Part shown: piece by piece, positions 1-64,000 of the stretch
Position numbering within the stretch: the first letter of the stretch is position 1
Layout of the letters: each line of letters opens with the position of its first letter
Assembly: GCF_005884405.1 (NCBI RefSeq)
Contig: NZ_VCAO01000006.1
Span: 1 to 64,000, forward strand
Direction of reading: 5' to 3'
DNA from: Qipengyuania marisflavi
Lineage (GTDB): Bacteria > Pseudomonadota > Alphaproteobacteria > Sphingomonadales > Sphingomonadaceae
DNA: 64,000 nt
Notes under the pieces: model-generated
The model's input: the letters and a program-made list of their open reading frames with translations, nothing else
What the model was told of the DNA's origin: nothing
Databases searched by the model: none
Position numbers and translations under genes: made by a program

Positions 1-261
1 TCCTACGATTATCAAAAGATGCTGCAGGCTTACGGCCTGCGGCCATCGATGAGCGGCAAGGGTAATTGCTATGATAACGCCTCTGTCGAGACATTCTTCA
101 AAAGCCTGAAGGCGGAACTAATCTGGCGGCAGAGCTGGCCAACACGGCGACAAGCCGAGGCCGCCATCTTCCAGTACATCAACGGGTTCTACAATACCCG
201 CCGCCGCCATTCATATCTGGGCGGCATCAGCCCGCTCGCATTCGAAGCCAAAGTGGCATAA
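1..261 (+). CDS. IS3-family transposase OrfB, C-terminal part (runs in from the left)
   Basis: The reading frame is open from base 1 and ends at TAA 259-261, so only the last 86 codons are present. The residues show the end of an IS3-type DDE/integrase core: a CYDNASVETFFKSLK stretch containing the last catalytic Glu, followed by the FYNTRRRHSYLGGISPLAFE tail typical of OrfB proteins. It would catalyse strand transfer of the insertion sequence together with its upstream OrfA, which is outside the window. The fragment looks undamaged, so the element may be intact to the left. Confidence 0.93.
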   Translation, partial: SYDYQKMLQAYGLRPSMSGKGNCYDNASVETFFKSLKAELIWRQSWPTRRQAEAAIFQYINGFYNTRRRHSYLGGISPLAFEAKVA

Positions 262-298
262 TGAGATCAGTGACCGGCACAAAACCGTTACAAGTCCA
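1..298 (+). mobile_element. Right end of an IS3-family insertion sequence
   Basis: The transposase stops at 261 and the element appears to end near 298 at a terminal CA, as IS3-family elements do. The boundary is set by the neighbouring regulator: its coding sequence is recognisable up to the codons for GKRGPA, then switches to the IS end at 298/299. The left end and any target duplication lie outside the window, so the exact terminus is inferred. Confidence 0.65.
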
Positions 299-557
299 TG
301 GCGGGACCGCGCTTGCCGGGAGTGCGGGCGAGCACTTCGCCGACCAGCAGCTCGTCGAAGGAGAGGTCGAGCAGCTCTGATAGGACCGGCAGCATGGCCG
401 CGCCGACCCCGACGCGCCCGACCTCGTAATGGGCGAGGGTCTGCTGGGAGACGCCGAGCTGGTCGGCGAGCGCCTGCTGGGTCAGCCCGCGTTCCTTGCG
501 CGCGGCGGCGATGCGCGCGCCCAGTTACTTGAAGAAGGCTTCGTTCCTGATGGCCAT
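299..557 (-). pseudogene. XRE-family HTH regulator, cut by the IS and carrying an in-frame stop
   Basis: Reading leftward from ATG 557-555 gives MAIRNEAFFK, then a TAA at 527-525, then an excellent Cro/C1-type helix-turn-helix (GLTQQALADQLGVSQQTLAHYE) and a SELLDLSFDELL segment. The frame is clean on both sides of the stop, so one codon change (for example CAA to TAA) explains it. The C-terminus breaks after GKRGPA, where the IS3 end begins. The original protein was probably a short DNA-binding regulator. CTG directly after the stop is the only nearby conceivable restart and I do not propose it. Confidence 0.8.
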
Positions 558-653
558 GCCTGCGATGATCCCTAGAATCGTCGGTTGGGTTCTGGCCACG
601 CTAAACCTCCCAGTTTGGTGACGATGAGAACATCGTCTTAGTCACAGCTCCTC

Positions 654-1013
654 TTAATCCCGCCGCAACGAAGCCCCCGCATAGGGATCATAATCCGCTG
701 CCGGTAAATTTCCGCGCGGGTCGGCTGCGGGCAGCGCTGAATAGGCTGGTCCCGGGGGCAGTGGTTCGCTGCGGAATGCGCCGGTGAAGCTGGCTGCGAT
801 GATCGGTGCGCCGAGCAGGATGAAGCAGCCCAGGATAACACGCGCGCCGCGGCGCAGGGGCAAACGTCCTTCGAGCATCAGGAGCCCCACCGTTGCCACC
901 GCAATCACGCACAGCCCGATGGCGAGACTGCCGAGCATTGTGCCAGTCAGCCAGCCGGCTGCGCCCTCCAGCGGGCCGTTGGAGAATGTCGGGAAGGGCA
1001 CTGGCCCGCTCAT
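654..1013 (-). CDS. virB2: VirB2/TrbC-family type IV secretion pilin-like protein
   Basis: A 119-residue protein with two hydrophobic segments (about residues 18-48 and 55-78) separated by a short basic turn (EGRLPLRRGAR), the layout of TrbC/VirB2 pilins. The family forms the extracellular pilus of type IV secretion systems after insertion in the inner membrane. Its ATG overlaps the virB11 stop as ATGA, so it is the last gene of the operon; in the Agrobacterium order virB2 comes near the front. The C-terminal tail rich in Pro, Ala and Asp is longer than in many pilins. Confidence 0.8.
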   Translation of the reverse strand: MSGPVPFPTFSNGPLEGAAGWLTGTMLGSLAIGLCVIAVATVGLLMLEGRLPLRRGARVILGCFILLGAPIIAASFTGAFRSEPLPPGPAYSALPAADPRGNLPAADYDPYAGASLRRD

Positions 1014-1984
1014 CCTTCTTCCCGCACCATGATCTGCGCGATGCGGCGCTTGCCGCTGCGCCGTTCGAGCTGGACAAAGACATCGATGCTTTCGCGCACA
1101 TAATGCCGCACATCTTCGCGGGAGAGGCGCGATCCGGCTTTCAGCACCAGCAGCGCGAGCTGTTCGATCGCGCGGCGCGGGGTGTCGGCGTGAATGGTGG
1201 TCATCGAACCGGGGTGGCCGGTGTTGACCGCGCGCAGGAAGGTGAAGGCCTCGCCCCCGCGTAGCTCGCCCAGAATGATCCGGTCTGGGCGCATCCGCAG
1301 GGCTGCGATCAGCAGGTCTTCGGCGCTCACATCTGCTTCGGACAATTGCCCGCGCGCGGCGATCAGCCCCACCGCATTGGCGTGGCGCAATTTCAGCTCT
1401 TCGGTATCCTCGATCAGGATTAGCCGTTCGTCCGCTGGAATTTCTGCCAGCAGCGCGTTGAGGAAGGTGGTTTTGCCGGTCGATGTGCCGCCGGAGATCA
1501 GGATGTTGCGGCGCTGGCGCACGGCGTCGCGCAGGGCGTCCTCCGCCCCGCTGGCGGCGATGTCGCGGAATTGCGGTTCGGCTGGCTCGATTGCGGCGCC
1601 TGCAGCCAGTGTGTCCATCGCGCCCGCTTCTGCCCAGTCGGACAGCGACAGATCGGAGGAGACATGACGGCGGATCGCCAGCGCATGGCCGCTGCGCGTG
1701 GCAGGCGGAGCCACCACTTGCACACGGGACCCATCAGGCAATGATGCGGCCAGCAGCGGCTGCGCGCGGTTGATGCCTTGTGCGCCATGGGCGGCGATCT
1801 GGCGGGCCATTCGTTCGAGCAGGGTTTCGGTTAGGCTGGCATCCTCATGCCGCTCGATACCGCCGCCAACACGTTCGATCCAAAGCTCGCCGGGGCGGTT
1901 GATCCAGATGTCGGTGATGTCCGCATGCGCCAGCCATGGTGCCAGCGGGGCGAGGAAGGAATCGAGGTAGTAACCAGCATCCAC
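1010..1984 (-). CDS. virB11: VirB11 type IV secretion ATPase
   Basis: A 324-residue hexameric traffic ATPase. The Walker A motif GGTSTGKTTF lies near residue 164, an Asp-box ILIEDTEELKL follows, then RMRPDRIILGELRGGEA (Walker B region) and the His box TGHPGSMTTIHAD. The N-terminal half matches the VirB11 N-domain (DITDIWINRPGELWIE). It powers pilus assembly and substrate transfer at the cytoplasmic face of the inner membrane. The start is GTG, two bases after the virB10 stop; no better in-frame start is present. Confidence 0.95.
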   Translation of the reverse strand: MDAGYYLDSFLAPLAPWLAHADITDIWINRPGELWIERVGGGIERHEDASLTETLLERMARQIAAHGAQGINRAQPLLAASLPDGSRVQVVAPPATRSGHALAIRRHVSSDLSLSDWAEAGAMDTLAAGAAIEPAEPQFRDIAASGAEDALRDAVRQRRNILISGGTSTGKTTFLNALLAEIPADERLILIEDTEELKLRHANAVGLIAARGQLSEADVSAEDLLIAALRMRPDRIILGELRGGEAFTFLRAVNTGHPGSMTTIHADTPRRAIEQLALLVLKAGSRLSREDVRHYVRESIDVFVQLERRSGKRRIAQIMVREEG

Positions 1985-1986
1985 AG

Positions 1987-3036
1987 TCAGGAATCGACGC
2001 CTGAGAAATCCAGATCGCGCGCGACGAAGACCGAGACGCTGGTGCCGTGCCTGACCTTGAGGGTCGGGCGGATTTCGTCGGAGCGGGCGCCGGAAATGTT
2101 CTGGGTGCTACCGGGTAATGCGACCACCACGCCATCGTTCGACCGGCGGGTTGCCACCCCGACCCCGATGTCGAGCGCGGTTTGCAGGATGGCGCTGCCG
2201 AACTGTTGCAGGAACTTGCCATCGACTTTCCCCTTAACACCGGCACGGCCCAGCGGGTCGGAGGCGGGCGAATCCAGCGAGATGATCGCGCCATCGGGTC
2301 GCAGCAGGCGGGTCCACCGGACTAGCGCGCGGTTCTGTCCGCGTTCCAGATCGGATTCATATTCGCCATAAAGGCGGCTGCCCCGCGGGATCAGCACGCG
2401 CGATCCGTCGAAGCCGAAAATATCACGCTGGACCAGCGCGCGGACCAGGCCGGGGCGGGTAGAATCCAGTGCGGTTTCGAGCACTGCGGGGATCACAGTG
2501 CCCAATGGTACGGTCAGCGATGGGTTTGTCAGCCGGGTCGCGCGGGCGCGCTCGCCAGAACTATCGCTGCTCGCCGCCGCCGCCTGCTCTGGCGCAGGCT
2601 CACCGCCAAAGAAAGTGGTGGCGGGCTGCGGTGCGGGAACGGGATAGGTAATCGGGGCCGGGGTGAAATCGACCGGACGCTGCGGCGGCGCAGGATAGCG
2701 GTCGGGGGCCGGTGTGACCGCACGCGGCAGGACCACGGGCGGCAACTGGCGGCGTGCCAGCAGCGGATCGCGCGCGGCCTCTGCGTCAAGGAACCGGTCG
2801 GGCACGGCGATTGGCGGCGGCGCAGCAATACGGCCAGCGCCGACGCCCGCCGGGATGGTGGTTGGCAATGCGCCCTGCTCGGCGCGATGGCTGCTTAGCA
2901 GGGAGAATATCCACGCTCCGCCCAGCAGCAGCACGACCACAAAGGCCCACAGGCCCAGATTGCTGGAGCCTGAAGTGCGCACGACCGGGCGGACATCCTG
3001 CGGGTCCGGGGCTGATGCTGCGGCTGTATCAGCCAT
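1987..3036 (-). CDS. virB10: VirB10/TrbI-family type IV secretion core-channel protein
   Basis: One inner-membrane helix (about residues 28-48), a Pro-rich periplasmic linker, and a C-terminal TrbI/VirB10 domain with SRVLIPRGSRLYGEYES and DGKFLQQFGSAILQTAL, as in known VirB10 proteins. With VirB9 it forms the core complex that spans both membranes. I chose ATG 3036-3034 (MADTAAAS, 349 aa) because GGAGGG lies five bases upstream and it overlaps the virB9 stop by 8 bases. The frame stays open to 3060. Confidence 0.92.
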   Translation of the reverse strand: MADTAAASAPDPQDVRPVVRTSGSSNLGLWAFVVVLLLGGAWIFSLLSSHRAEQGALPTTIPAGVGAGRIAAPPPIAVPDRFLDAEAARDPLLARRQLPPVVLPRAVTPAPDRYPAPPQRPVDFTPAPITYPVPAPQPATTFFGGEPAPEQAAAASSDSSGERARATRLTNPSLTVPLGTVIPAVLETALDSTRPGLVRALVQRDIFGFDGSRVLIPRGSRLYGEYESDLERGQNRALVRWTRLLRPDGAIISLDSPASDPLGRAGVKGKVDGKFLQQFGSAILQTALDIGVGVATRRSNDGVVVALPGSTQNISGARSDEIRPTLKVRHGTSVSVFVARDLDFSGVDS

Positions 3037-3748
3037 TGCCACCCTCCGGCTGCGGTTCACGCCGCGCGGTCGCGCGTTTTTTGTCGATGCGGAACACCAG
3101 TTCGCTCCACACGCGGTCGATTACGAAGCGGTCGCCGCGCATGTAGCCATTGACCAGCTGCTCGTCGCCCGTGGCTCCGATGGCAAAGATGGCCGGTAGC
3201 GGGGCGTCCTGTGCGAATTCGATAAAGGTATGGCGGCCATCGTCGCGCACGCTGAGCGGTTGGACGACTTTGTCACCCTTTAGCCGGTATGGCCAAACCG
3301 GGCCAGCCGCCAGTTCCACGGGGGATGTGGGGGCGGCATCATAGCTTTGCGGAGCGGTGTCGGCATAGGCGAGCTGGACGAGATAGGCCGCCAGCAGATC
3401 GTTGCCCGTGCGCAGCGTAAAACGATAATTGCGGCGGTCGGTTGCCACCACCACCGAACCCAGATCGCCGGGTTGACGGGGGAACAGCAGGAAGCTGTCG
3501 CGCTCTGCCGAAATGCGCACGTCGAGACGGCTGGGATCGGCCAGTGTGACGCTGGAAATCTGTTCGCCGCGTTCGAGCACGACGGTCAGCCCAGTCGCAG
3601 GCAGCGCGGTCAGCCAGATTTCCTCACCCGCTTGCCAGAGCACGGTTTGCAAGCGCGGATTTTCCAGACCGGGTTGCGGCACAATTTGCGCAGCGGTGGG
3701 CGCGGCCAGTGCGGCAAGCGCGAGGAAAGGTGCAACCAGCACCCTCAT
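3029..3748 (-). CDS. virB9: VirB9/TrbG/CagX-family type IV secretion protein
   Basis: A 239-residue periplasmic/outer-membrane core component with a signal peptide (residues 1 to about 20, ending APTAAQ). The body shows the CagX pattern: YRFTLRTGN in the first half, WPYRLKGDKVVQPLSVRDDGRHTFIEF in the middle and a C-terminal VNGYMRGDRFVIDRVWSELVFRID. It overlaps virB8 through ATGA, consistent with translational coupling. It normally pairs with a VirB7 lipoprotein, but none is seen in the operon. Confidence 0.93.
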   Translation of the reverse strand: MRVLVAPFLALAALAAPTAAQIVPQPGLENPRLQTVLWQAGEEIWLTALPATGLTVVLERGEQISSVTLADPSRLDVRISAERDSFLLFPRQPGDLGSVVVATDRRNYRFTLRTGNDLLAAYLVQLAYADTAPQSYDAAPTSPVELAAGPVWPYRLKGDKVVQPLSVRDDGRHTFIEFAQDAPLPAIFAIGATGDEQLVNGYMRGDRFVIDRVWSELVFRIDKKRATARREPQPEGGNG

Positions 3749-4491
3749 TGCGAAGCGCGCGCGGGATTGGCGCGAACAGCGGGAATGGCGGCAGGCGTGG
3801 CGGTAACCGGCTCAGGCAGCGCCTCGGCATCGCGGCGATAGCGTGTCACCTGGAAACCCAGTGGATTGACCAAGCGGTCCGCCGCACTCATCTCAGCATC
3901 GCTGAAGCCGTAATTGACGACCGCAGCCCAATGCTCGGGCGCCTGCGGCTGCGCGCCAGGATCGGTGCGAATGGTGTCGAACCGCACCAATGCGCTGGCA
4001 GCGGAGAGCGAGGAAAGCGATTTCACTTCCACTGCAATGGTCCCGCCGCGCGGCATATAGCTGAGCGGGCTAAGCGGATTGTTCGCCTGCATCAGATTGA
4101 CATATTGCTGACGTTCACGCCCCTGCGACCACAGCGCCACCTTGCGGTAATCATTGCCCACGCTGTCAGCATAGAAGCTCTCGCGTGCGATCACATATTG
4201 GACCAGGAATGACCGGGTCAGCGCGGCGTCGGGCGCAATGATCTGCCCGTCCAGCGGCGAAAGCCGTTCGACATGGCCAGTCTGCCTGTCGACCAGCAAA
4301 GTATAGGGTTCGACCGTTTTGAGCGGGAGCAGGATGACCAGCGCCGCCGCCAGCAACAGCGCGATCAGCGCCGCGACTGTGGCGACAATCCATGCCGTCC
4401 GGCGCGAGCGTTCCAGTGCATCGGTCACCGAATGCTCCCAGCTATCGGCAATCTCGATCTGCGACAGGTCGATGTCTTCGCGAGCGCTCAC
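3745..4491 (-). CDS. virB8: VirB8-family type IV secretion assembly factor
   Basis: A bitopic inner-membrane protein of 248 residues: a short cytoplasmic N-terminus, one transmembrane helix (about residues 34-56), then the NTF2-like periplasmic domain (VQYVIARESFYADSVGNDYRKVALWS, and a VRFDTIRTDPGAQPQ segment). VirB8 contacts VirB4, VirB6 and VirB10 and nucleates the channel. ATGA overlaps on both sides place it firmly inside the operon. Confidence 0.93.
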   Translation of the reverse strand: MSAREDIDLSQIEIADSWEHSVTDALERSRRTAWIVATVAALIALLLAAALVILLPLKTVEPYTLLVDRQTGHVERLSPLDGQIIAPDAALTRSFLVQYVIARESFYADSVGNDYRKVALWSQGRERQQYVNLMQANNPLSPLSYMPRGGTIAVEVKSLSSLSAASALVRFDTIRTDPGAQPQAPEHWAAVVNYGFSDAEMSAADRLVNPLGFQVTRYRRDAEALPEPVTATPAAIPAVRANPARASQ

Positions 4492-5693
4492 TTACCCAGA
4501 TCCCTCTTTGTCCCTGCCGCCGATGTCCGGCGCGCTTCGCGGCGATAGGAACTGCCCAGCCGCTGCGGCTCTGCATAGCTGGGGGCAGGCCCGGAGTCAC
4601 CCGGCGCACTGCCCGCCGCTGCGGGCGCAGGTGTCATTCCGCGATAGGCGCTCCGCTGATGCTCGATCCGTTCTTCATGGCGCATTTGCAGCGCCACGCT
4701 GTCGGAAATACGCTCGGCGCGATTGACGACCAGCGGTGGCTGGGTGGCGCGCGCATCAGCCTGCTGCACCCTTGCCGGAACCGCGTTTGCCACCTGTTCA
4801 CGTATATCCTGCCAGCCGCGGGTGAAGGCGATCTTTCCCAGCAGCCAGACCATGCCAACCAGCACCAGCGCAAAGGCCAAGGTGAGTGCGAACAGTTCGA
4901 TCGGAGCAGCTGGCGTGGCATAACCGAGCGAGCGGATCCGCAGCGCATCGGCAAGCCACGGTTCGACGACCGACAGCTCGACCGCCAGCACGACGCCTGC
5001 GCCCAGCGTGCCTAGCAAGGTCAGCACCAAACCCCTCAGCCAGCCTGAGAACAGCCCGCGTGTTGCCCCGAACAGCAGCAGTCCAGCCGCCAGCGGTGCC
5101 AGTGCCAGCAGCAATCCAGCCGCCAGTCGCATCAGCGCGAGCGAGCCGATCACCCCGGCAAGATAGAACAGCCGCGCATAGCCCAGCGCTTCCTCATCAC
5201 GCAGCGCGGTGCCTGAGAAATTGCCGCCCAAGGCATCGTTTTGCAGGATAGCGCCATTCGCCCGCCCCGTACCTGCGGAAGTCAGTGACACCATCGCGCG
5301 GTCGGCGGCTTGCAACCGTGCCGGCAGTCCGCGCCCCTCGCGCGATAGCGATGACGGCGCGATACTGGCGGCGATCTGCGCCGGCCCGTCGAGCACCACA
5401 TCATGGACCAGCGTCTTCCACGCGGGCCATGAGAATGCGAGCGTCAGCACCACGCCGATCTTCACCACATCCATCACAGTATCGCGCATTCCGGGGCCGG
5501 GGCCGAACAACAGGCGCAGACCATAGAGCGCGACAAACAGCGTCAGCAAACCGGCCATAAATTGTGCAGCGAAAGATCCCGGATCGGCCAGAGACTGATA
5601 GCCAAAAGTGCCCAGCTGGCGTGACTGGCAATCGATATGCATCAATACGCGCAGCAGGAATTCGTCGCCGGTTACGATGGTGGGGCAACTCAT
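4488..5693 (-). CDS. virB6: VirB6/TrbL-family polytopic inner-membrane channel protein
   Basis: A 401-residue protein with several hydrophobic helices between about residues 45 and 290 and a hydrophilic, Pro/Ala-rich C-terminal tail. The central part (MRDTVMDVVKIGVVLTLAFS, then LARLFYL-like helices and a TLLGTLGAGVVLAVELSV helix) fits the TrbL/VirB6 family, which forms the inner-membrane part of the substrate path. It follows virB4 with a one-base gap and overlaps virB8. Confidence 0.88.
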   Translation of the reverse strand: MSCPTIVTGDEFLLRVLMHIDCQSRQLGTFGYQSLADPGSFAAQFMAGLLTLFVALYGLRLLFGPGPGMRDTVMDVVKIGVVLTLAFSWPAWKTLVHDVVLDGPAQIAASIAPSSLSREGRGLPARLQAADRAMVSLTSAGTGRANGAILQNDALGGNFSGTALRDEEALGYARLFYLAGVIGSLALMRLAAGLLLALAPLAAGLLLFGATRGLFSGWLRGLVLTLLGTLGAGVVLAVELSVVEPWLADALRIRSLGYATPAAPIELFALTLAFALVLVGMVWLLGKIAFTRGWQDIREQVANAVPARVQQADARATQPPLVVNRAERISDSVALQMRHEERIEHQRSAYRGMTPAPAAAGSAPGDSGPAPSYAEPQRLGSSYRREARRTSAAGTKRDLGK

Positions 5694-5694
5694 G

Positions 5695-8070
5695 TCAGGC
5701 CGCCCGTTCCAGCAGCGACTTCATCCAGTTCGCTGGATCGGTGCCGGTGCGTGTGACCAGATCGTCAAACAGCCGCACCGTGCTTTCCCGGCCCGACAGG
5801 ATCGTCAGCAAATCCTTTTCGCCCGACAAATCCAGCCGCGCTACCACGCTATCATTGCCGTGACGGATCAGGAAGCAATGCGAATTGTCAGGCAGCGTCT
5901 TCACCAGATTGAATTCGTGCTGCGACAGCCCGAAACCGTTCATGTAATCCTCGGCGCGCGCCTTGGGATTGATCATGAAAATCTGGGTTGCAGCCTGTTC
6001 TATGATGGCGCTGGCAATCTTGCTTTCCAACGCATCCTGCGCGCTTTGGGTGGCAAAGCCGACAATACCATTGCGCTTGCGGATCGTCTTTTCCCAATCC
6101 TTGATGCGGCGCACGAAAACCTCGTCATCGAGCGCTTTCCAACCTTCATCGACCACGATGATCGCCGGTGTTCCGTCGAGCCGTTGTTCGACCCGATGGA
6201 AGAAATACAACATCGCAGGGGTGCGCGAGACCGGATCGTCCAGAATCGCGGTCATATCGAACCCGACGGTCTCCTGCGTCAGATCGGTATCGTCACGCGC
6301 ATTGTCGAACAGCCAGGCGCGGTCGCCCTCGCCCCACCAGGGGCGCATTCTGGCATAGAGGTCACCCGCATGGGGCCGGTCACCGCCGCGAAACAATTCA
6401 ACCAGATGGCGCAATCGGCGGCGTTCGGGTGGCTGCTGGAAACTGGTCTCGACCGCGTCGCGAATCGCCTCCTGCTCCGCCGCATCGGCCCCGCCTGCCA
6501 GCAATTGCAGCCATTCGGTCAGAAACGCGCGATTGGCAGCGTTATCCTCAATCTGCAGCGGGTTGAGCCCAGATGCCTCGCCCGGCCTCAGCCTGTCATA
6601 CGTGCCGCCGATGGCGCGGATAAACAGCTCGGCACCGCGATCCTTGTCGAAGAAGATCGTGCGCGGGCGATATTTGCGCGCCTGTGCCAGCAGGAAGTTA
6701 AGCACCACGGTCTTGCCCGAGCCAGAGGGACCGATAACTGTGAAATTGCCCAGGTCGCGCTGGTGAAAATTGAAGAAATAGGGACCGGCGGCGGTGGTTT
6801 CGAACAGCGTTACCGCCTCACCCCAGTGATTTCCGCGTTCGCGCCCGACCGGGAAATTGTGCAGGCTGGCCAGTCCGGCAAAATTTGTGGTTGAGACCAG
6901 ACCGCGCCGCGCGATATATTTGAAATTGCCCGGAAACTGTGCCCAGAAGGTTGGCTCCAGAGCGATATCCTCGCGCACGGCGTTGATGCCGAGATCGGCC
7001 AGCAGCGCGATAGTTTCGGCGACATTGCTGTCGAGCAGTTTCAGATCATCCGCATGGATCGCAATGGTGGTGTGATGCTCGCCAAATCCGGCACGCCCAG
7101 CCGCCACCTCATCCTTGGCGATGGCGAGTTCATCACGCAGCGACAGCGCCTCGTCCTCGGCAGCGCGCATTCGCCGCAGCGCCAAATTCATCTTGCCCAG
7201 CGCCGCCCCGCGCTCGACGAAAGCGAAGCTCTGGCTCACCGTCATTTCGAATGGCAGGCGGTGCAATTCGTCAAACATGCCCGGCATGGTGCGGCTGGGC
7301 CAGTCCTTGATCGACACCAGCGCAGAGAAGCGCCGCGCCAGCGGGCCTGCCGGTGCCAGCTCGACCGTATCCTGTCCAAAGCTGACCCGCCGCGACGGGA
7401 TATGATTGCCCAGATCGCCGTGCGGAACCACTGCAGGGCGCATATCGCCATTGAACAGATAGGACAGGAATTCGAGCGGTTCGGACCGCGTTCCGTCATC
7501 GGCATCATAGGTCGACAGGACGTGCGGATCATACTGTCCCAAGGCCGCAACCAGCGCCTCGCGCGCATTATCGAGCGAGTGTTTCTCGCCCGCGATCATC
7601 GCGGCATGATCCTGAGTGCTCAAGGCGAACAGGCCGCGCAGCCGGTCGGCAATCCCCACGCGTCCCTGCATAGGTCGGCGCACAATGGTCAGGAACAGTT
7701 CGTTGACATAGAGTTGTTTGCGCCCCAGCCGGGCGCGCCAGCGCTGGTCCAGCCGCCGTGAAAACGCGTCCGGCCATTCCGCGTCCAAGGCCACATCGGC
7801 GCGGCGGCGAACCAGATGGTGATAGATCGCAAATTGCGAGCTACCCACTGCGCGCAGCATCGCATCGCGCAATTCTGCGCGGTAATTCAGCTCTTCGCTA
7901 TCAGCGGTTTCGAACAGCAGACCGCCCAGCCGCACCGTCTGCATCAGCATCCCGTCGCGCGTTTGCAGCGTCACATCATCGATATGTCGGGCATAAGGCA
8001 GGTGCCGACCGGCAGGCGCTTCGCGCGCAGCGACCTTCGGGTCACGGGTCAGGGGCGGTAGGAATTGCAT
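5695..8070 (-). CDS. virB4: VirB4 type IV secretion ATPase
   Basis: About 791 residues, the usual size for VirB4. The CagE/VirB4 N-domain fills the first half; a Walker A motif GPSGSGKTVVLNFLL lies near residue 445, and Walker B is IIVVDEGWKAL. The VirB4 signature GIVGFATQSAQDALES follows. VirB4 energises pilin extraction and substrate transport at the inner membrane. The ATG at 8070 (MQFLPPLTRD) is preferred; an in-frame GTG lies two codons upstream. The start lies inside the end of virB3, so the pair is coupled. Confidence 0.95.
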   Translation of the reverse strand: MQFLPPLTRDPKVAAREAPAGRHLPYARHIDDVTLQTRDGMLMQTVRLGGLLFETADSEELNYRAELRDAMLRAVGSSQFAIYHHLVRRRADVALDAEWPDAFSRRLDQRWRARLGRKQLYVNELFLTIVRRPMQGRVGIADRLRGLFALSTQDHAAMIAGEKHSLDNAREALVAALGQYDPHVLSTYDADDGTRSEPLEFLSYLFNGDMRPAVVPHGDLGNHIPSRRVSFGQDTVELAPAGPLARRFSALVSIKDWPSRTMPGMFDELHRLPFEMTVSQSFAFVERGAALGKMNLALRRMRAAEDEALSLRDELAIAKDEVAAGRAGFGEHHTTIAIHADDLKLLDSNVAETIALLADLGINAVREDIALEPTFWAQFPGNFKYIARRGLVSTTNFAGLASLHNFPVGRERGNHWGEAVTLFETTAAGPYFFNFHQRDLGNFTVIGPSGSGKTVVLNFLLAQARKYRPRTIFFDKDRGAELFIRAIGGTYDRLRPGEASGLNPLQIEDNAANRAFLTEWLQLLAGGADAAEQEAIRDAVETSFQQPPERRRLRHLVELFRGGDRPHAGDLYARMRPWWGEGDRAWLFDNARDDTDLTQETVGFDMTAILDDPVSRTPAMLYFFHRVEQRLDGTPAIIVVDEGWKALDDEVFVRRIKDWEKTIRKRNGIVGFATQSAQDALESKIASAIIEQAATQIFMINPKARAEDYMNGFGLSQHEFNLVKTLPDNSHCFLIRHGNDSVVARLDLSGEKDLLTILSGRESTVRLFDDLVTRTGTDPANWMKSLLERAA

Positions 8071-8336
8071 TGCCACAAGTCATGGTTGCGCACGCGCGGA
8101 CAATTGCGCACGCGGGTAATCCATAGGTCGAAAAAGCGCGGTTCCCGCAGGCACAGCAGTACCCCGGCCCCGTGCAGCGCCAGTGCAATCAGCAGCACCC
8201 ACCAGGCGCGGAAAATCAGGATCAGCTCAACCGCGATAACCGCGTTGATGATGAAAAACGTGTAAGTCACGCCGACAAACATCTGCGGCCGCGTTAATGC
8301 GGTGAACAATGTATCGCTGCGCAATTGTTCGGCCAT
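8049..8336 (-). CDS. virB3: VirB3 type IV secretion inner-membrane protein
   Basis: A 95-residue protein with DTLFTALTRPQMFVGV near the N-terminus, the hallmark VirB3 opening, and two adjacent hydrophobic helices (about residues 22-60). VirB3 works with VirB4 in pilus assembly. I chose ATG 8336-8334 (MAEQLRSD) because a GAGGGG box sits about 11 bases upstream; a GTG four codons earlier has no usable spacing. This is the first gene of the operon, so the promoter should lie between 8337 and about 8400. Confidence 0.88.
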   Translation of the reverse strand: MAEQLRSDTLFTALTRPQMFVGVTYTFFIINAVIAVELILIFRAWWVLLIALALHGAGVLLCLREPRFFDLWITRVRNCPRVRNHDLWQCNSYRP

Positions 8337-8378
8337 CGAAAACAGCACCCCTCACGAATCCCAGAGCGGCAATGTCAA

Positions 8379-8660
8379 CTAATCGGCCCAAAATACAAGT
8401 GCAGCCTGCGTATTGGGGATTGAGCGCCAACTCAATCGGGTCGTGAGAAGATCACCATTCCACTTTTGTCGACAGGATACGGGACTGTTCGGTGCCGCAT
8501 ACAAGACCAAGGTGGGCACCCAAATCGATGGTCGACCCGAGTCAATTTCCTGTAATTTGGTCAGCTTTGCGCCCCAGTCCTCGCCGTTCGAGGTGGCCGT
8601 CGCAGTGGTCGCAAGCTGTCGTTCGCTTGTCCAAACAATGTACAGGTAACGATCCGGCAC
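8379..8660 (-). CDS. Unassigned short ORF in the scrap zone upstream of virB3
   Basis: An open frame of about 93 codons from a GTG. The residues (for example YLYIVWTSERQLATTATATS and LTKLQEIDSGRPSIW) look protein-like, but I recognise no family. The frame stays open upstream of the GTG, so it could be the tail of a larger, truncated gene. It lies between the chimeric integrase/HlyD remnant and virB3. The 8661-8836 stretch to its right holds nothing else I can name. Confidence 0.3.
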   Translation of the reverse strand: MPDRYLYIVWTSERQLATTATATSNGEDWGAKLTKLQEIDSGRPSIWVPTLVLYAAPNSPVSCRQKWNGDLLTTRLSWRSIPNTQAALVFWAD

Positions 8661-8836
8661 ATACCAAGTAGGAGGTCGATGATGTATGTGTTCAAATATT
8701 GTTTTGGTTCAATGGTATGGCCCGCATAGCCGAAGCCATGAATCTGAGGAGGTTATCCAAAACCCACAGGGCCTACGCAGCGGCGGAACGACTGCCGAAC
8801 AGGGCTGAATAGGTAGCATAGCTCTTTCCTGCAGAA

Positions 8837-9100
8837 GCCTCCGATTGTAGTTGCCGCCAGCTGCTGCACTACTCCATCCAGTGGAGCGCGAAGCTCTTGG
8901 TACTTTCTGCGGCGCTCAGCCTTGCGTAGCTCCTCGGTTGCCAGTCCGGCTTTATCGTTCGCTTCTGCCAGATCCGTCACCGCAGTTTTTCCGAAACCAA
9001 CACGCAAAGATTGCACCTCGGCATCGAGACGGCCGATATGAGCCTGCTCTGTCTCCACAATATTCTTTGGCGCGGCTGGCGCGGCGGCAAATCGGGCAGG
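8837..9100 (-). pseudogene. Fragment of an HlyD-family type I secretion membrane-fusion protein
   Basis: About 88 codons encode the coiled-coil exit and lipoyl/barrel-like region of a type I secretion adaptor: the coil LAEANDKAGLATEELRKAER is followed by the near-invariant RAPLDGVVQQLAATTIGG. Both the start and the C-terminal barrel are missing. After TTIGG the frame turns to unrelated residues and stops at 8753. On the other side it is joined in frame to an integrase N-terminus at about 9100. No ABC exporter partner is present, so it is a relic. Confidence 0.72.
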
Positions 9101-9373
9101 GCGCCCCTCCAGCGCATGAAGCCGGGCTTCGGTAGCTTTCTCCCTGCCACGGGCCAAAGTGATGTCGAGGGTCGATCCTAAACCCATTTCAAAGCGCTTG
9201 CCGTTGATCGTCCCATTAAAAAACCAAGAGCGGCCCGACTCGCGAATCCTTAGATACTATCCTCCGCCGTCGGAATAAACGCCGACTTCCTTCAGGTGTT
9301 CGACCTGTTTTACGCTGAGCTTGTTACGCGCGCGCGGACCGCGCGGACATGGTTTCGCGACTTTTGCCGGCAC
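9101..9373 (-). pseudogene. N-terminal remnant of a P4-type tyrosine integrase
   Basis: From GTG 9373-9371 the frame reads MPAKVAKP, then NKLSVKQVEHLKEVGVYSDGGG, an in-frame TAG at 9259-9257, then YLRIRESGRSWFF and GKRFEMGLGSTLDITLARGR. This is the DUF4102 arm-DNA-binding domain of integrases. It breaks at LEGR, where intact proteins continue toward the core-binding and catalytic domains; here the HlyD fragment starts instead. The gene is therefore dead. It points away from tRNA-Ser, as an integrase next to its attachment site does. Confidence 0.82.
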
Positions 9374-9426
9374 CAGCCATCAATCAAACCATAGTTTCAG
9401 CCATAATTGCGGCACTGGTCTGGCAC

Positions 9427-9441
9427 GGTCCACGATGGACC
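9427..9441. repeat. 15-bp perfect palindrome between integrase remnant and tRNA-Ser
   Basis: GGTCCA, a CGA spacer, then TGGACC. It lies in the 158 bp between the integrase start and the tRNA 3' end, and GGTCC recurs at about 9511. Integrase or excisionase arm sites would be expected here, but that role is only a guess. Confidence 0.3.
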
Positions 9442-9531
9442 GCCGCGCAAGCAAATCCATAGGAAACCGTTGCACTTGAGTGGTTTACTATGTCCGCAGT
9501 GGTTCGCAATGGTCCGTAGGAATCCGGCATC

Positions 9532-9622
9532 TGGCGGAGCGGGTGGGATTCGAACCCACGATACAGGGTTACCGTATACACACTTTCCAGGCGTGCGCCT
9601 TCGACCACTCGGCCACCGCTCC
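9532..9622 (-). tRNA. tRNA-Ser (anticodon GGA)
   Basis: On the minus strand the acceptor GGAGCGG (9622-9616) pairs with CCGCTCC (9542-9536), followed by discriminator G and an encoded CCA (9534-9532). The anticodon arm is ACGC-CTGGAAA-GTGT-like, with GGA in the loop; a long variable arm (TATACGGTAACCCTGTAT) marks a class II tRNA; the T arm is GTGGG-TTCGAAT-CCCAC. GGA reads UCC/UCU serine codons. Its 3' end faces the integrase remnant and is the likely attachment site. Confidence 0.96.
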
Positions 9623-10078
9623 GCATGCCTGTTTGGCAGACGCGCGCCTCTAGCGGGACATCGGCATTGGTGCAAGGCGGTGTGTGCGGTACGCGCCAAG
9701 GTGTTTTCCGCGATGAACGGGCCGCATGGCGCGACTGCGCGGTGTCGCGGCGTATCCGCCCACGGACAAACCTGATATAGCTTCGAGTCGTAGCGGTGCT
9801 GCGCGGAATGGCATTCCCTGCGAACATCGTATCAGAAGCCTCTTTTCGCCCCTCATAACGTGTGGAAAGAGGCTTTTGCTTGCCCGCGCTTAAGTAGCGA
9901 AGCGGTAGCGCAAAAAAGACGCGCTCAAGTAGCGAAGCGGTAGCGCAAAAAAGACGCGCTCAAGTAGCGAAGCGGTAGCGCAGAAAAATAATGCTCAAGC
10001 AACGCATCCGTAGCGCACTCACCACCCCAACTGCGAACCGCTAGCGCATCGGCGATTTCGGTGGCAGTATGCGCAGCC
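9623..10078. other. Gene-free stretch between tRNA-Ser and the cyclophilin gene
   Basis: No convincing gene is present on either strand; the open frames here have no recognisable domain. The right half holds the tandem hairpin repeat annotated separately. The tRNA-Ser promoter should lie in 9623-9700. Confidence 0.7.
9885..10050. repeat. Tandem 35-bp hairpin repeat array (three good and two degenerate units)
   Basis: Units begin at 9885, 9920 and 9955 with the same 35-bp spacing. Each has GCGCT, a 16-base loop (YAAGTAGCGAAGCGGT) and AGCGC, so each can fold into a 5-bp-stem hairpin, followed by an A-rich spacer. A fourth unit at about 9990 and a fifth at about 10025 keep the spacing roughly but have diverged. 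The units are near-identical with no unique spacers, so this is not a CRISPR array. Related units occur at 26119-26190 inside a permease gene. Confidence 0.88.
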
Positions 10079-11122
10079 ATGACCAAACATCTGATTTCGC
10101 TCGCTGCCGTGCTGGCCCTGTCCGCCCCTGCCATCGCTCAGGACGAGCCGGAGGGCGCGCCTTCGCCCAACCAGATTGTTGCCGATGCTCAGGCTGGCGA
10201 ATGGGTTGCGATTGCGGGCGAGGATCTGCTGGTGATGACACTGGCCCCCGCCGCGGATGGATCGGTACGGCAGGTGGTGATGCAGTTGATGCCCGCGCCG
10301 TTCTCCGCCGGCTGGACTGGCAACATCCGCAAACTTGCCCGTGCGCAGTGGTATGACGGGATCAGCATCAACCGCGTGCAGGACAATTACGTCGTCCAGT
10401 GGGGCGATCCCAATGTCGACAATCCCGAGGCTACTGGGCCGGAAAAGGCGCTGCCCGCCGATCTGGCGACGATGACCGATGGCGATTACATCATCGCTGG
10501 CGAGGCGATCGGCCTGTCCACTTTAGCCGCCGATACCCAGCGCGATCTGGCGCTGGATACCGATGGCATGGCGGGCACTGACCCGACCACCGGGATCATC
10601 CTGGCCAACGGCCTGGTCGATTCCTACGCGCAGCTATCGCTGTTTCATGAAGGCTGGCCGCTGGCATCCGATATGGGCGGAGACAATGAGGGCGAGGCGC
10701 ATGTCTGGCCCATCCATTGCTATGGCATGATCGGGGTTGGTCGGGGATACTCGCCGGACACCGGAACTGGGGCGGAACTGTACACAGTGATCGGCCATGC
10801 GCCGCGCCATCTGGACCGCAATATCGCACTGGTCGGGCGGATTGTTGAGGGGATAGAGCATCTTTCCAGCCTGCCGCGCGGTACCGGCGATCTGGGATTT
10901 TACGAAGACCCGGCGCAGCGTGTGCCGATCCTCTCGATCCGCGTTGCCAGCGATCTGGCACCGGGCGAGCGACCGCAGTTCTCCTATCTCGACACCGATA
11001 GCGAGAGCTTTGCACGCTATGCCGACGCGCGCGCCAATCGCCGTGATCCGTTCTTCATCGTGCCCGCTGGCGGCGCGGACATCTGCAACATTCCGGTGCC
11101 GGTCAAACGCCTGTCCGAGTGA
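10079..11122 (+). CDS. Periplasmic cyclophilin-type peptidyl-prolyl isomerase
   Basis: About 347 residues with a signal peptide (MTKHLISLAAVLALSAPAIAQ). The body has features of the large periplasmic cyclophilins of this lineage: ANGLVDSYAQLSLFHEGWPLASD, a HCYGMIGVGR segment, LYTVIGHAPRHLDRNIALVGRIVEG and GTGDLGFYEDP. The enzyme would assist folding of secreted proteins. I prefer ATG 10079 over the in-frame ATG at 10061 because the signal peptide starts there. It lies directly downstream of the repeat array and shares GTGA with the next gene. Confidence 0.85.
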   Translation: MTKHLISLAAVLALSAPAIAQDEPEGAPSPNQIVADAQAGEWVAIAGEDLLVMTLAPAADGSVRQVVMQLMPAPFSAGWTGNIRKLARAQWYDGISINRVQDNYVVQWGDPNVDNPEATGPEKALPADLATMTDGDYIIAGEAIGLSTLAADTQRDLALDTDGMAGTDPTTGIILANGLVDSYAQLSLFHEGWPLASDMGGDNEGEAHVWPIHCYGMIGVGRGYSPDTGTGAELYTVIGHAPRHLDRNIALVGRIVEGIEHLSSLPRGTGDLGFYEDPAQRVPILSIRVASDLAPGERPQFSYLDTDSESFARYADARANRRDPFFIVPAGGADICNIPVPVKRLSE

Positions 11123-11433
11123 GCGACACGCTGGTGTATTCTGGCCCCATGTGGCGCTGGACTGCGGGCAACGGGGTCAGCTGGCATTTCCTCACCATTG
11201 CTGGCGAGGCCGGGGAAAGTATTAGCGCAATCGAGGCAATGTGGCGGCTTGAGCTGGGCAAGTCGCGCGGTTTTCGCTCGGTAAAAGTGCAAGCGCGGAT
11301 CGGGGAAACCAAGTGGTCAACCTCGTGCTTTCCAAACAAGGAAGGCGGCTGGCTGCTGCCGGTCAAGGCTGCGGTGCGCAAGGCCGAGGGGATTGCCGAA
11401 GGTGACGAAGTGCGGGTTGCGCTGGACCTTTAG
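11119..11433 (+). CDS. DUF1905 domain protein
   Basis: A 104-residue protein that matches the small beta-barrel DUF1905 family (MWRWTAGNGVSWHFLTIAGE near the start, KGGWLLPVKAAVRKAEGI-like end, then EGDEVRVALDL). The biochemical role of the family is unknown. The GTG start overlaps the stop of the cyclophilin gene, so the two are probably cotranscribed. It ends 4 bp into the convergent VOC gene. Confidence 0.8.
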   Translation: MSDTLVYSGPMWRWTAGNGVSWHFLTIAGEAGESISAIEAMWRLELGKSRGFRSVKVQARIGETKWSTSCFPNKEGGWLLPVKAAVRKAEGIAEGDEVRVALDL

Positions 11434-11792
11434 GTTCGCTGCATCAGCTCGATCCGGTTGCCAAACGGATCGGCGATATCGCCGCGCAGATAGCCATCCA
11501 GCGGTTTACCCGCACGAAAGGGCACTCCGGCATCGTTCAATCGCTGCACCAGCGCATCGAGATCGTCGACCACCAAGGCGGGATGCGCGCGGCGCGCAGG
11601 CAGGAAGCCCTCCTCGACCCCGCAATGGATATGCACTGGCCCACTGGCGAACCAACATCCGCCATTGACCGCCAGCTGCGCGGGCTTGGCCACCTCATCC
11701 ATTTCCAGCAGGCCGACGAAAAACGCGCGCGCGTGTGGTTCCCCGCCATGCGGCATCGCCAGCTGGACATGATCAATCCCCAGCAGCGCCAT
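11430..11792 (-). CDS. VOC-family (glyoxalase/bleomycin-resistance fold) protein
   Basis: A 120-residue single VOC module: GIDHVQLAMPHGGE at the N-terminus, a second half HPALVVDDLDALVQRL and the end DPFGNRIELMQ, with metal-ligand candidates His near residue 8 and Glu near the C-terminus. Substrate unknown. Its ATG overlaps the last base of the spoT stop codon, so it is likely translated from the spoT message. Confidence 0.85.
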   Translation of the reverse strand: MALLGIDHVQLAMPHGGEPHARAFFVGLLEMDEVAKPAQLAVNGGCWFASGPVHIHCGVEEGFLPARRAHPALVVDDLDALVQRLNDAGVPFRAGKPLDGYLRGDIADPFGNRIELMQRT

Positions 11793-13882
11793 CACATACG
11801 CTCCGCCTGAGCCACCGAATCGCTGGCGCGCAAGGCGCTGAGGATGCGGGTGAGATGCGGCAGATCCTGCACCTCCAGATCAACCTCGTAAGTGGTGAAA
11901 GGATGGTCGAGCTGGGTCTGGTCCAGCGTCTTCACATTGACGTGATTCTGCGCGAAAATTCCGGCCATTTCGGCCAGTGTGCCGGGCCGGTCATACAATG
12001 TCACACGCAGCCGCCCGATCGCCCCGCGCGACCGCTTGCCCCATGACAGGTCGAGCCAGTCGGCATCGATCCCGCTGGCCAGTTGCAGGCAGTCGATCGC
12101 GTGCACTTCGACCCCCTCGCCCGGTTTGCGCAGGCCCACGATGCGGTCGCCGGGCACGGGATGGCAGCATTCGCCAAGCTGGAAGCCGACCCCGGCGGTC
12201 AGCCCGCGGATCGACAGCGCTTTGCCGCCACGCTGCCAGTTCTGTTCGTCATCCAGCTCAGCCGTGGAGCCGGGAACCAGCGCCTCCATAACATCGCGGT
12301 CTTCGATCTTGGCGGCGCCGATGGCGTAATAGAGGTCGTCCTCTTCCTCCATCTCGAGCCGTTTGAGTGCCTCACGCAAAGCCTTCTTGCCGACTTTGGC
12401 GGGCACGCGAGTGGCGATTCCATCGTATAGCTTGCGCCCGATTTCAGCGACTTCGGCATATTCTTTCAGCCGCACCGAACGGCGGATCGCCGCGCGCGCC
12501 TTGCCGGTCACGACAAAGCCCAGCCATGACAATTGCGGTTCGGAATTCTTGCCCTTGATGATCTCCACCACATCGCCATTGTTGATCTGCGTGCGCAGCG
12601 GGATGTGCCGCCCGTTGATCTTGGCACCCACCGTCTGTGCGCCCAGATCGGTGTGTACGGCAAAGGCGAAATCGACCGGCGTCGATCCCTTGGGCAATTG
12701 GAACAGCGCACCCTTTGGGGTGAACGCAAAGATACGGTCCTGATAGATTGCCAGCCGCGTATGCTCGAACAATTCTTCGGCATCATGGCTGGTGTCGACA
12801 ATCTCGATCAGATCGCGCAGCCAGCCGACCTGCCCATCAGGCTTGTCACCTTGTTTGTAAGCCCAATGCGCGGCCAGCCCGAATTCATTGGTGCGGTGCA
12901 TTTCGCGGGTGCGGATCTGCACTTCAACGCGCATGGATTTGCCATAGAGCAGCGAGGTGTGGAGGCTGCGATAGCCATTGGTCTTGGGGGTGGAGATATA
13001 ATCCTTGAACTTGCCCGGCAGGAATTGCCACGTGGTATGCAGCACGCCCAAGGCGCGGTAGCAGTCGGCGACATCTTCGGTGATGATGCGGAACGCCATG
13101 ATGTCAGTCACCTGGTCGAAGCTGACATGGCGCTCGGCCATCTTTTTCCAGATCGAGAAAGGGTGTTTCTCGCGCCCTGAAACCTCGGTGGTAACGCCCA
13201 TTTCAGACAAAGCGTGCTTCATATCCAGCGCAATGGCATCGACTTGCCCGCCATCTTCAGCGCGGATCTGATCGAGCCGGTTGCCGATGGTCCTGAACGC
13301 CTCCGGCTCCAGCTGCGCAAAAGCCAGCATCTGCATTTCGCGCATATATTCATACATGCCCACGCGCTCTGCCAGCGGGGCATAGATATCCATCGTCTCA
13401 CGCGCGATCCGCAGCCGTTTTTCGGGCTTCTTGATGAAATGCAACGTGCGCATATTGTGCAGCCGGTCGCCCAGCTTGACCAGCAGCACGCGGATATCCT
13501 CGCTCATCGCCAGCAGGAACTTGCGCAAATTCTCCGCCGCGCGCTCGTTCTCTGGCATCTGCTCGATCTTGCTGAGCTTGGTTACCCCGTCGACCAGCCG
13601 CGCAACATCGGGGCCGAAATTGGTCTCGATATCCTCGATCGTGGCCAGCGTATCTTCGACCGTGTCATGCAGCAGCGCGGTGGCGATGGTTTCCTGGTCC
13701 AGCTTGAGATCAGTCATCAGCCCGGCAACTTCTACCGGGTGGCTGAAATAGGGATCGCCGCTGGCCCGCGTCTGGGTGCCATGCTTCTGCACCGTATAGA
13801 CATAGGCGCGGTTGAGCATCGCCGCATCGGCGTCAGGGTCATATTCCAGGACCCGTTCAACAAGTTCATATTGGCGCAGCAT
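11792..13882 (-). CDS. spoT: RelA/SpoT homologue, bifunctional (p)ppGpp synthetase/hydrolase
   Basis: A 696-residue long RSH protein. The HD hydrolase motif ATALLHDTVEDT is near residue 70 and intact; the synthetase region has MAFRIITEDVADCYRALGVLH and STPKTNGYRSLHTSL; a TGS domain (IFAFTPKGALFQLPKGSTPVD) follows, then a Cys-containing segment (GECCHPVPGDRIVG) and a C-terminal ACT domain (RLRVTLYDRPGTLAEMAGIF). It sets the alarmone level in the stringent response. rpoZ, often upstream in alphaproteobacteria, is not next to it here. Confidence 0.97.
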   Translation of the reverse strand: MLRQYELVERVLEYDPDADAAMLNRAYVYTVQKHGTQTRASGDPYFSHPVEVAGLMTDLKLDQETIATALLHDTVEDTLATIEDIETNFGPDVARLVDGVTKLSKIEQMPENERAAENLRKFLLAMSEDIRVLLVKLGDRLHNMRTLHFIKKPEKRLRIARETMDIYAPLAERVGMYEYMREMQMLAFAQLEPEAFRTIGNRLDQIRAEDGGQVDAIALDMKHALSEMGVTTEVSGREKHPFSIWKKMAERHVSFDQVTDIMAFRIITEDVADCYRALGVLHTTWQFLPGKFKDYISTPKTNGYRSLHTSLLYGKSMRVEVQIRTREMHRTNEFGLAAHWAYKQGDKPDGQVGWLRDLIEIVDTSHDAEELFEHTRLAIYQDRIFAFTPKGALFQLPKGSTPVDFAFAVHTDLGAQTVGAKINGRHIPLRTQINNGDVVEIIKGKNSEPQLSWLGFVVTGKARAAIRRSVRLKEYAEVAEIGRKLYDGIATRVPAKVGKKALREALKRLEMEEEDDLYYAIGAAKIEDRDVMEALVPGSTAELDDEQNWQRGGKALSIRGLTAGVGFQLGECCHPVPGDRIVGLRKPGEGVEVHAIDCLQLASGIDADWLDLSWGKRSRGAIGRLRVTLYDRPGTLAEMAGIFAQNHVNVKTLDQTQLDHPFTTYEVDLEVQDLPHLTRILSALRASDSVAQAERM

Positions 13883-13940
13883 CCGCCTAGATGTGCGGAT
13901 TGCCGGGCAAAGGGCAAGGGGAAAGCCGCAAGGTCAGAAT

Positions 13941-15143
13941 TTAGCCAGTCTGATGCCGCCTGAGCGTTGCGGTCAGCACAGCGACCGCAGCGACCATCAA
14001 CAGCGCCGCCAATAGGAACGGTGCACCCGGAAAGACCAACCCTTTACCATCGGCATAAGCGCCGAACACGCCGGTCATCACGGGCGGCCCAAGAATGGCT
14101 GTCAGACTGATCGTGCTGGCGATGGCACCCTGTAATTCGCCCTGCGCATCCTCGTCGATCCGCGCGCTCATCAATTGCTGCATTGCCGGGAAGCACATCC
14201 CCGGAACCGCGCCGACCACAATGCCCAAAATGACTGCCGGGGTGTTGGGTGCGAAGGCCAGGATCAGGAATGAAGGGATGGCAAACGCCAGACTGACCGT
14301 TGCCGTTCGGACCGGGCCGTAACGGGCAATCGATTTGCCCGACAGGATGCCCTGCGTCACCACCAGCAGCGCGCCGAACAGCGCGACTGTTCCGCCGATC
14401 ACCAGCGGGGTCCAGCCAAACTTGAAGCTGCCGTAATAAGCCCACACCGACAGCTGAGACTGGCTGGCGAGCTGCATCAGGAAAATCGTCAGCAAGCATC
14501 CGGCGACCAGCGGAATGCGTGACAGCCGCTGCAGGCTGCCAAAGGGATTGGAGCGGAACGGATCGAAACTGCGGCGGCGCTCTGCTGGCAGCGTTTCCTT
14601 GAAATAGAGCAAGCCGTAAACCGTGCCCGCCGCGCACATGATGGCGGCGGCAACGAAGGGCAGCCGGTCACCAAACTGCCCGATCAACCCGCCGATTGCC
14701 GGGCCAAGGACAAAACCAGCCGCGCCTGCACCGCCCAGCATCCCGAACGCTGCACCGCGCCGCTCGCGCGGGATGCTGTCGGCGATGCAGCTGTTCGCCG
14801 CCGCCCAGCTGGCCCCCATGATCCCCGAAATGATCCGTCCCACAAATAGCCACGTCAGCGTGGGTGCCCACGCCATCAGCGCATAATCCACCCCCAGCAG
14901 CGCCAGTGTGGCGATCAGCACCGGACGCCGGCCAAAGCGATCGCTCAGCCCGCCGATGATCGGCGCAAACAGGAATTGCATCACTGCATAGGCGAACAGC
15001 AGCCAGCCACCGATTTCCGCTGCCCGGTCGACACCCTCGCCGGTCAGCCCCTCGATCAGCGACGGCATTACGGGCACGATCAGGCCAATGCCTGCGTGAT
15101 CGATAAATACGATGATCGCCAGAACGATCAGATTGCGATTCAT
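13941..15143 (-). CDS. MFS transporter, tetracycline-resistance (TCR/Tet) type
   Basis: A 400-residue 12-helix carrier with the A-motif GGLSDRFGRRPVL after the second helix and the drug/H+ antiporter-like GPAIGGLIGQFG in helix 5. It most resembles TetA-like exporters but intrinsic members often serve other small molecules, so no substrate is claimed. It runs in the same direction as spoT with a 58-bp gap and is probably its own unit. Confidence 0.88.
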   Translation of the reverse strand: MNRNLIVLAIIVFIDHAGIGLIVPVMPSLIEGLTGEGVDRAAEIGGWLLFAYAVMQFLFAPIIGGLSDRFGRRPVLIATLALLGVDYALMAWAPTLTWLFVGRIISGIMGASWAAANSCIADSIPRERRGAAFGMLGGAGAAGFVLGPAIGGLIGQFGDRLPFVAAAIMCAAGTVYGLLYFKETLPAERRRSFDPFRSNPFGSLQRLSRIPLVAGCLLTIFLMQLASQSQLSVWAYYGSFKFGWTPLVIGGTVALFGALLVVTQGILSGKSIARYGPVRTATVSLAFAIPSFLILAFAPNTPAVILGIVVGAVPGMCFPAMQQLMSARIDEDAQGELQGAIASTISLTAILGPPVMTGVFGAYADGKGLVFPGAPFLLAALLMVAAVAVLTATLRRHQTG

Positions 15144-15215
15144 GTCAGAAATGCCCCCATCCTGCGCCGCTCTGATTGCGGTGCGATGAGGGCGGGCGCA
15201 AGCGGAAAGAGTGGG

Positions 15216-16223
15216 TTAGCCGTGTTTTCCGGCGAGCGCGGCGGTGAAAGCGGCAGGCTCGTCCAGCCGCAGCGCCACTGCGTTAATCTCGCGCCACAGG
15301 CCGAAACTGTTCTGAAACTGCACTGGACGGGTGAGCCGCACGAACAGGTTGGGATAGCCAAGGATCGCTGTGTTGAGCGTGCGCCTGTCCTTCACCTGAT
15401 CGGCAGTGAAGGCTCCGCCAATTTCGCCAATGGCATCATGCGGAATGAAGGCGTCGACCAGCATCCCCAGCCGCACCTGCACGCCCGCATCATCGATCAG
15501 CACCGGATACAGCCGGAAGCTCTTGAGCAGCGCGATCAGCCACAGCACCCCGCCCACGCTCAGCGCCAGCAGCACATAGGCCACACTTGGGTTCCACAGC
15601 ATCACCAGAAAATGGACCACCACCAACTCGATCAGTTGCAGCGTCAGCAAGGTCGCCAGCATCGGCGTGAGATAGCGGTGACAGGCAAAGCCCTGCGCCC
15701 CGGCTGGCACCTCGGGCGGCGCGCGCCACACGAACAGGGCCAGCCGCATTGCGCGCAATTCGTTGCAGTGGAACCTCACGAGCAGCGGCGGCAGCACCGC
15801 GCCCAGCGCCCGTTCAAGTGATTGGCTGCGGCGGTATTCCGCGGCGATCCGCAATCCGCTCCAGCCAAGCCATACGGCAATGGTCAGCGCCAGCGCCGTC
15901 AGCAGCGGGGGCCAGCCCAGCACGACATGGCGAACCGGCGGCGCTGCACCAAAGATAACAATGATCCCTGCCAGCGCCAGCGCGCCCAGCACTGCATAAG
16001 GGGCAGGTTTATGCTGCGGCGCGCGGGCCATCAGCGGCAACAGCAATCCGTCAGCGGCTACCCACAGGAACAGCCCCGCTGCCAGCGCAGCATTGGCTGC
16101 TGCCCAATCGCTATGCGTCATCCAGCGGGCAAGCAGGATCGCTGTCGGCGGAATGATCCACAGGGCGATACTGCGCAACCTGAACGGCAGGGCAGCGGAG
16201 GACGCGTTGGTCATGCGCGCCAT
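15216..16223 (-). CDS. Unassigned polytopic membrane protein
   Basis: A 335-residue protein with about seven hydrophobic helices spread over residues 15-265 and a soluble C-terminal part (LNTAILGYPNLFVRL). I do not recognise a family. The cytosolic segment around DDAGVQVRLGMLVDAFIPHDAIGEI resembles PH-like tails found in other bacterial membrane proteins, which is only a resemblance. It is divergent from cydA with 118 bp between them. Confidence 0.65.
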   Translation of the reverse strand: MARMTNASSAALPFRLRSIALWIIPPTAILLARWMTHSDWAAANAALAAGLFLWVAADGLLLPLMARAPQHKPAPYAVLGALALAGIIVIFGAAPPVRHVVLGWPPLLTALALTIAVWLGWSGLRIAAEYRRSQSLERALGAVLPPLLVRFHCNELRAMRLALFVWRAPPEVPAGAQGFACHRYLTPMLATLLTLQLIELVVVHFLVMLWNPSVAYVLLALSVGGVLWLIALLKSFRLYPVLIDDAGVQVRLGMLVDAFIPHDAIGEIGGAFTADQVKDRRTLNTAILGYPNLFVRLTRPVQFQNSFGLWREINAVALRLDEPAAFTAALAGKHG

Positions 16224-16341
16224 CTAGCCCATTTCTGCAACGCTGCAAAAACCGTTTCCTGCGAACCGTGTTGCGCCCCGTGCAACTACGCGTGCGTAAC
16301 AAGGGTTTGGCGATTGCCCGCCGCGCTCGTAAACCGCGGCC

Positions 16342-17787
16342 ATGTTCGATGGCCTTGACGCCTTGTTACTCGCCCGCATCCAGTTCGCCTTTACGGTGAG
16401 CTTCCATTTCATCTTTCCAGCGTTCTCGATTGGACTGGCGAGCTATCTGGCGGTGCTGGAAGGCCTGTGGCTCAAGACCGGGGAGCAGAGATTCCTCGAC
16501 CTGTTCCAATACTGGCTGAAGATCTTTGCCATCGCCTTTGCCATGGGCGTCGTGTCGGGCATCGTCATGTCTTATCAATTCGGCACCAATTGGGCGGTGT
16601 TCAGCGACAAGGCCGGGCCGGTTATCGGCCCGCTGATGGCCTATGAAGTGCTGACCGCATTCTTCCTCGAGGCAGGCTTTCTGGGCGTGATGCTGTTCGG
16701 GATGGAGAAGGTGGGCCGCAAGCTGCACTTTGCGGCCACGCTGATGGTGGCGCTGGGCACGTTTATCTCGGCCTTCTGGATCCTGTCGGTGAACAGCTGG
16801 ATGCAAACGCCGACTGGTTTTGAAATGGGCGCCAATGGCCAGTTCCTGCCGGGGCCGAGCTGGTGGGCGATCGTCTTCAACCCCAGCTTTCCCTACCGGC
16901 TGGTCCATACCGTAATCGCCGCTTATCTGACCACGGCCTTTGTGGTCGGCGGGGTCGGCGCGTGGCATCTGCTGCGCGACCGGGACAACCGCCATGCCCG
17001 CACGATGTTTTCGATGGCGCTGTGGATGGCCGCGCTGGTCGCGCCGGTGCAGATCTTTGTCGGCGATATGCACGGGCTGAACACGCTGGAGCACCAGCCT
17101 GCCAAGGTGATGGCGATGGAGGGGCACTATACCAGCCATCCCGATGGCGCGCCGTTGATCCTGTTCGGCATCCCCAACAGCAAGGAACAGCGGGTCGATT
17201 ACGCGGTCGAAATTCCCAAGGCATCCAGCCTGATCCTGAAGCACGATCCGAACGCGCCGCTGGCCGGGCTGGACACCATCCCCGAAGACGAACGCCCGCC
17301 GGTGGGCGTGGTGTTCTGGTCGTTCCGCATCATGGTGGGGATCGGCTTTGCGATGCTGGGGCTGGGTCTGTGGAGCCTGCTGGCCCGCTGGCGCGGCAAG
17401 CTGTACGACTGGATTTGGCTGCACCGCGCAGCGCTGGTGATGGGCCCGGCGGGCTTTGTCGCCGTAATCGCCGGGTGGGTCACCACCGAGGTCGGCCGCC
17501 AGCCCTACACCATCTATGGCCTGCTGCGAACTGCCGACAGCGCCAGCCCGCTCGCCGCGCCTGCTGTGGCGACATCGCTGGCCGCTTTCGTCATCGTCTA
17601 TTTCGCAGTGTTCGGGATTGGCACCTGGTATATCCTGCAATTGATGAAGCAGCCCCCGCATAGCGGTGAGAGCGGCGTCAAGCGCGGGGCCGACGGACCA
17701 ATCCGCAGCGCCGGCATCACGCCGGGGCCGACCCAGAATCCGGGCGATCCCGATGAACTGCCCAGGAACCAGGAGGAAGCCAGCTGA
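16342..17787 (+). CDS. cydA: Cytochrome bd-type quinol oxidase subunit I (short Q-loop, CIO-like)
   Basis: A 481-residue heme-binding subunit. The N-terminal RIQFAFTVSFHFIFPAFSIG holds the conserved His ligand, followed by MAYEVLTAFFLEAGFLGVMLFG with the catalytic Glu, and GDMHGLNTLEHQPAKVMAMEGH. The Q-loop is short, as in cyanide-insensitive oxidases (CioA) rather than E. coli CydA; the DUF2474 neighbour also fits this branch. It reduces O2 with quinol in the inner membrane. It overlaps cydB by one base. Confidence 0.96.
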   Translation: MFDGLDALLLARIQFAFTVSFHFIFPAFSIGLASYLAVLEGLWLKTGEQRFLDLFQYWLKIFAIAFAMGVVSGIVMSYQFGTNWAVFSDKAGPVIGPLMAYEVLTAFFLEAGFLGVMLFGMEKVGRKLHFAATLMVALGTFISAFWILSVNSWMQTPTGFEMGANGQFLPGPSWWAIVFNPSFPYRLVHTVIAAYLTTAFVVGGVGAWHLLRDRDNRHARTMFSMALWMAALVAPVQIFVGDMHGLNTLEHQPAKVMAMEGHYTSHPDGAPLILFGIPNSKEQRVDYAVEIPKASSLILKHDPNAPLAGLDTIPEDERPPVGVVFWSFRIMVGIGFAMLGLGLWSLLARWRGKLYDWIWLHRAALVMGPAGFVAVIAGWVTTEVGRQPYTIYGLLRTADSASPLAAPAVATSLAAFVIVYFAVFGIGTWYILQLMKQPPHSGESGVKRGADGPIRSAGITPGPTQNPGDPDELPRNQEEAS

Positions 17788-18782
17788 TGGATCTGACTGT
17801 CATCTGGGCCTTCATCATCGCCTTCGCGATTTTTGCCTATGTGGTCATGGACGGGTTCGATCTGGGCATCGGCATCCTGTTCCCCACCTTTGCCCACGGG
17901 CCAGAGCGTGACCGCGCCATGAACTCCATCGCGCCGGTGTGGGACGGTAACGAGACGTGGCTGGTGCTGGGCGGCGGCGGGTTGTTTGCCGCCTTCCCGC
18001 TGGCCTATGCCGTGATCCTGCCGGCCACCTATCCGCTGATCATTGCGATGCTGCTGGGGCTGGTGTTTCGCGGGGTGGCGTTCGAGTACCGCTGGCGCGA
18101 TCCGCGCCACCGCGGGTTCTGGGATTTCGCCTTTACCGGCGGATCGCTGGTCGCGGCGCTGGCGCAGGGGATGATACTGGGCGCATTGTTACAGGGCATC
18201 GCCATCGAAGACCGCGCCTATGCGGGCAGCTGGTGGGACTGGCTTACCCCCTACACTTTGCTGACCGGAGCGGGAACGGTTGCTGGCTATGCGCTGCTGG
18301 GCGCGTGCTGGCTGGTGTGGAAGCTGGACGGCGAAGGGCAGGCCCATGCCCGCAAGCTGGCGCTGCGCGCGTTTCTGGCGACCAGCGTGCTGATGGCAGT
18401 GGTCAGCCTGTACAATCTGGTGCTGCGGCCCGAATATGCCGATCGCTGGCTGAGCGCACCCGACATCTATTTCGCCGCGCCCATCCCGCTGTTGACTGCT
18501 ATTCTTGCAGTGCTGCTCTATCGTTCGTTGACGACGGGCGGGGAAGGTAAACCGTTCTGGCTGGCGCTGGGCCTGTTCCTGCTGGGTATGGCCGGGCTTG
18601 GCCTGACGATCTGGCCCAATGTGGTCCCGCCATCGCTGACCATCTGGGATGCCGCCGCCCCGCCGCGCAGCCAGTCCTTCATGCTGGTGGGTGTGGCAAT
18701 CACCATGCCGCTGATCATCGGCTACACCGCGTGGGCGTATTGGATATTTCGCGGCAAGACCGGGCACGAGGGATACCATTGA
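17787..18782 (+). CDS. cydB: Cytochrome bd-type quinol oxidase subunit II
   Basis: A 331-residue protein with eight or nine helices, starting IWAFIIAFAIFAYVVMDGFDLGIGILFP and with PVWDGNETWLVLGGGGLFAAFPLAYA, both strict CydB signatures. It pairs with CydA. The start ATG overlaps the final A of the cydA stop (TGATG), so translation is coupled. Confidence 0.97.
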   Translation: MDLTVIWAFIIAFAIFAYVVMDGFDLGIGILFPTFAHGPERDRAMNSIAPVWDGNETWLVLGGGGLFAAFPLAYAVILPATYPLIIAMLLGLVFRGVAFEYRWRDPRHRGFWDFAFTGGSLVAALAQGMILGALLQGIAIEDRAYAGSWWDWLTPYTLLTGAGTVAGYALLGACWLVWKLDGEGQAHARKLALRAFLATSVLMAVVSLYNLVLRPEYADRWLSAPDIYFAAPIPLLTAILAVLLYRSLTTGGEGKPFWLALGLFLLGMAGLGLTIWPNVVPPSLTIWDAAAPPRSQSFMLVGVAITMPLIIGYTAWAYWIFRGKTGHEGYH

Positions 18783-18919
18783 CCCGGACACCGCCCGAGG
18801 CTCCGCCAGAACCGCCACTATGGCAGCGGCTGGCATGGCTGGCGGCGATCTGGGCCGCCAGCGTCGCCGCATTGGGCGTTGTCGCTTATGCGCTGCGGCT
18901 GTGGATCAGTCCGGCTTAG
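18779..18919 (+). CDS. DUF2474 small membrane subunit of the CIO-type oxidase
   Basis: A 46-residue peptide (from TTG 18779, overlapping the cydB stop as TTGA): a Pro-rich start, PPLWQRLAWLAAIWAASVAA and one transmembrane helix. DUF2474 proteins accompany cydAB of the CIO type and are thought to play a role like CydX. Its last 14 bases overlap the convergent M1 peptidase gene. TTG is chosen by overlap and family length; an ATG start would run deep into cydB. Confidence 0.8.
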   Translation: MTRTPPEAPPEPPLWQRLAWLAAIWAASVAALGVVAYALRLWISPA

Positions 18920-20810
18920 CCATCACCTTGTCGACATTGCCGCGCGTCATCGAATGGTATCCGCCGCGCGTCTTGGCATAGATCCGCCGGGCAATCGGCT
19001 CGCCCCAGCTGCCCTGCTCCATCAGCGTCTTGAACAGCGGCTGCACAAACTTGTTGCGCCCGACATAGCTCAGGAACTGCTCGGCACGCGGTACTGCCGG
19101 ATCATAGCGATTGGCCAGCGCCAGCCTGAGCCACAGGAACAGCTCTTCGTTATTGTCGGATTTCGCCAGAGCCAGCTGGCTGTCGAGCTGCGCCAATTCC
19201 GCAGCGGACAGTTCGGCGGGCAGTTTTTGCAGGAACCGCTGCCGCTCTGCCGAAGTCCACTGCGCCCAATTTGCCGCCGCTGGAATGGTGCGCGCACTGC
19301 CATAGGCATCTGCGGCGCCGTCCACTGCCGCAAAGGCCGCCGGATCTGGTTTGGCAATGTTGCTGGGCAGGCCCGGCGCATAAATCCATTCGCGCAGTTT
19401 CAGGCGCTCTGCCTCAGCCGCATCGCGCGCCAGATTGGTGCGCAGATCTTCATAGACCATCGCCGAGGTGGCGGGCTGAAACGCATGGTTGTCGAACCAC
19501 TGGCGCAGCCATGCATCGAAGCGCTGACGGCCCACCGATTGCTCCAGCGTGCGCAGGAACGCCGCGCCCTTGTTGTAAATGATCGCGCTGCCTGCACTGT
19601 CGGTGCCTTCGGGATGGTGCAACGCGGTGCCGGGGGCGTCTGCGCCGACTTCTTCCAGCTTGTTCACAATGGCCATGTAATCCAGCGCGACCTCCTGCTT
19701 GGCGCGCTTGGTGCCATAAACTTCCTCGACAATACGGTTTTCGAAATAAGACGTAACGCCTTCGTTCAGCCAGCTATCGCCCCACACCGCATTGGTGACC
19801 AGATTGCCCGACCAGCTATGCGCCAGTTCATGCGCGACCAGCCCGGTCAGGCTGCGGTCGCCCGCGATGAAGGTGGGTGTGAGGAACGTCATCACCGGGT
19901 TTTCCATCCCGCCATAGGGGAAGGCCGGGGGCAGTACGATCATGTCATAGCGGCCCCAGCGATAGGGGCCGTACAGCGCCTCTGCGGCCACCACCATATC
20001 TTCGGTATCGGCAACCTCGTAATGCGCGCGGTCGAGCACTGATGGCTCCGCCCATACGCCGGTGCGTGGGCCGATAGCCTTGAAATCGATATCGCCAGCG
20101 GCGATCGCGATCAGATAGGGCGGCACCGGCTTGTCCATCACAAAGTTGAACGCGCGGCGTCCGTCGCCCAGATCCTCAGGCTCGCCCTGCCGCACGCCCG
20201 ACATCACCACGTCGAGCGGTTTGGGCGCGGTAACGCGCGCTTCCCAGGTCTGGCGGATGCCGGGGCTATCCTGCGTGGGTATCCAGCTGCGGTTGAGGAT
20301 CGCCTGCCCCTGGCTGAACAGATAGGGATGAACGCCGCCAGCGGTCTGTTCGGGGCTCAGCCATTGCAGCGCCTCGGCACAGGCGGGGGCCATGTACTGG
20401 ATGGTCACGTGACGCGCCGTGCCCAGCGCAATTGTCAGCGGCGCGCCTTTCTCGCCATCGGCAGCGGCTGTGCCCAGCGTGAAAGGCAGATCATTGCCGC
20501 GCCCATCGGTGACGCGGGCGATTTCCAGACCATTGCTGTCGAGCACTATTTCACTGGCGCCCGGCTGGGCAAGGATGTCGAGATCAGCGGTCCCGCCCAC
20601 GCGGCTGGTGTCGAAATCCAGCGCCAGATCCAGCGCCACATGCGTCACCCGCGCAACCTGCGGCTGCGCATAGGTCGAACTGTCCAGCGCATCGGCAGTC
20701 GTCAGGATCGGAGCAACCAGCGCCTCGCGCGGCGCATCCATGTCGGTGTTCATGGTGGTGCAAGCGGTGCTGGCAAGCAGCATGCTGACGGCAAGGGCGA
20801 CACGGCGCAT
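18906..20810 (-). CDS. M1-family metallo-aminopeptidase, lipoprotein-type
   Basis: About 634 residues with a lipobox (LLASTAC) after a hydrophobic start. The exopeptidase motif GGMENPVMTF precedes the zinc motif HELAHSW near residue 324 and the third ligand in WLNEGVTSYFE. The C-terminal region is the leukotriene A4 hydrolase-type helical domain (YDPAVPRAEQFLSYVGRNKFVQPLF). It would trim peptides in the periplasm. ATG 20810 is chosen because the signal peptide begins there; the frame extends upstream to 20939 without signal features. Confidence 0.93.
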   Translation of the reverse strand: MRRVALAVSMLLASTACTTMNTDMDAPREALVAPILTTADALDSSTYAQPQVARVTHVALDLALDFDTSRVGGTADLDILAQPGASEIVLDSNGLEIARVTDGRGNDLPFTLGTAAADGEKGAPLTIALGTARHVTIQYMAPACAEALQWLSPEQTAGGVHPYLFSQGQAILNRSWIPTQDSPGIRQTWEARVTAPKPLDVVMSGVRQGEPEDLGDGRRAFNFVMDKPVPPYLIAIAAGDIDFKAIGPRTGVWAEPSVLDRAHYEVADTEDMVVAAEALYGPYRWGRYDMIVLPPAFPYGGMENPVMTFLTPTFIAGDRSLTGLVAHELAHSWSGNLVTNAVWGDSWLNEGVTSYFENRIVEEVYGTKRAKQEVALDYMAIVNKLEEVGADAPGTALHHPEGTDSAGSAIIYNKGAAFLRTLEQSVGRQRFDAWLRQWFDNHAFQPATSAMVYEDLRTNLARDAAEAERLKLREWIYAPGLPSNIAKPDPAAFAAVDGAADAYGSARTIPAAANWAQWTSAERQRFLQKLPAELSAAELAQLDSQLALAKSDNNEELFLWLRLALANRYDPAVPRAEQFLSYVGRNKFVQPLFKTLMEQGSWGEPIARRIYAKTRGGYHSMTRGNVDKVMAKPD

Positions 20811-21001
20811 GGTATTCTCCGGATTGAAAGATTGTGTGCGATACAACGTCTGAATGCCGCGCTGGTGCCGCGCTGCGCCCGCAGGCGCAAGCCCTGTGCA
20901 GGAATAGCGGCACCAATGGCGAGCGATGCGCGCTGCCAATTAACGCTGGCAATCCTTGGCCCGCCGCCATATCGTGAACGTTAACAATCAGGGAGAGAGC
21001 G

Positions 21002-21901
21002 ATGCGCCATTGGAACCGGATGCCCGTCTTGACCGCGCTGGCAGTTGGCCTGTCGCTCGCCCAGCCCGCCGCGCTGAGCGCGCATGAACCACCAACCGAA
21101 GGCGAGCGTCCGCTGCTGTTCGCCGACGAGTTTGACGCCCCGTCACTCGACCGGGCGAAGTGGAACGTGATCGGCCCCGATTTCTGGGTCAACAATGAAC
21201 AGCAAGCCTATGTGGACGATCCCGCGACAGTCGGCTTTGCACAGGACATTGCCGGGGCCGCTGGCGGCGTCCTGATGCTGCGCCCGCTGTACAAACCCGG
21301 TGTCGATCCCAAGGCCGACCGCAAGGCTGATTTCGTATCCGGCCGGATCGACAGCCGGGACAAGTTCGACTTCACCTATGGCCGCGCCGAAGCGCGCATC
21401 AAAATGCCCGATGCAGTGGGCGTTTGGCCCGCCTTTTGGCTGCTGGGCAATGGCCAATGGCCCGACACTGGCGAGATCGACATCATGGAATATGTCGGAG
21501 AGAAAGACTGGATCGGCGTGGCACTGCACGGCCCCGGCTATTCGGGCGAAACCCCGATAGTGAACAAGTTCTTCTTTCCCGAAGGTGTCGACGCCGCCCA
21601 GTGGCACGATTACGCCGTCGAATGGACGAAGGATGCGATCCTGTTCGAAGTCGACGGACGTGTAACCTACCGTGTGACCCGCCCGATGGTGGAATATTAC
21701 GGCAAATGGCGCTTCGACACGCCCAAGCACATCATCCTCAATTTCGCGATTGGCGGGGCTTACCCGTTCAAGACCAACGGTATCGAGGCACCCTATAACG
21801 GCATGCCCGCCGAGACGGTCGAGCAGATCAAGACCGGCAACGTCGCCATGCTGGTCGATTGGGTCCGTGTGTGGGGGCCGAAAGACGCTCCTGTGGATTA
21901 A
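21002..21901 (+). CDS. Secreted glycoside hydrolase family 16 (beta-glucanase-like)
   Basis: A 299-residue protein with a signal peptide (through about residue 28) and a GH16 jelly-roll. The catalytic ExDxxE motif is GEIDIMEYVG near residue 159. WNVIGPDFWVNNEQQAYVDD and the C-terminal PKHIILNFAIGGAYP also match beta-1,3-glucanase members. It would cut laminarin-like beta-glucans outside the cell. A GGGAGAG ribosome-binding site lies just before the ATG. It ends four bases before the convergent hemF stop. Confidence 0.93.
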   Translation: MRHWNRMPVLTALAVGLSLAQPAALSAHEPPTEGERPLLFADEFDAPSLDRAKWNVIGPDFWVNNEQQAYVDDPATVGFAQDIAGAAGGVLMLRPLYKPGVDPKADRKADFVSGRIDSRDKFDFTYGRAEARIKMPDAVGVWPAFWLLGNGQWPDTGEIDIMEYVGEKDWIGVALHGPGYSGETPIVNKFFFPEGVDAAQWHDYAVEWTKDAILFEVDGRVTYRVTRPMVEYYGKWRFDTPKHIILNFAIGGAYPFKTNGIEAPYNGMPAETVEQIKTGNVAMLVDWVRVWGPKDAPVD

Positions 21902-21905
21902 GCGA

Positions 21906-22763
21906 TCAGGTCCACACCGCCTCGGGGGGCAGGCTCATCAGGATCGCATCGATATTGCCGCCTGTTTTCAGGCCGAACAGTGTGCCGCGATCATAGACCA
22001 GGTTAAACTCGGCATAACGCCCGCGCCATTCCAGTTGTTGCAGCTTGTCGGCATCGCTGAAAGCGCTTCCCATCCGGCGGCGCACCAGCTTGGGATAGAT
22101 GTCGAGGAACGCTTCCCCCACATCTTTGGTGAAGGCGAAATTACGCGCGAACGCAGCATCGTCGGGGCATTCGAGATGGTCGTAGAATATCCCCCCCACC
22201 CCGCGATGGACGCCGCGGTGCGGGATATAGAAATATTCATCCGCCCATTTTCTGAAGCGTTCGTAATAGGTCGGGTTATGCGCGGCACAGGCAGCGCGGA
22301 ACCGGGCGTGGAAATCCTCGGTATCTTCGGCATAGGGCAGCGGCGGATTAAGGTCCGCGCCGCCGCCGAACCACGCCTTGCCAGTGACCAGGAACCGCGT
22401 GTTCATATGCACCGCTGGAACATGCGGATTGGCCATGTGCGCCACCAGGCTGATGCCCGTGGCGGTGAAGCCCGGACTGTCGGCGCTGGCCCCGTTGATG
22501 GTTCCGGCAAATTCCGGCGCGAAGGCCCCGCGCACGGTCGACACATTGACGCCGACCTTTTCAAACACCCTGCCCTTCATCAGCCCGCGCATGCCGCCGC
22601 CGGGGTCGGGATTGCCCTCCTCCTCACGGTGCCATTCGGCAAAATCGAAAGCGGCATCGGAGCCGGCCTCGCGCTCGATGGCTTCAAATTCGTTGCAAAT
22701 GCGGGTGCGCAGGGCTTCGAACCAGTTCCGGGCCTGCTCTGTCTGATTGGTAAGGTCGGTCAT
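21906..22763 (-). CDS. hemF: Oxygen-dependent coproporphyrinogen III oxidase
   Basis: A 285-residue enzyme converting coproporphyrinogen III to protoporphyrinogen IX in heme synthesis. GGGMRGLMKGRVFEKVGVN, FGGGADLNPPLPYAED and EFNLVYDRGTLFGLKTGG are classic HemF motifs. The start MTDLTNQTEQ at 22763 fits the family length. The frame stays open far upstream, but that part lies antisense to pdeM and has no homology I can recognise. Confidence 0.97.
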   Translation of the reverse strand: MTDLTNQTEQARNWFEALRTRICNEFEAIEREAGSDAAFDFAEWHREEEGNPDPGGGMRGLMKGRVFEKVGVNVSTVRGAFAPEFAGTINGASADSPGFTATGISLVAHMANPHVPAVHMNTRFLVTGKAWFGGGADLNPPLPYAEDTEDFHARFRAACAAHNPTYYERFRKWADEYFYIPHRGVHRGVGGIFYDHLECPDDAAFARNFAFTKDVGEAFLDIYPKLVRRRMGSAFSDADKLQQLEWRGRYAEFNLVYDRGTLFGLKTGGNIDAILMSLPPEAVWT

Positions 22764-22808
22764 GCCAAGAGCCTTGCCATCGCCGAAACGCTGCGGCAAT
22801 AGCCTGCT

Positions 22809-23513
22809 ATGGTTCCCCTTTCGTTCGCTGGTGAAGAATGGCTCCTGACAGAGGGCCGTGCGCTGTATTGGCCGCGCGAGCGCGCTTTGCTGGTGGCTGA
22901 TCTGCATCTGGAAAAGGGCAGCTTTTTCGCCCGGCACGGCCAGATGATCCCGCCCTATGACAGCCGCGAGACGCTGGAGCGCGTGGCGCTGGCCATTCGC
23001 GAAACGGGCGCGCGCCGGGTCATCACGCTGGGCGACAATTTTCACGATTCGCAGGGCTCTGCCCGGTTGGAGCCGCACGCCTGCGGAATGCTGGAGGCGC
23101 TGACCAAGGCAGTCGACTGGGTATGGATCACCGGCAATCACGATCCAGATATGGAGGCGCGCTGCGGCGGCACGCTGGCCGAGGAGTTGGAACTGTCGGG
23201 CGTAATCCTGCGCCACCGTGCGCAGGTGGGCGAGCTGCGTCCCGAACTGTCCGGCCATTACCATCCGCGCCTGCAGGTTACGCTGCGGCAGCGGCGCATC
23301 CGTCGCCCATGCGCAGTGGTCAGCGCTCAGGAGGGGCCGGACGGCGCGCCATCGGGCCGCATGATCCTGCCCGCATTTGGCGCCTATACCGGCGGTATGG
23401 ACGCCGCCGACCCGGCGATCCTCAAGGCCATGCAACCCGCTGACCAGATCGACGCGGTCCTGCCTGCCGGCGGGCGTCTGGCGACCTTTCCGCTGTGGCG
23501 GCGCGCGGCCTGA
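22809..23513 (+). CDS. pdeM: PdeM-type metallophosphoesterase (ligase-associated DNA repair)
   Basis: A 234-residue calcineurin-like phosphoesterase with the metal motifs DLHLEKG (near residue 31), GDNFHD, GNHDPD and GHYHP in the right order. The sequence fits the family called ligase-associated DNA damage response endonuclease PdeM, which usually sits with an ATP-dependent DNA ligase and a helicase; those partners are not in this window. It is divergent from hemF with a 45-bp gap. Confidence 0.85.
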
Positions 23514-23612
23514 TCGCCACGTATTTCAAGTAATCTGCGGTGCAGCTGCAACAAACCCTTCCGAATCCCCGCGTCCATGCCTACATAGCGCGCCATCAAC
23601 CTCGGCAATTTC

Positions 23613-23625
23613 AGGAGATCGATCC
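23613..23625 (+). promoter_or_regulatory. Shine-Dalgarno that fixes the unusual AUA start of infC
   Basis: AGGAG at 23613-23617 is followed by eight bases and then ATA 23626-23628. No AUG, GUG or UUG is in frame at this distance; the nearest in-frame ATG is 24 bases further on, too far for this box. Translation of infC therefore most likely starts at AUA. Confidence 0.75.
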
Positions 23626-24168
23626 ATAGCCCGTCCACCCCGGCGCAGTATGCAGCCCCCCGTCAAGAGCGGCCCGCGCTTTGACACCATGATTCAAGTC
23701 CCCAAGGTCCGCGTGATTGATCACGAAGGCGAGAACCTTGGCGTGATGATCACCCGCGAAGCGATGGAACAGGCGAACGAGCTTGGCCTGAACCTCGTCG
23801 AAGTGTCCCCCACCGCGGACCCGCCGGTGTGCAAATATCTCGATGTCGGCAAATATCGCTACGAGGCGCAGAAGAAGGCGAACCTCGCGCGTAAGACCCA
23901 AAAAACGCAAGACATCAAAGAGATCAAGATGCGTCCCAACATCGACACGCACGATTATGACGTGAAGATGCGGAACGTGAACAAGTTCATCGACGAAGGC
24001 GACAAGGTGAAAGTCACCCTGCGTTTCCGTGGCCGAGAAATGGCGCATCAGGAGCTGGGCTTGAACCTGCTCCGCCGCGTGCAGGACGATGTCGCCGAAA
24101 CCGCCAAGGTCGAAGCGTTTCCCCGGCTGGAAGGCCGGCAGATGGTCATGGTTCTCGCACCCAAATAG
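23626..24168 (+). CDS. infC: Translation initiation factor IF-3 (AUA start)
   Basis: 180 codons, the same length as E. coli IF-3. The N-domain reads [26 protein letters not shown] and [18 protein letters not shown]; the C-domain has [51 protein letters not shown]-3 keeps start-codon fidelity on the 30S subunit and in E. coli represses its own mRNA, which starts with AUU; an AUA start fits the same autoregulation. rpmI and rplT do not follow; a terminator does. Confidence 0.95.
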
Positions 24169-24194
24169 GCGCGTGTCCCTTGCAGCGAAAACCG

Positions 24195-24231
24195 ACCGGC
24201 GGGGCAAAGCATTGCGCCGCCGGTTGTTTTT
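24195..24231 (+). terminator. Rho-independent terminator after infC
   Basis: ACCGGCGG (24195-24202) pairs with CCGCCGGT (24217-24224), with a 14-base loop, and TGTTTTT follows. It sits 27 bases past the infC stop and isolates infC from the DUF547 gene. Confidence 0.8.
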
Positions 24232-24398
24232 GCCTGCAATCGACCAACCCCCCGCCCCGCTCCACCAGCAGCATTGAATATCATCCGTCACCCGCTTAGG
24301 CTGCGGTAAGCAGGGTCGTGAATTTCCTGCAATTCCCAGCGATTGCCCGCATTATCAGTGGCGATCCCCACCCGCATTTTTCCGGGACGCTTTTGACG

Positions 24399-25547
24399 AT
24401 GAAAACCTTTGCGCTCACTCTCGCCGGCCTGTCGGTCGCCATGCTTCAGCCAGATATGGTGCAGGCGCAATCCGCCCCCGCGCCAGATGTTCTGCAGGCT
24501 TCTCCCGACGCCAGCTTTGCACGCTTCACGCCCCGCGACATGACCAGCAACACCCGCATCGACTATGATTTCTGGGATAACCAGCTGCGCTATATGGTGC
24601 TGTGGATGGGCCCTTCGACACGGCAGGGCGCCTCCAAGCCCTATGCTTCCACTGGAACGCGCCGGGTGTATGGCCACGATTCGCGCTATCGTCTCGAAGG
24701 TAACCGCATAATCTTCTCGTTTCTCGAAGATGGGTTCAAAGCCTCACTCGCCGAATATCGCGCCGACCTTGAGCAGACAGCGAATGTAGTCGATATCGCC
24801 ACCCTGCCCCGTAACGAGCAGCTGGCGTTTTGGATCAATTTGCATAACGCAGCAGTTACTGATGCGATTGCACAGATCTATCCCGTGACATCACCGGACC
24901 GCGCCAAGCTGAACGGTGACAAGCGCCCACTCGACGAAACGCCCTTCATTACTGTCAACGGCGTGCAGATGAGTCCGCGCGATATCCGCACCAAAATCGT
25001 CTATCCCAATTGGGATGATCCGCGCGTCATTTACGGCTTTTTCCGTGGTGACATAGGTGGGCCGTCCATCCAGCGCCAGGCCTATACCGGCCAAAACGTC
25101 AGCGGCCTGCTCGCCGAATCTGCGCGCGAGTTCGTGAATTCGCTGCGCGGTGTCGAAAGTTATGGCGGCTCGCTGCTGGTCTCTAAGATCTACGAGGAAG
25201 CGGCCGGGTTCTACTTCCCGGATGGCGATGCAAGCTTGCGCAAGCACCTTCTCAAATTTGCCGATGAGCCGGTTGCTGAACTAATCGCCAGCAAGGACAG
25301 CACAAAATACAATGATTACGCGTCGGACATTGCCGATCTTGCGGGCGGCGAGCGAGAGCCCAGCTATAATTACGTCGAAATGGATGAGAATTCGGGAGGC
25401 CTCCCAATCTCGCAATCAATCCGGCGGATGCTGTTCGAGCGCGCGCAGAAATATGACAAGCTGCGCCGTGACGAACGCATTGGTCAGGTGACCGTGATCC
25501 TGGGCGAGCTGCCTGATGGCGACGGGCAGGTCAACGAAGTCGACTAG
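24399..25547 (+). CDS. Secreted DUF547 domain protein
   Basis: About 382 residues with a signal peptide (MKTFALTLAGLSVAMLQPDM then VQAQ). DUF547 features are clear: LPRNEQLAFWINLHNAAVTDAI, a TPFITVNGVQMSPRDIRTKI segment and a conserved WDDPRVIYGFFRGDIGGPSI. The family function is unknown; some members resemble a papain-like fold. ATG 24399 is preferred over 24318 because the signal peptide begins there. Confidence 0.82.
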   Translation: MKTFALTLAGLSVAMLQPDMVQAQSAPAPDVLQASPDASFARFTPRDMTSNTRIDYDFWDNQLRYMVLWMGPSTRQGASKPYASTGTRRVYGHDSRYRLEGNRIIFSFLEDGFKASLAEYRADLEQTANVVDIATLPRNEQLAFWINLHNAAVTDAIAQIYPVTSPDRAKLNGDKRPLDETPFITVNGVQMSPRDIRTKIVYPNWDDPRVIYGFFRGDIGGPSIQRQAYTGQNVSGLLAESAREFVNSLRGVESYGGSLLVSKIYEEAAGFYFPDGDASLRKHLLKFADEPVAELIASKDSTKYNDYASDIADLAGGEREPSYNYVEMDENSGGLPISQSIRRMLFERAQKYDKLRRDERIGQVTVILGELPDGDGQVNEVD

Positions 25548-25645
25548 GGCTCGTTTCGCGCCGTTCATCGCACCTATTCCCGCACTAGCAATTGGCGTTT
25601 GCTGCCGCGCTTGCTAGCAGGCGGGAACGGGGGATGAGGGGTACG

Positions 25646-27133
25646 ATGACCGCAGGACGGATTGGGTTTATTGTCGGCTTAGCCGCGCTGCTGCTGACAA
25701 TTGTGCTGCCGCTCCCGGCGGGGATGGAGCGCGGAGCGTTTGTGACGGCCGGGCTGGTCGTGCTGATGGCCGCCTGGTGGATGACCGAGGCGATCCCGCT
25801 GACCGCAACCGCGCTGATGCCGTTTCTGGTCCTGCCATTTGCCGGGGTGATGTCCGCCAAGGAAACCGCCGGCGCGTATTATTCGGATATTCTGTTCCTG
25901 CTGCTGGGCGGCGCGTTCATTGCGCTGGCGATTGAGAGGACCGGACTGCACCGCCGTCTGGCGCTGGGCATCTTGCGGCTGACGGGCGAGAATGTCGGCC
26001 CGCGCGGATTGCTGCTGGCTTTTATGGCGAGTGCCGCGATCCTGTCGATGCTGATCTCCAATACCTCGACCGCGCTGATCATGATGCCGATGGCGTTGGC
26101 GGTACTGGCTGGCGGCGAGTCCTCAAGCAGCCAGGCGGTAGGACAAACAGAAACGCCCTCAAGCAGCGAAGCGGTAGGACAACCAGACACACCCCCCACA
26201 CTACACAACAAAAATGGACTTTCCGGCGCGCTGCCGATGGGGATTGCCTTTGCTGCCAGCATCGGCGGTCTGGGCACATTGGTCGGCAGCCCGACCAATG
26301 CCATCGCGGTGGGCCTGCTGGACGAGCTGGCGGGGGTTCGCATCAGCTTTGCCCAGTGGGCAATGTACGGCATCCCCATCGTCGTGTTGGGCATCCCGCT
26401 GGCCGCGTGGATCATCGCGCGGGTGCAGCGGGTGACGGAGCATCCCTTCAACGTCGCCTCCGCCCGCGCCGCCATCGACACCCATTCGGCATGGTCGACC
26501 GCTGAGAAGCGGCTGGTCCCCATTGTCGCGGTGACATTCCTGCTGTGGATGGGTCAGATCTGGCTCAAGCCGCTGCTGCCCGATGGCTCGCTGACCGATG
26601 GCACCATTGCCATTATCGCCAGCCTGGCCTTGTTCCTGCTGCCCGACGGATCGGGCCGCCCGCTGCTGGTGTGGGAAGAGGCTGACCGCGCGCCGTGGGG
26701 CGTGATCATGATGTTTGGCGGCGGACTGGCGCTGGCGGCGGGCATGGGCAAAAGCGGGCTGGCGACATGGCTGGGGCAGGAATTGCTGCCGCTGCAATAT
26801 GCGCCGCTGTTACTGGTCGCGCTGGCGATTGTGGCCATGGTCATCGTGATCACCGAATTCGCCAGCAATGTGGCCACCGCCAGTGCGTTCATACCGATCG
26901 TTGCCAGCCTGGTGGTCGCGCTGGGTGTGGACCCGCTGCTGCTGGCCATGCCTGCCGCGCTGGCGGCCAGCTGGGGCTTTATGCTGCCTGCCGGGACCGG
27001 CCCCAATGCCATCGCCTGGGCCACCGGACGCATCCGTATCGGCAGCATGGTGCGCGCAGGGCTGATGCTGGATATTGTCGGCGTGGTGCTGATTGTCGGC
27101 ACAGTGTGGGCAGTGCAGACGCTTGTGACTTGA
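25646..27133 (+). CDS. SLC13/DASS-family anion:Na+ symporter, with an in-frame repeat insertion
   Basis: About 495 residues, polytopic. The two SNT-type motifs are present: SNTSTALIMMPMALAVLAG in the first half and EFASNVATASAFIPI in the second, matching the divalent-anion (dicarboxylate/sulfate) symporter fold. Between the first helical half and the GLSGALPMGIAFAASIGGLG segment is a low-complexity insert (about residues 158-190, SSSSQAVGQTET then PSSSEAVGQPDT) coded by two hairpin-repeat units. ATG 25646 has GAGGGG upstream; ATG 25634 is an alternative. Confidence 0.9.
   Translation: MTAGRIGFIVGLAALLLTIVLPLPAGMERGAFVTAGLVVLMAAWWMTEAIPLTATALMPFLVLPFAGVMSAKETAGAYYSDILFLLLGGAFIALAIERTGLHRRLALGILRLTGENVGPRGLLLAFMASAAILSMLISNTSTALIMMPMALAVLAGGESSSSQAVGQTETPSSSEAVGQPDTPPTLHNKNGLSGALPMGIAFAASIGGLGTLVGSPTNAIAVGLLDELAGVRISFAQWAMYGIPIVVLGIPLAAWIIARVQRVTEHPFNVASARAAIDTHSAWSTAEKRLVPIVAVTFLLWMGQIWLKPLLPDGSLTDGTIAIIASLALFLLPDGSGRPLLVWEEADRAPWGVIMMFGGGLALAAGMGKSGLATWLGQELLPLQYAPLLLVALAIVAMVIVITEFASNVATASAFIPIVASLVVALGVDPLLLAMPAALAASWGFMLPAGTGPNAIAWATGRIRIGSMVRAGLMLDIVGVVLIVGTVWAVQTLVT
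26119..26190 (+). repeat. Two in-frame units of the dispersed hairpin repeat, 36-bp period
   Basis: Unit one: GTCCT (26119-26123), 16-base loop, AGGAC (26140-26144). Unit two: GCCCT (26155-26159), 16-base loop CAAGCAGCGAAGCGGT, AGGAC (26176-26180). The loop nearly equals that of the 9.9-kb array, while the stem bases differ but still pair in unit one. The period is 36 rather than 35, so each unit adds exactly 12 codons to the permease. Confidence 0.85.
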
Positions 27134-27186
27134 AAAGGCGCAGCACGCTCCGTAATCGGTCTGACGTAGCGGCAATGGCGGAGATG

Positions 27187-27273
27187 CGTTCCTGAGGAGG
27201 TTAGGAACGGGTGCCCCGGAACCTCACCAGCTCCCGCCTTCCTGGGAGCGTTTGCACAGGAAGGAATTCGCCC
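27187..27273 (+). promoter_or_regulatory. Structured 5' leader with pseudoknot potential upstream of the PLP enzyme
   Basis: Hairpin one: CGTTCCT (27187-27193) with AGGAACG (27203-27209), 9-base loop. GAGGTT in its loop (27197-27202) pairs with AACCTC at 27220-27225, a pseudoknot. Hairpin two: GCTCCC (27230-27235) with GGGAGC (27244-27249). Its loop CCTTCCT (27237-27243) is complementary to AGGAAGG at 27258-27264, which is the ribosome-binding site of the gene at 27274. The design suits a translational riboswitch, but it does not match a SAM-II or SAH consensus I can recall. Confidence 0.55.
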
Positions 27274-28587
27274 ATGAGCGATTCGCCCATCGACCGCGCC
27301 GCACCGCGCAAGGCACCCAAACCCGAAGTCACCAAGATCGCCGGACGCGAACTGAAGCCCGCCACGCTGATGATGGGTCACGGCTATGATCCCACGCTGT
27401 CCGAAGGCAGCCTGAAGCCGCCGATCTTCCTGACCAGCACCTTCGCGTTCGAAAGCGCAGCGGCAGGCAAGCATCATTTCGAAGGCATCACCGGCAAACG
27501 TCCGGGCGGCGCCGACGGACTGGTCTATTCACGCTTCAACGGCCCCAATCAGGAAATCCTGGAAGACCGGCTGGGCATCTGGGACGGCGCCGAGGATGCG
27601 CTGTCCTTCTCCAGCGGCATGACCGCGATCTGCGTGCTGATGCTGGCTTATGCCGCTCAGGGCGATGTGATTGTCCATTCCGGCCCGCTCTATGCCGCAT
27701 CCGAAGGCTTCGTTGCCAAGGTGCTGAGCAAGTTCGGCGTCACCTATATCGATTTCCCCGCCGGGGCCACGCGCGAGCAGCTGGACGCGGTGATGGACCG
27801 CGCGAAGACACAGGCGGACGAGCAGGGCGGCAAGGTCTGCATGGTGTATCTGGAAAGCCCCGGCAATCCGACCAATGCGCTGGTCGATGTCGAGGCGGTG
27901 CGCGATGCGCGCAATGCCGCGTTTGGCACAGACGGCCCGCCGATCGCCATCGACAACACCTTCCTGGGCCCCTTGTGGCAGCGGCCGCTTGATCAGGGCG
28001 CGGATATTGTGGTGTATTCGCTGACCAAATATGTCGGCGGTCATTCCGATCTGGTCGCCGGATCGATTGCCGGCGCGAAGAAGTGGATGAACCCGGTGCG
28101 CGCGCTGCGCAACACGATGGGCGGCATCTGTGATCCCAACACCGCATGGATGCTGCTGCGCAGTCTGGAAACCGTCGAATTGCGGATGCAGCGCGCGGGC
28201 GAGAATGCCGCCAAGGTGTGTGAATTCCTGGCAAGCCACCCCAAGGTCGAGGGGCTGGGTTATCTCGGCATGATCAAGGATGCGCGCCAGCAGGATATCT
28301 ACGACCGCCATTGTCAGGGAGCGGGTTCAACCTTCTCGCTGCTGCTCAAGGGCGGCGAGGCGGAATGCTTTGCCTTCCTCGACGCGCTCAAGATCGCCAA
28401 GCTGGCGGTAAGCCTGGGCGGGACCGAGACGCTGGCCAGCCATCCGGCCAGCATGACGCATCTGTCGGTTGCCGAAGGCCGCCGTGCGGAGCTGGGAATT
28501 GGTGACAATCTGGTGCGGATCAGCATTGGCATCGAAGACCCGGATGATCTGATCGCCGACTTTGAACAGGCGCTCGAACAGGTCTGA
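27274..28587 (+). CDS. Cystathionine gamma-synthase-family PLP enzyme (transsulfuration/methionine metabolism)
   Basis: A 437-residue fold-type I enzyme. VYSRFNGPNQEILEDRL, the glycine-rich SFSSGMTAICVLMLA, the PLP-binding IAIDNTFLGPLWQRPLDQGAD and the Schiff-base Lys in SLTKYVGGHSDL near residue 252 are all present, as is the end SLGGTETLASHPASMTH. The family includes cystathionine gamma-synthase, O-acylhomoserine sulfhydrylase and methionine gamma-lyase; sequence alone does not decide. The ATG at 27274 follows an AGGAAGG box embedded in the leader RNA. Confidence 0.9.
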   Translation: MSDSPIDRAAPRKAPKPEVTKIAGRELKPATLMMGHGYDPTLSEGSLKPPIFLTSTFAFESAAAGKHHFEGITGKRPGGADGLVYSRFNGPNQEILEDRLGIWDGAEDALSFSSGMTAICVLMLAYAAQGDVIVHSGPLYAASEGFVAKVLSKFGVTYIDFPAGATREQLDAVMDRAKTQADEQGGKVCMVYLESPGNPTNALVDVEAVRDARNAAFGTDGPPIAIDNTFLGPLWQRPLDQGADIVVYSLTKYVGGHSDLVAGSIAGAKKWMNPVRALRNTMGGICDPNTAWMLLRSLETVELRMQRAGENAAKVCEFLASHPKVEGLGYLGMIKDARQQDIYDRHCQGAGSTFSLLLKGGEAECFAFLDALKIAKLAVSLGGTETLASHPASMTHLSVAEGRRAELGIGDNLVRISIGIEDPDDLIADFEQALEQV

Positions 28588-28594
28588 TCACCCG

Positions 28595-29482
28595 GTGAAA
28601 ATTGGTTTCCTCGCCTGCGCCGCGACGCTGCCCGATGGCGGGGCGGAGCGGCGCGGCGATGCCTATGAGCATGACCTCGAAGTGGCGGCATTGCGTCCGC
28701 CCTTCGCGGCGCATGGCATGGAAGTGGTGGAGCTGGACTGGCGCAGCCCGATCGAGAGTTTCGACGGGCTTGCGCTGGTCCTGCTCGGCACCGCATGGGA
28801 TTATCAGGACCACCCCGAGGAGTTTCTCGCGCGGCTTGAGGCGCTGGCGGCGCGCGGGATTGCCGTGTGCAATCCGCCCGAAATCGTCCGCTGGAATGGT
28901 GACAAGAAGTATTTGCAGGATTTGTCCGCACGCGGCGCAGTGACTGTGCCCACGCTGTGGCATGATGATGTCGGGCGCGGCGAAATTGCAGCGGCTCTGG
29001 CACATTTCGGCACCGACCGGGTCGTGGTCAAACGGCAGGTGGGCGCGGGCGGGCTGGGCCAGCACAGTTTCCGCGTGGATGATTTGCCCGCCGCGGACTG
29101 GCGGATGGGCCATGCGGCGATGATCCAGCCCTTTCTGCCTGCCGTGGTTGAAGAAGGCGAGTTCACCTTTGTCTTTATCGATGGGGAATTTTCACACGGC
29201 GTGCATAAGCAGGCCGCGCCGGGCGAATACCGCATCCAGTCACTCTATGGCGGTTGGGAGAGCGATTATACGCCGGCGCCCGCGGATCTGGCGCGGGCGC
29301 AGGCAGTGGTTGCCGCGCTGCCATTTGATAATCCGCTCTATTGCCGCATCGATATGGCGCGTCTGCCCGGCGGCGAACTCGCAGTTATGGAGGCGGAGAT
29401 GATCGAACCTTACCTATACCCGGAACAGGGTCCGGGGATGGGCGCAGCACTGGCAGCGGTGATTGCGCGGCGGCTGGCATAG
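28595..29482 (+). CDS. ATP-grasp domain protein (glutathione-synthetase/RimK-like fold)
   Basis: About 295 residues. LVLLGTAWDYQDHPEEF at the start, NPPEIVRWNGDKKYLQDLS, VVVKRQVGAGGLGQHSF (ATP-grasp lysine and glycine loop) and VMEAEMIEPYLYPEQGPG at the end are shared with a family that includes the cycloserine-pathway ligase DcsG. The reaction is not known here; it would join an amine to an activated carboxylate. The start is GTG 28595, eight bases after the upstream stop. Confidence 0.75.
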   Translation: MKIGFLACAATLPDGGAERRGDAYEHDLEVAALRPPFAAHGMEVVELDWRSPIESFDGLALVLLGTAWDYQDHPEEFLARLEALAARGIAVCNPPEIVRWNGDKKYLQDLSARGAVTVPTLWHDDVGRGEIAAALAHFGTDRVVVKRQVGAGGLGQHSFRVDDLPAADWRMGHAAMIQPFLPAVVEEGEFTFVFIDGEFSHGVHKQAAPGEYRIQSLYGGWESDYTPAPADLARAQAVVAALPFDNPLYCRIDMARLPGGELAVMEAEMIEPYLYPEQGPGMGAALAAVIARRLA

Positions 29483-29501
29483 CGCTGATTGTCCTTAGCG
29501 G

Positions 29502-29840
29502 TCAGACCTGATGCTGATCGCCTTGATCTGACCGGCTCTGCGATACCGCTGCGGGCATGATATGATCAAGCCCGAACGCTTCGATTGCCGAACTTGGCAA
29601 GGCTCCGATAAACCGTACCCCGGCCTCATTGCCTTCAGCCCACACAATTTGCCCCGCTATATGCGTCCGTTCGCCAATATCGAATACAATGGTTGATCCC
29701 GGCATCGCGATATCGTCGATCAATTCGATCCGGCAGCCTTCGGGCGACGCATCACAAATAAAAGCGCGGGCCGGGCGGGCCGGTGTGCGGCAATGCAGGA
29801 TGATGTCGGTGACCCGACGTTCGGATTCTCGGCGTTCCAA
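29502..29840 (-). CDS. PilZ-domain protein
   Basis: About 112 residues. The c-di-GMP-binding pattern is visible: ERRESERR near the N-terminus and DASPEGCRIEL about 30 residues later, followed by the PilZ beta-barrel (IAGQIVWAEGNEAGVRF). It is likely a stand-alone c-di-GMP receptor. TTG 29840-29838 is chosen as start because GGAGG lies seven bases upstream (29848-29852); a further TTG at 29885 would not use that box. Confidence 0.82.
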   Translation of the reverse strand: MERRESERRVTDIILHCRTPARPARAFICDASPEGCRIELIDDIAMPGSTIVFDIGERTHIAGQIVWAEGNEAGVRFIGALPSSAIEAFGLDHIMPAAVSQSRSDQGDQHQV

Positions 29841-29957
29841 AATTCCACCTCCCCAACAATTCTGCAGGGGACTATACGTAAACAATTGTTAAAAAGCAAT
29901 GAAACCCAAGTAATCACAAAAATTGTCGTATTTATACAATTTTCTATCGGGCTTTAT

Positions 29958-30491
29958 TTAACCGTTCCACACGCGACGTTCTTCGGCGGACTTCAAAATC
30001 TCGTAAGATAACTGTAACTTACGGAACTCTTCCGCAGCCTCTGCATCGCCCGGGGCGACATCGGGGTGGACGGTCTTGGCTTTTTCACGCCACGCTTTCT
30101 TGATCGCAGCGAAATCGGCATCGGCTTCCAGACCAAGCACTTCCAGCGCGCGCATTTCGTCGACAGTGCGGCTGCCATCGCCGCTGCCCGACCAGCCATA
30201 ATGCTGCGCCTCGGCATAGCCGGTGTTGTCGCGGCGTTCGGCCTGTGCGCGTTCTTCACGCTCGGCCTTGTCCAGACCTTCGAAATAATCCCATTTCGAA
30301 TTGTACTCCGCCGCGTGCTTCTGACAGAAATGCCAGCGATCGGGACTGTTGGGGGCCTTGGGCGCGGGGCATTCGCCCGCTTCCTCACACCCGTGCCGGT
30401 CACACAGCTTGATGGTCACGGCGTCGCGCGCGCTTTCATAACCGCGCCAGCGGGGAAAACCCCAGTCATTGGTACGGCGCGGCTTAGCCAC
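29958..30491 (-). CDS. J-domain protein with C-terminal DnaJ domain
   Basis: A 177-residue protein whose last 65 residues form a J domain: ALEVLGLEADADFAAIKKAWREKAKTVHPD, with the HPD tripeptide, then EFRKLQLSYEILKS. The N-terminal half has Cys/His-rich LCDRHGCEEAGECPAP and RWHFCQKHAAEYN, possibly a small metal site. It would stimulate DnaK on particular clients. This architecture (J domain at the C-terminus) recurs in alphaproteobacteria. Confidence 0.88.
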   Translation of the reverse strand: MAKPRRTNDWGFPRWRGYESARDAVTIKLCDRHGCEEAGECPAPKAPNSPDRWHFCQKHAAEYNSKWDYFEGLDKAEREERAQAERRDNTGYAEAQHYGWSGSGDGSRTVDEMRALEVLGLEADADFAAIKKAWREKAKTVHPDVAPGDAEAAEEFRKLQLSYEILKSAEERRVWNG

Positions 30492-30666
30492 GATGGGTGA
30501 TCGTCATGATTTTGGCGGGCATGGGCGCCTATCTAACCCTCCGGGCGATTGGCGCAAGGGCGATGCCCGGTTGGCTTGCTGTGTTTACAATTCCAGGAAC
30601 CAGTTGCAATTTGAAATGTTGCAGTGCAATGATTGGTTTACTTTCTGCAAGTAGGACGACCCAGAT

Positions 30667-30816
30667 ATGAGCAAGCAACTGACCCTGTCCGCCACCGCTG
30701 CGGTTTTGAGCATGGCGCTGGTCGCCGTCGTGACCAGCTTTGGCGGCTTTTCGGGCGAACCCGCCGGGCAGCTGGCGGGCAATGCGCCGCTGTTCGGGTT
30801 GACGGTCACGCGTTAA
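30667..30816 (+). CDS. Small 49-residue membrane or secreted peptide
   Basis: ATG 30667 to TAA 30814-30816. The peptide has one hydrophobic helix (about residues 8-27, ATAAVLSMALVAVVTSFGGF) and a Gly/Ala-rich tail ending FGLTVTR. Support is its position: it fills the space before a strong terminator, with an AGGA box upstream, and codon use looks normal for the region. I do not recognise a family. Confidence 0.5.
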   Translation: MSKQLTLSATAAVLSMALVAVVTSFGGFSGEPAGQLAGNAPLFGLTVTR

Positions 30817-30841
30817 ACGCCCGTAGTACATGCGGCACACA

Positions 30842-30873
30842 AAACGGCCCGCCTTTCGCAAGGCGGGCCGTTT
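30842..30873. terminator. Bidirectional terminator between the small peptide gene and pal
   Basis: AAACGGCCCGCC (30842-30853) pairs with GGCGGGCCGTTT (30862-30873) around the loop TTTCGCAA. The A and T tracts let it end transcription in both directions: from the plus-strand small gene and from the minus-strand tol-pal operon, whose last gene ends at 30893. Confidence 0.88.
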
Positions 30874-30892
30874 GTCGTTAAAGCGGCGGTGA

Positions 30893-31408
30893 TCAGTTGA
30901 TCGTGACGGTCGCCGCGCGGCGGTTCTGCGCCCACGATCCTTCGTCCGAACCCAGCGCGACCGGGCGTTCCTTGCCATAGCTCAGCGTGCGGATACGGCT
31001 CGCCGGAATGCCCAGGCTGGTCAGGTAATTCTTCGCTGCGTTGGCGCGGCGTTCACCCAGCGCGAGGTTGTAATCGCGCGTGCCGCGCTCATCGCAATGC
31101 CCCTCCACCGTGAACATCACATCAGGATATTGCGCGAAATATTGCGCCTGACGCTGCAATTTGGCGGCATCTTCGGAATCGACATTGAATCGGTCGGTAT
31201 CGAAATAGATCACCGTGTTCGACATCCCGACCGCATCGGTGAAATGCTGCTGAGAACCCACGCCCGGCCCGGTCGCAATCGGGGTGACCGGCGTAGTGTC
31301 GGTATTGTCCATCGGCGGCGGGGGCAGTTCTTCGGGGGCCTTTTTCTGGCAAGCGGCCAGACTGGCGGTCCCGGCAAGAAGCATGATGGCAGCGAAACGC
31401 GTATTCAT
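30893..31408 (-). CDS. pal: Peptidoglycan-associated lipoprotein Pal
   Basis: A 171-residue outer-membrane lipoprotein. The lipobox is LAAC after a signal sequence from MNTRFAA; the OmpA-like domain has VIYFDTDRFNVD, VEGHCDERGTRDYNLALGERRA and RIRTLSYGKERPVALG. Pal anchors the outer membrane to peptidoglycan and works with TolB. ATG 31408 is the signal-peptide start; the ORF continues upstream without reason. It is the last gene of the tol-pal group. Confidence 0.97.
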   Translation of the reverse strand: MNTRFAAIMLLAGTASLAACQKKAPEELPPPPMDNTDTTPVTPIATGPGVGSQQHFTDAVGMSNTVIYFDTDRFNVDSEDAAKLQRQAQYFAQYPDVMFTVEGHCDERGTRDYNLALGERRANAAKNYLTSLGIPASRIRTLSYGKERPVALGSDEGSWAQNRRAATVTIN

Positions 31409-31479
31409 AGGCTGTCCCCTTTTAAACAGCGGTGGCAAGGCAAGGTGGCACTTTAATTCGACCCATTAAATCAATGCAA

Positions 31480-32865
31480 TCACGGCAGGATCGGTCCCCA
31501 CGCCGGGTCCGAGGCATCCACCGGAGTGGGCAGGCGACGTTCGTTCTCGCCGGTCAGGTCAACCTGCCACAGCGAGGTGCGGCCCGAACCGCGCTCGGTC
31601 CGGAAATACTGGATGATCCGGCCATTGGGCGCCCATGTCGGCGCCTCGTCCTGCCAGCTATTGGTCAGATAGCGCAGATTGCGGCCCGCCGGGCTCATCA
31701 CTGCAATGCGGAAATTGCCCGCAATATGCGTAAAGGCCACCTGATCGCCGCGCGGGCTCCATTCCGGCGTCGCAGCGCGGCCACCGAAGAAGGACAGCCG
31801 CCGCTGGTTCGAACCATCGGCATTCATGATATAGATCTGCTGGCTGCCCGAACGGTCGCTTTCGAACACGATCTGGCGGCCATCGGGGGAATAGGACCCG
31901 CCGATATCGATACCCGGCGTATCGGTCAGCCGCTCGCTTCGGCCACCGCGCGCGCTGACGCGGTAAATGTCGGTATTGCCGCCCACCGCCATCGAATACA
32001 GCACATGGCGTCCATCCGGGCTCCAGCGCGGCGCGAAGGTGGGATCGGTGTTCTGCACCACCAGCGTCTGTTTGCCGGTACCGATATCATAGACATAGAT
32101 GCGCGGATTGCCGTCGACATAGCTGAGATACAGCAGCTGGCGGTAATCGGGCGAATAGCGCGGCGTCAGGGCGGTTGAGCGGCCCGTGGTGATGAAGCGG
32201 TGGTTGGCCCCGTCGCTGTCCATGATCGCCAGCCGCTTGCTGCGGTTATCTTTGGGGCCGGTTTCCGCGATATAGGCGATGCGGCTGTCGAAGAACGGGC
32301 TTTCACCGGACAGCCTAGAATAGATCAGATCGGCGCATTTGTGCGCGGCGCGGCGCCAGTCGGCGGCGGGCACCACCCAGCCTTCGCGCACCAGCTGGCT
32401 CTGCAGCGCCATGTCATAGAGATAGCAGCCGACGGTGAGCTTGCCGTCGCTCCGTCCGCGAACATAGCCGTGAACCAGCATTTCCGCGCCCCGGTTCGAC
32501 CAGGTGCCGAAATTGGGTGCGGTGATCTCGCCAAAGCCGGGCTGCGGCAGCGCGTCGGGGCCGGTGGGCTTGAACAGGCCGTTGTTTTTCAGATCAGCCG
32601 TGATGACCCGCGCCAGCTCCTTGCCCAGCGCGGCGGTGCCGTTCTGATTGGCGGGCGTGGGCACATTGGCATCGGTCGCAAAGCCGGGGATCGCAATGCC
32701 CAGATCGTCGAGATTGCCTTCGAAGGAGACATTGACCGACAGGCCCTCGCCCTCTTCGATGGTCTCGACCTCGCCGCCTTCGGGAACCGGCTGGCCAAGA
32801 TCCTGGTTCTGCGCCGCGAGCGGGGCGGCGATCAACGCGAATGATGCGAAAAAGAGTTTCTTCAT
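31480..32865 (-). CDS. tolB: Tol-Pal system periplasmic protein TolB
   Basis: About 461 residues with a Sec signal (MKKLFFASFALIAAPLAAQ), a TolB N-domain and a six-bladed propeller with repeated PD40-type units (TPRYSPDGRQL-like, SPDGRQIVFESDRSGSQQIY, WSPDGRHVLYSM). TolB links Pal to the inner-membrane TolQRA motor during cell constriction. Its start overlaps the end of tolA. Confidence 0.97.
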   Translation of the reverse strand: MKKLFFASFALIAAPLAAQNQDLGQPVPEGGEVETIEEGEGLSVNVSFEGNLDDLGIAIPGFATDANVPTPANQNGTAALGKELARVITADLKNNGLFKPTGPDALPQPGFGEITAPNFGTWSNRGAEMLVHGYVRGRSDGKLTVGCYLYDMALQSQLVREGWVVPAADWRRAAHKCADLIYSRLSGESPFFDSRIAYIAETGPKDNRSKRLAIMDSDGANHRFITTGRSTALTPRYSPDYRQLLYLSYVDGNPRIYVYDIGTGKQTLVVQNTDPTFAPRWSPDGRHVLYSMAVGGNTDIYRVSARGGRSERLTDTPGIDIGGSYSPDGRQIVFESDRSGSQQIYIMNADGSNQRRLSFFGGRAATPEWSPRGDQVAFTHIAGNFRIAVMSPAGRNLRYLTNSWQDEAPTWAPNGRIIQYFRTERGSGRTSLWQVDLTGENERRLPTPVDASDPAWGPILP

Positions 32866-33680
32866 TGAGCCAGCTTCCAATCCAGATTGGCAGTAATCAC
32901 CTTCCAAGCTTCGTAATACTCGCCCGGCAAGTCGAATGGGGCCGCCAGTTGCACAGCACGGACGGCCTGTTCACCGTGCCGCCCGGCCTGCGCGCTATTG
33001 GTGGCGTTGACACCGGTCTGGCGCACCACCTGCGGCTTGCCCGCCAGAGAGCCGTCGGCGTTGAGACGAAACTTCACGAAAGACACGATGCGTTCGACAT
33101 CCTGACCATTGGGCGGCGACCAATGCGGCTTGATCTGTCGCGCCACCGCCTGCCCGATGGACGCCTTTGCGCTCGCCCCGATCTGCGAGGCCGGAGTGCG
33201 GGTTTCGCTGGTCGTGGCGCTCTCGCCAGCACCGGCCAGAAAATTATCACCCACGCGTGACCCGCCCGCTTTGGGGGCAGGCTTGGGCTTGGGAGGCGTG
33301 GTGGTGCGCGGCGGATCGGGGCGGCGGCGCGGGCGCGTGTCGGGCCGGGCAGCGGCGCTGGGCACCGGGACCGGCGGCTGGACGCGCGTTACCGGGCGTT
33401 CGACCGGCTGCGCCACGGGGCGTTCTTCCGGCGGAGAGATTGCGGGATTGTCGTCAAGCACCGGAGCCTGAGCCGCGCGGCTTTCGGCCACCGGATCGGG
33501 CGCGGTGGCGGACAGGCCGACATCTTCGGCCAGGCTTACGGTCATGCGTTCGGGCGTCAGCACCGGCTCGCGCGTGTCGGGCTGGAGCAATAACGCAGCG
33601 ACCACCAGCACATGCAGGCCCAGCGCCACCAGCAAGCCGGCGCGTTCCTCTGTCCTGAAGGTGCCTGATGTCATTTCCAT
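32862..33680 (-). CDS. tolA: TolA-like energy transducer
   Basis: About 272 residues: a short basic N-terminus, one transmembrane helix (about residues 13-33), a long Pro/Arg-rich region instead of the Ala-rich helix of E. coli TolA, and a C-terminal TonB/TolA-like domain (IVSFVKFRLNADGSLAGKPQVV). Position between tolR and tolB supports TolA. ATG 33680 slightly overlaps the end of tolR; ATG 33674 is an alternative. Confidence 0.88.
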   Translation of the reverse strand: MEMTSGTFRTEERAGLLVALGLHVLVVAALLLQPDTREPVLTPERMTVSLAEDVGLSATAPDPVAESRAAQAPVLDDNPAISPPEERPVAQPVERPVTRVQPPVPVPSAAARPDTRPRRRPDPPRTTTPPKPKPAPKAGGSRVGDNFLAGAGESATTSETRTPASQIGASAKASIGQAVARQIKPHWSPPNGQDVERIVSFVKFRLNADGSLAGKPQVVRQTGVNATNSAQAGRHGEQAVRAVQLAAPFDLPGEYYEAWKVITANLDWKLAQ

Positions 33681-33684
33681 AGCG

Positions 33685-34164
<480 letters not shown>

Positions 34165-34863
34165 TTACTTGGCTTCCAGCTGGCGGCTGAAAGTGGCGTT
34201 CAGCTTGTCGGCAAAGCGTTGCAGCTGCGCCTCGTACCGGTCCACCGTATGGCTGAAACGGTTGTAGGCGATCACGGCGGGAATCGCGGCGAACAGGCCG
34301 ATGGCGGTGGCAAACAATGCCTCGGAAATACCCGGCGCGACCACTGCGAGCGAGGAGCTTTCCTGCGCGCCGATCTGGAAGAAGCTGTTCATGATGCCCC
34401 ACACCGTGCCGAACAGCCCGACAAAGGGCGCTACCGAGCCGACCGTGGCGAGGAAATTTAGACGCTCGGCGATATCGTCCGCCTCTAGCGCGATCTGGCT
34501 GTCCATGCCCCCGGCAATCCGCTGGCGCAGCGCTTCGGGATCGCGCACGCCGGTCTTGGTCGAGCGCCGCCATTCGCCCACTGCCGCCTGCGCCACGCGG
34601 GCGCTGGGAATGTCCTTGCCGCCGCGTTCGGACATGAAACGGTCGAAGCTTTCGGCCTGCCAGAACTCGCTTTCATAATCGCGCGTGCGGCTGCGCAGCC
34701 GCCCCATGCGCAGCGAGAATGACACGATGATCATCCACACCCACACGCTGGCCAGCAGCAGGCCCGCCATCACCACCTGCACCACAATATCGGCATCAAG
34801 GAACAGGCGGAGCGGATCGAGCCGCGTCGGGGCGGCGGCGGCGAGCAGGGAAAGGGCTGTCAT
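34165..34863 (-). CDS. tolQ: TolQ (MotA/TolQ/ExbB family)
   Basis: A 232-residue protein with three transmembrane helices: about residues 28-50, then LNFLATVGSVAPFVGLFGTVWGIMN and LFATAIGLFAAIPAVIAYNRF, the ExbB/TolQ signatures. It is the stator-like pore of the Tol motor in the inner membrane. Its ATG overlaps the ybgC stop as ATGA. Confidence 0.96.
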   Translation of the reverse strand: MTALSLLAAAAPTRLDPLRLFLDADIVVQVVMAGLLLASVWVWMIIVSFSLRMGRLRSRTRDYESEFWQAESFDRFMSERGGKDIPSARVAQAAVGEWRRSTKTGVRDPEALRQRIAGGMDSQIALEADDIAERLNFLATVGSVAPFVGLFGTVWGIMNSFFQIGAQESSSLAVVAPGISEALFATAIGLFAAIPAVIAYNRFSHTVDRYEAQLQRFADKLNATFSRQLEAK

Positions 34864-35312
34864 GTGTCCTCTTGGGTTTTAAAGGTGTCAAAGGCGGCGC
34901 GCCATGCGGCAGGCTGGCGGATCGGTTTGCCATCGGGGGAGACAAAGCCGACACGCAGCTGCGCCTCGGCCAGCAGATCATCGCCGCGCCGGGCAATCTG
35001 GTGCATCCGGCAACTGGCGGCGCGCATTTCGGTGCAGCGCGTTGCGATCAGCACATCGTCATCCAGCCGCGCGGGGCGCAGATATTTCAGCGTGATTTCG
35101 GAAACCGCATAGGCCCCCTCGCCCGCCTCGATCGCGGCGCGCTGGTCAATCTCCAGCCGCCGCAGCAGATCGGATCGCGCGCGTTCAAACCAGCGCAGAT
35201 AATTGGCGTGATAGGTGATGCCCGACAGGTCGGTATCCTCGTAATAGACGCGCACCGCATAAAGGTGGCGGCTGCCGTCGATCAGGCCGTCGGGAGGGTG
35301 GGGCAAGGTCAT
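34860..35312 (-). CDS. ybgC: YbgC, Tol-Pal-associated acyl-CoA thioesterase
   Basis: About 150 residues in a hotdog fold. VYYEDTDLSGITYHANYLRWFERARSDLLR carries the catalytic Asp and the family signature. It hydrolyses acyl-CoA or acyl-ACP at the membrane and conventionally heads the tol operon, as it does here. ATG 35312 (MTLPHPPDG) fits the family; the frame continues upstream to 35375 without known sequence. Confidence 0.95.
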   Translation of the reverse strand: MTLPHPPDGLIDGSRHLYAVRVYYEDTDLSGITYHANYLRWFERARSDLLRRLEIDQRAAIEAGEGAYAVSEITLKYLRPARLDDDVLIATRCTEMRAASCRMHQIARRGDDLLAEAQLRVGFVSPDGKPIRQPAAWRAAFDTFKTQEDT

Positions 35313-35419
35313 GTTTCGCGCCGCCTTTATCCCAGTGGCGAGTCGCTGGGCAACTGCAAACGACCAAACGGGCACTGCGGGCGACGGGCGGCGTCTATCG
35401 GGGCGGTCGAGAGTGCCTG

Positions 35420-35800
35420 TTAGCGGCGCAGGATCATCGGGCCCAGCGGCTGACCGCCAAACAGATGGACGTGCAGATGCGGCACTTCCTGTCCGCCATG
35501 CACGCCGGTATTGGCCAGCAGGCGATAACCCGGCTCCACCAGCCCCTTGTCACGCGCCACCATGCCCACCGCGCGCACGAAACCGGCGATTTCCTCGGCG
35601 TTGGCGCGGGCAGAAAAATCATCCCAGCTGACATAGGCACCCTTGGGGATCACCAGCGTGTGGATTTCGGCCTGCGGATTGATATCTTCAAACGCCAGCG
35701 CCCATTCGTCTTCATACACGCGGTTGCACGGGATTTCGCCGCGCAGGATTTTCGCGAAGATATTGGCATTGTCATAGGGCTGTGTGGGATCGATCGGCAT
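35420..35800 (-). CDS. HIT-family (histidine triad) nucleotide hydrolase
   Basis: A 126-residue protein with the C-terminal triad VPHLHVHLFGG and the N-terminal IFAKILRGEIPCNRVYEDE, the HinT/PKCI pattern. HinT members hydrolyse purine nucleoside phosphoramidates. Its start overlaps the last base of hisE, so it rides on the his transcript; hisE-HIT adjacency is often seen in alphaproteobacteria. Confidence 0.95.
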   Translation of the reverse strand: MPIDPTQPYDNANIFAKILRGEIPCNRVYEDEWALAFEDINPQAEIHTLVIPKGAYVSWDDFSARANAEEIAGFVRAVGMVARDKGLVEPGYRLLANTGVHGGQEVPHLHVHLFGGQPLGPMILRR

Positions 35801-36114
35801 TATTCGCTCCGGCTGGCTTTTTCCGCGATGCCCGATGTGCCTTCACGCCGGTCAAGCTCGGCGCAAACCTCGGCCAGCGGAATATCGCGCGCGCGCAGCA
35901 GCACCATCAGGTGGAAGATCAGATCGGCTGCTTCGCCGACCACATCCTGCCGGTCATGCGCCAAGGCCGCAACGGCTGTTTCAACCGCCTCCTCGCCCAC
36001 TTTGCGCGCGATTTCGGGCAGGCCCTTGGCAAGCAGTCTGGCGACATAGCTGGCGGAGGGATCGCCGCCCTGACGCTGGGCGATCACGGTTTCCAGAGTG
36101 GTGAGTGTATCCAT
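35800..36114 (-). CDS. hisE: Phosphoribosyl-ATP pyrophosphatase
   Basis: A 104-residue MazG-like enzyme, second step of histidine synthesis. KVGEEAVETAVAALAHDRQDVVGEAADLIFHLMVLL carries the acidic metal ligands. MDTLTTLETVI at 36114 is the natural start. hisI is not in this window. Confidence 0.95.
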   Translation of the reverse strand: MDTLTTLETVIAQRQGGDPSASYVARLLAKGLPEIARKVGEEAVETAVAALAHDRQDVVGEAADLIFHLMVLLRARDIPLAEVCAELDRREGTSGIAEKASRSE

Positions 36115-36181
36115 TGCCTGCGCGCTATGGACGCAGGCGCGCGCTGCGGTCAACGGTTCGGCGATATCGAAGGGGTCAGGC

Positions 36182-36343
36182 TCAATCGGCGTGGCGGTTA
36201 AGCAGGAAGCGTCCAATTAAAATCCCGGCAAGACCCACGGCCACCATCGTCGCCAGCGTGGGTTCGGACAGCTGCGCGGCCAGACCTGCGGCCCCGCTCA
36301 TATCGGCAAATTGCGCTGCTAAAGAGACGATCTGACTGCTCAC
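36182..36343 (-). CDS. Small ORF inside the his cluster with a PEP-CTERM-like hydrophobic tail
   Basis: Fills most of the 310-bp gap between hisF and hisE. The C-terminus reads SEPTLATMVAVGLAGILIGRFLLNR: an EP pair, a hydrophobic helix and a basic end, resembling PEP-CTERM-type sorting tails. The start is uncertain: GTG 36343, ATG 36301 and ATG 36388 are all in frame and none has a strong ribosome-binding site. It may be a single-helix membrane protein. I do not recognise a family. Confidence 0.4.
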   Translation of the reverse strand: MSSQIVSLAAQFADMSGAAGLAAQLSEPTLATMVAVGLAGILIGRFLLNRHAD

Positions 36344-36423
36344 GATTGTGTCTGTAGCACAGCTGCAAGGGCGCTGCATTGTATCCATGCGAAATGTCCC
36401 GCCCGGAGACACTGACGCCCGTT

Positions 36424-37182
36424 TCAGCCCCGCGCGGGCAATCCGGCAGCGCGCAGCGCGTCATGCGCTTCGGCAATCGTGTGCTGGCCGAAATGGAAAA
36501 TCGACGCGGCCAGCACCGCGCTGGCGTGCCCCTGCCGCACCCCTTCGACCAGATGATCCAGCGTGCCGACCCCGCCGCTGGCAATCACCGGGATGCCAAC
36601 CGCATCGGCGATGGCGCGGGTTAGGCCCAGATCGTAACCGCGCTTCGTCCCGTCGCCATCCATCGACGTGACCAGCAATTCGCCCGCGCCCAGCTCTGAC
36701 AGACGGCACGCGTGTTCCAGCGCATCCAGACCGGCGGCGCGGCGGCCGCCGTGGGTGAAGATTTCCCAGCGGTCCCCAACGCGGCGCGCATCGACGCTGG
36801 CGACCACGCACTGGCTGCCGAATTTGCCTGCGATATCGGCGACCAGCTCGGGCCGCTCAACCGCTGCGGAATTGACTGCAATCTTGTCCGCGCCTGCCAG
36901 CAACAATGCGCGCGCATCCTCTACGCTGCGCACCCCGCCGCCCACGGTCAGCGGCATAAAACACACCTCTGCCGTGCGCCGGACGATATCGAGCAAGGTG
37001 CCGCGCCCTTCATGCGTGGCCGAGATATCGAGAAAACACAGCTCGTCCGCACCCGCCGCATCATAGGCCTGCGCCTGCTCCACCGGATCCCCCGCATCGC
37101 GCAGATCGACAAAGTTTACCCCCTTCACCACACGCCCGTCGCGCACATCGAGGCAGGGAATGACGCGGATGCGGACAGTCAT
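36424..37182 (-). CDS. hisF: Imidazole glycerol phosphate synthase, cyclase subunit
   Basis: A 252-residue TIM barrel starting [22 protein letters not shown] with the catalytic Asp, and with [17 protein letters not shown] and [16 protein letters not shown] phosphate-binding loops. It makes imidazole glycerol phosphate with HisH. Its ATG overlaps the hisA stop region by one base. Confidence 0.97.
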
Positions 37183-37907
37183 CAGCGCGCTGCCATTGCC
37201 AGCGCCGCGCTCAGGTCCAGACGCCCTTCGAACAGCGCGCGGCCTGTTATCACGCCTTCAATGCCCTCGTGTGCGTGCAGCGACAGGACGTGGATATCGT
37301 CCAGCCCCTTGACCCCGCCACTGGCGATCACGGGGATGTCGACGCGGCGGGCAAGCTCCAGCGTCGCATCGATGTTCACGCCCTTGAGCAGGCCGTCGCG
37401 CCCGATATCGGTGAACAGCAGGCTGGCGACCCCGGCATCCTCGAACCGGCGGGCCAGATCGACCACGCCGACATCGGATACTTCGGCCCAGCCTTCGGTT
37501 GCCACCATCCCGTCCTTGGCATCCACCGCCACCACGATGCCGCCGGCGTATTCGCGCGCCATATCCTTGACGAAATCGGGATCCTTGAGCGCGGCTGATC
37601 CCATCACGATCCGCGCCACACCAGCCGCGAACCAGCCTTCGACGTCCGCGCGCGTGCGGATGCCGCCGCCCAGCTGGACGTAGCCTGGGAAAGCCGCGAC
37701 GATGCGCTGCACCGCCTTGCGGTTCTGCGCGCTGCCGGCGAAGGAGCCGTCGAGATCGACGACATGGAGATGCTCCGCCCCCGCCCCGGCAAACAGCATG
37801 GCCTGCGCCGCCGGATCGTCACCATAGACGGTCGCGCGGTCCATATCGCCTTCGGCCAGCCGCACCACCTGGCCGCCCTTCAGGTCGATTGCGGGAAATA
37901 TGATCAT
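37182..37907 (-). CDS. hisA: ProFAR isomerase
   Basis: A 241-residue TIM barrel, [21 protein letters not shown] at the start, [17 protein letters not shown] and [13 protein letters not shown] later. ATG 37907-37905 overlaps the hisH stop as ATGA, which decides the start over the in-frame GTG three codons upstream. Confidence 0.97.
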
Positions 37908-38530
37908 GGCTTCCACTCCAGGAAACGCGAAAGCAGCGACAGACCGAAAGCCTGGCTCTTCTCGGGATGAAATTGCACGCCCAGCAGATTGTCACGGCCA
38001 ATCGCCGCCACCAATCCGCCGCCGTGGTCGGTCATCGCCAGCACATCGGCACCGCTGCTGGCGTGAAAATGATAGGAATGCAGGAAATAGGCCTCGCCCG
38101 TCTCGACCACCGGATGCCCGCGGGCGTGCGGCGTCAGCGCGACATCGTTCCAGCCCATATGCGGCACCTTGATAGAACTGTCGGCGGGCACAATCCGGCG
38201 CACTTCACCGCCGATCCAGTCCAGTCCCGGCGTCTCGCCATGCTCCAGCCCGCGCGTCGCCAGCAATTGCATCCCCACACAGATGCCCAGAAACGGCGCG
38301 CCGCCCACGAACACCCGTTCGTGCATCGCCTCCGCCGCTCCGGTCACAGCGCGTAATCCCTCGGCGCAGGCCTTGAACGATCCGACACCGGGCAGCACGA
38401 TGCGGTCCGCCGCGCGCAGCACATCGGGATCGGCAGTCACCTGGACATGCGCGCCAACCTTGCGCAGCGCGTTTTCGACCGAATGCAGATTGCCCGCGCC
38501 ATAATCGACCAGCGCGACGACTTCAGCCAC
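37904..38530 (-). CDS. hisH: Imidazole glycerol phosphate synthase, glutaminase subunit
   Basis: About 208 residues, class I glutamine amidotransferase. [21 protein letters not shown] opens it; the nucleophile Cys is in [11 protein letters not shown]; the His/Glu pair is in [10 protein letters not shown]. It feeds ammonia to HisF. GTG 38530-38528 overlaps the hisB stop and starts [11 protein letters not shown]; the open frame further upstream lies inside hisB. Confidence 0.95.
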
Positions 38531-39116
38531 CAAGCTGCCCCTTGGTGCTTGGGACCATCCCGCCCTTGCGCGGATCAACCTCGACTGCCGTGCGCAAGGC
38601 GCGGGCAAAACCCTTGTAGATGCTTTCGCAAATGTGGTGGTTGTTCTGGCCGTAAAGCAGTTCAATATGCAGCGTCAGCCCGGCAGTCTGCGCCACTGAA
38701 TGGAACCAGTGTTCGATCAGTTCCGTGTCCCATTCACCCAATTTTTCCTGCGTGAACCCGGCGCGCCACACCAGGTAGGGGCGGCCCGAAATATCCAGCG
38801 CCACCCGTGCCAGCGTCTCGTCCATCGGCGAATAGGCCGCGCCGTAGCGCGCGATCCCGCCTTTGTCTCCCAGCGCCTGCGCCAGCGCCTGACCCAGCGC
38901 CAGCGCGCTGTCTTCGGTGGTGTGGTGCTGATCGACATGCAGATCGCCCGTCACCTGCATCGTCACATTGATCAGGGAATGGCGCGATACCTGTTCGACC
39001 ATGTGATCGAGAAAGCCGATCCCGGTCGACACATCATAGGCCCCCGTCCCGTCGAGATTGACCTCGACCAGAATGCGGGTTTCTTCGGTGTTGCGTTCTA
39101 TCCGGCCTGTTCGCAT
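38523..39116 (-). CDS. hisB: Imidazoleglycerol-phosphate dehydratase
   Basis: A 197-residue monofunctional HisB with the metal motifs [35 protein letters not shown] and [17 protein letters not shown]. First gene of the cluster hisB-H-A-F-E on the minus strand. MRTGRIERN at 39116 matches the family start. The promoter should lie in 39117-39254, shared divergently with sspB. Confidence 0.97.
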
Positions 39117-39254
39117 GGCCGCAGCGCTAGAGAGGATGATGCGCCTGCGCAAGACATCGCCGCATCATCGCCTCGCACGCCCCGCCGCTGTGGTCAGGGT
39201 AAAGCCGCAGTTAAAGCCCTTGACCCGCGCCGACCGGCGCTCCACCTACGCCCC

Positions 39255-39758
39255 ATGAGCGAAGACACGCCCGACAGCCTGATCCCCTATGATGCCATCG
39301 TGCAGGAGGCCCTGCGCGCAGTGGTCGGCCGCGTGCTGAATGAAATTGTGGACGGCGGCAGCGAACTGCCCGGCAACCACCATTTCTACATCACTTTCAA
39401 GACCCACGCGCCCGGCGTCACCATTCCCGACAGCCTGCGCCAGCGGTTTCCCGATGAAATGACCATCGTGCTCCAGAACAAATTCTGGGACCTCAATGTG
39501 CGCGAGGATGGCTTTGGCGTCGGCCTGTCGTTCAATCAGGTCCCTGCCATGCTCGACATCCCTTACGCAGCGATCACGCAATTCGTCGATCCGGCGGTGG
39601 ATTTCGGGCTGCAATTCCAGGCGACCGTCGCCGACATGGCACCCGCCCCCACCGATCTGGCTGGCAATGACGGGCTGGAACAGGGCGGGGATGACGGCGT
39701 TAAAGGAGCGGATGACGGCTCCAATGTCGTCACGGTCGATTTCGGCCGCAAGAAATAG
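39255..39758 (+). CDS. sspB: SspB-family ClpXP adaptor
   Basis: A 167-residue protein. IPYDAIVQEALRAVVGRVL at the start, GNHHFYITFKTHAPGV, IVLQNKFWDLNV and IPYAAITQFVDPAVDFGLQF match alphaproteobacterial SspB. A flexible acidic tail ends in VVTVDFGRKK, which fits a ClpX-docking peptide. SspB hands ssrA-tagged and other substrates to ClpXP. ATG 39255 is chosen; longer frames upstream are antisense to hisB. Confidence 0.92.
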   Translation: MSEDTPDSLIPYDAIVQEALRAVVGRVLNEIVDGGSELPGNHHFYITFKTHAPGVTIPDSLRQRFPDEMTIVLQNKFWDLNVREDGFGVGLSFNQVPAMLDIPYAAITQFVDPAVDFGLQFQATVADMAPAPTDLAGNDGLEQGGDDGVKGADDGSNVVTVDFGRKK

Positions 39759-39795
39759 CTGCCGGGGCCGACCCCGGCATGGCAAGGGGCACGAC

Positions 39796-40209
39796 ATGGC
39801 GAAGAAAGCCAAGCATATTACCGACACAATGGGCAAGAAAATCGCCAGAGCCGGGCGCAAGGCGTCCGATGAAAACACCGTACCCGGCCCCAGCACCGAT
39901 CCTTCGACCAATCTGATCATCCATGACATCGTGTTGCGCAGCGCCGGGCGGCTGACCCGCCTGACGCTGGAAAAGGGCCTGCTGGGCCGCCGTTACGGCA
40001 CCCGTTTTGCCAAGGATGTGGTCGAAAACCGCTCGCTGCTGCACACGCTGGCGGCTTATGGCGTTACCAAGCTGGCGACCCGTTCGCTGCCCGGTGCGGC
40101 GCTGGTCGGCGGCGGCCTGCTGGTCAAGACCATCTTCGACCGCAGCAAGTCCAAGCGCGCCGCCAAACGCGATGGCAACAGGGTGCTGCGCGAACAGGCC
40201 AAGGAATAA
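39796..40209 (+). CDS. Conserved-looking basic protein of unknown function
   Basis: A 137-residue Lys/Arg-rich protein with a central weakly hydrophobic Gly-rich segment (TRSLPGAALVGGGLLVKTIFDRSKS) and a basic C-terminus. No family recognised. A GGGGC-like box and the ATG 39796 follow 37 bases after sspB, so it may be cotranscribed with it. It could be membrane-associated. Confidence 0.7.
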   Translation: MAKKAKHITDTMGKKIARAGRKASDENTVPGPSTDPSTNLIIHDIVLRSAGRLTRLTLEKGLLGRRYGTRFAKDVVENRSLLHTLAAYGVTKLATRSLPGAALVGGGLLVKTIFDRSKSKRAAKRDGNRVLREQAKE

Positions 40210-40271
40210 GGCCCGCCAACAGCAATGCATCGGGGGTTGATCTATGCCCCCGCCATGCGGCAACAGCGCGC

Positions 40272-40919
40272 ATGACCGAATCCGTCCAGCATATCGACAC
40301 GCTCGCCCGGCGCGGCATCATGTTCATCCTTTCCTCGCCTTCTGGCGCAGGGAAAACCACGATTTCCCGGATGCTGCTGGCCGCTGATGACCAGATCAAG
40401 CTGTCGGTTTCAGCCACCACCCGTCCGCCCCGCCCCGGCGAGGAAGACGGCGTGCATTACCATTTCGTCGATGACGCGGCGTTCGACCGGATGATCGAGG
40501 AAGACGATTTCTACGAATGGGCGCATGTCTTCAATTACCGTTACGGCACCCCCAAAGGGCACATCCGCAGCGGGCTGAAAGACGGTCAGGACGTATTGTT
40601 CGACATCGATTGGCAGGGCACGCAGCAGCTGTTCCAGAAGGACCAGCAAGATGTGGTTCGCGTGTTCATCCTGCCCCCCAGCATCGCCGCGCTCCAGCGC
40701 CGCCTGGAAAACCGCGCCACTGACAGCGGTGACGTGATCGAAAGCCGCATGGACCGCGCCCGCTCGGAAATCAGTCATTGGGATGCCTATGACTATGTCG
40801 TCATCAACGACGATGTCGATGAATGCTTCGCCAAGGTCCGCGATATCCTGGCCGCCGAACGTATGAAGCGCCAGCGGCAAACGGGGCTCATCCCCTTCGT
40901 GCGAGAATTGATGGGCTGA
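40272..40919 (+). CDS. gmk: Guanylate kinase
   Basis: A 215-residue enzyme phosphorylating GMP to GDP. The P-loop FILSSPSGAGKTTISRML, the GMP-binding SVSATTRPPRPGEEDGVHYHFV and the lid region are intact. The N-terminus is slightly extended, as usual in alphaproteobacteria. Confidence 0.97.
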   Translation: MTESVQHIDTLARRGIMFILSSPSGAGKTTISRMLLAADDQIKLSVSATTRPPRPGEEDGVHYHFVDDAAFDRMIEEDDFYEWAHVFNYRYGTPKGHIRSGLKDGQDVLFDIDWQGTQQLFQKDQQDVVRVFILPPSIAALQRRLENRATDSGDVIESRMDRARSEISHWDAYDYVVINDDVDECFAKVRDILAAERMKRQRQTGLIPFVRELMG

Positions 40920-40973
40920 TTGTCGGCTTACGACCCAATTGCGGACGCAACAGGTCTGGAGGGGCTTTTCGCT

Positions 40974-41186
40974 TCATGTCTCCGGAAGGGAAAAAAGGGT
41001 GTCGAAGGTTGTCTCCAGCGCGCGGGCGATTTTTAAGGCCAACACCGCCGACGGAACGAATATGCCGTTTTCGACCGAGTTAATGGTTTTTCGCGTCACA
41101 CCGGTCTGCTCCGCAAGCTGAGCCTGGGTAATGCCTTTTTCAGCGCGACGAACCTTCATCGTGTTGTGCAGCCGCTCATTCGTCAT
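40974..41186 (-). CDS. Small XRE-family HTH regulator
   Basis: A 70-residue Cro-type HTH: MKVRRAEKGITQAQLAEQTGVTRKTINSVENG. It belongs to a class of short regulators encoded next to a small membrane protein. Its ATG 41186 lies inside the end of that membrane-protein gene; an ATG at 41159 (MKVRRAEKG) is also plausible. It probably regulates this pair through the inverted repeat at 41622-41660. Confidence 0.88.
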   Translation of the reverse strand: MTNERLHNTMKVRRAEKGITQAQLAEQTGVTRKTINSVENGIFVPSAVLALKIARALETTFDTLFSLPET

Positions 41187-41598
41187 CGGGTACCGCTCGT
41201 TCCATCAGTGCGAACCCGATTATCGGGAGCGACAATCCTACGATTAGCATTGCGCGCAGAAGGTCATGGGCAGGCACGGTTGTGTTGCTTGCGACGAACA
41301 GGGCGATCAAGTTGGCACCGATCATGAGGCAATAGCCCCAAGTGAATGCCCTACGGCGATTCTGACGCGTAAGTTCGTCCTCGGTCGACATTCTCGGTCG
41401 TGCAAAAATTGGCGTTAGCAAGGCTACGACGGCGAGTGTCAGGAGCGTGAGGGCCATGGGGCCGATCATCGAAAACGCGCTTCCGGATAATTTTTCCTGC
41501 ACGTGATGAAATTCGGTCAGCTGCCACGCAGCAAAGGCAATACCGAGGAGAAGAAGGAATCCGGCGCGGCCTCTGGAAATTTGATTGATCGTTGACAC
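41176..41598 (-). CDS. Four-helix membrane protein paired with the HTH regulator
   Basis: A 140-residue protein with four hydrophobic helices (about residues 12-30, 42-62, 86-104, 113-131). The loop RMSTEDELTRQNRRRAF is basic. The gene overlaps the HTH gene by 11 bases. Similar small membrane protein/HTH pairs are widespread; their function is unknown. Confidence 0.72.
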   Translation of the reverse strand: MSTINQISRGRAGFLLLLGIAFAAWQLTEFHHVQEKLSGSAFSMIGPMALTLLTLAVVALLTPIFARPRMSTEDELTRQNRRRAFTWGYCLMIGANLIALFVASNTTVPAHDLLRAMLIVGLSLPIIGFALMERAVPDDE

Positions 41599-41621
41599 TA
41601 ACGTTCTCCCATTGTGTGGAA

Positions 41622-41660
41622 TGAGTAGTGTGCGTTACAACAGGAGAAGTCAACTACTCA
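41622..41660 (-). promoter_or_regulatory. Inverted repeat over the promoter of the membrane-protein/HTH pair
   Basis: TGAGTAGT (41622-41629) and ACTACTCA (41653-41660) form an 8-bp perfect inverted repeat 23 bases apart. On the minus strand TTGACT (41653-41648) makes a good -35 box overlapping one arm, and the other arm lies where the -10 would be. This suits repression by the HTH protein. Confidence 0.55.
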
Positions 41661-41982
41661 TTTGATTGGCGAAGATCGGGTCCGCTTCCCACCCCAATTC
41701 CAGAAATCCGGGGGCGAACGGGAAACCTTTTTCCTACAGTCGTGCGCATCGATAGGGTCTGATTGGTTCCTTCATACCGTCGATCAAACAGGCACGTTCA
41801 GCGGTTGCCGAATAAACGCGGCAATCCCGCGCAAATTTCGAGTGCACTTTGCGCGACTGCCTAAGGTTACACCAAACCGCGCGAACAGGAGCATAACTTG
41901 CTGAACAAAATCGAAAATTAAGCCCGACAAAGTTTTTTAAAAGGCCCCGGTGTGTGTAACACCCCGCCGCCGAAATGGCTGG
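41661..41982. other. Gene-free 320-bp stretch
   Basis: I see no supportable gene. An 80-codon plus-strand frame (41662-41904) shows no domain. A run of T and A near 41930-41945 just after the SDR gene could help end its transcription, but there is no stable hairpin before it. Confidence 0.6.
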
Positions 41983-42780
41983 TCAGAGCGCCTCGGCAAA
42001 ATGGCTGGGCAGATGCGCGTTGACGATGCCGCCGTCCACGGTCAGCGTTTCGCCCACGGTGTAATCGCCCGCCCGGCTGGCGAGATAGACCGCGCTGCCG
42101 CCCATATCGAGCTTGTCGCCGACGCGTTTGTTGGGGATGCCCTTGGCGGATTGTTCCTCGTGGTCGCGGGCCACCTTGTTCATGCTCGACGGGAAGGCAC
42201 CCGGCGCAATCGCGGTGACATAGACATTGTCCTGCACCAGCCGCGCCGCCATCCGGCGGGTGAGGTGGATCAGCGAGGCTTTGGAGGCCTGATAGGAATA
42301 GGTCTCCCACGGATTGATGCGCAGCCCGTCGATCGAACAGATGTTGATGACCTTGGCCGGGCGATCCTTGTTGGCCGCCGCGGTCAGCAGTGGGTGCAAT
42401 TGCTGGGTCAGGAAAAACGGCGTCTTGACGTTGAGGTCCATCACCTTGTCCCAGCCAATCTCGGGAAAATCGAGATATTCGGCGCCCCATGCGGCCCCGG
42501 CATTGTTAACCAGAATGTCCAGCTTGCTCTCGCGCCCGGAAATCTCTGCGACCAGTGCGGCGATCCCGTCCATGGTCGAGATATCGCCCTGAATGCCAAT
42601 CACCCGGTCACCCAGTTCGGCGCAAGTGTCTTCGATCTCGTTGATCTTGCGGGCGCTAATGTAAACCCGGTCGATGCCCGCCGCGAGGAAGCCCTCGACG
42701 ATCATCTTGCCGATCCCGCGGCTCCCGCCAGTAACCAGTGCGGTGCGCCCCTTGAGGCTGAAAAGGTCTTCGAGGGTCAT
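41983..42780 (-). CDS. Short-chain dehydrogenase/reductase
   Basis: A 265-residue classical SDR: cofactor loop VTGGSRGIG, NNAGAAWG, catalytic Ser in NICSIDGL and YSYQASKASL with the Tyr/Lys pair, then PGAFPSSM. It is the third gene after the two acyl-CoA dehydrogenases, so it may oxidise a hydroxyacyl-CoA or alcohol in the same pathway; substrate unknown. Confidence 0.9.
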   Translation of the reverse strand: MTLEDLFSLKGRTALVTGGSRGIGKMIVEGFLAAGIDRVYISARKINEIEDTCAELGDRVIGIQGDISTMDGIAALVAEISGRESKLDILVNNAGAAWGAEYLDFPEIGWDKVMDLNVKTPFFLTQQLHPLLTAAANKDRPAKVINICSIDGLRINPWETYSYQASKASLIHLTRRMAARLVQDNVYVTAIAPGAFPSSMNKVARDHEEQSAKGIPNKRVGDKLDMGGSAVYLASRAGDYTVGETLTVDGGIVNAHLPSHFAEAL

Positions 42781-42828
42781 AATTATTCTCCTGTCGTCAT
42801 CGCGGCGGAGGCCGGGTGACGGTAGTGT

Positions 42829-43968
42829 TTAATAGCCCGACAACTCTGCCACGCGGCCGGCGTGGTAATATTGGTCGCCAAGGAATTCCTGCAGCGCCCG
42901 GTCGCGTTTCATAAACAGGCCGATATCGTATTCATCAGTCATGCCGATACCGCCATGCATCTGCACACCTTCGCGGACCGCCAGACCGGCGGCCTGCGCC
43001 ACCTTGGCCTTGGCGACCGAGGCCATCAGATCGGCCTTTTCGCTGCCCGCGTCCAGCAGCTGCGCCGCCTTGATCGTGGCGGCCCGGGCAATTTCGACTT
43101 CGGAATACAGATGTGCGGCGCGGTGTTGCAGCGCCTGAAACTCGCCGATCAATTTGCCGAACTGCTTGCGCTGCTTGAGGTAATCGACGGTCATGTCCAT
43201 CGCCCCGCTGGCCACGCCAACCCCTTCGGCAGCCGCGCCGATGCGCCCGGCCATCAGCATCTGGTTCAGCACCGCGCGGCCACCATCGACCTCACCGATG
43301 ACCGCATCGCCGTCCAGCTCGACATCGGCGAATTTGGTGTGCGTCGCCATCGAGCTGTCGACCAGCCGCACCGCCTCATGGGTCATGTTGGCGGCATCCC
43401 TGGGGACTGCGAACAGGGTGATCCCGCCCTCATCATTGTCATCTCCCGACGTGCGCGCGGCGACCACCAGCATATCGGCGCTGGCGCCCTGGAGCACAAA
43501 GTCCTTCTGTCCCGACAGGCGGAACCCGTTGCCCGATTTCTGGGCGCGGGTCTTGATCCGTTCGGGGCGGTGCTTGCCGCCCTCGTCGATTGCCACGGCA
43601 AACACGCTGTCACCGGCGATCAGGCCGGGAAGCCAGCGGCCCCTGGCATCATCGCTGCCATGCGCCAGCGCGGTGGCGGCGAGCACGGAGGAGGTGAGGA
43701 AGGGCGAGGGTGTCAGATTGCGACCGATTTCCTCCAGCACGATGCCGGCTTCGACATGGCCCATGCCCAGTCCGCCATCATTCTCGGCTACCAGCATCCC
43801 GGTGAAACCCATTTCGGCAAACTGCTTCCACAATCCGTGGCCGAAACCGTCCTTGCAATCACGGTCACGCCAATGGCGCAGCTGTTTGGTGATCGCACCT
43901 TCGTCAGCCATGAACTGGCGGGCGCTGTCGGCGAGCATCGCCTGGTCGTCGTCATGATAGAGCGGCAT
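42829..43968 (-). CDS. Acyl-CoA dehydrogenase, smaller-partner type
   Basis: A 379-residue flavoenzyme. The fold is clear (LVAENDGGLGMGHVEAGIVLEEIG; RKQFGKLIGEFQALQHR; GVQMHGGIGMTDEYDIGLFMKR). The C-terminal DEYDIGL form and the weak catalytic-Glu region resemble the second subunit of heterotetrameric ACADs in steroid and branched-acid pathways, and it follows another ACAD by three bases. Partnership is inferred. Confidence 0.92.
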   Translation of the reverse strand: MPLYHDDDQAMLADSARQFMADEGAITKQLRHWRDRDCKDGFGHGLWKQFAEMGFTGMLVAENDGGLGMGHVEAGIVLEEIGRNLTPSPFLTSSVLAATALAHGSDDARGRWLPGLIAGDSVFAVAIDEGGKHRPERIKTRAQKSGNGFRLSGQKDFVLQGASADMLVVAARTSGDDNDEGGITLFAVPRDAANMTHEAVRLVDSSMATHTKFADVELDGDAVIGEVDGGRAVLNQMLMAGRIGAAAEGVGVASGAMDMTVDYLKQRKQFGKLIGEFQALQHRAAHLYSEVEIARAATIKAAQLLDAGSEKADLMASVAKAKVAQAAGLAVREGVQMHGGIGMTDEYDIGLFMKRDRALQEFLGDQYYHAGRVAELSGY

Positions 43969-43971
43969 GGA

Positions 43972-45135
43972 TCAGGCTCCCGGCAGATCGAGGATACGTT
44001 TGGCGATGACGTTGAGCATGACCTCGGACGTGCCGCCTTCGATGGAATTGGCCTTGGTCCTCAGCCAGCCGCGTGCCGCCTTGCCGCCGCCCGTTTCGGC
44101 GCTGTCCCATTCCAGCGCCCGGCTGCCGCCCGCCGCCATCATCAGCTCGTGACGGCGCTTGTTCAGCTCGGTCCCGGCGTATTTCATCATGTTCGGCTGG
44201 GCGGGATGGCCCTTGCCGACATTGACCTCGTCGAGGAATTTCTCGCCCATTGCGGAATAAGCCAGCGCATCGACATCGAACTGCGCCAATTGCGCGCGCA
44301 GCACCGGGTCGATCTCGCCCACCATTCGCTTGATCACCGCGCCAATCCCGGCAGTGCGATCACCGCCGCCCGCGCCGGAAATCATCTCGCGTTCGTGGCC
44401 GAGCAGATATTTTGCCACGTCCCACCCGCGATTGATCTCACCGACATGCTGTTCTTTGGGGACCTTCACATCGTCGAAGAAGGTTTCGCAGAACGGGCTG
44501 TTGCCACTGATCAGCAGGATCGGCTTGGTGCTGACGCCAGCCGTTTCCATGTCGAACAGCATGAAGGTGATGCCCTGATATTTGTTGCTCTTGTCGGTGC
44601 GGACAAGGCAGAAAATCCAGTCGGCTTCATCGGCGTAAGAGGTCCAGATTTTCTGGCCATTGACCACCCAATGGTCGCCCTCGTCAGCGCCAAAGGTCTG
44701 CATCGACACCAGATCGGAGCCGCTGCCGGGTTCGGAATAGCCCTGACACCAGCGGATTTCACCGCGGGCGATCTGGGTCAGATAATGCTTCTTCTGCTCC
44801 TCGGTACCGAATTTGAGCAGAGCGGGGCCGAGCATCCAGATGCCAAAGCTGGACAATGGCAGACGCGCGCCGATGCTGGACATTTCCTGGCGCAAGATCT
44901 TGGCCTGGGCAGCGGACAGGCCCGCGCCGCCGTAATCCCTGGGCCAATCGGGAACGGTGTAACCCTTGTCGCGGCAGGCCAGGAACCACTGCTTTTGCGC
45001 GTCGCTGTTGAAAACGGCCCGGCGTCCGCCCCAGAAGACATCCTCTTCCCCGCGTACCGGTTTGCGCATTTCTTCGGGGCAGTTGGCTGCCAGCCAGTCA
45101 CGCACCTCGGTGCGGAATGCTTCCAGATCGGACAT
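43972..45135 (-). CDS. Acyl-CoA dehydrogenase, larger-partner type
   Basis: A 387-residue flavoenzyme with WPRDYGGAGLSAAQAKILRQEM, QGYSEPGSGSDLVSMQTFG (flavin loop), VNGQKIWTSYADEADW and the terminal GGTSEVMLNVIAKRIL. It heads the minus-strand unit ACAD-ACAD-SDR. The specific acyl-CoA is unknown. Confidence 0.95.
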   Translation of the reverse strand: MSDLEAFRTEVRDWLAANCPEEMRKPVRGEEDVFWGGRRAVFNSDAQKQWFLACRDKGYTVPDWPRDYGGAGLSAAQAKILRQEMSSIGARLPLSSFGIWMLGPALLKFGTEEQKKHYLTQIARGEIRWCQGYSEPGSGSDLVSMQTFGADEGDHWVVNGQKIWTSYADEADWIFCLVRTDKSNKYQGITFMLFDMETAGVSTKPILLISGNSPFCETFFDDVKVPKEQHVGEINRGWDVAKYLLGHEREMISGAGGGDRTAGIGAVIKRMVGEIDPVLRAQLAQFDVDALAYSAMGEKFLDEVNVGKGHPAQPNMMKYAGTELNKRRHELMMAAGGSRALEWDSAETGGGKAARGWLRTKANSIEGGTSEVMLNVIAKRILDLPGA

Positions 45136-45307
45136 TGTCCAGGCTCCTCTCGATAAGCTCCCAATTGACGCTTACGTTAGGGTGATTCGCGCCGCCCAAG
45201 CAAGCGCGTTGATGCCGCATCGCGATGCCGTAGCGTCACCCTGTTTCCGTTGACGCGAAGGGCAGCTCGCCTAAGCTGAAAGCCGCAGAAATTGGGAGAT
45301 TGGACGC
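45136..45307. promoter_or_regulatory. Divergent promoter region with repeated motifs
   Basis: Between the divergent ACAD and SDR genes. AGGGTGA (45179-45185) and TCACCCT (45236-45242) are inverted copies, and TTGACGC occurs at both 45165-45171 and 45250-45256. They could serve a shared regulator; no regulator gene is adjacent. Confidence 0.35.
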
Positions 45308-46168
45308 GTGCGATTCTCGGGAAAGACGGTGGTTGTGACCGGCGGTGCATCCGGTATCGGGGCAGCGATTGTCCGCCTTTTCGCCTGTGAACAGGCGGTG
45401 GTTTACGCCGCCGATATCGATGCCGATGGCGGCGCGGCGATGGCTGCCGAGACGGCTGATGAAACTGGCGGCGATGTCCGTTTCCAGCTGTGCGATGTGA
45501 CCGACCCCGATGCGATCCGCCAGCTGATGGACCGCGCGGCGCAGGAAACCGGCGGGATCGATACGGTTGTAAACAATGCTGGCGCTGGCGGCGCGCGCGC
45601 CTCCATCGCAGAGATCGAACCGGAGGAGTGGGACCGCACGATGGACCTGCTGCTGCGCTCGGTCGCATTCGGGATCCGCTATGCCGTGCCGCATATGAAG
45701 GACCGCAGCGGCGCCAGCGTGGTCAACATCAGCAGCGTGGCGGCCATCGGCCCCGGCTATTCGCCCACCGCCTATGCGGTGGCCAAGGCGGGGGTGCTCA
45801 ACCTGACCCGCTGCGCCGCGACCGATCTGGCGCAATTCGCCATCCGTGTGAATGCGGTGCAGCCGGGTTTCATCAACACCAATATCTTTACCGCCCCGCT
45901 CGAAATGGATGCCGCGACCGAGGTGCAGGCCAAGGCGGCCATCGCGCATGTTTCTTCCGGCGCGCAGCCGGTGGCGCGTGGCGGCCAGCCCAGTGACATC
46001 GCCGATGCAGTGGCTTTCCTTGCCAGCGATGCCGCAGCGTTCATGACCGGCGCTTCGCTGGTGGTCGACGGCGGGCTGACCTTGGGGCCGCGGCAAAGCT
46101 GGGATCCGGCCCAGCCGGGCATCACTGCCACGCTGGAAGCGATGGTCAAGGCGCAGCAACCCGCCTGA
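45308..46168 (+). CDS. Short-chain dehydrogenase/reductase
   Basis: A 286-residue classical SDR: VVTGGASGIGAAIV, NNAGAGGARA, VNISSVAAIG, YAVAKAGVLNLT and PGFINTN. The start is GTG with GGGAGA upstream. It shares TGATG with the transporter gene that follows and begins the plus-strand unit of this catabolic island. Substrate unknown. Confidence 0.92.
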   Translation: MRFSGKTVVVTGGASGIGAAIVRLFACEQAVVYAADIDADGGAAMAAETADETGGDVRFQLCDVTDPDAIRQLMDRAAQETGGIDTVVNNAGAGGARASIAEIEPEEWDRTMDLLLRSVAFGIRYAVPHMKDRSGASVVNISSVAAIGPGYSPTAYAVAKAGVLNLTRCAATDLAQFAIRVNAVQPGFINTNIFTAPLEMDAATEVQAKAAIAHVSSGAQPVARGGQPSDIADAVAFLASDAAAFMTGASLVVDGGLTLGPRQSWDPAQPGITATLEAMVKAQQPA

Positions 46169-47604
46169 TGGCGTTTGTGACCGGCCCCCTGCCCCAGCGG
46201 CTCAAGCTGATCCACGGGTTTGGCGCGGTGGCGTTCGGGATCAAGGACAGCGGCTTCAGTTTCTTCCTGCTGATCTTCTACAATCAGGTGTTGGGCATGG
46301 ATGCCGCCCTGGTCAGCCTGGCGTTGGCGCTGGCGCTGCTGGTTGATGCCGTGATCGACCCGCTGCTGGGGAATCTGTCCGACCGCACGTACACCCGCTG
46401 GGGCAGACGGTTGCCGTGGCTCTATACCGCGCCGATCCCGCTGGCGGTTGCCTGGATCATCCTGTGGAGCCCGCCCGGCGGCAGCGAGCCCAGTTTCTGG
46501 GGCCTGCTGGGGATCGCAGTAACCGTGCGGATGCTGCTGTCGGCCTGCGAAGTGCCATCGGTCAGCCTGCTGCCCGAAATCACATCCGATTATGTCGAGC
46601 GCACCACGCTGTTCCGCTATCGCTATCTGTTCGGATGGCTGGGCGGCATTCTGGTGATGGTGCTGGCCTATACTGTCTTCATGGCCGGGCCAGAGGGGAT
46701 GCTGGAGGCAGAAGGATACCAGCGGTTCGGCATTTTCGGCGGCATATTGATGGCGATTTCGGTGATCGGGTCGGCGCTGGGCCAGCACCGGCTGGTGGCG
46801 CATCGCCCCGCAGTCAAGCCGCCGCCCTTCAGTATCAGAACCGCGTTTTCGGAAATCCGCGAGGCTTTTAGCGAAAAGGCATTCCTGATCTTCGCCGCCG
46901 GGGGTCTGGCTGCTTATATCAGTCAGGGCATGACCTTCTCGCTGTCGAATTATCTCAATCTGTTCGTCTGGCAATTCGACCGTGCGGCGTTGATTGCCTA
47001 TCCGGTGATCCTGTTCGTCTCGGTCGTGATCATGTTCTTCATTGTCGGGCCGATGCACCGCAGCTGGGGCAAGCCGAAAAGTGCCGCGATGTCGGCTGTC
47101 GGATCGCTGATCCTGATGCTGATGCCCTACAGTTTATTGCTGGCAGGCTTCTGGCCGCCGGTCGGCACTTTGGCGTCGACTGCGCTGCTGTACGCCTTCA
47201 TCCTGTGCGCCAACACGCTGGGCGTGGTGGTGATGATTTCTGCCAGCTCGATGATTGCCGAGATCGTCGAGGCGTTTGAAGAGCGCACCGGACGCCGCGC
47301 CGAAGGCAGCTTTTATTCGGGGCATTGGTTCGTCCAGAAATGCGCCACCGGGGTTGGCATCCTGCTCAGCGGCCAGATTATCGCGCTCTCGCATTTTTCA
47401 ACCGATGCCGTACCGGGCAGCGTGCCTTCTGGCGCGCTATCATCGATGATCCTGATGTATTGCGGGATCAGCATCGGGCTGGCGCTGTTCGCCGCATATT
47501 GGCTAAGCCGTTTTCCGATTGACCAGGCCCAGCATGAGGCACGGCTGGCCACGCTTGACCAGATCGCGCGCGCCGATCCCGACGCGAGCATTACGGCGCC
47601 ATGA
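46168..47604 (+). CDS. GPH-type MFS transporter
   Basis: A 478-residue 12-helix carrier of the glycoside-pentoside-hexuronide:cation symporter branch: LVDAVIDPLLGNLSDRTYTRWGRRLPWLY in the first loop is the GPH signature. In sphingomonads such carriers also sit in catabolic clusters for non-sugar compounds, so it may import the substrate of the neighbouring enzymes. That role is inferred from position. Confidence 0.88.
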   Translation: MAFVTGPLPQRLKLIHGFGAVAFGIKDSGFSFFLLIFYNQVLGMDAALVSLALALALLVDAVIDPLLGNLSDRTYTRWGRRLPWLYTAPIPLAVAWIILWSPPGGSEPSFWGLLGIAVTVRMLLSACEVPSVSLLPEITSDYVERTTLFRYRYLFGWLGGILVMVLAYTVFMAGPEGMLEAEGYQRFGIFGGILMAISVIGSALGQHRLVAHRPAVKPPPFSIRTAFSEIREAFSEKAFLIFAAGGLAAYISQGMTFSLSNYLNLFVWQFDRAALIAYPVILFVSVVIMFFIVGPMHRSWGKPKSAAMSAVGSLILMLMPYSLLLAGFWPPVGTLASTALLYAFILCANTLGVVVMISASSMIAEIVEAFEERTGRRAEGSFYSGHWFVQKCATGVGILLSGQIIALSHFSTDAVPGSVPSGALSSMILMYCGISIGLALFAAYWLSRFPIDQAQHEARLATLDQIARADPDASITAP

Positions 47605-47696
47605 CATCAAAACCGCCAATGGACAGTGCCGCTTCCCGCGGGCTATGTAAGTTTCACAGCGCAACGCATTTGAATTGAGAGAGAGGACGAAGCCAG

Positions 47697-48992
47697 ATGG
47701 ATTTTCAACCGACCGAGAGGCAGCAATATTGGCGCGACCGGGTCCGCAATTTCGTCCAAGACCATGTCCGTCCGGCGGTATCGACCTATCACGCGCAGGA
47801 TGCCGAGGGGGATCGCTGGAAAGTCATCCAGGTGGTCGAGGATCTGAAGGCCAAGGCCAAGGATCAGGGCATCTGGAACCTGTTCATGCCGCCGCGCAAT
47901 GACGGGCACCACCACGTCGAGGAAAGCTTCGAGTTTGAAGGGCCCGGCCTGACCAATCTGGAATATGCGCTGTGCGCTGAAGAGATGGGCCGCATCGGCT
48001 TCGCCAGCGAAACCTTTAACTGCTCAGCCCCCGACACCGGCAATATGGAGGTGCTGCACCGTTACGGTACGCGCGATCAGAAGGACCGCTGGCTGGCCCC
48101 GTTGATGCAGGGCGAAATCCGCTCTGCCTTCCTGATGACCGAACCGCAGGTCGCCAGCTCCGACGCGACCAATATCGAATGCCGGATTGACCGTGATGGT
48201 GATGACTATGTGATCAATGGCCGCAAATGGTGGTCATCGGGTGCGGGCGATCCGCGCTGCAAGATTGCCATCGTGATGGGCAAGACCGATTTCAGCGCCG
48301 GCCGCCATGCGCAGCAGTCGATGGTGCTGATGCCTCTGGACGCGCCGGGCGTGAACATCCTGCGCCACCTGCCCGTGTTCGGTTATGATGATGCGCCGCA
48401 TGGCCATATGGAAATCGAGCTGAAGGATGTCCGCATCCCGGCAACCAATATGCTGCTGGGCGAAGGCCGCGGTTTCGAAATCGCGCAGGGCCGCCTCGGG
48501 CCGGGCCGTATCCATCACTGCATGCGCACCATCGGCGTGGCCGAAGAAGCGCTGGAGAAGATGTGCCGCCGACTGCAGGCGCGCGAAGCTTTCGGCAAAC
48601 CGATTTACAAGCATTCGGTCTGGGAAGAACGCGTTGCACAGGCGCGGATCGACATCGACATGACCCGCCTGCTCTGCCTCAAGGCGGCGGATATGATGGA
48701 CAAGGTTGGCAACAAGGCCGCCAAGCAGGAAATCGCGATGATCAAGGTGCAGGCGCCCAATATGGCGCTGCGCATTATCGACAATGCGATTCAGGCGCAT
48801 GGCGGCGGCGGCGTGTCCGAAGACTTCGGACTGGCCAAAGCCTATGCCCACCAGCGCACACTGCGGCTGGCCGATGGTCCCGACGAGGTTCACGCCCGTT
48901 CCATCGCCCGCATGGAGTTTGCCCGCCACACTCCCCTGCCCGGCGAGGCCGACGACACTCTGAGCAGCGGCGATATGGGCGCAACACGCTGA
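47697..48992 (+). CDS. ACAD10/ACAD11-type acyl-CoA dehydrogenase
   Basis: 431 residues, longer than the usual 380. The run [20 protein letters not shown] followed by [19 protein letters not shown] and the end [18 protein letters not shown] match the ACAD10/ACAD11/LvaC branch. Known members act on 4-phosphoacyl-CoA made by an APH-like kinase, rearranging it toward a 3-hydroxyacyl-CoA. A matching kinase is two genes downstream. GAGAGAGG lies before the ATG. Confidence 0.93.
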
Positions 48993-49002
48993 GGAGCAGC
49001 TG

Positions 49003-50094
49003 ATGGCTAAAGCGGCGATACTCGAACAGCCCGGCAAGGGTCTGGTGATCGGTCATGTCGAGCTGGCCGATCCCGGCCCGCACGAAGTCCTGATCGACAC
49101 CAAGGCCTGCGGGCTGTGCCATTCGGACCTGCACTTTATCGAAGGCACCTATCCCCACCCAGTCCCCGCCATTCCGGGGCACGAGGCGGCGGGTGTGGTG
49201 CGCGCGGTGGGCAGCGAAGTGCGTATGGTAAAGCCCGGGGATCACGTCGTGACATGCCTTTCGGCCTTCTGCGGACAGTGCGAATTTTGCGTCACCGGGC
49301 GGATGGCTTTGTGTTTGGGCGGGGGCACTCGCCGATCAAGCGCTCAGTCGCCCCGGATCAAGCGCTTGATTGACAACTCTCCGGTCGCCCAGATGCTCAA
49401 TCTGTCGGCCTTTTGCGAACAGATGCTGATCCACGAAAACGCCTGCGTCGCAATCGACAAGGCGATGCCGCTGGACCGTGCGGCGGTGCTCGGCTGCGCA
49501 GTGACCACCGGTGCGGGTGCGATTTTCAACGCCTGCAAAGTGGTGCCGGGCGAAACCGTGGCAGTGATCGGCTGCGGCGGAGTGGGACTGGCGACAATCA
49601 ACGCGGCCAAGATTGCGGGAGCGGGCAAGGTCATCGCCATCGACCCGATCAAGGAGAAGCGCGATCTCGCCGAAGTGCTCGGCGCGACCCATGTGGTGGA
49701 TTCCGCCGCTGACGATGCGGCGGATCAGGTGCTGAAACTGACCGGCGGCGGTGTGGATCACGCTATCGAAGCGGTCGGACGGGAAGCCAGCGCCGACATG
49801 GCGGTCAAGATCCTGCGCCGCGGCGGTACAGCGACAATTCTGGGCATGATGCCGCTGGACTGCAAGGTTGGGCTGGGCGCGCTGGACCTGCTGGGCGGCA
49901 AGAAGCTGCAAGGCGCAATCATGGGGATGAACCACTTCCCGGTCGATTTGCCTCGGCTGGTCGATTTCTACCTGCGCGGCCTGCTCGACCTCGACAGTAT
50001 CGTGGCCGACCGCATCCAGCTGGAAGCGATCAACGAAGGGTTCGAAACGATGAAAAGTGGCCATGCCGCGCGCAGCGTGGTGGTGTTCAACTGA
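49003..50094 (+). CDS. Zinc-dependent alcohol dehydrogenase (class III-like MDR)
   Basis: A 363-residue MDR enzyme. The catalytic zinc ligands are in KACGLCHSDLHF and IPGHEAAG; the structural zinc site has CGQCEFCVTGRMALC; the NAD loop is VIGCGGVGLATINAAK. It lies between the ACAD10-type gene and the kinase, with overlaps, so it is likely part of the same route, perhaps oxidising an alcohol or hydroxyacid precursor. Confidence 0.92.
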   Translation: MAKAAILEQPGKGLVIGHVELADPGPHEVLIDTKACGLCHSDLHFIEGTYPHPVPAIPGHEAAGVVRAVGSEVRMVKPGDHVVTCLSAFCGQCEFCVTGRMALCLGGGTRRSSAQSPRIKRLIDNSPVAQMLNLSAFCEQMLIHENACVAIDKAMPLDRAAVLGCAVTTGAGAIFNACKVVPGETVAVIGCGGVGLATINAAKIAGAGKVIAIDPIKEKRDLAEVLGATHVVDSAADDAADQVLKLTGGGVDHAIEAVGREASADMAVKILRRGGTATILGMMPLDCKVGLGALDLLGGKKLQGAIMGMNHFPVDLPRLVDFYLRGLLDLDSIVADRIQLEAINEGFETMKSGHAARSVVVFN

Positions 50095-51197
50095 TGACCC
50101 AGACCGGCGCACCGCAGATCGATTACGAGAAGGAAATGGTCGGCACCGTCGCGGTGCCCGAGCGTGACAGGCTGGACGAGGCCGCGCTGACCGCTTGGAT
50201 GGAAGCCAATGTCGCGGGGTTTGCAGGCCCTCTGACGCTTTCAAAATTCAAGGGTGGTCAGTCCAACCCTACCTACCGCGTCGACACCCCGGCCCAAAGC
50301 TATGTCCTGCGCCGTCAACCGTTTGGCAAGCTGCTGCCGAGCGCCCATGCTGTCGATCGCGAATACAAGGTGATGGCGGCGCTTGGCCCCAATGGCTTCC
50401 CGGTGCCCAAAACCTATGGTTTGTGCGAAGACCCTGAAGTGCTGGGTAGCATGTTCTTCGTGATGGGCCTCGCCGATGGCCGGTCGCTGTGGAACGGGGC
50501 ATTGCCGAACAGCTCCAAGGCCGAACGGCGCGAAATCTACCACGCCATGATCGACACCATGGCAGACCTGCATCTGCAGAAACCCGGTGCCATCGGGCTG
50601 GGCGATTACGGCAAGCCGACCGACTATTGCGCGCGCCAGATTGCGCGCTGGTCCAAGCAATATAAATTGTCCGAAACCGAGCACATCGCCAAGATGGAGC
50701 GGCTGATCGAATGGCTACCGCAGACCATCCCGCCGCAGCATGAAAGCAGCGTGGTTCACGGCGACTACCGGCTCGACAATATGATCTTCGCGCCCGATGC
50801 CAACCGCGTGCTGGCGGTGCTCGATTGGGAATTGTCGACGCTGGGCGATCCGATTGCCGATTTCAGCTATCTGATGCTCAACTGGTTCAACCCCGCTGAT
50901 GGCCGTGCGGGGCTGGAGGGGCTTGATCTGGAAGAGCTGGGCATTCCGGGCGTAAAGGAAGCGGTTGCCCGCTATGTCGCGCGTACCGGTTATCCCGTGC
51001 CGCCGATGGATTGGTACTTTGCCTATAATCTGTTCCGACTGGCGGGGATCATGCAGGGCATCAAGAAACGCGTGATCGACGGCACTGCCTCCTCTGCTCA
51101 TGCCAAGGCGATGTCGGAACGGGTCTATCCGCTGATCGAACGCGCTTATGAATTTGCGCTCGCGGCGGGGATGGACGATGCGGCGCCGGGCGCTTAA
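50094..51197 (+). CDS. APH-family phosphotransferase (ACAD10 kinase-domain/LvaA-like)
   Basis: A 367-residue kinase-fold protein. [13 protein letters not shown] near the nucleotide loop, Brenner motif [13 protein letters not shown], and [19 protein letters not shown] with the metal Asp. In the ACAD10/11 and LvaA systems such a kinase phosphorylates 4-hydroxyacyl-CoA before the dehydrogenase acts. Its ATG overlaps the ADH stop. Despite the family name it is not expected to give drug resistance. Confidence 0.92.
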
Positions 51198-51228
51198 CGA
51201 CGCGGCAACTGATTTGCCGGAGAATTGC

Positions 51229-52053
51229 ATGACCACCGACCTTGCCACCACCATCGAAGCAGCGTGGGAAGACCGCGCTTCGGTCACACCCGACAGCACC
51301 GACATCCGCAGCGCGGTCGAGGCGGCGCTGGCGATGCTCGACAATGGCAGCGCGCGGGTGGCGCAGCCTGATGGCAATGGCGGCTGGCAGGTCAACCAAT
51401 GGCTCAAGAAAGCCGTGCTGCTCAGCTTCCGGCTCAACGACAACCGCGTGATGGAAGGCGGCAGCGCGGGCCATCCGGCGTTCGACAAGGTGGCATCCAA
51501 ATTCGCCGGTTGGGACGATGCCCGGTTTCGCGAAGCGGGGTTCCGGGTCGTGCCCGGTGCCATTGCCCGCGCCGGCGCGCATATTGCGCCGGGCTGTGTG
51601 CTGATGCCCAGCTTCGTCAATATCGGCGCCTATGTCGGCGAAGGCACCATGGTCGACACCTGGGCCTCCATCGGCAGCTGCGCTCAGATCGGACAGAACT
51701 GCCATATCTCCGCAGGCGCGGGGATTGGCGGGGTGCTGGAACCCATGCAGGCCAACCCGACCATTATCGGCAACAATTGCTTTATCGGCGCGCGTTCCGA
51801 AATCGTCGAAGGCGTGATCGTGGGCGAAGGATCGGTCGTCGCGATGGGGGTTTTCGTGACCCAATCCACCAAGATCGTCGACCGCGCGAGCGGAACGGTT
51901 ACACGCGGTGCCATCCCGGCCTATTCGGTGGTGGTACCCGGCACTCTGCCCGATCCGGCAGGCGGCCCTTCGCTGGCCTGTGCGGTGATCGTCAAGACAG
52001 TGGATGCTCAGACCCGCGCCAAGACCGAAATCAACGACCTGCTGCGCGACTGA
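51229..52053 (+). CDS. dapD: Tetrahydrodipicolinate N-succinyltransferase
   Basis: A 274-residue left-handed beta-helix acyltransferase of lysine/diaminopimelate synthesis. [23 protein letters not shown] and the hexapeptide region [22 protein letters not shown] and [15 protein letters not shown] are diagnostic. ATG 51229 has GGAG at the right distance; the frame extends upstream into the kinase gene. Confidence 0.97.
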
Positions 52054-52121
52054 GCGCAGACAGGAACATCCGCCAAACGCATTCGTAAACCCTACGACAC
52101 AGATTTGATGGGAGATCCGCA

Positions 52122-52415
52122 ATGGAAGACCAAGACGGCAAAGTGCATTTGAACGAGGAAGAGGCCAGCGGCGGTTCGAAAGAAGGCGTCGTTCGCTGGA
52201 TCCTGCTTGGCGGCTTGCTGCTGGCAATCGTGCTGCTGTCGGTCACCTGGATCGTCCCCGCCATGATGCAGGGCGACGTCGAGGAAGAGGCCACGGTGAG
52301 CGGCGAAATTCAATCGCGTGAAGATGATGGCGGCGACACTGATAGCATCGTCAGCGATCAGTTCGCACCCGATGCCGAGCCGACTGCCGTGCCGGAGCCT
52401 GCGGAGACCAACTAA
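52122..52415 (+). CDS. Small single-helix membrane protein, acidic
   Basis: A 97-residue protein with an acidic N-terminus, one helix (about residues 25-46, WILLGGLLLAIVLLSVTWIV) and an acidic, Pro-rich C-terminal tail. No family recognised. A GGGAG box lies upstream of the ATG. The region 52416-52692 after it holds no gene I can support. Confidence 0.68.
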   Translation: MEDQDGKVHLNEEEASGGSKEGVVRWILLGGLLLAIVLLSVTWIVPAMMQGDVEEEATVSGEIQSREDDGGDTDSIVSDQFAPDAEPTAVPEPAETN

Positions 52416-52692
52416 ACCTGTGATTCAACGTGTCAGCCGCCACGCGAATGCCCCGCTGTCAGACGTTCATAATCGGTCAGCTAATGGAGTGCAGCCGCCT
52501 GCGTTTGGCAGGTGTGATCGGCTTGGTAAGTTACGGGAATTCGATGAGGCTGCGAGTCATTGGCAACGACATTTCTAGGGCTGCGCCGCTGATCCCGGAC
52601 GCGCCGGGGATAGCGCTATTCTGATATCGATTCCCGACAATGCGCAGGTCATCAGCGCAACTTTCAGCCAGCAGCTTGCCATCGGTACCGGG

Positions 52693-53097
52693 ATGATCGC
52701 GCTGTGCGTGGTCATCCACGGAATCGGGCTGTTTTCGCTTCAGCGGATCATGTCGCGTGAGCGGATGTCGGCTCGCTTTGAAACTCTGGAACCATTGTCA
52801 GTAACCGGCGCCATATTCACGCTGCTGACGGTGTTTTCGATCATCTTCATCCACTTTGTAGAGATCTGGCTGTTCGCCTTCCTCTACGACTATCTTGGCG
52901 CGCTGAGCTCATTTAGCGAGTCCCTATATTTCTCGACCATCAGCTATGCGACGATTGGTTATTCCGATGCGTCGATACACGAAAAATGGCGCATGATTGC
53001 AGCGCTTGAGGGGATTCTCGGCGTGATCCTGCTGGGCTGGTCGACGGCCTTCTTTGTCCGTGTTCTGGGCAAGCTTGAAGGCGACGACAAGAAATAG
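52693..53097 (+). CDS. Two-helix ion-channel-like protein
   Basis: About 134 residues with a pore-like segment: FSESLYFSTISYATIGYSD, where TIGYSD resembles the K+ selectivity filter TVGYGD, flanked by helices, so it fits the Ion_trans_2 family. The N-terminal end is uncertain: homology-like residues (about 25 codons, including QLAIGTG) continue upstream of ATG 52693 without a normal start codon. The substitution in the filter makes K+ selectivity uncertain. Confidence 0.7.
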   Translation: MIALCVVIHGIGLFSLQRIMSRERMSARFETLEPLSVTGAIFTLLTVFSIIFIHFVEIWLFAFLYDYLGALSSFSESLYFSTISYATIGYSDASIHEKWRMIAALEGILGVILLGWSTAFFVRVLGKLEGDDKK

Positions 53098-53099
53098 CG

Positions 53100-54377
53100 T
53101 CAATCCGCCTCGCCATCCGGAACCGGGGCCTCAATCGGCAGCGCCCCGCTCTGGCTGGCAGCATATTGCTCGGCCGTTTTAAGAACCTGCATCATATTGT
53201 GTGAGGCGATCTGCTCCAAGTCAGCCTGTGAGTAGCCTCGCCGCGCCAGTTCTTCGAACAAGGCGGGATAGCCGGTGACGTCTTCCATCCCGATCGGCCC
53301 GCTCGCCATCCCGTCATAATCGCCGCCAACGCCGATATGCGCGATCCCGGCCACCGCGCGGATGTGGTCGATATGGTCGGCCATGTCGGACACTGTCGCT
53401 GGCGGAGAAGGATTGGCCGCATCCCACTGTTCCAAGGCGTTCTTTACCGCCGCAGGTTGCCCCTGCCACAGAGTTTGCAGCCGCGCCTGCTCCCCCTGAC
53501 GCGCTGAATACCACTGGCGCTGCGTCTCGCTCAGAAATCCGGGCAACGCCACCACCATGACGATCCCGCCATTGTCCGGCAGACGCGCCAGCACGCTGTC
53601 GGGCACATTGCGCGCATGGCCATTGATCGCGCGCGCGGCAGAATGGCTGAAGATCACTGGCGCGCCTGCGACATCCAGCGCATCCAGCATGGTCTTCTCG
53701 CTAACGTGGCTGAGATCGACCAGCATCCCCAACCGGTTCATCTCGCGCACCACATCCTTGCCGAAATCGGTCAGCCCGTCATGCTGCGGCGCGTCAGTGG
53801 CCGAATCCGCCCAGGGCGTGTTCTTCGAATGCGTCAGCGTCATATACCGCGCGCCGAGGGCATACATCTGGCGCAGCACCGCCAGGCTCGATCCGATTGA
53901 ATGGCCGCCCTCCATCCCGATCAGCGAGGCAATCCGCCCTGCGCGCATTGCCGCCTCGACATCGGCCGCCCTCAGAGCCAGCTGCAGATCCTGCGGATAG
54001 CGGGCAACCAGCCGCCGCGTGACATCAATCTGTTCGATCACCGCCTGCACCGCTTCGGGCTCTGACAGATCGGCTGTGACATAGACCGACCAGAACTGCG
54101 CCCCGACCTTGCCCTGCCGCAAGCGCGCCAGATCGGTGTGCATCACGCGCCCGTTTTCGGCATCGGGACCGGAATCGCTGGTATCAGCAAAGTCGAAACC
54201 TGCGATCACATTGCGATACCGCCCGCGCAGCTGGATCGGCACGTCATTGTGGCCGTCCCAGACAGGCGCAGCTTCCAGCGCAGCGGCCGCAACAGCTTCG
54301 GGCGTGCGACCTTGGGCGGCCAGTGGAGCGCCAGCAAGGCACAGAGCCAGTCCAGTTAAAGTCAGGGCGGATTTCAT
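53100..54377 (-). CDS. Membrane dipeptidase (peptidase family M19)
   Basis: A 425-residue secreted dipeptidase with a signal peptide ([21 protein letters not shown]). Zinc ligands are visible in [35 protein letters not shown] and [20 protein letters not shown] is also characteristic. It would cut dipeptides in the periplasm. Confidence 0.95.
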
Positions 54378-54460
54378 AGCTGCTTCTCCCGGTGCGGAAC
54401 TTCAAGCGTCTTTGCGGACTGTTCTACCGCAAGACCGGCGAACAAACAGGAAGAAGATAC

Positions 54461-54751
54461 ATGACAATAATTGCAAGCTGGAATGGCGAAGTACTCGCAC
54501 GGAGCGAGGAAACGGTGGTGGTCGAAGGCAATCACTATTTCCCCGCGAAAGATGTCAATCGCGGGGTGCTGGTGCCCAGCGAAAAGACCACCGTTTGCCC
54601 GTGGAAGGGTACTGCCGGTTATTTCTCGATCAATGCGGGCGGCCAGATCAACGAGGATGCGGCATGGGTCTATGCGCAACCCAAAGAAGCTGCGACGCAG
54701 ATCAAGGACCACATCGCATTCTGGAAAGGCGTTGAAATATCGCAGGCATGA
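54461..54751 (+). CDS. DUF427 domain protein
   Basis: A 96-residue protein covering the whole DUF427 domain: ASWNGEVLARSEETVVVEGNHYFP, then KTTVCPWKGTAGYFSI. The function is unknown. It starts MTIIASW at 54461 with a GGAAGAAG box before it. It shares ATGA with the DUF3253 gene. Confidence 0.9.
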   Translation: MTIIASWNGEVLARSEETVVVEGNHYFPAKDVNRGVLVPSEKTTVCPWKGTAGYFSINAGGQINEDAAWVYAQPKEAATQIKDHIAFWKGVEISQA

Positions 54752-54987
54752 GCGCCGAGCGCGCCATCCTGAACCTGCTCGCCCGCCGCGGTCCCGATGC
54801 CACCATCTGCCCGAGCGAGGCCGCGCGCCTATTGGCGGGGCCAGCCGGTGACTGGCGCGCGCAGATGACCGGCGTGCATGGTGCTGCCGACCAGTTGGCG
54901 GCCGACGGGCGCATCAGGCTCACCTGGAAAGGCGCGTCACTTGCTGCCAGAGACGGAGCCTATAGGATTGGAGCCGTCACGAAATGA
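54748..54987 (+). CDS. DUF3253 domain protein
   Basis: A 79-residue winged-helix-like protein: ILNLLARRGPDATICPSEAARLL and ADQLAADGRIRLTWKG fit DUF3253. It overlaps its neighbours on both sides (ATGA), forming a three-gene unit with DUF427 and DoxX. Function unknown. Confidence 0.87.
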   Translation: MSAERAILNLLARRGPDATICPSEAARLLAGPAGDWRAQMTGVHGAADQLAADGRIRLTWKGASLAARDGAYRIGAVTK

Positions 54988-55391
54988 TCCGCATGATTGC
55001 GCGCTGGGCACTTGCCATTTTCTATGCCGTGGCGGGCTATGCGCATCTGGCAAATCCCGCACCATTCCTGATCATCACGCCCGATTGGGTACCCGCACCG
55101 GGCGCGGTGGTGCTGTGGACCGGGGTGGCGGAATTGCTGGGGGCCGCGGCACTGGCGCAGCCGTGGTCCGCGCCGCTGCGGCGGGCCGGAGCCATCGGGC
55201 TGGCGCTGTATGCGGTGTGCGTGTTTCCTGCCAACATCAATCACTTCGCGCTGGATATGGCGCGCGAAGATGGGGGAATTGGGCTGGCATATCACGTGCC
55301 GCGGATGTTTGCCCAACCGCTGCTGGTATGGCTGGCGCTATGGTCCGGCGGCGTCACGGAGTGGCCGTTCCGCCGCCGGGATAGGCGTTAG
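54984..55391 (+). CDS. DoxX-family membrane protein
   Basis: A 135-residue protein with four helices; AIFYAVAGYAHLANPAPFLIITPDWVP and FPANINHFALDMA are typical of the DoxX/SURF4-like group. The physiological role is unclear. It ends 4 bases into the convergent SWIB gene. Confidence 0.85.
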   Translation: MIRMIARWALAIFYAVAGYAHLANPAPFLIITPDWVPAPGAVVLWTGVAELLGAAALAQPWSAPLRRAGAIGLALYAVCVFPANINHFALDMAREDGGIGLAYHVPRMFAQPLLVWLALWSGGVTEWPFRRRDRR

Positions 55392-55639
55392 CTCATGTGC
55401 TTGGATACAGCACCGGTCATCTTGAACATCGAGATCTGATCCTTGCCGATCACCGCTGCCAGCTTGGCGTCGGGATTGATCATGCGGCGATCCTTCGAGT
55501 CCTGCAGGTCTTCCTTCTTGATGTGGACCCACACCTTCGAAGTTACCTGAGCGCGGGTCATCGGACCCTTGCCCACAACCGCTTCGAGTTCCGGTGTCAG
55601 AGTTACCGGCTTTTGCAGTGCATTGTTCTTGCCAGCCAT
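55388..55639 (-). CDS. SWIB/MDM2-domain protein
   Basis: An 83-residue protein made of one SWIB/MDM2 domain: LEAVVGKGPMTRAQVTSKVWVHIKKEDLQD, RRMINPDAKLAAVIGKDQI and MFKMTGAVSKHMS. The fold is common in eukaryotic chromatin factors and occurs as stand-alone proteins in some bacteria, including chlamydiae and alphaproteobacteria, with unknown function. Confidence 0.93.
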   Translation of the reverse strand: MAGKNNALQKPVTLTPELEAVVGKGPMTRAQVTSKVWVHIKKEDLQDSKDRRMINPDAKLAAVIGKDQISMFKMTGAVSKHMS

Positions 55640-55668
55640 ATTACATCCTTTCGTATTGTGGCTTCACG

Positions 55669-56253
55669 TCAGACTTCGTTTTCGAAGTCGCTTTCATCAA
55701 GGTCTTCGACCTCGTGCCCTTCAAACCGCGCAGTCAGGACTGCGACGGCTGTTACGTGCCCTTTCAGATTTCCCAAGAGATCCGCATATTTGGCGCCGGG
55801 CATCAGCGTCAGCGGCAGGTCGAGCGCGAACAGTTGAAAAACATAGCGATGCTCCTCGCCCAGTGGCGGGTCGGGCAGCAGCCATTCGGAATTGCCCTTG
55901 GCGTTCTTACCCGTGCGCGGCGGCACTTCGCCTTCGAGCAGCTTGCCCTTCTGCGGCGCGAGTCCCCAGACCAGCCAGTGCACTTCGCCCTTGTCGGCAT
56001 CTTCGACGACCAGCGCCAGTTCCTGCGTACCGGGCGGCGGTGCGGTCCATTCCAGCGGCGGCGCGACGGCATCGTCCTCGCAAGCGGTGAAGCAGGGATC
56101 AAGCTCGCCATTATGGCGAAATGCCGGGCTGGTCAGCGCGAAGCCGCCGCGCCCCAGAGCCTTCTCCTCCGCAACCGCAGCGATCGTCAGCGCAGCGGGG
56201 ACAGTGCCCCCGCCAATTGCTGTTTCGATCCACGCGGGCATACCAGCCGTCAT
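55669..56253 (-). CDS. YbhB/YbcL-type PEBP-family protein
   Basis: About 194 residues. FALTSPAFRHNGELDPCFTACEDDAVAPPLEW, VEDADKGEVHWLVWGLA and the end GHVTAVAVLTARFEG match bacterial phosphatidylethanolamine-binding-like proteins. Function in bacteria is unknown. MTAGMPAWIET at 56253 is preferred because an AGGA box precedes it. Confidence 0.9.
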   Translation of the reverse strand: MTAGMPAWIETAIGGGTVPAALTIAAVAEEKALGRGGFALTSPAFRHNGELDPCFTACEDDAVAPPLEWTAPPPGTQELALVVEDADKGEVHWLVWGLAPQKGKLLEGEVPPRTGKNAKGNSEWLLPDPPLGEEHRYVFQLFALDLPLTLMPGAKYADLLGNLKGHVTAVAVLTARFEGHEVEDLDESDFENEV

Positions 56254-56485
56254 TCCTGTCGTTCCTGTCGCATTTATTACCAATAGAGCGGCAACTTAGG
56301 CACACCGGAGGGGGGAGCGCCATGCCGCCCAGGCGAATTTGCACCGATTTTCGGGGCATATCGTCGCGAAAATCGCCCTGTCAGCCCTGAAATTGGCAAT
56401 TTCCTTGCTCAGATGCGGTTAAGGCCGCATTCTAGAATGAATGATTTACTGGCACACAGGTGCCGAAACACTGGGGAATGATGTC

Positions 56486-57913
56486 ATGGAATTGGGTCGC
56501 ACCGTCTTATCAGCCACTCTGGCTTTGTCGCTCGCCGCCTGTGGTGGGGGCGGAGGAAATAGCGGCGGAGGAGGCGGCGGTGTCATCGGCGGCGGTGGGG
56601 GCGGAACTGGCGGCGGCGATGCATGCTCCCTGTCCGCACGGCAGGACTGGACATTTGCCCAGCTCAACGAATGGTATCTGTTCCCCGACTTGCTCGACAA
56701 GACGGTCAACCAAGCGTCTTACAATGATGTGCAATCCTATATCGATGCGCTGGTCGCTCCGGCCCGCGCGCAGGACAAGGATCGCTTCTTCACCTACATC
56801 ACCTCCATTCAGGAGGAGAACGAGCTGATCAATAGCGGGTCAAACGCAGGTTTTGGCGTGCGGCTGTCCTATGACACCGATGCCAATCGCGTGTTCGTGG
56901 TCGAAGCGTTCGAAAATGCTCCCGCGTTCCAGGCCAATATCGACCGCGGCAGCGAGCTGATCTCGATCAATGGACAAACTGTTGCCAGTCTGATGGCATC
57001 CGGCGGTCCGCAAGCGGTCAGCCAGGCGCTTGGCCCCTCTGATCCGGGTGTTACTCGCAGGCTTGAGATACGCCAGCCTGATGGCAGCACATTCACTGTC
57101 CAGGTCAGCAAGACCGAATATGCGCTTGATCCACTGTCTGATCGTTACGGCGCGAAAATTCTCAACGATGGCGGGCGTCAGGTCGGCTATATCAATCTGC
57201 GTACCTTTATCGTGCAGGATGCAGGGCCTCAGCTGCGCCAGGCCTTCGGGCAGTTCAAGAACCGGGGAATCGACGAGGTCATCCTCGACCTGCGCTACAA
57301 TGGCGGCGGCCTGATCTCTGTGGCCGAGTTGCTGGGAGATCTGATGGGAGCAGATCATGTCGGCGATGTGTTCAGTATCACCAAGTTCAGACCGTCCAAA
57401 TCTGAAAACAACGAAACGACAAGGTTCGGGGCGGAAGCGAATGCCATCGCGGTGTCCAAGCTTGCAGTTATCGGGCGCGGCGGAACGGCCTCGGCCAGCG
57501 AACTGGTTACCAACAGCTTCATTCCCTACCTTGGAAACAATCTCGCGCTGATCGGCACCAACACCTTTGGCAAGCCGGTAGGGCAGATCGCGCTCGACCG
57601 TTCGGCCTGCGATGACCGGCTGCGCGCCGTGGCACTGAAGACCACCGACAAAAACGGGCGGGGCGAATATTTCGACGGGCTGGCCAGTGTGGTCAAGTCC
57701 AGTTGCCGGGCTGCCGATGGCATTCTGACACCGCTGGGTGATCCGTCAGAAGCGTCGATCTCGGTCGCGCTCGATTTCCTTGCCGGGCGCGCCTGCACAC
57801 CAATCACGGCTGCAGCGAAGGATGGCACAATTGCGGCGGAAGGGCACGATCTGCAATTGTTGCAGTCGCGCGCACCAACCGCAGCGCAGTTCGAAATTCC
57901 AGGCCTGTTCTGA
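56486..57913 (+). CDS. S41-family peptidase, Gly-rich lipoprotein
   Basis: About 475 residues. A lipobox (LSLAAC) is followed by a Gly-rich linker, an N-terminal helical domain, a PDZ-like part (VVEAFENAPAFQANIDRGSELISINGQTV) and the protease domain: VGYINLRTFI, ILDLRYNGGGLISVAELL and the nucleophile Ser in GGTASASELVTNSF. Several Cys residues near the end could form disulfides. The start MELGRTV at 56486 gives the signal peptide. Confidence 0.92.
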   Translation: MELGRTVLSATLALSLAACGGGGGNSGGGGGGVIGGGGGGTGGGDACSLSARQDWTFAQLNEWYLFPDLLDKTVNQASYNDVQSYIDALVAPARAQDKDRFFTYITSIQEENELINSGSNAGFGVRLSYDTDANRVFVVEAFENAPAFQANIDRGSELISINGQTVASLMASGGPQAVSQALGPSDPGVTRRLEIRQPDGSTFTVQVSKTEYALDPLSDRYGAKILNDGGRQVGYINLRTFIVQDAGPQLRQAFGQFKNRGIDEVILDLRYNGGGLISVAELLGDLMGADHVGDVFSITKFRPSKSENNETTRFGAEANAIAVSKLAVIGRGGTASASELVTNSFIPYLGNNLALIGTNTFGKPVGQIALDRSACDDRLRAVALKTTDKNGRGEYFDGLASVVKSSCRAADGILTPLGDPSEASISVALDFLAGRACTPITAAAKDGTIAAEGHDLQLLQSRAPTAAQFEIPGLF

Positions 57914-57956
57914 CCTGCGCTTGACCGGAACGGTGTTCACGCGCCAAGATAGTATC

Positions 57957-58295
57957 ATGGCGCGTGAACACACCACTTTCGCCGAATTCTGGCCCTTCTA
58001 CCTGCGCGAACATTCGCGGCGGTCCACCCGCGCGCTGCATTATTTCGGGACCAGCCTGGTTGTGCTGCTGTCCATCATTGCGCTGGTATCCGGGCGGTGG
58101 TGGTGGTTTGCTGCGATGCCGCTGGCGGGATATTTCTTCGCCTGGATTGCGCATTTCACGGTGGAGAAGAACCGCCCCGCGACCTTCACTTATCCGCTCT
58201 GGAGTCTTGGCGCTGATTTTAGGATGTGGTGGCTATGGCTGACCGGCAGGATCGGTCCTGAACTGCGCAAGGCAGGGGTCAAGGACCCAGCTTAG
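57957..58295 (+). CDS. Mpo1-like/DUF962 membrane protein
   Basis: A 112-residue protein. FAEFWPFYLREHSRRSTRALHYFGTSL and the second half WIAHFTVEKNRPATFTYPLWSLGADFRMW carry the His residues and pattern of the DUF962/Mpo1 family, where the yeast member is a 2-hydroxy-fatty-acid dioxygenase. The bacterial role is unproven. It overlaps the convergent DUF3429 gene by 4 bases. Confidence 0.9.
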   Translation: MAREHTTFAEFWPFYLREHSRRSTRALHYFGTSLVVLLSIIALVSGRWWWFAAMPLAGYFFAWIAHFTVEKNRPATFTYPLWSLGADFRMWWLWLTGRIGPELRKAGVKDPA

Positions 58296-58744
58296 GCGAA
58301 AGCCGCCACCAATGTCAGCGCAGATTGCGCAATCGACATTGGCACCCGGTGCGCAGGCCACCAGCGCGGCGCCAGCGCGCCCAGTCTGGTATCGACCCCC
58401 ATCGTCAGCAATTGCGCACTGCCCAGCATGACCAGCACCGGCTCTGGCCCGAACCCGCCCAGCACCAGTGCGACAAGGCAGGCCATGCCGACTGCCGCTG
58501 CAAGCCCTGCGGCGACCCACAACCAGCCCAGCGATTGCCGCCGTTCCGCCGCAGGCGCACCCGCCGCGATGCCACACCAGCTCCCACCGGTTAGCCCCAG
58601 GGTGACGGCGGCGAACATGGCAATCAGCATCTGCACAGGCTCACGCCATTCGGGTGGTCCGGCATAAAGCGCGGCCACCAGTGCAATTTGCGGTAGGACA
58701 CCGAGCACGCCCAGCCAGCGAGGTAAGGGCGGAACGCTGCGCAT
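58292..58744 (-). CDS. DUF3429 membrane protein
   Basis: A 150-residue protein with about five helices; PRWLGVLGVLPQIALVAALY and the second-helix FAAVTLGLTGGSWCGIA match DUF3429. Function unknown. It follows a lipoprotein gene with a 3-base gap. Confidence 0.85.
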   Translation of the reverse strand: MRSVPPLPRWLGVLGVLPQIALVAALYAGPPEWREPVQMLIAMFAAVTLGLTGGSWCGIAAGAPAAERRQSLGWLWVAAGLAAAVGMACLVALVLGGFGPEPVLVMLGSAQLLTMGVDTRLGALAPRWWPAHRVPMSIAQSALTLVAAFA

Positions 58745-58747
58745 GGC

Positions 58748-59170
58748 TCAGGGATTGGCGGGGCCGGTGAAGGGCTGCGCATCGGTATAACCGCAGCCTT
58801 CGCGGCGGTCCTTGCCAATCATCAGCGTCACGACAAAGGGATAACTCCGGTCGCTCATCCCGTCGCTGCATTCGCCGGGGGTGGCAATCAGGTCGAAGCG
58901 CGCACCATCAAGCTGCCCGCTGAAACTGACACCATTGTTCCCCGCGAACCGCTTAACCATGAAGCGCGTTCCGTCGATATTTTCCGGCGTATTGTATCGC
59001 GCCGAAGTGCCGACGATTTCGCCGCCCCAGAACGGTTCGGTGCCTGTGAAATGAAGCGTTTCGTCAGCGCCGATGCCATCATATACCTTGCTCTGCCCGG
59101 CCTCTGGTCCACCGGCAGGCTGGCACGCGGCGAGCATTGCCCCCAACAGGATTATCGCGGCAATTCGCAT
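58748..59170 (-). CDS. COG3650-like lipoprotein
   Basis: A 140-residue protein with lipobox LAAC. TGTEPFWGGEI, the GECSDGMSDRSYPFVVTL stretch and a final GCGY match the small periplasmic COG3650 group. Two Cys residues in the C-terminal half may pair. Function unknown. Confidence 0.8.
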   Translation of the reverse strand: MRIAAIILLGAMLAACQPAGGPEAGQSKVYDGIGADETLHFTGTEPFWGGEIVGTSARYNTPENIDGTRFMVKRFAGNNGVSFSGQLDGARFDLIATPGECSDGMSDRSYPFVVTLMIGKDRREGCGYTDAQPFTGPANP

Positions 59171-59173
59171 GGT

Positions 59174-60091
59174 CTAACCTTTCTTATGCTGCGCCCGGAT
59201 GAAGTCCACCGCCTGCGCCAATGCCTTGCGGCCTTCTGGCACGGGGAACAACATCCAGACATGAAACATGGCGTCATATTCATGATAGACGCAATCCTTG
59301 CGCCCGGCTTCATCGAGCCTTACAGCCAGTCGCCGCGCATCGGGCAACAGAATGTCCGATGTCCCCGCGAACACGGCCATTGGCGGCAGTGCCTTAAGAG
59401 AGCCGAACAGCGGGCTGACCTGAGGATCGGTCAGCGGCAGATCGCCGGCATAAAGCGCCCCGCACGCGGTCAGGCCGGCGCAGGTCAGCATTTTGTCGCG
59501 CGGCTCGATTTCTGCTTGCCCCTCCCCCGACGCCGTCGCATCCAGCCACGGCGAGAACAGCACCAGACTGCCCGGCATCGCAGCGCCATCTGCTGCCAGT
59601 ATTTGTGCCAGCGCCAGCGCCATGCCGCCGCCTGCACTGTCGCCCATCAAGGTGATATTCTGCGCGCCATAGCGCAGCGCCAGTTCGGCAAAAACTGAAC
59701 GCATGGCAGGCAGGGTTGCGCTTGCGGTGCTTTCGGGGGCCAGCGGGTACAGCGGGACTGTTGCTGAGGCGCCCAAGGCTTCACACAAGCGCCCGATCGC
59801 AGACCAATGGATTACTGCGGCATCCATCACATAACCGCCGCCATGCAAATACAGCAGATGCGGCGCACCGGGTGTCGCCCCGTGCTTCGGCTCGATCGTG
59901 ATCACCGGGAAACCGCGACTGGCGAATTCCTTGATCGCAAATTTCCTGTGCATTTTCGCGCCGGGCCGCGCAGGTGCAGTATTACGCATTTTGGCGATAC
60001 GGCCCGGGATTTTGTCCGGCTCTGAGAAGAACCGTTTGATGCCCAGCCGGGGCAGGAGCAAATTGACTATTCGTGCGCGCAGGCTTGGCAT
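59174..60091 (-). CDS. Alpha/beta hydrolase, hormone-sensitive lipase-like esterase
   Basis: A 305-residue esterase. The oxyanion motif YLHGGGYVMDAA, nucleophile elbow GDSAGGGMALAL, Asp near GTSDILLPDARRL and His in AMFHVWML form the catalytic set in the usual order. It would hydrolyse short-chain esters. It is probably its own transcription unit. Confidence 0.93.
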   Translation of the reverse strand: MPSLRARIVNLLLPRLGIKRFFSEPDKIPGRIAKMRNTAPARPGAKMHRKFAIKEFASRGFPVITIEPKHGATPGAPHLLYLHGGGYVMDAAVIHWSAIGRLCEALGASATVPLYPLAPESTASATLPAMRSVFAELALRYGAQNITLMGDSAGGGMALALAQILAADGAAMPGSLVLFSPWLDATASGEGQAEIEPRDKMLTCAGLTACGALYAGDLPLTDPQVSPLFGSLKALPPMAVFAGTSDILLPDARRLAVRLDEAGRKDCVYHEYDAMFHVWMLFPVPEGRKALAQAVDFIRAQHKKG

Positions 60092-60174
60092 GACGATCTC
60101 CCGCCTCAGACAAAAGCGTCTGAGACCGCCCGCAAAGCTAGCGCGTTAGATCGTGCCGCGCCACCGGCGACGGG

Positions 60175-61083
60175 TCAGGCCCGGCGGCGGAACCCGAACA
60201 GGCGCGCCATAAAGCCCTTTTTGACCGGCGGTTCGTCTTCCTGCCCTGTCTCGACCACCTTGCGGCGCAAATCGGCTCCGGTGAATTCCTTGACCTCTTC
60301 CACCGTGCGGATTTGAATGAAATCGGCAGCCAGGATTGGTGAGGCGGGTTTCACCTCTTCTTCGCGCTTGGGTTCCAGCGTGCGTGCGCCGATGCCGTGA
60401 ACCATCACGATTTCGGGCCGCATATCGACCATGCCGGAGATGACCGGAATACCACCCGGCAGACCGTGGATCGCGCATTCGGCCGCCACCGCCTGCTGAT
60501 ACAGCAGGGCACGCCACCAACAGCCCAGCACATATTCAACATAGCGCGCGGGGGCTTCGGTCGGATTTCCGTCCCGGAAAAAGTGACGCTGTTTGTGATG
60601 CAGCAATTTGGTGTTCAGCCGGTCAAGCCCTTCAAGATCGAGATAGACTTCGATGTCTTCGTCATATCCGGCCCATGCCGGTCCTTCCTCGGACCGGGTC
60701 TGGGTGATCAGCTCAGCCGCATCGGCGCGGGTGAAATCGAAGGGTTCATTGCAATACAGGCCCAGCATCATGAAGGGGTGGTGCAACTGACCCTTTTCAA
60801 AGGCACGGTCCGCCTCATTGGCGATGGCCAGCGCGACGCCGCCAATGGGTTCGCCTTCATGGACCGTGATTGCCTCGACCAGCTCTTCCCAGCCGGTTAG
60901 CTCCACGGTTTCGGGGCGCAGGGCCAGACATTCACGCGCCAGTTCGCTGTCGAGCGCGATCAGCGCTTCCTCCAGCACATCGGACACGGCTCCAAGATCG
61001 CCCACGGCAAATTGCGCGGTCAGGTGATCTTCCCACTGACGTTCGCCTTCTTCCGCGGCGAAAAGGGTCTGCAAATCATGCAT
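60175..61083 (-). CDS. Unassigned soluble protein
   Basis: About 302 residues starting MHDLQTLFAAEEGERQWEDH. Acidic, with no signal peptide or membrane helix; the C-terminus is basic (FMARLFGFRRRA). EDIEVYLDLEGLDRLNTKLLHHKQRHFFRD is prominent but I know no family. The start is chosen where the well-composed sequence begins; the frame runs upstream to 61146. Confidence 0.7.
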   Translation of the reverse strand: MHDLQTLFAAEEGERQWEDHLTAQFAVGDLGAVSDVLEEALIALDSELARECLALRPETVELTGWEELVEAITVHEGEPIGGVALAIANEADRAFEKGQLHHPFMMLGLYCNEPFDFTRADAAELITQTRSEEGPAWAGYDEDIEVYLDLEGLDRLNTKLLHHKQRHFFRDGNPTEAPARYVEYVLGCWWRALLYQQAVAAECAIHGLPGGIPVISGMVDMRPEIVMVHGIGARTLEPKREEEVKPASPILAADFIQIRTVEEVKEFTGADLRRKVVETGQEDEPPVKKGFMARLFGFRRRA

Positions 61084-61336
61084 TGGCAACTCAATTCCCT
61101 GCAACGCCGCGCTCTGGGCGGCATGTGCCACCCCGCATAACGGCAATTCCTAACTCGCCCGTTAACTTAGCCCGTGAACCTTTGCGGCGGGCTTTAGAGC
61201 CGTGCTTAAGGCCGGATGAAGACCAGGCCTGAGGTCAGAGTGTTAGCGCGCAGCGGACGTCGCGCGGTGCGGGCCGGGAACGGCGGGCGGACCATGCGCG
61301 TTTGAATTACTGACACCAGACACGCGAGACAGCACG

Positions 61337-61864
61337 ATGAAGCTATCACCCAAACAGATTTGCGCCGTAGCAGTGGTTGCCGTGGCAGGCGCCATCAGCG
61401 GCGCAGCGATTGGCACCACTCCGGTGATAGAGCGCGAGACCTCCGCCACGATGCCGCAGGCAAACTTTGACGCGGCACGCGCCGCAAGTGCGATTGCCGC
61501 CAAGCCTGCCCCCAACCATTACCCCATCGTCACGCCGCAAGGCCGCTTCGAAGTGTCCGAACTGTCGAGCCGGGGTCTGTATCGCAACGCCCGTTATGAG
61601 GACAGTTTCTACAACGCACCGATGTATGACGAGGCGGTGGAACTGGCTGCCGAAACACGCGATTTTTATGTCGCTGAAGATGTCCATGTGGTGAAGCCAA
61701 TAAGCCGCCAGCCAGCGGTTGCGGCAGTTGCGCCGACCATTGATGAAAGCACCCGCGCGCAGGAGCCGCTGTTCGCGCAAGCCACGCCGTTCCCGCAGCC
61801 TGAGATCGTACAGGGCCCCGCCAGAATGGTCGACGTCGCCGCCACACTAGCCGCGCGCAACTAA
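61337..61864 (+). CDS. Unassigned exported protein
   Basis: A 175-residue protein with an N-terminal hydrophobic segment (CAVAVVAVAGAISGAAIG) that could be a signal anchor, followed by Ala/Pro-rich, low-complexity sequence. The core EVSELSSRGLYRNARYEDSFYNAPMYDEAV is the best-ordered part. No family recognised. Confidence 0.62.
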   Translation: MKLSPKQICAVAVVAVAGAISGAAIGTTPVIERETSATMPQANFDAARAASAIAAKPAPNHYPIVTPQGRFEVSELSSRGLYRNARYEDSFYNAPMYDEAVELAAETRDFYVAEDVHVVKPISRQPAVAAVAPTIDESTRAQEPLFAQATPFPQPEIVQGPARMVDVAATLAARN

Positions 61865-61898
61865 CTCCAAACCCTCGACAGCCTCGACGCAGCCCGGC

Positions 61899-62219
61899 AT
61901 GGCGGCGGACATGGAAAACTCCGACGAAGATTATGTTTACGATGACGCCAGCGGCGAATGGCTGCCCGCGTTCCAGCTCGCCGCCCTGCAGGCCGCCGAA
62001 AGCCAGATCGAAGTCCGGGACGCCGTTGGCAATGTGCTGGCCGATGGCGATCAGGTCACGCTGATCAAGGACCTCACCGTAAAGGGTGCGGGCCAGACAC
62101 TGAAGCAGGGAACGCTGATCAAATCGATCCGCCTCACCGGCGATGCGCAGGAAATCGACTGCAAATATCCCGGCATTAAAGGTCTGGTCCTGCGCGCGGA
62201 GTTCGTGAAAAAGCGGTGA
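61899..62219 (+). CDS. PhnA/YjdM-domain protein lacking the zinc-ribbon cysteines
   Basis: A 106-residue protein whose C-terminal two thirds is a clear PhnA domain: VRDAVGNVLADGDQVTLIKDL, KGAGQTLKQGTLIKSIRL and DCKYPGIKGLVLRAEFVKK. The N-terminal zinc ribbon of E. coli YjdM is shortened; DEDYVYDDASGEWLPA replaces its second half and the Cys ligands are missing. ATG 61911 (MENSDEDY) is an alternative start. Function unknown. Confidence 0.88.
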   Translation: MAADMENSDEDYVYDDASGEWLPAFQLAALQAAESQIEVRDAVGNVLADGDQVTLIKDLTVKGAGQTLKQGTLIKSIRLTGDAQEIDCKYPGIKGLVLRAEFVKKR

Positions 62220-62707
62220 GCGACCAGCAGCCAGCCAGCGACCCGAATGACGGCCCCCGCATTCTGGTGGATGCCGATGCCTGTCCGGTAAAGGAGGAAA
62301 CCTACCGCGTCGCAGCGCGCTATAAAGTGCCGGTCGTTATCGTCAGCAATTCCCCCTTACGTGTGCCGCAAAGTCCGCTGGTCAGCCGCGTCGTTGTCGA
62401 TAACGGCTTCGATGCGGCGGATGACTGGATTGCCGAGCGGGCTGGGCCTGACACAGTCGTAATCACCGCCGATATCCTGCTGGCCGAACGCTGCGTCAAA
62501 TCCTGTGCGCAGGTGCTGGCGCATAATGGCAAGCCCTTTACGGCCAATTCGATCGGCAGCGCGGTTGCGGTGCGCGCGATCATGGCGGATCTGCGGGTAG
62601 GTGCCGATGGCATTACCGGCGGGCCGCCACCCTTTTCCAAGGCCGATCGATCCGCCTATCTCCAGGCGCTCGACCGCGTGCTGGTCAAGCTCGCGAAGAG
62701 CCGCTGA
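62216..62707 (+). CDS. YaiI/YqxD-family (DUF188) protein
   Basis: A 163-residue PIN-like protein. LVDADACPVKEETYRVA, VVDNGFDAADDWIAERAGPDTVVITADILLAERC and the NSIGSAVAVRAIMADLR segment fit UPF0178. The biochemical role is not established. GTG 62216 overlaps the stop of the PhnA-like gene. Confidence 0.92.
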   Translation: MSDQQPASDPNDGPRILVDADACPVKEETYRVAARYKVPVVIVSNSPLRVPQSPLVSRVVVDNGFDAADDWIAERAGPDTVVITADILLAERCVKSCAQVLAHNGKPFTANSIGSAVAVRAIMADLRVGADGITGGPPPFSKADRSAYLQALDRVLVKLAKSR

Positions 62708-62987
62708 GCCGCTTGCGATTGGCGGCAACCGGCGCGCGGTAATGCGCCAGCGCCTTCGCCCCCAGCGCCTCTGGCGTCTGTGTCAGCCCGCCCTGCATCA
62801 GTGCAGGCAGCAAGGTCATGCTGGCGGTCAGCTTCTCGCTCACCATCCGCTCCGCCTCGCGCGCGGCCAGCGGGCCGCCCATCATCAGCCGCATCGACCG
62901 CAGCCAGATGACGACGGCAGCGTCACTGGCCAACAGCCAGCTTTCGCTCGCCAGTTCGGGCCAGGTCTTGGAGGATGTGCGCGCCAT
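62685..62987 (-). CDS. Small conserved-looking protein, possibly phasin-like
   Basis: A 100-residue, mostly helical protein. WLLASDAAVVIWLRSMRLMMGG followed by AREAERMVSEKLTASMTLLPALMQGG and a basic end APVAANRKRL recall small alphaproteobacterial proteins with a phasin-like helix. It overlaps the convergent DUF188 gene by 23 bases. MARTSSKTW at 62987 is the likely start. Confidence 0.6.
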   Translation of the reverse strand: MARTSSKTWPELASESWLLASDAAVVIWLRSMRLMMGGPLAAREAERMVSEKLTASMTLLPALMQGGLTQTPEALGAKALAHYRAPVAANRKRLSGSSRA

Positions 62988-63132
62988 TGAGAATTCCCTG
63001 ATCGCAGCAAAATGCTGCACTGCAACAACGTCACTAGCACGCTTTGTGTCCAGCCCAACCCGAATTCCTGCGGCTTAGCGCGCAAACTGGCGTATGGTGC
63101 TGGCGGGGCATACCGCCCCGATTGGAAAGATC

Positions 63133-63267
63133 ATGGCCAAAGGCCAGAAGAAATCGAGCCGCGAAGCCCGCAAACCCAAGGCTGACAAAGGCCCCAAGCA
63201 GAATGCCTCCAACCCCAGCGTCAAGCCTGGCGGGATCAAGGGCCTGGAGAATATGACCAACGGCTAG
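63133..63267 (+). CDS. Small 44-residue basic protein
   Basis: ATG 63133 to TAG 63265-63267: MAKGQKKSSREARKPKADKG, then a Pro/Asn stretch and GGIKGLENMTNG. Highly basic N-terminal half. It ends overlapping the convergent gene by 4 bases, as many genes in this region do, and a GGAAAG box precedes it. Similar MAKGQK-type small proteins are common in sphingomonads as I recall; role unknown. Confidence 0.6.
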   Translation: MAKGQKKSSREARKPKADKGPKQNASNPSVKPGGIKGLENMTNG

Positions 63268-63491
63268 CCTTTGGGTGCCTTGCCTTTGGAGCTCCCGCCG
63301 CTGGCCTTAGGCTTGGCGGCTTTGGGCTTGGCCTTCCCCGCACCGGCCCGCGCTGCATGCGCAGCAATCGCGTCGTCGATCTGGATGATGCGCTGGCGTT
63401 CGGGCGTGTCCTTGGCCAGACCTTTGAGTCGGCACGTCGCCCACAGGGCCTTGCGTTCCGATTGGAGCGACTTGAGATAGAGATCGGCCAT
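63264..63491 (-). CDS. Small basic protein of unknown function
   Basis: A 75-residue protein: helical N-terminus (LYLKSLQSERKALWATCRLKG) and a Lys/Ala/Gly-rich tail. It could bind nucleic acid, but nothing in the sequence proves it. GGAAAA precedes the ATG. Confidence 0.58.
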   Translation of the reverse strand: MADLYLKSLQSERKALWATCRLKGLAKDTPERQRIIQIDDAIAAHAARAGAGKAKPKAAKPKASGGSSKGKAPKG

Positions 63492-63570
63492 GCGGGTTTT
63501 CCGTAAGTTTGCGGTAATGGACAGGCGGGACCGATAGGCCCCGCCTGCAATCCGTCAATCCCGCTGCAGG

Positions 63571-63774
63571 TTAATCATTGACCACGAAAGTGATCTTCAG
63601 AGTGCAGCGCCATTCGGTGATTTCGCCATTATCAACGGTCGCCTTGGTATCCTTGACCCACACGCCCTGGATGCCCTTGATCGTCTTGGACGCGCGCTTC
63701 ACGCCTTCGCGCACGGCATCTTCGACGCTGGTGGGCGAGGAGGCGATGATTTCGGTGACTTTTGCAACTGACAT
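63571..63774 (-). CDS. Dodecin-family flavin-binding protein
   Basis: A 67-residue protein spanning the whole dodecin: VAKVTEIIASSPTSVEDAVREG, RASKTIKGIQGVWVKDTKA and WRCTLKITFVV. Dodecamers store or buffer flavins. A AGGAG-like box lies upstream of the ATG. Confidence 0.93.
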   Translation of the reverse strand: MSVAKVTEIIASSPTSVEDAVREGVKRASKTIKGIQGVWVKDTKATVDNGEITEWRCTLKITFVVND

Positions 63775-63935
63775 AAACTGTGCTCCTGTAAGGATGTCCG
63801 CGCGGTTGCGGGACTATGCCTTATCAAGCGGTGGCGGCGGCGGTTGTTCCGCTTTTCCCGCCGCCCCGCGTGGCGATCAGGAACACGCAGGGCTTCCAAA
63901 CGCTTGTTCGGCAGACAAAACAACCGGAGCGCACC

Positions 63936-64000
63936 ATGGCCGACAAATCCCCCCAGCAGCATCTCGCCCACATTGCCAAGGCGATGAAGGATATCGATTT
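63936..64000 (+). CDS. Start of an unidentified gene cut by the window edge
   Basis: ATG 63936 opens a frame reading MADKSPQQHLAHIAKAMKDID and on to the end of the window, with CCGGAGC before it. Short helical starts of this kind occur in pyridoxamine-phosphate-oxidase-like stress proteins, but 21 residues are too few to decide. Confidence 0.5.
   Translation, partial: MADKSPQQHLAHIAKAMKDID

Follow-up and report, generated by a model that had tools for sequence, protein, structure and literature searches.

Gene content and promoter region of the locus

The window (the whole 64,000-nt stretch of Qipengyuania marisflavi DNA analyzed here) contains a gene for a PLP-dependent enzyme of Cys/Met metabolism, preceded by a leader with two hairpins and a candidate promoter. 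The coordinates of these features are given in Table 1. The enzyme matched the NF005455 'cystathionine gamma-synthase family' model with 659 bits (cut-off, 504 bits). Its nearest solved structures were 5ijg (446 bits) and 7swh, followed by methionine gamma-lyases, and most of its PDB relatives are annotated as the latter. Both results agree with the earlier note on this DNA, made from the sequence without database searches, which had assigned the downstream gene to the PLP enzymes of the methionine pathway.

Table 1. Features of the enzyme gene and its leader (positions in the window)
Feature	Coordinates	Strand	Remarks
Candidate promoter	27130-27158	+	TTGAAA 27130-27135, 17-nt spacer, TAATCG 27153-27158
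Predicted helix P0, 5' strand	27176-27181	+	27181-27214, 27180-27215, bulged 27179, 27178-27216, 27177-27217, 27176-27218
Predicted internal loop, 5' side	27182-27186	+	Consensus AGANG
P1 stem, 5' strand	27187-27193	+	Covariation
Loop 1	27194-27202	+	Consensus GCGGAGGUU, here GAGGAGGUU; near-invariant in relatives
P1 stem, 3' strand	27203-27209	+	Covariation
Predicted internal loop, 3' side	27210-27213	+	Consensus GGNG; sub-clade variants CCUGG, GCCAGCG, GAGCG
Predicted helix P0, 3' strand	27214-27218	+	Pair counts, covariation
Linker	27219-27229	+	Sequence and length both variable; contains 27220-27225
P2 hairpin	27230-27249	+	Stem 27230-27235/27244-27249; loop 2, GCCUUCCU, at 27236-27243
RBS AGGAAGG	27258-27264	+	Complementary to loop 2 at 27237-27243
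PLP-dependent Cys/Met-metabolism enzyme, cystathionine gamma-synthase family (PRK07049/NF005455), 437 aa	27274-28587	+	

A gene for a DASS-type sodium-coupled anion symporter (25592-27133) precedes the enzyme gene and was a conserved neighbor in 61 of 80 related loci, an arrangement that may point to a sulfur or organic-anion pathway common to both genes. The next open reading frame (28562-29482), a conserved neighbor in 33 of the 80 loci, weakly matched the D-cycloserine synthetase DcsG (ATP-grasp; 110 bits against a cut-off of 360 bits). Elsewhere in the window, the ATG candidates of the gene for translation initiation factor IF-3 (23377-24168) lie late in frame, and this gene may use a rare start codon. 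The E. coli IF-3 gene has a rare start codon.

A promoter consensus scan found none in the window itself; from the candidate boxes in Table 1, transcription would be expected to start near 27165. In relatives, the leader is immediately preceded by the palindrome GTTNCANNTGNAAC and TTGNNN/TATAAT-like boxes, and the window copy of the palindrome is degenerate (27126-27137). GTTNCANNTGNAAC was present in the promoter region of 45 of 87 leader-bearing loci vs. 14 of 40 loci without the leader, suggesting that a transcription factor probably controls the enzyme gene too. The palindrome overlaps the promoter of the gene in leader-bearing and leader-less orthologs alike. A regulon of the palindrome was rejected: the GTTNCANNTGNAAC sites found in six genomes had no consistent neighboring pathway. 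Two candidate upstream open reading frames were rejected: for an AUG in GGAGAUGCG, only 65 of 122 leaders have U as the middle base, and most relatives have no start codon at the position of a GTG at 27211.

Comparative analysis of hairpins P1 and P2

The predicted fold of the single sequence was no more stable than those of shuffled sequences (z = -0.53), so a single sequence cannot decide and relatives are needed. Orthologs were gathered from 200 family genomes and a genome collection. The leaders of Erythrobacter, Qipengyuania, Citromicrobium, Aurantiacibacter and related genera were aligned at the start codon and have the consensus pattern NGGAGANGCG-UUCCU-GCGGAGGUU-AGGAA-CGGGNGCC, a variable linker, GCUCCY-GCCUUCCU-GGGAGC, then AGGAAGGA and the start codon.

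The earlier note had described a candidate riboswitch-type leader at 27187-27273 with four pairings, two of them the stems of P1 and P2, and had suggested searching orthologous leaders for compensatory changes. The sequence contains all four pairings exactly as described, both hairpins covary in the relatives, and compensatory changes are present in P1 and P2. Support for these hairpins was assessed with RNAalifold and pair counts on the aligned relatives. Changes on both sides occurred in 8 of the 13 pairs, 98.6% of cells were paired and none of 500 shuffles was as good; the covariation signal collapsed when the partners were slid against each other. The six pairs of P2 were formed in 93-100% of 122 non-redundant leaders.

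For a tree-aware covariation test, a tree was built from the proteins of 111 loci. On this tree, P2 pair 4 changed 19 times, and 10.7 of 12 independent row pairs agreed and none was opposite (median p about 0.001). Five further pairs changed in the same direction or not at all, with none opposite and with events too few for significance of any single pair. Wobble pairs in P1 and P2 were G-U or U-G in 39 cases and A-C or C-A in one, an excess indicating that the functional molecule is RNA of the + strand, neither DNA nor the opposite strand. Comparison of the relatives thus shows that selection acts on P1 and P2, as predicted helices, at the RNA level and on the mRNA strand.

Two other structures were rejected as the selected structure, with no covariation in either: a long duplex of P1 with P2, like that of a folded REPIN, and pairing of the P1 5' arm with the RBS, which is the predicted fold of the single sequence. 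In eight leaders the distance from P2 to the RBS is longer by about 40 nucleotides; the RBS is altered in these longer leaders (for example to AGGGAGG or AGGAGGG) and, by eye, the pairing with loop 2 is retained.

Basal helix and internal loop

The strongest column pair besides those of P1 and P2 linked the nucleotide that precedes AGANG to the one that follows GGNG. This pair (columns 19 and 55) occurred as five pair types among 50 (GC 32, CG 7, and AU, UA and UG). None of 500 shuffles reached the score of the helix, P0, to which it belongs, yet only 74% of cells were paired in a fixed register, partly because sub-clades take another register (seen by eye). AGANG lies opposite GGNG between P0 and P1 and belongs to the most strongly conserved segments of the RNA, with A in 106, G in 114, A in 114, a variable base, and G in 113 of the 122 leaders. 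The comparison shows that a predicted basal helix, P0, closes a conserved, purine-rich internal loop below P1. Neither P0 with its internal loop nor the complementarity of loops 1 and 2 described below was part of the model in the earlier note.

Complementarity of the loops and the ribosome-binding site

Loop 2 was identical in 115 of the 122 leaders. Its CCTTCCT segment had been proposed to pair with the RBS, and this pairing, which could hide the RBS, was retained by most of the relatives: at least six contiguous pairs were possible in 102 of 122 leaders vs. about 18 in shuffles, and fewer than six in the other 20. The exact sequence AGGAAGG was found in 67 of the 122 leaders vs. none of 40 orthologs without the leader. 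Covariation between loop 2 and the RBS was weak, with one pair showing double changes, and some match of an anti-Shine-Dalgarno-like loop 2 to any RBS is expected.

Loop 2 is also complementary to loop 1. GGAGGU of loop 1 (27196-27201) and GCCUUC of loop 2 (27236-27241) were complementary in 299 of 300 cells. These pairs show so little variation that covariation is no test of them. The loop 1:loop 2 and loop 2:RBS pairings are mutually exclusive because both use 27237-27241. The duplex energies, from which tertiary terms are excluded, were -11.1 kcal/mol for loop 2 with the RBS vs. -7.3 kcal/mol for loop 1 with loop 2.

Variants of loop 2 were mostly GCCUCCCU, a U-to-C change found in several genera that turns a G-U pair with loop 1 into G-C and lowers the energy of that duplex from -7.3 to -10.2 kcal/mol. 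Loop 2:RBS complementarity was weakened in most leaders with GCCUCCCU, and in one (L213) the RBS was altered to match. One pair between loops 1 and 2 was broken in L208, whose loop 2 is GCCUGCCU, and a new complement, GCAGGC, lies 3 nt past P2. The behavior of these variants indicates that the loops mostly remain complementary to each other even when complementarity to the RBS is gone.

Distribution and database searches

About 100 Erythrobacteraceae-type genomes have kept the leader, each with a single copy that precedes the same cystathionine-gamma-synthase-family gene. A covariance model gave 96 strong matches (44-99 bits) among 299 family genomes, one per genome, with the next best match at 29 bits. 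No strong match was found outside the family in 289 genomes drawn from Alphaproteobacteria, and a second covariance model that included P0 gave the same picture across the order and the phylum. Every match whose downstream sequence was read was followed by the same enzyme gene, and the position directly upstream of this one orthologous gene was fixed. Neither the leader nor an ancestor of the motif was found before 40 more distant Sphingomonadaceae orthologs. The loop 1 pattern occurred once in the genome of Q. marisflavi, plus one copy with a mismatch. Occurrence of the motif before other genes or in other classes was rejected, as the weak matches that were read (20-37 bits) were REP-type hairpin pairs.

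The leader had no Rfam 15 match at the gathering threshold and, at E up to 10 in 27100-27330, only chance miRNA and thermometer matches; six divergent relatives gave no Rfam match at E up to 1. Neither the genome of Q. marisflavi nor eight other genomes of its genus contained SAM_alpha. The statement in the earlier note that the sequence does not fit SAM-II or SAH, for which it had named Rfam as the check, is consistent with these searches. No description of the leader was found in the literature within the main text of open papers, and the searchable structured-RNA surveys do not mention it. On these grounds the predicted leader RNA is a new family of riboswitch-like design that is missing from Rfam 15. 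Strong covariation and one clear target gene make tests of ligand binding and switching direct.

Resemblance to REPIN-like repeats

The weak model matches read in other Sphingomonadaceae were inverted hairpin pairs such as CTCCTGCGNARGCAGGAG ... CTCCTGCYTNCGCAGGAG. These REPIN-like repeats reach about 96 single copies per genome, and a reversed control pattern was almost nil. Inverted pairs of this kind were seen at four numbered loci and at other loci of related Sphingomonadaceae.

The leader and a REPIN both contain two hairpins in opposite orientation with complementary loops and the same spacing. Measured from start to start, the hairpins of complete repeat pairs lie 41-53 nt apart and those of the leader about 43 nt, in identical order and orientation. 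P1 resembles the repeat and P2 its reverse complement: relative to the repeat GCTCCTGCGAAGGCAGGAGC, the GCTCC form of P1 has one substitution and a change of C to TT, and 17 of 20 positions of P2 agree with the reverse complement. In a test made after the likeness was noticed, random hairpins of like size and composition were as good at frequencies of 2e-5 (GCTCC form) to 4e-4 (GTTCC form) for P1 and 5e-5 to 8e-5 for P2. The genome of Q. marisflavi contained no copy of the repeat and no RAYT-type transposase (Y1_Tnp), which was present in 2 of 11 genomes examined. Because the test was post hoc and the genome has neither the repeat nor a RAYT, the repeat origin is likely but not proven.

P1 and P2 probably descend from a REPIN-like inverted repeat pair that entered the region between the promoter and the gene in the clade's ancestor. 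Unlike the REPIN-like repeats, with their many copies per genome, the leader is single-copy and fixed upstream of one gene, and it has altered, conserved loops, the extra helix P0 and a co-adapted RBS. None of the repeat pairs read showed P0, the internal loop or the matching RBS, which would have been added later. If the repeat origin holds, the leader would be an example in which the emergence of a regulatory RNA from a mobile bacterial palindrome can be traced, with complementary loops supplied ready-made by the inverted repeat. The origins of riboswitch-like RNAs are rarely visible.

Models of regulation

We favor the view that this is a conserved, structured 5' leader RNA that would control translation of the PRK07049 enzyme gene by means of two competing states, and we give this reading a probability of about 0.6. 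In the off state, loop 2 would act as an anti-RBS and pair with the RBS. In the on state, loops 1 and 2 would form kissing hairpins, leaving the RBS free. The equilibrium could be shifted by Mg2+, by a protein or a second RNA, or by a metabolite that binds at loop 1 or the internal loop. We infer that both pairings form, which of them is the on state, and that something regulates the balance between them. Counting against a two-state switch are the single target gene, the weak loop 2:RBS covariation and the duplex energies, which favor loop 2:RBS.

A metabolite riboswitch for a sulfur-amino-acid compound is a tentative possibility. The putative pocket would consist of the P0/P1 internal loop and loop 1, both of which contain conserved unpaired nucleotides, and the RBS-occluding helix would serve as expression platform. 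The target gene belongs to the Cys/Met superfamily, and the candidate ligands are methionine, homocysteine, cystathionine, SAM, SAH or the substrate of the enzyme. However, the motif occurs with one gene family in one clade only, other sulfur genes are without it, and it matches neither SAM, SAH nor other Rfam classes. Its restriction to one gene family and one clade, together with the REPIN-like ancestry, makes functions without a ligand possible.

Such a function could be that of a structured leader that does not switch, a domesticated REPIN whose role is to shield the mRNA or to hold translation at a constant level. The ancestry of P1 and P2 and the several leaders that kept their loops after losing loop 2:RBS complementarity are consistent with this explanation, which we nonetheless consider rather unlikely, as the conserved internal loop, P0 and the AGGAAGG RBS go beyond the repeat pairs read and the loops are more strictly conserved than the stems. 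It seems doubtful that the leader is a new class of metabolite-sensing riboswitch in which the kissing hairpins are an exapted REPIN that gained an aptamer-like internal loop and a matching RBS.

It is quite improbable that the leader acts as a thermosensor or is bound by an RNA-binding protein or an RNA acting in trans. GGAGGU in loop 1 is a perfect Shine-Dalgarno-like sequence (-10.7 kcal/mol with the anti-SD), and loops that expose GGA or CCUUCC typically serve as docking sites, but csrA is missing from the genome, by which control by CsrA through the GGA loop was rejected. Thermometer families gave no match, and the invariant loops and internal loop exceed what a thermosensor needs. Very little speaks for the four-helix model of the earlier note, in which GAGGTT of loop 1 (27197-27202) pairs with AACCTC of the linker (27220-27225): the window has six perfect pairs here (-8.1 kcal/mol), but at least six pairs were possible in 24 of 122 leaders vs. 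25.2 expected from shuffled linkers, which refutes the helix as a conserved feature and marks it as accidental, while the other three (P1, P2 and loop 2:RBS) are supported by the relatives.

Comparison with known leader RNAs

SAM-II, SAH and SAM-SAH are short proteobacterial leaders of methionine-pathway genes, and SAM-II and SAM-SAH hide the RBS. The leader differs from these (SAM-II is SAM_alpha, RF00521) in that the window has no match to them at gathering or permissive thresholds. The nearest RNA in working principle is guanidine-II (mini-ykkC), a pair of linked hairpins whose conserved loops are proposed to kiss and thereby free the Shine-Dalgarno sequence (PMC9300104). The two are set apart by loops and architecture, as well as by the lack of an Rfam match. 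Guanidine-II has short ACGR loops, two kissing G-C pairs and a linker that is the anti-SD, whereas the leader has heterologous loops of 8-9 nt, GCGGAGGUU and GCCUUCCU, that lack ACGR and could form up to six pairs, with loop 2 as the anti-SD, and has the predicted P0 and internal loop.

The metXZ element of beta-proteobacteria is a predicted RNA element in the leader of methionine genes with a pseudoknot or alternative pairing (Leyn 2014, PMC4239095). It contains terminator hairpins and acts on metX/metZ (PMC4239095), whereas no terminator was found in the leader described here. The same survey of methionine regulons lists Sphingomonadales with a SahR/SamR-type regulon only (PMC4239095).
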